From: a virus
Reading direction: 5' to 3' (one strand)
Virus record (IMG/VR): IMGVR_UViG_3300015366_000015
Span: 1-22,231 of that record
DNA length: 22,231 nucleotides
The translations under genes were made by a program, and so were the position numbers. Positions 1 to 22,231 of this stretch are shown in pieces (the first letter of the stretch is position 1; every line of letters starts with the position of its first letter). The notes beneath the pieces are model-generated. The model saw only the letters and a list, made by a program, of their open reading frames with translations, was not told the origin of the DNA and did no database searches.

Positions 1-2738
1 ACTATATATTTATCTATTTTTAAAGTTCCATCAGGATAGAAAGTTGCTTCGTTAAAAGAAATTTTATAGTCTTGACCTAAAACAGATATTGCTGTAAACC
101 CATCTTCTTCTATGTTTCCATACCAGTCTGTTGAGTTTATAGCTTTGTCAATTTCTTTTTTTGACACGCTAATATCAGTTTCAATACCTAAGTTTTTAAA
201 AGCTTTTTTAACAATGTCAGACTGGTTAGTTGAGTTCCAATCAAGAAGTTCATCAGACGTAGCTTTAATAGAAGAATGGTAAGTAGGAACTTTTATTTTT
301 TCTGCTAATTGTCCTCTTTCAAAAAAAGACTCAAACTTTATGTTTTGAAAATCTTCTTTTGCAAGACTGTATTCATTACCAAGTTGTTTTTCTAATGCTT
401 CTAATTCTTGGATTGCTCTTTTGGCAGTATCTTTAATGCCACTTTCTGGACCAACTAATTCGTCACGCAAAAGTTCTTTGTCTTGAGCAATATTTTTTAA
501 TTGAGACTCAAGATCACTTAATCTTTGCTCAGCAACAATTACTTGTCGTTCAATAGCATCAAGTTTAACTTTATCAGCTTTACCTTCTGGTGACTCCAAA
601 TATTTATCAAGAGCCTTTTGCTTAGCCATCTCAACATAATATCTGTTTGTACTATCTTTTTGAGAATGGTAAGTACCCGCACCAAATACATTAAATCCTT
701 CACCTGAAAGAGCGTTTTTAACCCAATCAAACATTCCAAATTTGTATGGGCTAGTGTGAGCAACAGGAATACCTTCACGTTGTAATTGGTCGTGAATCTC
801 TTGAGAAAGTTTGCTAGGAACAAGAGTAATTTTTCCAGAACTGTCTTGTTTAAAACCTTTAGATTCTTCTACAAGAGCTGACCCATGTTCAATAACTTCA
901 TCAAAAGCTGTACGCTGGTTTTCAGGAACACCTAGACCTTCTTTTACAGCATCTTTAAATGCTTGCCACATGTTACTAAGAACACCCTTTTGTGGAGCAG
1001 TAGCTTTTAAACTGCTAAGCAGTTCTTTAAATTTATCATTGGTAAAAGCTTCAGCAACAAACTCGTCTACGTTAACAAGCCCGTAAGCTTTACGATTTTC
1101 TTTTTCAAATTGTTTAAGCTCTCCTATAGTAGGAGCAAGGTTTTCTTGTTTAAATTTTGCTAAAGCAGCATCGTATTCAGCATTATGTTTTTCTAAAAAT
1201 AGTTTATGCAACTCTTTAAGTTTAATAGCAGCAGCAGATTTACCTTCTTGAATAAGACGGTGTGTACCAGCGTGCATAGCTTCGTGAGCTAGCACTCTAA
1301 TGTCTCCATCTTTTGCTAGCTGTACTGTGTGTGTATTGTTTTCATACAGACCAGCAGCATCTTTTTTTGTTTTGCCGTTTGCATCAACGTATTCAAGATA
1401 GTCTTTGTTGTACATAAGACTAGCGTCACGAATAAACTCAGACTGATTAAGCACTGTAAGCAAAGCACGTTGGCTCTTAGTGCCTAAACCTTCTGTACTA
1501 AGAATCCTATCAAAAGCCTCACCAACAGAACTTGCACCATCTAAATGGTCATGCAACTCTTCCCATGTAGGAGTTGTTTTATTTTTAAACTGAACGGGAC
1601 CTTTAGGAACACCAGCAGGTTGATCTTCTGTAATAGCAAAACGTTCATCACCAGCTTTACGAAGGTCACCACTGTGCAACCCATCTTCAGGGATTTCTAA
1701 TACATGGTCTTCAGGTAATTGACCAGCACGTTTAGCTTGGTCTACAGCAGCTTCACGATCATAAAAGTTATTGCGGTTATCTACAAAACCTTGTTCATGG
1801 GTATCAGCAGTCTCAGCTTTACGTTGCTCGTCATGCTTAGGACCCATGCGCTCAATTTCACCAGTCTTTTTGTTCCTAATAGCAGCTTCAACCAAAGGAG
1901 ATGTAGAAGTTCTTTGTTCAGATTCTTTTTTAACTTTAGCTTTAAAAGCATTAACCTGTTCAGGTGTAGCACCGGGAGGAGGTGGAGTTATTGGTGCTTC
2001 TTTAGGTTTAAATTTTGAAGGTACAGTTTTTTCACCAAGCTTAGTTAGTTTGCCAGGCATCAAAGCACCACCACCAAACTCTAAAAGACTCTTACCTAAG
2101 TCTTGTTCTTCACCTGTAGCAGCACGTTGACCAGCACCCACACCAGCTTGAATAGTGCCTGACACACCACGTTCAACAAGGCTTTTACTAAGAACTGTAG
2201 CAGCAGTTTTAGTAGATACAAAAGGAGCAGCACTAGCAAGTTGACCGCCTAAAGCATAGTACTCATGTTCTTTACGACCAGCTTCACGAGTAGCTTTGTC
2301 AACGTTTAACATTGACATATATTTTTTAGCTAAAGGACTTGATTCTTCTAAAGCAGTCAAGCCTTCTTCTTCAAGATAATTAGCAGCAAATCCAGCAGCA
2401 CCACCAGCAACAATAGCTGAAGGAATAGCAACCCAAGGACCAAATGGAGCAGTAGCCGTACCAACAGCAGTAGCAGCACTTACACCAGCAGCAGTACCAG
2501 GAGAAGATAATACGGCTTCTCTAACAAACGTACCTGGACCAGTAGTCTTAGGAGGTTCTTTACCTGTTACAAGATCACTTAAAGTTTGAGTACTAACCTT
2601 GTCTCCAAAAATACTAGAGCTAGATTTGCTAGGTGTAGAAGTTTTTCCTAAAAATTCATCTGGGTCAAACCCTTTAGAAGGAGCAACTGTCTTTTTAGAT
2701 GTGTTTCCTAAAAACGCATCTGGATCAAATTCAGCCAT
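1..2738 (-). CDS. Large ejected virion protein with zinc-peptidase and ADP-ribosyltransferase-like segments (partial, runs off left edge)
   Basis: The frame is open from the ATG at 2738 to the window edge, giving 912 visible residues and no stop. The start has an AGGAGGG-type site just upstream, inside the end of the preceding gene, which it overlaps slightly or abuts. Visible parts in order: a duplicated FDPD(A/E)FLG motif at residues 4-11 and 24-31; an Ala/Gly-rich hydrophobic stretch at about 75-125; a Pro-rich linker near 245-265; HEAMH at 485-489 with a downstream acidic cluster DEFVAEAF (E559 or E563), the pattern of gluzincin metallopeptidases; an AHTSPYKFGMFD segment from about 660 to Y690 (GAGTYHS) resembling ADP-ribosyltransferase-like domains of phage polyvalent proteins; then a Lys/Glu-rich predicted coiled coil. 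By position and size it matches T7 gp16, the large ejected internal core protein, but I see no transglycosylase in this part. Its function as an ejected effector is inference. Confidence 0.8.
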   Translation of the reverse strand, partial: MAEFDPDAFLGNTSKKTVAPSKGFDPDEFLGKTSTPSKSSSSIFGDKVSTQTLSDLVTGKEPPKTTGPGTFVREAVLSSPGTAAGVSAATAVGTATAPFGPWVAIPSAIVAGGAAGFAANYLEEEGLTALEESSPLAKKYMSMLNVDKATREAGRKEHEYYALGGQLASAAPFVSTKTAATVLSKSLVERGVSGTIQAGVGAGQRAATGEEQDLGKSLLEFGGGALMPGKLTKLGEKTVPSKFKPKEAPITPPPPGATPEQVNAFKAKVKKESEQRTSTSPLVEAAIRNKKTGEIERMGPKHDEQRKAETADTHEQGFVDNRNNFYDREAAVDQAKRAGQLPEDHVLEIPEDGLHSGDLRKAGDERFAITEDQPAGVPKGPVQFKNKTTPTWEELHDHLDGASSVGEAFDRILSTEGLGTKSQRALLTVLNQSEFIRDASLMYNKDYLEYVDANGKTKKDAAGLYENNTHTVQLAKDGDIRVLAHEAMHAGTHRLIQEGKSAAAIKLKELHKLFLEKHNAEYDAALAKFKQENLAPTIGELKQFEKENRKAYGLVNVDEFVAEAFTNDKFKELLSSLKATAPQKGVLSNMWQAFKDAVKEGLGVPENQRTAFDEVIEHGSALVEESKGFKQDSSGKITLVPSKLSQEIHDQLQREGIPVAHTSPYKFGMFDWVKNALSGEGFNVFGAGTYHSQKDSTNRYYVEMAKQKALDKYLESPEGKADKVKLDAIERQVIVAEQRLSDLESQLKNIAQDKELLRDELVGPESGIKDTAKRAIQELEALEKQLGNEYSLAKEDFQNIKFESFFERGQLAEKIKVPTYHSSIKATSDELLDWNSTNQSDIVKKAFKNLGIETDISVSKKEIDKAINSTDWYGNIEEDGFTAISVLGQDYKISFNEATFYPDGTLKIDKYI

Positions 2739-2739
2739 G

Positions 2740-4500
2740 TTACCCTCCTTCTGCTAATTTTTTAAGTCGTTCTATTTGTCTTTCAACTTCTTTTTGTGAT
2801 TCTTTTTCATCATCAACTTTAGATTTAGAAGCATTTTGTTTTTTAAGTTTTTCAATTCTTTTGTCTGTTGCTGCATTCTCACGTTTTAATTTAGCAATAT
2901 CACGTTCTATGTCTTCAATACTTTCTTCTTTTTTAACAACAGGTGGAGGTGTAAAAGGTTTTACAGTTCTAGTTGGAAAACCTTTTTCTGTATCTTTAGC
3001 AGCAGGTGCAGCGGTAGGTTTAGGCCTGTCAACAGGCAAACTTAAATTCTTTTCACGATTCTTAGCGGCTTTAGCTTGTTTTTCAGCATCTGTCATTACA
3101 GGTTCTGCTGGAGTAGTAGCAACAGCAGGTTCAACAGGTTTAGAAAGTTTTTCTAAAATTTGTTTTGAACGAGGATCGTTGGGATTAGCTTTAGCCCAAG
3201 CCAAAGCTTGTTCTTCTATAGACCCGCCGCCTTTGTTACTAGTAGCAGCAGGAGCAGCACTAGGAGCAGCACTAGGTGCAGCCGCACCTTTAGCACCACT
3301 AGCATCAGGTGCAGGAGAATCTTTAGGAGTTGCTTTAGCAGTAGGACCATAAGAAGTTGTATCAATCTTATCCATCTCATTCATAAGAGCGTTATATATA
3401 CGATCTTTTTCTTTTCCTTCTGGCATACCTTCTAAAGCAGATAATTTTTTATCAATAACTTCTTTTTTAAGTTCTTGTAGTTCACGCCAAGCTTTAGTTG
3501 AAGGAAGTTCTTCTAGTTTTTTAGTGTCACCTTTTGCAGCAGCAGCTTTAGCTTGGTCTATTGCTGGTGTACCACCACCAAAACCACTAAAAATACCTAC
3601 TTTTTCTTTGTCTTTTTCTGCTGCTTTCTTCCAAGCAGTTTCAGCTTCTTGAAGAGGTTTTTTATAGTCAGAGTCAATTCGAGCAGCATCTCTTCGAGAT
3701 TGAGCATACTCTCTTAGGTCTGTTTTAGATTCAGCATCGCTAGTTTTACCAATGCCTTTAGCTCGTATGTTTTCAAATTGTTGTTCAACAATTTTTACTC
3801 TTAATTCAGCAACTTCGTTTTGCTTCTCTAAGAGTTTGAGACGCTGCTCATTAGCAGCCATATTGTTTTTACCTTCACCGTTGTTCATCAACGCTTCTAG
3901 TTGTGCTCTTTGTAGCTTAGGATCTCTTTCTTCAAAGAACCCAGGGATATGCCTTTTAATAGCCGTCTTCATATCGTCAGGCATTTTTTCAATTAACCCT
4001 TGAAACTGTTCGTCTGTAGCACCACGAACAGTAGCTAAACCATCAGAAATACTTTGTCTATTAACTTCATGTTCTTTTAGTTTGTTTATATACCCCTTAG
4101 CTTGTTCAGAGTCAGCAATTTTAATAAGTCTTTCACCATCAGCAGTGTCTATGCCCATAACAGCACTAGCTAATTTACGGCTTTGATCTTCTGGACTTAA
4201 TTTTGCATACTCTGGATCTGCTGTAATCTTAGTAATAGCTGCTTTCTTTTCAGAAGTCATATCAATCTTAGCTTGACTAACAAGGTTAGCTAATTTTGTT
4301 TGTTGTAACGTTTGTTCCTCTTGAGCTATTTTCATAGCAGCTTCTTGAGGAGCATACTGTTTAGCAAGACGATCTTCTTGTATCTTACGTTCAGATGCAG
4401 CTTGAGTAAGGTCTTGTACATACGGAGCAGCAGCTACGTTTTGTTGTAGCTGTCTAACAGCGGTGCTGCCTTCAGCTAGGTCGGACATCATGTAAGGCAT
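2740..4500 (-). CDS. Internal virion / DNA ejection protein, T7 gp15 position
   Basis: A 586-residue, highly charged, mostly helical protein. The first 320 residues are Gln/Lys/Glu-rich with long helical runs (for example around 45-75 and 215-250). The middle, about 390-425, is an Ala/Pro/Ser low-complexity linker. A segment near 430-450 (EQALAWAKANPNDPRSKQIL) matches a short motif I recall recurring in phage ejection proteins. The C-terminus from about 525 is a predicted coiled coil of Lys/Glu repeats. No enzyme motif is visible. The ATG at 4500 follows AAGGA that overlaps the stop of the upstream gene, which supports this start over the Met at residue 4. It sits between a Gly/Ser-rich small protein and the giant last gene, the order gp14-gp15-gp16 of T7. 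The role in the internal core or ejection channel is inferred from position and composition rather than from detectable homology. Confidence 0.75.
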   Translation of the reverse strand: MPYMMSDLAEGSTAVRQLQQNVAAAPYVQDLTQAASERKIQEDRLAKQYAPQEAAMKIAQEEQTLQQTKLANLVSQAKIDMTSEKKAAITKITADPEYAKLSPEDQSRKLASAVMGIDTADGERLIKIADSEQAKGYINKLKEHEVNRQSISDGLATVRGATDEQFQGLIEKMPDDMKTAIKRHIPGFFEERDPKLQRAQLEALMNNGEGKNNMAANEQRLKLLEKQNEVAELRVKIVEQQFENIRAKGIGKTSDAESKTDLREYAQSRRDAARIDSDYKKPLQEAETAWKKAAEKDKEKVGIFSGFGGGTPAIDQAKAAAAKGDTKKLEELPSTKAWRELQELKKEVIDKKLSALEGMPEGKEKDRIYNALMNEMDKIDTTSYGPTAKATPKDSPAPDASGAKGAAAPSAAPSAAPAATSNKGGGSIEEQALAWAKANPNDPRSKQILEKLSKPVEPAVATTPAEPVMTDAEKQAKAAKNREKNLSLPVDRPKPTAAPAAKDTEKGFPTRTVKPFTPPPVVKKEESIEDIERDIAKLKRENAATDKRIEKLKKQNASKSKVDDEKESQKEVERQIERLKKLAEGG

Positions 4501-4511
4501 AATCTTAGTCC

Positions 4512-5153
4512 TTAAAACGGAACATAACTAGCAAGCTGATCACCAGACATACCTGCTGTGCCATAGTGAGTGTTTGGATCAGCCATTGTGTAGCCACTAC
4601 TACTGCCAAAACCACTGCTACCAAAAGAACCAGCTCCTTGAATAATAGCTCCAAGGCCTTGCATTTGAGCTTGTTGGTTTAGATTGCCTTGACTTATGCC
4701 CGCTTGTCCACCAGCGGCAGGAGCATAACCAGCACCAGAACCAGTAGCAAGCTGATTCATATAATTAGTCATAAAGCTAGAGTAACCTTGTTGACCAATG
4801 TTTTCAAGAGCTATCTGTTCGTTACCAGACCTCATCATCCCTGATGCAGCAGAACTTCGTTTAGAAGCTTCTAAAGAAGGGTCTAGTACCCCAGATTTAA
4901 ACTGGCTATATCCAGGCATCTTAGTAGGGTCTGGTGTGTTACCTTGCCCTAAATAGTTTGCATACAGGCTAGCTACCCCAGGACGATAAGAAGCAAAAGG
5001 ATCAACGGCTGTTTGAGCACCAGAAGCAGTAGATGTGCTACCACCACTTGCTGAAGTTGAACCACCACCTAGACCCAAACCTTTGGTTATACTACCGCCT
5101 GTAAGAGAGTTAATTCCTCCAGCAATACCAACAATAGAAGCAGTAACTCCCAT
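4512..5153 (-). CDS. Gly/Ser-rich internal virion protein, T7 gp14 / P22 gp7 position
   Basis: A 213-residue protein with an N-terminal Gly-rich, weakly hydrophobic region (1-45), a central helical part with the segment DPFASYRPGVASLYANYLG at about 51-69, a Ser/Met-rich helix (95-125), and a Gly/Gln/Ser-rich tail. Proteins of this size and composition, with a small Gly-rich head and helical core, occur in podoviruses just before the larger ejection proteins and are often called internal virion protein B or DNA transfer protein. A strong AAGGAG site 5 nt before the ATG overlaps the stop of the GNAT gene, so the two genes are translationally linked. I infer a role in DNA ejection from position. 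No catalytic motif is seen. Confidence 0.7.
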   Translation of the reverse strand: MGVTASIVGIAGGINSLTGGSITKGLGLGGGSTSASGGSTSTASGAQTAVDPFASYRPGVASLYANYLGQGNTPDPTKMPGYSQFKSGVLDPSLEASKRSSAASGMMRSGNEQIALENIGQQGYSSFMTNYMNQLATGSGAGYAPAAGGQAGISQGNLNQQAQMQGLGAIIQGAGSFGSSGFGSSSGYTMADPNTHYGTAGMSGDQLASYVPF

Positions 5154-5162
5154 AAGAACTCC

Positions 5163-5612
5163 TTAAAGCATTTTTGTATGCAGTTTTTCAAAAAAAGTGT
5201 AACCAAGATACTCAAACAATCTAGAATTATCTAAATGTACTTTTGTACCTATTATTACTCTTTTAACACCAATTGATTTTAAATAGTCGTCAGCAAACTT
5301 AAATAGTTTGATACCAACCCTACCTTTGCGCTCACTTTTCTTTAGATAATAAATATCTTCAGCAGCAGTAAGCATTGTTCTGTAATGAAGGTTGTAGTGC
5401 AACAAAAAGAAAACGTACCCTACAAGTTCTCCATCTTTTCTACAAGTCACTATCTTGAGTGCTTGTTGTTGTTCCATTCTGTCATAAGCATCCCAGTCGG
5501 GGTCTAAAGGAAAGTTGTTCTTAGTAACACTCAGTTCTTCGTAATGTTCATCTAGATGCAACTTTACTTCGGCAATACATTGACTGTATTCCTCAACCTG
5601 ATATGTAATCAT
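5163..5612 (-). CDS. GNAT-fold acetyltransferase-like protein, T7 gp13 position
   Basis: The open frame extends upstream to 5666, but I place the start at the ATG at 5612 (149 residues), because AGGAAG directly precedes it and overlaps the stop of the gp10-like gene. The order of secondary structure fits GNAT: a central pair of strands (GELVGYVFFLLHYN, residues 61-74), a strand at 86-90, a turn RKGRVG at 95-100 where acetyl-CoA phosphates usually bind (consensus Q/R-x-x-G-x-G/A), a helix, then IIGTKV and a C-terminal FEYLGYTFFE motif typical of GNATs. Its position between a tubular/hub protein and the ejection proteins equals that of T7 gp13; from memory the T7 gp13 family (DUF2833) belongs to the acetyltransferase clan. 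It may therefore be a virion assembly protein that kept the fold rather than an active enzyme. Both readings remain open. Confidence 0.75.
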   Translation of the reverse strand: MITYQVEEYSQCIAEVKLHLDEHYEELSVTKNNFPLDPDWDAYDRMEQQQALKIVTCRKDGELVGYVFFLLHYNLHYRTMLTAAEDIYYLKKSERKGRVGIKLFKFADDYLKSIGVKRVIIGTKVHLDNSRLFEYLGYTFFEKLHTKML

Positions 5613-5613
5613 T

Positions 5614-7083
5614 TTACTTCCTATATCTGCCACCACCAACTGCTTGCTCTTGATCCATTTCTCCAATTCTAAAGTCTATTTCAGCTCCGTCAAGACGAAG
5701 AGCACAATTGCTTGTAGACAAGAATTCCCAAGCCCTACGTCTGTCAGAACCACTCAGATACACCTGTGATCTAGAAGCATTTAAATCTACAGACCTAAAA
5801 CTAGACCAAGTGTTGTAGTCATCTCCTGAATGACGTATTTGTAATGTTCCAGGTACTTTGTCTCCAATAATTTCTAACCTTCCATAGAACTTACGTTTAG
5901 TAGTTCCATTGTCCATAATGTCAGTAACAGTACGACAATAAATAGGCTGGTTGTTATCTCGGTATGTACCTACATCAAAGTAATACAAAGTAGCTGTATC
6001 ATCATCTATCGTATAGGCTGTGCCATTTAATGAAGCAAAGAACACTGGACGAAAGTAAGACTCTTGGTACGTACCTGGGTAAGGTTGGTCACTACTTTGA
6101 ATAGAGAACTGAGTCCATGTGTACCACATCTTTTCATTCAAATCAAACACCAAAGTCTTTTGAGTGTTATGAAGAGTCAAGATGTATAGCGTATGCCCAT
6201 CTATGGTGTAGCAGTAAGCAGTTACTTGACCTAGGTTATCAGCTTCTAAATGACGGTCTACAAAAGATGTAGAGACACGAATAGGGGATACCCCATCCAT
6301 AAGGTACACAGAGCGACTGTTGGTCTTTGTAGCACCTATCCACAACACTGTGTTACTAGTAGCAACAATACTATCTCCACTAGCACAACCAACTTCAGCA
6401 GTATAGCTAGGAGCTACAGCTAAAGGAGAACCAGTAGCATTACCAGCATCATAATAAAATTGAATGCTAACAGCTCCAAAGGCTACTAAGTAGTTTAAGT
6501 GTTTGGCAATGCCAACTAAGTTGTCAGTAGTTTGTTCAAAACTTAAATAACTAAGAGCGTCCCAAGTAGTTGGGTCACCAACATTAGAGTTATAAATACG
6601 ATTGTTACTAGTACCAATAAACAAATAGTTGTCTAAATACACAACACCAGATACGTATGGAGCTGTAGGCAACGTAGTCATTGTTATAGATGTACCAGAT
6701 TGGTCGTACAAGTACCCTGTAACCTTGTTGTGAAAGAACAAATAGGTGTCAAGGAAAGTCTTAACAAAATAACTTTGGCTAGTTGAAGAAGACGTAGTAC
6801 CTAGAGTAGTTACAGCGTAAGAAGAACTAGGATTAACTTGATAGATGGTGTTATTAATAACAGCAACAAGTTTGTTGTTGAATGGGGTTAATCCTTGGCT
6901 AGGTGTATACGCAGGTGGAGTAACGGAAACAATTTGTTTAGCAGCCACAAGACCAGGACGTTTAATAAGCTCCCGCTTCTGATCTCTTGTCTCAAAAAAA
7001 CAATTAGACGAATAGGAATCTTTAGCAAAGCTTCCTGTTCTGCTTTCAATAGGTTGGGTAAGCGGTATACGTTCTGTAGCCAT
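5614..7083 (-). CDS. P22 gp10-like tail hub / packaged-DNA stabilization protein
   Basis: A 489-residue beta-rich protein. The N-terminus contains IPLTQPIESRTGSFAKDS and a NCFFE...KRPGLV stretch (about residues 28-46), the usual opening of the P22 gp10-like family, followed by repeated short strands such as LTPFNNKLVAVINNTIYQV and LDNYLFIGTSNNRIY that suggest a propeller-like fold. In P22, gp10 forms the hub that closes the portal channel and carries the tail needle and spikes; T7 gp12 is the functional counterpart. It directly follows the gp4-like gene (2 bases apart), as in P22-type connectors. The start at 7083 has only a weak GGT-type site overlapping the preceding stop, but the N-terminal family motif begins right after it. 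The assignment is by pattern recognition of the family, not a search. Confidence 0.85.
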   Translation of the reverse strand: MATERIPLTQPIESRTGSFAKDSYSSNCFFETRDQKRELIKRPGLVAAKQIVSVTPPAYTPSQGLTPFNNKLVAVINNTIYQVNPSSSYAVTTLGTTSSSTSQSYFVKTFLDTYLFFHNKVTGYLYDQSGTSITMTTLPTAPYVSGVVYLDNYLFIGTSNNRIYNSNVGDPTTWDALSYLSFEQTTDNLVGIAKHLNYLVAFGAVSIQFYYDAGNATGSPLAVAPSYTAEVGCASGDSIVATSNTVLWIGATKTNSRSVYLMDGVSPIRVSTSFVDRHLEADNLGQVTAYCYTIDGHTLYILTLHNTQKTLVFDLNEKMWYTWTQFSIQSSDQPYPGTYQESYFRPVFFASLNGTAYTIDDDTATLYYFDVGTYRDNNQPIYCRTVTDIMDNGTTKRKFYGRLEIIGDKVPGTLQIRHSGDDYNTWSSFRSVDLNASRSQVYLSGSDRRRAWEFLSTSNCALRLDGAEIDFRIGEMDQEQAVGGGRYRK

Positions 7084-7085
7084 GC

Positions 7086-7850
7086 TTACCGTCCATAAGA
7101 GTTGTTAGACGTAGACCTAAAATCAGGTTGAAAAAATGTGCTAGAAGCTTCAACGTTCCAATCGTCAAGTTGAACTCTATATGCTGCTGCTCTTGTAGCA
7201 ATCTCTTGTCTAGCGTTCATAGGAACACCATACTCTAAAGCTAGTTGGTCAGCTAAGTTCCACACCAAACAGTTCATCCACTCATTAGGGAAGTCTGGTA
7301 TGTCAGTAGCTAACGTCATGTCATTCAAAGGCATTTGAGCAACTATATGTAGTTGAAGATTAGTTTGAGAGTTAGTATCTGGAGTTAAGTACACGTACAA
7401 AATACCACTAGTCTTTTTGCTATCGTAAAAGATTGTGTTAGCAGTACCAGTAGAAAATTTAGAACCCAATACGTTGTACTCTTGTTTAGAAACAATCATT
7501 ACAGGTGTGTCTATGACTGGAGTACTAGTAACATTGCGATAGAACCCTTGAATAATTTTAAGAGGTCTATCTGTAATAGCTACAGTAGGTGCTAATGTGT
7601 CATACATCAAATCACAACCAGCTCCACCTAGTGTATAGGATGTTTGATTAGCAAACAAAGGAATAATTAACTCAGACGTCTTCCACAACTTAAGACCATC
7701 AGTGTTAAGTTGTTTGACAAGCAAGTTGAGAGACATATTAGCATTAGCAATAGTCTCTGCATCAGGTGTACTACCAACTTCAAGCGTCCCTAACTTTCTT
7801 AAAGCTAAAGAAATGATCTGGTCACGATTAATGGAATAATTAGAAGACAT
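7086..7850 (-). CDS. P22 gp4-like head-tail adaptor (tail accessory factor)
   Basis: A 254-residue protein. The first 75 residues, with RDQIISLALRKLGTLEVG and ANANMSLNLLVKQLNTDG, form the helical pattern typical of the P22 gp4 family, followed by a W-containing strand and the YTLGG turn. In P22, gp4 binds below the portal ring and is needed to keep the packaged DNA in the head; T7 gp11 plays the same part. A clear AAAGGT site lies 5 nt before the ATG. The gene is followed after two bases by the gp10-like hub, so the two connector proteins are made together. Assignment comes from the family pattern plus context, and I regard it as secure at the level of head-tail connector. Confidence 0.85.
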   Translation of the reverse strand: MSSNYSINRDQIISLALRKLGTLEVGSTPDAETIANANMSLNLLVKQLNTDGLKLWKTSELIIPLFANQTSYTLGGAGCDLMYDTLAPTVAITDRPLKIIQGFYRNVTSTPVIDTPVMIVSKQEYNVLGSKFSTGTANTIFYDSKKTSGILYVYLTPDTNSQTNLQLHIVAQMPLNDMTLATDIPDFPNEWMNCLVWNLADQLALEYGVPMNARQEIATRAAAYRVQLDDWNVEASSTFFQPDFRSTSNNSYGR

Positions 7851-7872
7851 GTTTAACCTTTGTGGTTATTTG

Positions 7873-8163
7873 TTACCACGGTACACCAGTTGCAGTGACA
7901 GGGTTCTTTAGCAATTCAATCTGACTTGCTAGACTTGCTTCTATTGCGTCTTTATCCACGCCATTAGCCCAACACCAATCCAGCACATCCTGCTCAGTCA
8001 CACTGGCATAGGGGATGGATGGTGTAGCACTAGCAAAGCCACAAGTGCTGTAAACAGAGGCTGTGTAGTCTCCATCTACTGCTGTTGCTGTCCAATGTGC
8101 GGTGGTGATAAAACCGTCAGAGACTAGGTAGTCTGTTTGTGCAATTTTCCAAGTAGTTGTCAT
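7873..8163 (-). CDS. Small conserved phage protein downstream of fibre gene (DUF7936-like)
   Basis: A 96-residue protein, beta-rich at the N-terminus (TWKIAQTDYLVSDGFITTAHW) with a helical C-terminus containing WCWANGVDKDAIEASLASQI and ending in NPVTATGVPW. I recall this combination as a widespread phage family, probably DUF7936, but could not check. Its ATG overlaps the stop of the S74 fibre gene by four bases (ATGA), with GGAG seven nucleotides upstream. This coupling and the recurrent position next to fibre genes suggest a fibre-associated or fibre-assembly role, which is inference. No catalytic or membrane feature is visible. Confidence 0.7.
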   Translation of the reverse strand: MTTTWKIAQTDYLVSDGFITTAHWTATAVDGDYTASVYSTCGFASATPSIPYASVTEQDVLDWCWANGVDKDAIEASLASQIELLKNPVTATGVPW

Positions 8164-9473
8164 TTGTTCTCCAATACTGTGATTCGTGCTGTCAGGGCTG
8201 TGATGAGGGCTTGTTGTTCTTGGATGGATTTAATCAAAGCGGGAACAAGAATAGACGTATCCACACCCCATGCTTTTTCAACTTCATCGCTAGTATCACC
8301 TTCGCTAACGCAAGTTGGTTCAACTTCAAAAAGTTCTTGAGCAATTACGCCATAATCAACATGAGTATCTGAATCTTTCCAATCAAATGACCTGATTTTG
8401 ATTTGATTTAACAAGCCCAAAGCAGATGGCGCATCAACAATATTTTTCTTTAATCGAGCGTCTGATGTTATGTTGTAAAGAGTATTTGTACCGTTATAAG
8501 TAATTGAACCAACAGTGGTGATTGTTGTAGATACTCGCTTTAAAAATTCAACAAAATAGCTTGTACCAGATGAATAACCATTAAACAATTGAAAGTTGTA
8601 AGCAGATGAACCATTTGCTTGATAAGAGTTAAATAAACCACTTTGACCAACTTGAGTTCCGCCTAATAAAACAGCACCGCCTGAGTCGATACGCATACGT
8701 TCTGAGCCGTTGGTAGTAAATCTAATAGTGTTTGCAGACCCCGTTTCAGAAACAATATCTAAATAACCAGAGCCACCTTGTATGTAGCCATAGCGAGTTC
8801 CTGCTGTGTCAAACAATGAATAATAACTAGCATTTTGCTGCACTCTAATTTCATTACCATAAACATGTAACTTTGCACTTGGCGAAGTAGTACCTATACC
8901 CACATTACCGCTGGAGTCGATACGCATTGCTTCTGTGCTTCCGTTTATTTGAAAAATAGAAGCAGATGGACTTTGCAAAATAACATTGCTACTTGCATTT
9001 AATTGCAAAATATCTTTTCTTGTACCACCAGAATCTTTAAACTGTAATGCTGTTGCATTTGGTAAAGCAATATTGCCGTTTACATCAAGTTTAGTTGCTG
9101 GCGAACTAGTACCTATACCCACGTTACCAGAAAAAATTTGATCAGTACTAAAAGTATTTTTTTCATCTAGTTTTGGAATGTCATTAAGATTAGCAGCAAC
9201 TAAACGTAGTTCAACTTTATCCCCAGAATTCCAAGCTTGACCACTAGTTCCATCTTGACCACGAACAATAGTAAATGTGTCTGTAGAACGAGTTGTCACT
9301 TTAATAATCTCTATAGCACCACTTGAGTTAGCTAGTGTGCAATAAAAATAATCTGAACCACTAGACGTAGGAAACAAAGCTCCTGCACCAGCAGAAACAG
9401 TCAAACTAGTAGCACTATTTGTAATGCCAGTTGCTAGCGTAGTAGCAGCGTTATTAGTGAACTTCATTACCAT
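8160..9473 (-). CDS. Tail fibre protein with C-terminal S74 self-cleaving chaperone domain
   Basis: A 437-residue fibre. The N-terminus (about 1-95) is a beta domain, probably for attachment. Residues 117-134 and 190-207 carry two copies of NVGIGT-SP--KL-V-GN, a repeat common in fibres bearing S74 domains, and MRIDS(S/G)G occurs twice. From S337 the sequence SDARLKKNI marks the peptidase S74 (intramolecular chaperone) domain; cleavage in this family occurs just before that Ser, using the Ser and the following Lys as the catalytic pair. FDWKDS, HVDYGVIAQE and a final helix (PALIKSIQEQQALITAL) complete the domain. In known members it trimerises the fibre, then cuts itself off, so mature protein would be about 336 residues. 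GGGAG seven bases before the first ATG supports that start over Met3. Confidence 0.92.
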   Translation of the reverse strand: MVMKFTNNAATTLATGITNSATSLTVSAGAGALFPTSSGSDYFYCTLANSSGAIEIIKVTTRSTDTFTIVRGQDGTSGQAWNSGDKVELRLVAANLNDIPKLDEKNTFSTDQIFSGNVGIGTSSPATKLDVNGNIALPNATALQFKDSGGTRKDILQLNASSNVILQSPSASIFQINGSTEAMRIDSSGNVGIGTTSPSAKLHVYGNEIRVQQNASYYSLFDTAGTRYGYIQGGSGYLDIVSETGSANTIRFTTNGSERMRIDSGGAVLLGGTQVGQSGLFNSYQANGSSAYNFQLFNGYSSGTSYFVEFLKRVSTTITTVGSITYNGTNTLYNITSDARLKKNIVDAPSALGLLNQIKIRSFDWKDSDTHVDYGVIAQELFEVEPTCVSEGDTSDEVEKAWGVDTSILVPALIKSIQEQQALITALTARITVLENK

Positions 9474-9488
9474 AACAATCTCCCGTTT

Positions 9489-9773
9489 TTATCCGTTGTT
9501 TAAGTTTAAAACATTGAGCGCAGAACCGTTGATAGGGCTTGTTGGTTGAACTAAAAATATAAAATAATCTGATTGTTCTGGTCTAGTAAATGGAGGAGCT
9601 TGTTTATCAGCTACACCATGTACAAAGTCTTGAGGCTGTCTAGGTTCCCAATCTCCACTACAAACCATCAGACCATCCCACCTCATTTGTAGTTCGCTGT
9701 TTTTATACTGACGACCACAAACGTCACAAATGACGTTCCAACTTCCATTATCCCATCTAGGTTTGTACGACAT
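9489..9773 (-). CDS. Small Cys-containing (zinc-ribbon-like) phage structural protein
   Basis: A 94-residue protein with CDVCG (C16, C19) and a third Cys in RWDGLMVC (C38), followed by DWEPRQPQDFVHGVADKQ and a PPFTRPE stretch. I recognise the WDGLMVC..DWEPR.PQDF pattern as a recurrent phage family of unknown function, found beside fibre genes. In copies I remember the residue after EPR is usually His; here it is Gln (Q46), so if the site binds zinc the fourth ligand would have to come from elsewhere, perhaps H52. The ATG overlaps the stop of the upstream gene by one base (TAATG), and no strong ribosome binding site is seen, suggesting translational coupling. A structural or adaptor role is inferred from position only. 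Confidence 0.75.
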   Translation of the reverse strand: MSYKPRWDNGSWNVICDVCGRQYKNSELQMRWDGLMVCSGDWEPRQPQDFVHGVADKQAPPFTRPEQSDYFIFLVQPTSPINGSALNVLNLNNG

Positions 9774-10087
9774 TATTGCACTTCAGTTGTACTATACACG
9801 GGCAAGTCTCCTAGAGCAACTAGGGTACTTCCAGCACTAGTGGTTACAGTCATAACAAGACGGTAGGTAACACCAGCTACACCACTCTGAACTTGTTGGT
9901 AAACTTTGTTTCCTATGATAGTAGTTCCACCTGACAACACACTAGACGGATTAGCATCAACACCATCTATAACAATTACAGAGCAAGAAGATGTAGACAA
10001 AGTTTCTCCTGCCGCTAACGTCTGACTAAAGTCAAAAGACAGAGGCTTTATTTCAGCAACAAACTTGTAGGAAAAATATTCAGCCAT
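9773..10087 (-). CDS. Fibre-tail adaptor-like protein
   Basis: A 104-residue beta-sandwich-type protein. FDFSQTLAAGETLSTSSCSV near residues 18-37, then SSVLSGGTTIIGNKVYQQV and GVTYRLVMTVTTSAGS, give the layout of the roughly 100-residue phage proteins often annotated as fibre-tail adaptors (a strand-rich Ig-like domain with G-V/T-Y and an R-V-T-T-S-G edge). It overlaps the end of the repeat-rich fibre gene by eight bases (ATGGCTGA) and has AGGATG upstream, so it is translated together with the putative fibre. Joining the repeat protein to the particle is a reasonable but unproven role. Confidence 0.65.
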   Translation of the reverse strand: MAEYFSYKFVAEIKPLSFDFSQTLAAGETLSTSSCSVIVIDGVDANPSSVLSGGTTIIGNKVYQQVQSGVAGVTYRLVMTVTTSAGSTLVALGDLPVYSTTEVQ

Positions 10088-10994
10088 TTACATCATCCTG
10101 TTTTGTAACTACTATGTTGGTCTTCTTTGGTTTAACCAGTATTTCTATAAAGCCAGCAAACACTTGAACAATAACTTTCTTGGTAGGGACAAATATAGTG
10201 TCCTCAATGTTGGGCAAGACTTTGTAAAAGTACTTTACAACACTAGTATAAACGGTTGTTACTAATAACACAAACCTTGCTGTAATGGTAGCAACTAAAG
10301 CAGTTGTTGTAACTACAGCAAGAAGAATTTTAGCTCTTAGTTTTTGTATTGCTACTGTAGAAGCAACTGTAGCAGCTATTGTCCTACCAAGAGTTAGTAG
10401 TCTAACCATTGTGTTTGTTGTAGACACAGACGCAGTAAGTACTCTATTAAAGAAGAATCCGTAAAGTAACACTGCTGTATTAGTCACAGATGCAGATACT
10501 TTTTTACCTATAACTTTAATAAGCAAAACAGATGTAACACAAACTACAGCAAGTATTTTAAGAATACTTTTTAACAGTACTACAGAGCTTGTAGATACAA
10601 CACTAAGGGTTTTTACTAATGCTTTTAGGATAGTGTTGGTAGAAGTACTGGTAACTGTTATGTATTTAACTATTGCTTTAAAGATACTAGTTGTAGATGT
10701 AGACGTTACAGATTGAGGTTTACCTACAGTTAGTTTGTAAGTTGCTGTAGAACTAGAAGAGAAAGAAAAACTTTTAATTATGCTTTTTAAAAGTGTTGAA
10801 GTACTAGTAGATGCAGCACTTACTATTTTATTGATGTAAACAAGCTTAGTTGCAGTGCTAGTGCTTGTGATAGCTCTAATAACACCAACACCTCTAGCTA
10901 TAGTAAATGTACTTGTGCTAGAGACTGTTAATCCTTGAACATAACTAGAGCCGTTAAGTACTGCTTCATTAACAGCAAAAGAATTAAGAGACAT
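10080..10994 (-). CDS. Structural/fibre-like protein made of 18-20-residue repeats
   Basis: A 304-residue protein dominated by about eleven repeats (residues roughly 41-240). Each unit is a Ser/Thr run (TSTSTST or a decayed form), a short hydrophobic strand, and a closing basic residue: K56, K74, K92, K110, K128, K146 and K164 are exactly 18 apart, then R184, R204, K222 and R240. Early units are polar, for example VTSTSTTSIFKAIVK; later ones become very hydrophobic, for example ILAVVCVTSVLLIKVIGK. The N-terminus MSLNSFAVNEAVLNG resembles openings of small phage tail proteins, and the C-terminus (260-300) has strand-like EDTIFVP and Lys-rich segments. No known enzyme motif exists. A beta-solenoid or fibre shaft is my preferred model; a membrane-active protein is the alternative. 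The ribosome site is weak (AGAG). Confidence 0.7.
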   Translation of the reverse strand: MSLNSFAVNEAVLNGSSYVQGLTVSSTSTFTIARGVGVIRAITSTSTATKLVYINKIVSAASTSTSTLLKSIIKSFSFSSSSTATYKLTVGKPQSVTSTSTTSIFKAIVKYITVTSTSTNTILKALVKTLSVVSTSSVVLLKSILKILAVVCVTSVLLIKVIGKKVSASVTNTAVLLYGFFFNRVLTASVSTTNTMVRLLTLGRTIAATVASTVAIQKLRAKILLAVVTTTALVATITARFVLLVTTVYTSVVKYFYKVLPNIEDTIFVPTKKVIVQVFAGFIEILVKPKKTNIVVTKQDDVNG

Positions 10995-11013
10995 AGTTTG
11001 TCTCTAACTCTAA

Positions 11014-11379
11014 TTAACTAAACTGAGTCTTAAAGGTGAACTGAATTGAGTCACCAGAACTCAGGTTAATTGTTGAGAAGTCACCCTTAACAAACAAGTT
11101 GCCAGAAGTAGAAGCGTCAAACAAACCAGCATTGGTAATAGCAAGCGTACCACCAGCAGTCTGCGTACCAACTATTTGGTAAGTGTCATTAGTTACAGAT
11201 GTAGTTACTTGAGAACTAGTACCTGTTTGACGAGTACCTGTTTCAGTAAACAACGTTGTATCAGCAGCAGCAGTTGTACCAGCACCAGTACCATAAGCAA
11301 CGTACACAGGTTCTGTGCCACTACCTTTAATACGGCTAGTTACAATTGCTTTACCAGCATTAACTAAGAGAGTAGCCAT
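11014..11379 (-). CDS. Putative phage tail/structural protein
   Basis: A 121-residue beta-rich protein. NAGKAIVTSRIKGSGTEPVYVAYG at the N-terminus is followed by a Gly/Ala/Thr-rich region and strands such as GTLAITNAGLFDAST and NLFVKGDFSTINLSSGDSIQFTFKTQFS. I have seen this plan in small phage proteins that precede fibre genes, sometimes called tail fibre proteins, but no activity is known to me. GGAG lies nine bases before the ATG. The start overlaps the tail of a 53-residue gene by sixteen bases in another frame. Composition fits a virion surface part. Confidence 0.65.
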   Translation of the reverse strand: MATLLVNAGKAIVTSRIKGSGTEPVYVAYGTGAGTTAAADTTLFTETGTRQTGTSSQVTTSVTNDTYQIVGTQTAGGTLAITNAGLFDASTSGNLFVKGDFSTINLSSGDSIQFTFKTQFS

Positions 11380-11525
11380 TTTTTAATACTCCAAAAAATA
11401 CGTTTAAGAGGATTCTTGTGCCAGTAACTAACAACACCAAGGTGCTCCACAGTACCGTCAACACGAGTGATGACAGCACTGATCTGAGCTTCCTTGGCGT
11501 TACTAGGAACAATCATCTCAGCCAT
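11364..11525 (-). CDS. Conserved 53-residue phage protein
   Basis: A short gene filling what otherwise would be a 150-base gap. It encodes 53 residues: a polar N-terminus MAEMIVPSNAKEAQISAVIT, then RVDGTVEHLGVVSYWHKNPL and a basic, aromatic tail KRIFWSIKKW. AAGGT six bases before the ATG overlaps the stop of the preceding gene. I recall very similar short proteins with an IVPSNAKEAQI opening and a YxHxNPL segment in other phages, always of unknown function. The basic amphipathic tail could touch membrane or nucleic acid, which is speculation. It overlaps the next gene by sixteen bases in a different frame. Confidence 0.7.
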   Translation of the reverse strand: MAEMIVPSNAKEAQISAVITRVDGTVEHLGVVSYWHKNPLKRIFWSIKKWLLS

Positions 11526-11527
11526 TG

Positions 11528-11764
11528 TTAGACCTTGTCAGATTTATTATCTAGCTTGTCAAAGATTTTATTAATCATCTCTTTAAGCTCTCGAATGTCA
11601 TCCTTGTAGTCGTCTTTAGCAACATACTCTTTAGGAAGATCTTCTCTAAGCTTAGCTAGATCACTTTTAAGTTCTTTGACAGCAGACCACAGTTCACGAG
11701 CAAACCAGCCCGTGACTGAGGATATAAGTGTTAGACCAATGTTTAGGAGGGTTTGGTAATCCAT
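11528..11764 (-). CDS. Small membrane-anchored coiled-coil protein, possible holin-like
   Basis: A 78-residue protein with a hydrophobic N-terminal segment (about residues 5-21, LLNIGLTLISSVTGWFA) followed by a charged helix ELWSAVKELKSDLAKLREDL and a second coiled coil to the C-terminus (DIRELKEMINKIFDKLDNKS). One membrane segment plus a cytoplasmic coiled coil is compatible with a holin, spanin-like or lysis-timing protein, and no other lysis candidate appears in the window. It could also be a virion protein with a membrane tip. AAGGTG five bases before the ATG gives firm support for the start. It sits among structural genes, so lysis is only a hypothesis. Confidence 0.65.
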   Translation of the reverse strand: MDYQTLLNIGLTLISSVTGWFARELWSAVKELKSDLAKLREDLPKEYVAKDDYKDDIRELKEMINKIFDKLDNKSDKV

Positions 11765-11773
11765 CTAAACACC

Positions 11774-12184
11774 TTACAGGTTAGTACCTTGTTTAACCAA
11801 CTCTAAGATAACGGAAAACACCTGAGTACCAGATGTCCAACCAGTAGTCTTAACAAGGATAGCACCAGTCTTACCAGCACCAGAGTTGTTAGTTAGTCCA
11901 CCAAAGTTCCAAAACATCAAACGACCACGACCAGCTAAGGGCATGATAATGACATCGGTTGTAGCGTCCCACAACAGTTGTACTTCTATTTGATCGCTAA
12001 TTGAATAATCAATGTGATCTATCCGTACCTGTGTGGGTGTAAACCCTATGCCACTTTGATTGATGTCAGACATAGCAACAGCAGTTGTTAAAGCTAGGTC
12101 AGAAGTATCAAGTACCGCTGTTAGCTTAATGATTGCGTTGCGTTGACCTTCTTCAAGGATTTGCGTTGTAAATGAGTTAGCCAT
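11774..12184 (-). CDS. Conserved phage structural protein (surface/decoration type)
   Basis: A 136-residue beta-rich protein: MANSFTTQILEEGQRNAIIK, KLTAVLDTSDLALTT, PTQVRIDHIDYSISDQIEVQLLWDATTDV and LAGRGRLMFWNFGGL, ending with SVILELVKQGTNL. I recognise the ARNA(V/I)(V/I)KL..VLDTSDL....D.IDY.ISD...V.LWWDATTD pattern as a widespread family in tailed phages, with no established function known to me. AGGAG at six bases before the ATG overlaps the stop of the upstream gene. Position after the 241-residue beta protein suggests a minor virion component. Confidence 0.75.
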   Translation of the reverse strand: MANSFTTQILEEGQRNAIIKLTAVLDTSDLALTTAVAMSDINQSGIGFTPTQVRIDHIDYSISDQIEVQLLWDATTDVIIMPLAGRGRLMFWNFGGLTNNSGAGKTGAILVKTTGWTSGTQVFSVILELVKQGTNL

Positions 12185-12196
12185 AGCTATCTCCTA

Positions 12197-12922
12197 TTAA
12201 CGTAAAACTTCTTGAGCAGCCAACACAAAGTCAGTAGTCAGGGTATCTGTTGCAGTAGGTGTAATTTGGAACACTGGGCTAAGAACAGCGTTAGTCAACG
12301 TAGTTCCACTAGCACCAATAGTAGCAGCAGAGATACGAGCAACTGGCCCCATAGTAACAGTAGAGCTACCTGAGTAGACAATGATGTCTGTACCATCGTA
12401 GTAAAAACCAACTTCAATCCAAGTAGCTGCGGCAGCAGTAGCCACACCAGTTACCAGGGTAGTTGCAGTACTGTTAACAGTAGATACCAAGTTAATAGAA
12501 GTAGAAGCAGCAGCTTTAGCAAACCACAAACCATCAGTAACAGCAGAACCTTTTTGCAAACCAACGTAAAAAGATACGTTACCTGCTACAGCGGATACTT
12601 GGAAACGGGTAGTAAACCAAGAACGATTGCCAACTACAAACTGATAAAACGTACCGTTTTTATAAGCAGAAGTAGCAGTAGTAGTACCACCGGGAGTCAA
12701 CAAAGCTTGACCACCAATACCAGGAGTCAAAGCAAAAGTAGAAGACGTACCTGTAACAGTGTAGTCAGTACCAATCAATGTGTTGAAATCGTTGGTGTAA
12801 GTAGAGCTACCTAAAGATTGTGTGTTTCCAGTGTGGAATGGATCAGGGAAAGGGTACGAATACAGAGGTTCGTTAGGGTATGCGGTAGACAGGCCGCTAT
12901 ACAGACGGGTTGGGTTTGACAT
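12197..12922 (-). CDS. Putative virion surface protein, lectin-like beta sandwich
   Basis: A 241-residue Ser/Thr/Ala/Gly-rich protein. The centre shows alternating strands typical of a concanavalin-type beta sandwich: FYQFVVGNRSWFTTRFQVSA, NVSFYVGLQKGSAVTDGLWF and ATWIEVGFYYDGTDIIVYSG. The C-terminus TPTATDTLTTDFVLAAQEVLR is unlike a coiled coil. Such a fold on the virion suggests a decoration or glycan-binding part, which I infer from strand pattern alone. AAAGGAA six bases before the ATG supports the start; a terminator-like hairpin and a palindrome lie just upstream, so this gene opens a new transcript segment behind the capsid gene. Confidence 0.6.
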   Translation of the reverse strand: MSNPTRLYSGLSTAYPNEPLYSYPFPDPFHTGNTQSLGSSTYTNDFNTLIGTDYTVTGTSSTFALTPGIGGQALLTPGGTTTATSAYKNGTFYQFVVGNRSWFTTRFQVSAVAGNVSFYVGLQKGSAVTDGLWFAKAAASTSINLVSTVNSTATTLVTGVATAAAATWIEVGFYYDGTDIIVYSGSSTVTMGPVARISAATIGASGTTLTNAVLSPVFQITPTATDTLTTDFVLAAQEVLR

Positions 12923-12937
12923 GATAAGTTCCTTTGA

Positions 12938-12954
12938 CGTTGTTTAAAACAACG
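12938..12954. repeat. Near-perfect palindrome upstream of the 241-aa gene
   Basis: Arms CGTTGTTT and AAACAACG (8 bp each) are separated by a single A. It lies immediately upstream of the ribosome binding site of the next gene on the minus strand and shares bases with the end of the preceding terminator stem, so the two structures may exclude each other. It could be an operator for a dimeric regulator or a transcript hairpin. Confidence 0.45.
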
Positions 12955-12969
12955 CCCAATTAAGGGCGT
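12941..12969 (-). terminator. Terminator-like hairpin after the 44-aa gene
   Basis: On the minus strand, ACGCCC pairs with GGGCGT around the loop TTAATT (12952-12969), followed by a T-rich tract TGTTTT. The stem is six pairs, so termination may be partial. It lies between the 44-residue gene and the 241-residue gene. Confidence 0.5.
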
Positions 12970-12991
12970 CATTGGAAGATTGCATTCTATA

Positions 12992-13126
12992 TTACATTTT
13001 CTTTTTAGGCATCATCTTTTTTGCAGCAGCCATCTTTTTAGCTGCTGGCATCTTTTTCTCTTCACCTTTAGCTTCAACTTTAGCATCAGGTTTCATGCCC
13101 ATCTCTTTGCGTTTTTCGTATCCCAT
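12992..13126 (-). CDS. 44-residue Lys/Met/Ala-rich basic protein
   Basis: A tiny gene between two terminator-like hairpins. The 44 residues contain 14 Lys and 8 Met, with repeated (A/P)KKM units: EKKMPAAKKMAAAKKMMPKK near the C-terminus. GGAG six bases before the ATG gives strong translational support, and the frame ends in TAA just before the second hairpin. The composition resembles histone-H1-like tails, so binding of packaged DNA or of acidic capsid surfaces is conceivable; this is inference. It follows the capsid gene directly, a position where I recall small basic proteins in related phages. Confidence 0.65.
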   Translation of the reverse strand: MGYEKRKEMGMKPDAKVEAKGEEKKMPAAKKMAAAKKMMPKKKM

Positions 13127-13143
13127 GATTTACTCCAATTTAT

Positions 13144-13173
13144 AAAAAGAACCCCCTCTTTTTAGGGAGGGGG
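13144..13173 (-). terminator. Strong Rho-independent terminator after the major capsid gene
   Basis: On the minus strand, CCCCCTC pairs with GAGGGGG around the loop CCTAAAAA (13152-13173), followed at once by TTCTTTTT. Seven G/C-rich pairs and a T tract make a textbook intrinsic terminator. It would end most transcripts behind the major capsid gene and leave downstream genes to read-through. Confidence 0.88.
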
Positions 13174-13187
13174 CATGTTACTAATAA

Positions 13188-14108
13188 TCAAGGACCGTTA
13201 GAGCCATAGATAGCACGAGGATCAGACCAGCCAAAACTGTAACGCTCGTAGCCTTTGGCTTTGACGTTCATAGTGTCAAAGTCATTGTCTTGGTCAAACG
13301 TAACAGCATGACGCTCGTAGTACTTCAAGCCAGTACCACCAGGGATGGTGTTACGGATAAACCAAGCATGGGGGCTTGTGAAGTAGTGGTTCACTTTAAA
13401 ACCACCAGGGATGTAATTGCCAGACTTAATGACGTTGATGTCATTGTTGGCATTACCTGTTTGGTAGCTAGAGTGCAGAATGCGTTGAGCATTAAAGATC
13501 TCTTGACGAGCAATGTGCAAGCTGTTTGGTTGAATAGCAACCAACAAGCCGCGGTCATTTTGAATGCCCATAATTGCGATCACTGCATCTTCCAAAGAAG
13601 CTTCAGACAAGTCAACATCAACTGCTGGCTTGTTAGAGAACGTACCACCTGAAGTATTTGGGTGGTTAGTAGCGCAAAGAGCTACGCCATCACCACCTAA
13701 ATATGTGCCATTGAAAGCACGGTTGTACACGTTAGCTGCAATGTTTTCTTTCGTTTGACGGAAAGACATTGCCAATGCAGCAGCACGTTTCTTGGACACT
13801 TGCTCATACAAGTTGTCGTCCATTTCTTCTTTGGTCACGATATAACCCATTGCGTAAGCAACGTGTGTATAACGAGTTGTGAAGCCTTGGATTTCAGAGT
13901 CGTATGCAGTGCCTTGACCTTCAGATTTAATAGGAACCAGACCAAAGCCAGACAGTTGAACGTCTTCTTCGTAGTTCATATTAGAAGTGTCTTTATCAAA
14001 CAAGTCTACATACTCTTCTGGGTGCTCGTTGTAGGTTTGACCCCACCAAGCTTTAATGCCAGGCCATAGTGCTTTGGGATGTGATGCGGTAGTAATTACG
14101 CCAGCCAT
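13188..14108 (-). CDS. Major capsid protein
   Basis: A 306-residue protein in the Mu-type major head subunit style of HK97-fold capsid proteins. The N-terminus SHPKALWPGIKAWWGQTYNEH is followed by EYVDLFDKDTSNMNYEEDV and SGFGLVPIKSEGQ, then a long helix region with YIVTKEEMDDNLYEQVSKKRA (spine-helix like), a CATNHP segment near residue 145, and C-terminal strands ending in the YSFGWSDPRAIYG motif. HHpred-type comparison was not possible; the call rests on this layout, the neighbouring scaffold and co-chaperonin, and the strong terminator behind it, which fits the most abundant virion protein. AAAGGAG seven bases upstream of the ATG is near-ideal, again consistent with high expression. Confidence 0.85.
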   Translation of the reverse strand: MAGVITTASHPKALWPGIKAWWGQTYNEHPEEYVDLFDKDTSNMNYEEDVQLSGFGLVPIKSEGQGTAYDSEIQGFTTRYTHVAYAMGYIVTKEEMDDNLYEQVSKKRAAALAMSFRQTKENIAANVYNRAFNGTYLGGDGVALCATNHPNTSGGTFSNKPAVDVDLSEASLEDAVIAIMGIQNDRGLLVAIQPNSLHIARQEIFNAQRILHSSYQTGNANNDINVIKSGNYIPGGFKVNHYFTSPHAWFIRNTIPGGTGLKYYERHAVTFDQDNDFDTMNVKAKGYERYSFGWSDPRAIYGSNGP

Positions 14109-14123
14109 GATGTATCTCCTTTA

Positions 14124-14789
14124 TTAGACTGCAAGGTAGTTCACGACAGTGCCAGAAGCAGAGCCGATAGTACCGTATTCGTGGTAGTTGAACTTGCACA
14201 AAACACGGACATAAGGGCTAGCAGCACTAGTCACTTGGTTGTCGCCTTTTTGCACAGCACCCAACAAACGGATTGGCAGAGTAGCCGTAACAGCAGGACC
14301 TGTAAGGACCATATCTGAATACGGAGAACTGTTACCCAAAGACGTTTGGTTTGCAGCAGAGATAGTCACAGCAGCGTTCATAGACAGTTGAGCTTGGGTA
14401 GCACCTGTTGCATCAAACTGAGCTTCAAACAACACAAAGGGATCATCTACAACATACAAGTATCGAACACTAGTACGAGTACCAGCAGCGATGTATGCCT
14501 TTTCTAAAGACAAAGAGTTGCCAACCAAGCTTACGCCAGGATCAGCAACACGAATGCCCACGATAATGCCCAAGGGCAAAGCAGAAGTAGTAGTTGCGCC
14601 ACCCCACTTCTGAACGTTACGAACACCGTTGGCATCCGAACCAGAAGCAGACATAACACAATCACCGATTGCATAGCTATTGGTAGTGTCAGAAGTAGGG
14701 ATAGCGTACAGCCGACCCTGCTCATTCCACTTGCCACCTAGCAAGTTACCAACAGGGCTAAACCCGTTGGCTTTATTTACGTTAGCCAT
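14124..14789 (-). CDS. Head-associated structural protein, possible decoration protein
   Basis: A 221-residue beta-rich protein opening with NKANGFSPVGNLLGGKWNEQ and containing YAIPTSDTTNSYAIGDCV, a DANGVRNVQKW loop and LPLGIIVGIRVADPG. I recall this NGF.PV....G..WN......Y.IP..D....IGD.V layout from proteins directly upstream of phage capsid genes, where head decoration or capsid assembly is usually suggested. AAAGGAG six bases before the ATG supports the start and high expression. No catalytic motif. Decoration of the capsid is inferred. Confidence 0.65.
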   Translation of the reverse strand: MANVNKANGFSPVGNLLGGKWNEQGRLYAIPTSDTTNSYAIGDCVMSASGSDANGVRNVQKWGGATTTSALPLGIIVGIRVADPGVSLVGNSLSLEKAYIAAGTRTSVRYLYVVDDPFVLFEAQFDATGATQAQLSMNAAVTISAANQTSLGNSSPYSDMVLTGPAVTATLPIRLLGAVQKGDNQVTSAASPYVRVLCKFNYHEYGTIGSASGTVVNYLAV

Positions 14790-14810
14790 TTAAGACTCCT
14801 TTAAAAACAT

Positions 14811-15326
14811 TTAAGAGGTAACTTTGATACCATCCCTAGGGGTGTAGAACGATGGATTGTTTCCAGTAATCTTGCCCTTACGAACAGCAGCGTCAATAAG
14901 ATTGTTTTTGTTTTGAAGTTCAGCTTGATCTTCCTCAAACCATTCTTGCCGAATCTTCATTAGATAGCCGTATTGCTCAGTGCCTTCTGCACGAGGGTTT
15001 ACAAGAAATCTAATTCTTTCTCCAAGGTCACCATTACGGCTAACCACATTCTCACTCACGCCGCCCACTTCGTCAGGACTTACAAACTCGTAGCCACTAT
15101 CCATAGCTGCTTGTATGCGTCCACCTGCATCTGTAAACACATGTAGGTGGTATCCAGGTATCTGTGTTTGGACACTAATCTTTGCTTCTGTACCGTTAAA
15201 TACGTTACGTTTTTTTCGAGTTGTACCGTCTACTGCTGGAACAGGTGCGGTAGCTACTGCTTCCCGTTCTGCTGCTTTCTCAATAAGACGATCACGTTTT
15301 TCAAACTCGTTCAGTGCTCTTGGCAT
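14811..15326 (-). CDS. Conserved phage head-region protein of unknown function
   Basis: A 171-residue protein. The first 40 residues are charged and helical (NEFEKRDRLIEKAAEREAV) with a basic TTRKKRNVF segment. The middle has IPGYHLHVFTDAGGRIQAAMDSGYEFVSPDEV, a recognisable segment in phage proteins between scaffold and capsid genes, then ERIRFLVN and a helical end. GGGAG six bases upstream of the ATG. The IPGYHLHV....GRIQ...D.GYEFV pattern recurs in phages but I know of no demonstrated role; head assembly is the contextual guess. Confidence 0.7.
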   Translation of the reverse strand: MPRALNEFEKRDRLIEKAAEREAVATAPVPAVDGTTRKKRNVFNGTEAKISVQTQIPGYHLHVFTDAGGRIQAAMDSGYEFVSPDEVGGVSENVVSRNGDLGERIRFLVNPRAEGTEQYGYLMKIRQEWFEEDQAELQNKNNLIDAAVRKGKITGNNPSFYTPRDGIKVTS

Positions 15327-15358
15327 AATGTACTCCCTTTTTAAGTTTAAGTTAAGAA

Positions 15359-16192
15359 TTAATTCCAGTCAAAATCAGCTACATATTGTTCACGGGTCAT
15401 AAGCTTTTGCTTAACAAACCGATCACAAGCTGCTTTTGCTTCAGAGGGTAGATTGTCATAGGTTTGGGCGTTACCGCTACTGCGGCCTGTACGACCTGAC
15501 CCAGACTCCACTCGACTCGCAGGACTTTGTTTTTTACCAAACTTATTTGGAAATTCTTCTGCTAACACTTCATCAAGCTTTTCTAGAAATTGTTCGCCTT
15601 TAAGGGAAGGGAACTCTACACGAAGACTTTCGCCAATACCGTTAGCAAGAGCAGTCATACGCCTGTCTTCACCAAACCATGTGTTGCGATCTAACCACAC
15701 TTGTAACCCTGGTTCAATAGTGTTGGTAGGACTTGGTTCTGGTTCAGCAGGAGCTTTGTTTACATCTTTAACAGCTTGCTTAGCTTCTTTGAGTTCGTCT
15801 TTTGCCTGATCTAGCGCATCATCTAGGGCGTTGACTTTCTGTCCGTCCCCATCGCTAATAGCTTGAGCACGGCTTTCTTTAATATTTTGAATACGCTGTT
15901 CGTATTCTTGAGCCTTGCGCTCGTAGGACTCTTTTTGAAATTTCTTAAACTCTTCTGCGGCTTCCCGAAATTCCTTTAGCTGTTCTTTTGTAGCGTTCAA
16001 ATCTTTCATTAGGTTCTCATTATTCTTACGCAGAATAGGGAGAATCTCACGACCACGCTTTACAAAAATTTCAGCATCAACCCAGTCAGACTCGTTTCCT
16101 CGGTAGCGTTCTTTTGAAACCCAACCTTGAGACTCAGCTTCCCGAATAACTTCTGGGGCAACCTCGTTACTAGTAACATTTTCTTCGCTCAT
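15359..16192 (-). CDS. Capsid scaffolding-like protein
   Basis: A 277-residue acidic protein with long predicted coiled coil. The N-terminal part has REAESQGWVSKERYRGNESD and WVDAEIFVKRGREILPILRK, a motif typical of scaffold-like proteins upstream of podovirus capsid genes. Residues about 58-145 form continuous Lys/Glu/Gln helix (KEQLKEFREAAEEFKKFQKE). A Pro/Glu linker follows, then a C-terminal region with WLDRNTWFGEDRRMTALANG, a second motif I recall in scaffold proteins, and a basic helical end usually contacting capsid subunits. AGGAG six bases before the ATG. Scaffolds guide coat assembly inside the prohead and leave before packaging; here the role comes from family pattern plus context. 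Confidence 0.8.
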   Translation of the reverse strand: MSEENVTSNEVAPEVIREAESQGWVSKERYRGNESDWVDAEIFVKRGREILPILRKNNENLMKDLNATKEQLKEFREAAEEFKKFQKESYERKAQEYEQRIQNIKESRAQAISDGDGQKVNALDDALDQAKDELKEAKQAVKDVNKAPAEPEPSPTNTIEPGLQVWLDRNTWFGEDRRMTALANGIGESLRVEFPSLKGEQFLEKLDEVLAEEFPNKFGKKQSPASRVESGSGRTGRSSGNAQTYDNLPSEAKAACDRFVKQKLMTREQYVADFDWN

Positions 16193-16222
16193 ATCTTACT
16201 CCTGTTTTTTAAGGTATGTCAA

Positions 16223-16570
16223 TTAAACTTTGGCTAGGTACGGATCAACTAGGTCTACGTCAGCATCCAAAGTGCCTGTAACGTCTTTGTCGTTGATCAT
16301 TCGGTACTCGCTTCCATCTCTACCAAGATAAAGCAGACCAGCATACTTAGCAAAAATAATCTTGTCCCCAATTTTGCACCAAGGTGCAGGTTCATCGGCA
16401 AAGCAGTCATTACCCATAGCAACAACTACTCCAGTGGTATTAGCCATCTGTTCTCGGTTCTTGTAACTACCACTGGTAATAACAATACCGCTTTCAGATG
16501 TCTCTTTGATTTCTTGGGGTTTAACCAAGACTCGCCAACCAACGGGGTTTATTCCTGACACATTACTCAT
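16223..16570 (-). CDS. GroES-like co-chaperonin
   Basis: The open frame extends upstream to 16675, but the ATG at 16570 gives a 115-residue protein that begins as GroES proteins do (INPVGWRVLVKPQEIKETSE), and its ATG overlaps the stop of the previous gene by eight bases. Residues 20-40 form the mobile loop with I29-V30-I31, equivalent to the IVL tripeptide of E. coli GroES that docks on GroEL. GVVVAMGND and CKIGDKIIFAKYAG match the GroES core strands, and an acidic C-terminal extension (about 100-115) is added. It likely caps the host GroEL ring during capsid protein folding, like T4 gp31, and lies between portal and scaffold genes. Confidence 0.88.
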   Translation of the reverse strand: MSNVSGINPVGWRVLVKPQEIKETSESGIVITSGSYKNREQMANTTGVVVAMGNDCFADEPAPWCKIGDKIIFAKYAGLLYLGRDGSEYRMINDKDVTGTLDADVDLVDPYLAKV

Positions 16571-16796
16571 AGCTAGGTTCTTTCTTTTGAATAGATTCAA
16601 ACAAGTCTTCATACTCAAGGTTAAGGATAATTGCGATTGCTCGACATCTACCTTTAACTTCAGCCTCATCGTCAAATGAGCTATTGATTAAACCTTCTTT
16701 CATTGCTTCTCTGTCGTTTGATAAAGACTTCATCAAACGTTTAGTAACTGGGTGATGTTTCCATTCATCAAAGTTACTAGGGCTTACTGGCTCCAT
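16563..16796 (-). CDS. Small conserved phage protein between portal and co-chaperonin
   Basis: A 77-residue helical acidic protein: NFDEWKHHPVTKRLMKSLSN followed by DREAMKEGLINSSFDDEAEV and RCRAIAIILNLEYEDLFESI. I recall HPVTK.LMK.L...RE...EGL type proteins beside phage portal genes, with no known function. An excellent AAGGAG site lies five bases before the ATG, and the end overlaps the co-chaperonin start (ATGAGTAA), so both are translated together. Head assembly assistance is inferred from context only. Confidence 0.7.
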   Translation of the reverse strand: MEPVSPSNFDEWKHHPVTKRLMKSLSNDREAMKEGLINSSFDDEAEVKGRCRAIAIILNLEYEDLFESIQKKEPSYE

Positions 16797-16809
16797 TCTT
16801 TCTCCTTAG

Positions 16810-18897
16810 TTACATGGGTAGTTGCGGCATTCCTTGTTGAGGCATTTGTGGTTGCTCTTGGGTTTGCTGCTCTGGTTGTCCTTGCATCATTCTGTCGTAC
16901 ACAGTGTTCATAGTCTTAATAGCACTTAGGACACCTTCACGCCGTTCACGTTGCAAAGCAATTTGGGTATTAATCTCTTGGATACGCATTTTCTCGCCTT
17001 CAGTAGCAATGCCAATCTTAATTGCTTCTGCTTCGGCTTCTAACTTTTGAATGTGAGCTTGGTTTAGTTCTGCGTCACTCATTAGCTTCAACAAAGCTAT
17101 CTTCATTTCTAATTGATCAGAAGCTTGTTTAGCTTGTTGTCGAAGTTGTTCAATTTGAACTTTGGGATTAACAGGTGGAGGTACTGCATTAGGACCTTTG
17201 GGGTCAGGCAGTATCTTGTCAATGTTTCCAACTTTAATTGCTTTTAAGAAAGCATGTTCAGCTTCGTAACGGTTGTACAAACCAGGAGTTGCAGCTACAC
17301 GACCAGCAATAGCCATAGCTTGACTTAAACGTTGAGCATCAGATGTAATGCTTGGATCAGCAGTAGGCATCACATCAGTTACAGGACCCTCATAGTCAGT
17401 AGCCAACACAAGACCAGTGCCTTTAGCGTTAGACACGTAAGGAGTGTTTTCTGTAACAAAGATTTGGTTAAGGCGGTACAGCTTGCGAAACTCTTGTTTA
17501 AGACTGCGGTGAGTACGTTTGAAAATGCCATTAAAGATTTTCATACCCTGCTCAGCCATAGTACGGGTAGTTTCAGCAGGAGTATTCTGTCCAGGGTTTT
17601 GACCAGAAAGAATGTCTACAGAACCACCAATACGTTCACCATAGTTAATCAACAGATTTAACAAAGTAAACATAACTTGAGAAGGCTCACGAACTGGAAG
17701 AGGAACAATACCTTTACGCAGATCATCCCCAGTAGTGTCTACATGCTTCCACTCCATTGGGTTGAAGGAGTAGTTGCCACCACGAAGCTTAATGCCACGG
17801 CTAAGAAATCCACCAGCAGTGTTAGCCATAGTGCCAGCGTCAACCAGTTGGTTAATGATAGTGTTAATTGATTCGTTGAGTGGTCCAAGTAAAACTCCAA
17901 AGCCTAAATCGTAAAAGCCTCCATCAGGAGATGGAACAAAAGGATACTTAGTAAAGTATTGCTCAGCTTTAATACTAAGAATCACATCATTCTTGTTGCG
18001 TTCAACATCCCCTTTGCTGTATCTAGCAACAATACGAGCAACTTGTTTATTGTCTCTACGCACATACACAATGTACGGTTCAGCATAACCATCGTCATCA
18101 AAGTCAATGTGGCAGTGGTGCTCTAAGATTTCAATTGGAGTGCTAGAGTCATTTGGCTCAGGAGGTTGCATACCTTGAGCTTTGTCTTGGGCATTTTGTA
18201 ATGGATTGCCCATAGCAACAGATGAGTATTGCTGTTGACGACCTTCGGATATATCTAACCATAATCCACGAGCAACACGCTCATAGATTTCATTTTTACT
18301 CATTTGAAGAATGTGGGTAACTCGGCTAGCTGTTTCAAGACTCTTAGTCCAGTAGTTGACTACTAAATCTTTAGCTAAGACGTTCTCAGAGATGTTGTGC
18401 TTGCGAATTGGATCGTAGTAACTTTTCTTAAAAGCACAACCAATAATAGGTTGAGTAATAAGAACTTTGTCCATCTCTGATTCCCAATCCTCATCTTCTT
18501 CAAGAATCTGGTAACTCATGTGTTGTTCAACACGGGTAGAACGTAAAGCACGTAACCCGTCTTTGTCGTCACCAACAACACGGCATTTAACTGGCAGGTC
18601 ACTATCAACTAAGACAGGGTAACTACGAGCATGATATTGCAGTGCAGCAATAGTGATAAGAGGAAACTTAACGTTAGAAGCGTTAGGCCAAGGAAAGTTT
18701 TTAGTCTCGGCTACTTGGAGAGCAAGCTTCAAAGAAGTTTCAGTACGTTTTTCCCAACTAGACCTAGACAACAAATCGTTGTCAAAGTCCCGTACACATT
18801 GAACTCCAATGGTAGTCAAGTCTTCTTTAGAAAGCTTGTCAGCAATGTTAGCCTCATACATGAGGTCGTTAATATCAAATTTATCTTTGAGGTTCAT
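16810..18897 (-). CDS. Portal protein
   Basis: About 695 residues from the ATG at 18897; an in-frame ATG at 18912 would add five residues and overlap the terminase gene. I prefer 18897, which follows the terminase stop by two bases and has GGA eight bases upstream, but the start is uncertain. Typical podovirus portal features: N-terminal FPWPNASNVKFPLITIAALQ, the DWESEMDKVLITQPIIGCAFKKSY stem region, YDPIRKHNISENVLAKDLVVNYW, a glycine-rich LGFGVLLGPLNESINTIINQ wing, and a long helical region with coiled coil after residue 560 (QLRQQAKQASDQLEMKIALL). The last 25 residues are Gln/Met/Pro-rich. The portal ring is the DNA entry channel; it follows terminase directly, as in most tailed phages. Confidence 0.88.
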   Translation of the reverse strand: MNLKDKFDINDLMYEANIADKLSKEDLTTIGVQCVRDFDNDLLSRSSWEKRTETSLKLALQVAETKNFPWPNASNVKFPLITIAALQYHARSYPVLVDSDLPVKCRVVGDDKDGLRALRSTRVEQHMSYQILEEDEDWESEMDKVLITQPIIGCAFKKSYYDPIRKHNISENVLAKDLVVNYWTKSLETASRVTHILQMSKNEIYERVARGLWLDISEGRQQQYSSVAMGNPLQNAQDKAQGMQPPEPNDSSTPIEILEHHCHIDFDDDGYAEPYIVYVRRDNKQVARIVARYSKGDVERNKNDVILSIKAEQYFTKYPFVPSPDGGFYDLGFGVLLGPLNESINTIINQLVDAGTMANTAGGFLSRGIKLRGGNYSFNPMEWKHVDTTGDDLRKGIVPLPVREPSQVMFTLLNLLINYGERIGGSVDILSGQNPGQNTPAETTRTMAEQGMKIFNGIFKRTHRSLKQEFRKLYRLNQIFVTENTPYVSNAKGTGLVLATDYEGPVTDVMPTADPSITSDAQRLSQAMAIAGRVAATPGLYNRYEAEHAFLKAIKVGNIDKILPDPKGPNAVPPPVNPKVQIEQLRQQAKQASDQLEMKIALLKLMSDAELNQAHIQKLEAEAEAIKIGIATEGEKMRIQEINTQIALQRERREGVLSAIKTMNTVYDRMMQGQPEQQTQEQPQMPQQGMPQLPM

Positions 18898-18899
18898 TT

Positions 18900-20414
18900 T
18901 TAGTATCCACAAATAGCAGAACGACCAGAATCTAACACATTACTGTCCCGAACAAAAGCCTCGTACTCTTCTTCTTCCAACTCTTTTTCGGAAGGAGCTT
19001 CCCACATCCTATCAAGCATTAACCCCAAGTATGCCCAAGCATCTACCTGGTCGTCATGTTTGTCCCTAGGAAATCTAAGAAGTTCATCCTCAAAGTTTTG
19101 ATACCAATCAGCGTCCTTATCGAACTTACAAGCCCCACTTCTCATACGAGCTTGAATGCTTCTAGCACGGGTCAGTTTGTCTCCACTAGGCTTGAGCAAC
19201 ACAGTGTTAATAAATTCTCCACGCTTCATCATCTCCTCATTGAGATAGGGACCAATGGCTTTTTGGATCGTTCCTTGTTCGAGTCCAAAGAGTACGGGCT
19301 TATAAATCTTTTGCAGCATCAGGATTGTATCCACGATTTCTAAAGCGTCCATACGTGCTTTGACTACGTGTTTACAGTACAGCTTTCCTTCTTCATCCAT
19401 ACCACCCACTACAAAAGCAGAGTAATCAGCTTTTTGGGATTGAGATACAGCTAAGTCACAAGTAGCGTAATAGACTAGTTTTTTCTTCTGGTCTTCAGGC
19501 TTCATAGCAACAAAGTCTGTGTTTTTAAAGAAGGTGTCGGTTATGTCCAAAGGAACATTAAGCATCTCTTGGGAGTAAACATCAGCTAAACCTTGGCGTA
19601 CATAGTCTTCTTTGAGTAGCCTAAACTCAGCAGCAGACTTCATTTCAGGCCAAAGCAAAGTCTTAAAGTCATCTGTGTGAGCACGGTACTTAACAGACCT
19701 CCAAGGCAGAACGTTTAAAGAATACTCTCGCAAGTCTTCTTGAACTAATTGCTTGATACCTTTGTGAGAACCTAACTGAGAAGCTGGCATTAAGTTCTCA
19801 AGTAGACTGTCTAAGTGAAGGATAGTGCCTACTATACGTATCTTTCCTGTAGATGAGACACAGGGAATAAGAGCACCATAAAACCAGCGTTTGAACTTCT
19901 GACGGCGATCTTTGTTCATAACAATCTCGTCATTCTCCATGTCATCCCCAATGATGAGGTCTGGACGAAGGTTAGCCCACTTTAATCCACGAAGTTTTTG
20001 CTCAGAACCTTTAGCTTGGATACGGAATGTCCATCCGTCTTCCAACTCAACAATCAGATCGTCTTCAGTATCTTTTGGAAATTCTTTAATACCAAACAGA
20101 GAACGCAGGTCATCGTTCTCCAACAGCTCTTTTTTGATGTCTCCTAGAAACTGTACGGCTTGAGTAACAGTATCTGAAACAATAAGAACGTATCTGGACT
20201 CCCTAAAGAGGACAGATGCTAGGGTATAGGCATGGGTTACGGCTGTAGATTTAGCGTGATACCGAGGAGCAGCTATAGCAACTTGTTTGCTGTTACTAGT
20301 AACAAGATCCCATATTTCTTTATGGAATTCAGGAGTAGCTGCTGGTTTATCAAAGTTCTTTCTCAACACAGAGTTGACAAAGCCTTCCATAACGTCAGAG
20401 TTGAGCTTACTCAT
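18900..20414 (-). CDS. terL: Terminase large subunit
   Basis: A 504-residue packaging motor. ATPase part: a Walker A-like AAPRYHAKST at residues 48-57 (the classic GKT is replaced by a form seen in phage terminases), Walker B LIIGDDME at 153-160, and a coupling motif near IVGTI (194-198). Nuclease part: D320 in TCDLAVSQSQKADYS with D330, E379 in GLEQGT, and D454/D455/D458 in KHDDQVDAWAYL, the acidic triad of the RNase H-like domain. Length is normal for the family. The ATG overlaps the hydroxylase stop by four bases (ATGA), indicating translational coupling. An acidic, Glu-rich C-terminal tail (477-488) probably contacts the portal. Confidence 0.93.
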   Translation of the reverse strand: MSKLNSDVMEGFVNSVLRKNFDKPAATPEFHKEIWDLVTSNSKQVAIAAPRYHAKSTAVTHAYTLASVLFRESRYVLIVSDTVTQAVQFLGDIKKELLENDDLRSLFGIKEFPKDTEDDLIVELEDGWTFRIQAKGSEQKLRGLKWANLRPDLIIGDDMENDEIVMNKDRRQKFKRWFYGALIPCVSSTGKIRIVGTILHLDSLLENLMPASQLGSHKGIKQLVQEDLREYSLNVLPWRSVKYRAHTDDFKTLLWPEMKSAAEFRLLKEDYVRQGLADVYSQEMLNVPLDITDTFFKNTDFVAMKPEDQKKKLVYYATCDLAVSQSQKADYSAFVVGGMDEEGKLYCKHVVKARMDALEIVDTILMLQKIYKPVLFGLEQGTIQKAIGPYLNEEMMKRGEFINTVLLKPSGDKLTRARSIQARMRSGACKFDKDADWYQNFEDELLRFPRDKHDDQVDAWAYLGLMLDRMWEAPSEKELEEEEYEAFVRDSNVLDSGRSAICGY

Positions 20415-20980
20415 AAGCCTTCCTGATCTATTTGAAACAGTGAGGTCTCTAAGTCTAAAATTAAATGAATCCGTTCTTTTTGACTACTGTTAGCAGCAGA
20501 ATGTTTTTTACGATGATTAAACCACCATACATCTCCAGCTTTGATATGCTGCTTCTCTGTTTCACAAAATATAAAATTGTCAACAGAAGTACTGACAGCT
20601 AAGTGAAACCTAGAATAAGATTTGGCGTACATACCAACATCTACATGTGTTTGCACTTGACCACTAGGTTTTAATATGACAAGTAATATTCTGCCTATTT
20701 TTGTGGGGTTAAGATTCTTATAGATGTGATCTAGCAAAGGAATTAAGAGCAAAGCTAAATCTTGTGGGATAGGGTAATCAATAGCAGAGTCTGTATTAAA
20801 GTAGCTGTCTACTGTCATTTCAAGTGGACCACGAATAAATATTGTTTGTGTATCTTTGTGAAAGTCTACTGCATCTTGTCTTGCTGTAATTAAATTCCAA
20901 AGTTCTGGGTTGTCTTCTAAATACTCTTGGAGAGGTTTGACATTTAACCCAGAAGCTACGGCTTTAAAGTTATTGAGCAC
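20411..20980 (-). CDS. Aspartyl/asparaginyl beta-hydroxylase-like Fe(II)/2-oxoglutarate oxygenase
   Basis: I place the start at the GTG at 20980 because AAGAGG lies six bases upstream; an ATG at 21019 would overlap the small terminase gene by 50 bases and has no good site. From GTG the protein has 189 residues. THVDVG gives the iron ligands H112 and D114; SRFHLAV follows; GDVWWFNHRKKHSAANSS supplies H160; and R170 in ERIHLILD is where this family binds 2-oxoglutarate. Spacing and the W-F-N....H..N.S...R.HLI.D pattern match the aspartyl/asparaginyl hydroxylase family. All catalytic residues are present, so it is probably active. The target is unknown; it might modify a virion or host protein. 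It sits between the two terminase genes and overlaps both. Confidence 0.85.
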   Translation of the reverse strand: MLNNFKAVASGLNVKPLQEYLEDNPELWNLITARQDAVDFHKDTQTIFIRGPLEMTVDSYFNTDSAIDYPIPQDLALLLIPLLDHIYKNLNPTKIGRILLVILKPSGQVQTHVDVGMYAKSYSRFHLAVSTSVDNFIFCETEKQHIKAGDVWWFNHRKKHSAANSSQKERIHLILDLETSLFQIDQEGL

Positions 20981-21509
20981 TAATAACCTCTTTAACTTGT
21001 ACATCAATTGGAACAGCATTGTTCATCTTGTTACCAGCAAACTTAGCAAACTCAGCACTAAGTCTAAGCAGCCTCTCGTCAATGGTCTTCTCAACTTCTT
21101 CCCTGTTGATAGGAGTTTCATCTAGCTTCTGTTGCTTAGACAGTAAGTCTGTTGTAATCTTTAAAGCAACGTGAGCCTTGATAGGTACTCTGACAATATC
21201 CCCAGTACGTTGATCAAACTGAGCATCTCCAAAGTCAATGCGTTCTTCAGTAGCTTTGAGAGCTTTATTGATAACCCGCTTAAGGTTAGAGTCCATCTGC
21301 TGAACATCTTCAGTCTTTAGCTGGAGACTAAACTCTTTGAACCAATCCATCTGTTTCCAGAGTTTAAGGGTAGGTAAGGGTATACCCGTAACAATAGCTG
21401 TCTCAGCCATATTGCCAAGCATAAGGTACGTACTGACAGCTTGAAGCTTTTGGTTCTGTGACCACACAGATTTCTTGTATCTCTTGTCTCTAGAAGTACG
21501 TCTTTGCAT
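20970..21509 (-). CDS. terS: Terminase small subunit-like protein
   Basis: A 179-residue mainly helical protein. The basic N-terminus (MQRRTSRDKRYKKSVWSQNQ) is followed by a predicted helix-turn-helix, KLQAVSTYLMLGNMAETAIV then GIPLPTLKLWKQMDWFKEF (about residues 22-60), which in small terminases recognises the packaging site. A helical oligomerisation region (to about 110), an ITTDLLSKQQKLDE segment and a C-terminal acidic to neutral tail follow. Identification rests on this plan and on position just before large terminase, with the hydroxylase between. The ATG abuts the stop of the previous gene (TAAATG), with GGAAG upstream. Confidence 0.75.
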   Translation of the reverse strand: MQRRTSRDKRYKKSVWSQNQKLQAVSTYLMLGNMAETAIVTGIPLPTLKLWKQMDWFKEFSLQLKTEDVQQMDSNLKRVINKALKATEERIDFGDAQFDQRTGDIVRVPIKAHVALKITTDLLSKQQKLDETPINREEVEKTIDERLLRLSAEFAKFAGNKMNNAVPIDVQVKEVISAQ

Positions 21510-21764
21510 TTAACACTTCCACTTCTTAAGGGATTTGTTAATCCTTGAGTCAGGGTCTTTAGCTTTAGCTGATCCAGTCAACTTCTTCTTCATGCCTTCC
21601 ATACGAGCACAAAAAGAATCTTTACGAGAACCGCCTTCAGGTTGAGGAGGTTTAAGGTTATGCCCTTGAGCTTTAGCAGAAGCTCTACCTTTAGCGTTTA
21701 GTCCACCCGAAGGAGACTTACCTTCTTTACGTTGCCAAGCTGGTGACTTTTTACCTGTAGCCAT
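21510..21764 (-). CDS. Small basic phage protein (DUF6321-like)
   Basis: An 84-residue Lys/Ser/Gly-rich protein: KKSPAWQRKEGKSPSGGLNA, then KGRASAKAQGHNLKPPQPEG, SRKDSFCARMEGMKKKL and a closing NKSLKKWKC. The SPAW.RKEGK.P.GGLNAKGRAS segment together with DSFCARM.GMKKKL is a widespread phage family that I recall as DUF6321, unconfirmed here. It often sits at the start of packaging modules. The basic, flexible composition suggests nucleic-acid or capsid binding; no function is established to my knowledge. A strong AGGAAGAG site lies just upstream of the ATG, and the tRNA ends only 16 bases before it, so the two are likely on one transcript. Confidence 0.75.
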   Translation of the reverse strand: MATGKKSPAWQRKEGKSPSGGLNAKGRASAKAQGHNLKPPQPEGGSRKDSFCARMEGMKKKLTGSAKAKDPDSRINKSLKKWKC

Positions 21765-21780
21765 GTTCTCTTCCTTTGTT

Positions 21781-21855
21781 TGGTAGCGGGGGCTGGATTC
21801 GCACCAGCGGTCTTGTGGTTATGAGCCACACGAGATACTCCTTCTCCACCCCGCA
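21781..21855 (-). tRNA. tRNA-Met(CAT), initiator-like (fMet type)
   Basis: Read on the minus strand this 75-base gene folds as a cloverleaf ending in encoded CCA. Acceptor stem TGCGGGG pairs with CCCCGCT in six pairs, leaving T1 opposite T72 unpaired. D-arm GAGA/TCTC gives A11-U24. Anticodon arm TGTGG/CCACA encloses CTCATAA, anticodon CAT. T-arm GCTGG/CCAGC encloses TGCGAAT. An unpaired 1-72 position and A11-U24 are hallmarks of bacterial initiator tRNA, and much of the sequence matches initiator fMet. Two departures: only two of the three usual G-C pairs above the anticodon loop (T29-A41 replaces the third), and G instead of T at position 55. The D-loop is also short. Elongator Met remains possible. 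Confidence 0.85.
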
Positions 21856-21896
21856 TGGGTCGAACTATAACAGCTATTCAATACTATGTGTCTGTC

Positions 21897-21919
21897 GCAT
21901 AGGTGACACTAAAAGAATA
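21897..21919 (+). promoter_or_regulatory. SP6-promoter-like sequence
   Basis: TAGGTGACACTA (21900-21911) is identical to the core of the SP6 RNA polymerase promoter; the following AAAAGAA replaces TAGAAG. It faces right, away from the late genes. If real, transcription would begin near 21914-21915. Promoter function is inferred from resemblance only. Confidence 0.35.
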
Positions 21920-21931
21920 TTTATTTAGTGT
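21906..21931. repeat. Inverted repeat (possible hairpin)
   Basis: Arms ACACTAAA and TTTAGTGT (8 bp) flank a 10-base AT-rich loop. It overlaps the SP6-like core. No T tract follows on the minus strand, so it is unlikely to be a classical terminator; an operator or mRNA processing hairpin fits better. Confidence 0.5.
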
Positions 21932-22046
21932 TTGAGTACCTTTAGTGGACTTGACAAGCTTTTTGAAAACTACGAGACTAGGGGCTTCTTTCTTTTACTG
22001 TTTTCTTTCTTAAAGTCAAGTATTAACAGTACTATGTTTAGTGTGA

Positions 22047-22060
22047 GTCTATGTATAGAC
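22047..22060. repeat. Short inverted repeat GTCTAT/ATAGAC
   Basis: Six-base complementary arms separated by GT, forming a small palindrome in the gene-free region. Possible operator half-sites; could be chance in AT-rich DNA. Confidence 0.3.
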
Positions 22061-22175
22061 GAACATCCAACCTAATAGCAATAACCCCCCTTTGTTTAAA
22101 AAACTATAGCTAGCGTTATAAGAGGTGATAAATCTATTTACAACAAAATTAATTTGCTCCCCCCCCTACCCTAAA

Positions 22176-22190
22176 CACTATATAGGGATA
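22176..22190 (+). promoter_or_regulatory. T7-type promoter-like sequence
   Basis: CACTATATAGGGATA resembles the T7-class initiation region CACTATAGGGAGA except for two inserted bases (TA). It faces right. The inserted bases disturb spacing, so support is weak. Confidence 0.2.
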
Positions 22191-22231
22191 TATCTATATA
22201 ACTAAAAGTAGTAACTAATAGAGTGCATTAT

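Follow-up and report, generated by a model that had tools for sequence, protein, structure and literature searches.

A periodic repeat protein as the probable rope of a GP4-type beads-on-a-string side fibre in a tailed phage from IMG/VR

Introduction

What is the role of a protein built mostly of 18-20-residue units, each with a Ser/Thr run, a hydrophobic strand and a basic residue, when it matches nothing in the sequence libraries searched? The question is raised by IMG/VR virus record IMGVR_UViG_3300015366_000015, all 22,231 nucleotides of which were analysed and are called the window below. The protein, P0001, is encoded on the minus strand, the sole open strand of its ORF. A preliminary description of the locus had proposed a regular solenoid or stacked-strand fibre shaft or, alternatively, insertion of the hydrophobic half in a membrane. 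Family and sequence searches with P0001 yielded no Pfam, PHROG, PDB or phage-record match, and a back-translated pattern search of IMG/VR with P0001 alone found zero relatives; these were therefore reached via the adjacent adaptor and bead genes. The resulting comparison indicates that P0001 probably serves a tailed phage as the rope, or string, of a beads-on-a-string side fibre like that of GP4, in a sequence form absent from the libraries searched.

Results

The repeat array and its ends

The division of the rope protein and its position among the neighbouring genes are given in Table 1.

Table 1. Rope protein of the window, its parts and the adjacent fibre genes
Feature	Position	Strand	Basis or remark
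Rope protein (P0001), 304 aa	10083..10994	minus	stop codon 10080-10082; ORF 10080-10994
N-terminal tip motif, residues 1-22 (MSLNSFAVNEAVLNG...)	10929..10994	minus	conserved as 'M[SA]LNxxA[IV]NxxVLNG'
Repeat array, residues 23-258, about 12-13 units	10221..10928	minus	periodicity and basic ladder
C-terminal domain, residues 259-304 (VLPNIEDTIFVPTKKVIVQVFAGF..ILVKPKKTNIVVTKQDDVNG)	10083..10220	minus	alignment of relatives: most conserved part of the rope
Bead protein, 121 aa, Pfam PF23140 Gp80 (podophage GP4 fibre I)	11014..11379	minus	upstream of the rope gene
Fibre-tail adaptor, 104 aa, Pfam PF23148 Gp77	9773..10087	minus	downstream of the rope; start overlaps rope end by 8 bases
Tail fibre with C-terminal endosialidase chaperone (Peptidase_S74)	8160..9473	minus	family searches

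The 18-residue period is real. The autocorrelation of Lys and Arg in P0001 is 0.41 at lag 18, a value reached by 0 of 2000 permutations at any lag from 10 to 29, and at lag 18 there are 69 identities, where none of 1000 shuffles gives more than 51. All members of the basic ladder named in the preliminary description (K56, K74, K92, K110, K128, K146, K164, R184, R204, K222, and R240) were recovered, and K258 extends it; the ladder spacings in the array are 16, 18, 18, 18, 18, 18, 18, 20, 20, 18, 18, and 18, all even. Other details of that description had to be amended. The repeats stand, but the ladder gives about 12-13 of them rather than eleven. The ladder residue is one of two basic residues per unit, the other lying four positions before it (K70/K74, K106/K110, K124/K128, etc.), with successive K/R spacings of 14, 4, 14, 4. 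The gain in hydrophobicity toward the C-terminus holds for the average of that half only: hydropathy by unit (0.62, 0.23, 0.83, -0.06, 0.17, 0.51, 1.29, 2.25, 0.60, 0.68, 0.64, 1.79, 1.09) does not rise monotonically, and the trend stems mainly from its peak, the single unit at residues 147-164. Finally, the repeats run to residue 258 and not to the end of the protein, where a separate conserved domain follows.

This C-terminal domain resembles the Val/Arg-rich ends of other ropes, and a similar motif is N-terminal in Gordonia phage ropes, which carry another domain at the other end. Both observations suggest a virion anchor, and we propose that the domain is virion-proximal and faces the adaptor. 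At the opposite end, the tip motif is replaced in some relatives by a start of the form 'MFGxxxxAQAPFAS' or by an adhesin-like domain.

Bead, adaptor, and other genes of the window

The adaptor was assigned to PF23148 with an E-value of 2.6e-11 (44.3 bits, cut-off 27). Its profile matched a sole PDB entry, 8JOU (chain 8jou_D, E 0.0016), and hhalign gave 96% probability against the Lessievirus-type Gp77 profile. Entry 8JOU, titled 'Fiber I and fiber-tail-adaptor of phage GP4', contains 10 Gp80 chains and three adaptor chains. The bead scored just above the PF23140 cut-off of 27 (29.4 bits, E 1.1e-6); a profile of window-type relatives had a single PDB match, 8jou_a, which at E 0.2 is suggestive only, and profile-profile support for the Gp80 assignment is limited to the C-terminal third.

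The bead fold was modelled on a read-through Gp80-rope fusion, with the stop codon read as Gly in L117, made for the fold only. The core of the bead part (residues 1-121) has pLDDT mostly of 67-84; the rope part is below 40, and the rope is not placed. Structure comparison matched the bead model to 8jou_a (Z 6.2), A511 gp105 (Z 6.7), the phi812 arm (Z 6.8), and T4 gp8 (Z 5.6), where the 8jou_a match alone could reflect a common arrangement because Z is below 8. A Foldseek search with the fusion model returned no match at E <0.001.

The Peptidase_S74 protein likely belongs to the same tail as a fibre of its own. Elsewhere in the window there are a GroES-like protein (16223-16675), whose syntenic gene in MW202796 is annotated as chaperonin 10 kd; a possible Asp/Asn hydroxylase-like protein (20411-21019), judged by eye only; a tRNA-Met gene close to the right end (21781-21855, minus strand); and a minus-strand ORF that runs off the left end of the window (3-2738, at least 912 aa), probably a large internal or ejection protein.

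Relatives and whole-unit length change

In IMG/VR, 25 loci were reached by the adaptor gene and 80 by the bead gene. A family-blind periodicity test found 47 periodic ORFs among 599. The 18-residue period is kept in 44 of the 47, nearly all of which are encoded immediately behind the Gp80-like gene or one gene further on. Among the 57 Gp80-like loci with at least 2.5 kb downstream, which are related to each other and thus do not give independent counts, 52 have a rope-like ORF, recognised by period alone in 34 and by terminal motif in the rest, and a Gp77-like gene is likewise present in 52. The register, the two basic positions and the alternation of large and small residues are kept across 495 units.

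These data support the idea of a beta-repeat fibre in which the number of regular units changes from phage to phage, as the relatives are 250-947 aa long and differ by whole units, from about 12-13 in the window rope to as many as 28 counted. The longest carries an adhesin-like N-terminal domain. Among close relatives (68-85% identity), internal gaps of 74 aa in the array separate L022 from the window, L012, and L017, and L014/L015/L019/L020 from L016; a 73-aa gap separates L029 from L030/L031, and gaps of 74-75 and 149 aa occur among L093/L100/L106. On inspection these large gaps correspond to four (73-75 aa) or eight (149 aa) units. Smaller gaps of 17-18 aa in the array are also seen, and some relatives show a separate gap of 25-28 aa near the N-terminus.

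Two ropes of different period, L016 3165-6008 (period 18) and L165 5534-8284 (period 20), have a common N-terminal domain starting 'M[AG]NRYWVGGTATWD', which is probably an interchangeable adhesin. Profile A8 gave a single match to genome contigs, in a contig binned as Saccharibacteria, and so no host is claimed.

The same gene trio in other phages

A trio of a bead (~120-146 aa), a repeat protein and an adaptor (~90-110 aa), with repeat sequences unlike one another, was found in Burkholderia Lessievirus, Ochrobactrum POI1126, Sphingobium Lacusarx, Microcystis Mae-JY22 and JY28, phage DSL-LC06, Gordonia Phendrix and Vasanti, and mycobacteriophage Rumpelstiltskin; Namazuvirus is among the groups with the trio, and parts of it occur in Rhizobium and Alishewanella phages. 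The repeat gene lies between bead and adaptor at the same position in BcepIL02, DC1, CSP3, JC1, and POI1126, and the beads of JY22 and Gordonia are candidates by position and pattern, not by Pfam. The basic ladder of the preliminary description holds in the window clade and proved to be specific to it, being absent from several other rope families.

Individual loci show further variants. In Rhizobium phage TM16, the gene behind the bead gene encodes a protein of 1659 aa (L004 5185-10161), annotated DUF4082 only, with an 18-residue rope array in its C-terminal ~340 residues. A Microcystis phage protein (L009 744-1421) carries the repeat 'DxxHxHxxD...LxQxHxLxV', which has a period of 22, and is flanked by candidates for Gp77-like and Gp80-like proteins. 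Three Gordonia-type proteins (L122 7250-9319, L128 7255-8754, and L210 5744-7060) have reversed polarity, with an Arg-rich anchor-like motif at the N-terminus, then repeats of 24 and another domain.

Virion proteins of JC1 include the Gp80-like gp53 and the Gp77-like gp55; the rope gp54, unlike its neighbours, was not detected by mass spectrometry (PMC9144972).

An even repeat period

The best lag is 18 in the window, ct2os315, and TM16; 20 in BUCT-ZZ01, BcepIL02, DC1, BcepMigl, POI1126, JY28, the mycobacteriophage, and PBC5 orf12; 22 in JY22; and 24 in Gordonia. Runner-up lags are mostly even as well, and significance of the period is weak in some families (Itty13, Lacusarx). Ladder spacings in the window family are even in 264 cases and odd in 12. 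In an independent set of 87 loci obtained via other bead sequences, the period is even in 27 of the 30 periodic ORFs up to three genes away (binomial 4e-6, without phylogenetic correction), and one of the odd-period exceptions is collagen-like. The parity control is small, since only 3 of its 219 ORFs pass the threshold, namely the ropes of the window (18) and of Slicko01 (20) and a Milano ORF that is unrelated to them (21).

Side-chain volume within the 18-residue unit alternates between 142 cubic angstroms at even and 122 at odd positions, the strongest component being at 180 degrees. A reading of 18 residues as five alpha turns was rejected: a 100-degree hydrophobic moment is present, but other families have 20, 22, and 24 residues and the volume peak is at 180 degrees. 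An even period is what one continuous extended strand would need in order to show every bead the same face.

Discussion

Taken as the rope of a GP4-type fibre, the repeat array of P0001 would run as a single continuous extended strand, along which dimers of the neighbouring Gp80-like protein would bead at roughly one per unit or per few units. A dedicated repeat protein is a natural string for such beads because the Gp80 fold is known for clamping extended chains. The C-terminal 46-65 residues would fasten the rope to the tail at the Gp77-like collar, whereas its N-terminus, or the adhesin domain fused there in some relatives, would form the distal tip; the fibre may serve in contact with the host. 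Gain or loss of whole repeats would then alter fibre length and bead number and leave the bead register undisturbed. Attraction between a basic rope and an acidic bead was considered as a general binding rule and dropped, as the net charge is only about -1 in window-type beads and several of the ropes elsewhere are acidic.

Three other explanations were weighed. According to one of them, the repeats fold alone into a beta-solenoid or a trimeric stacked-strand shaft, and the Gp80-like and Gp77-like proteins are mere neighbours. Lengths of 18 and 20 residues are common for solenoid rungs, which counts in its favour. Prediction of the monomer structure, suggested earlier as a check, does give strands throughout, with pLDDT of 52-69 in residues 61-170 of the AlphaFold model and no separate helices in the repeats; the all-beta model is nevertheless poor, its mean pLDDT being only 50 despite so regular a repeat. 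Poor beta-helix models, suspected to be unreal, were also reported by the authors of the LSH1 study (PMC13243795). Moreover, a solenoid would explain neither an even period in unlike families nor the constant coupling to Gp80-like genes. The shaft favoured by the preliminary description is thus unlikely, and the bead and adaptor neighbours, the even period across unrelated families and the poor monomer make it no longer the best reading.

Low model confidence could equally be expected if the repeats were mainly a flexible spacer between tip and anchor, with the Gp80-like protein building its own fibre elsewhere, and the simple, fast-evolving composition, with P0001 itself lacking relatives by back-translated patterns, points the same way. 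However, spacers rarely hold register, whereas here a strict register, two basic positions and the large/small alternation persist throughout the 495 units, and array indels are whole units; we regard a spacer as distinctly improbable. Insertion of the hydrophobic C-terminal half in a membrane, as in a holin-, ejection- or pore-like protein, can appeal to the 19-residue stretch 144-162, where mean hydropathy reaches 2.59. Yet no helix is predicted in the repeats, albeit in a poor model, basic residues recur every 4-14 positions, the very hydrophobic unit is not conserved, being swapped for a polar one in relatives such as L029, and the gene sits in a fibre cassette. This part of the preliminary description found no support, and we consider it very improbable indeed.

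A wider generalization suggests itself, for and against which we find the case about evenly balanced: rope proteins would be a large unnamed class in tailed phages, marked not by sequence but by an even period (18-24) next to Gp80-like and Gp77-like genes, with parity imposed by a single extended strand that passes through the bead dimers, a period adapted to the bead clade, and length changing in blocks of about four units (73-75 aa). For the rope of the window clade, no Pfam or PHROG family was found. The even period beside Gp80 and Gp77 genes offers a sequence rule for finding such fibres, and the dependence of fibre length on repeat number is a testable prediction.

Several known systems share elements of this arrangement. 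The garland proteins of Milano and 7-7-1 have the same bead fold and form chains of dimers, and the nature of the string is a question raised in the Milano study (PMC10811340). No periodic rope gene was found beside the Milano garland, and gp126, tried as a periodic string, is not periodic. A511 gp105, the phi812 arm and T4 gp8 are bead dimers on an extended chain of the baseplate; the Gp80 fold includes A511 gp105, whose dimers are known to clamp such a chain. In these phages, in contrast to the window, part of a baseplate wedge protein acts as the string and carries three dimers, and there is no dedicated repeat protein of variable length.

In Alishewanella phage LSH1, gp34-gp35-gp36 constitute a published three-gene module of virion proteins, where gp35 was matched to 8JOU_g, gp36 is Ig-like, and gp34 combines an adhesin with a long unpredictable C-terminus (PMC13243795). 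It differs from the window in that the adhesin domain is fused to the rope and the Gp77 equivalent is not recognisable by sequence. The LSH1-related Slicko01 encodes a 1843-aa protein (L218 10881-17101, minus strand) with a 20-residue period in its C-terminal third (z 8.2), and after it come candidates for an Ig-like protein (107 aa) and a Gp80-like protein (121 aa); a Gp80 profile search of Slicko01 gave no match, and this bead was recognised by eye only. The period in Slicko01 may account for the 'unpredictable sequence' that the LSH1 authors describe in gp34.

The closest likeness is to fibre I of GP4 (PDB 8JOU; Zheng et al. 2023, J Mol Biol 435:168258), as far as we found the one solved long beads-on-a-string phage fibre, which reportedly consists of five Gp80 dimers joined by an elongated rope protein. 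No rope chain was recognised among the 8JOU or other PDB sequences, and the Lessievirus repeat protein is unlike every chain of 8JOU. The window bead is only about 20% identical to its GP4 counterpart (22% over 102 residues aligned to 8jou_a), and its rope is unrelated in sequence, consisting of 18-residue Ser/Thr-hydrophobic-Lys units in contrast to the ~20-residue Gly/Asn/Arg units of the Lessievirus relatives. At the same time, the bead and the adaptor are both profile-matched to 8JOU chains, the bead dimers are likewise expected to be linked by a rope, and the gene order of the GP4-related Lessievirus (bead, repeat protein, [extra fibre], adaptor, further fibre) is that of the window. The comparison thereby connects GP4 fibre I with many phages from metagenomes and with phages that differ in tail type.
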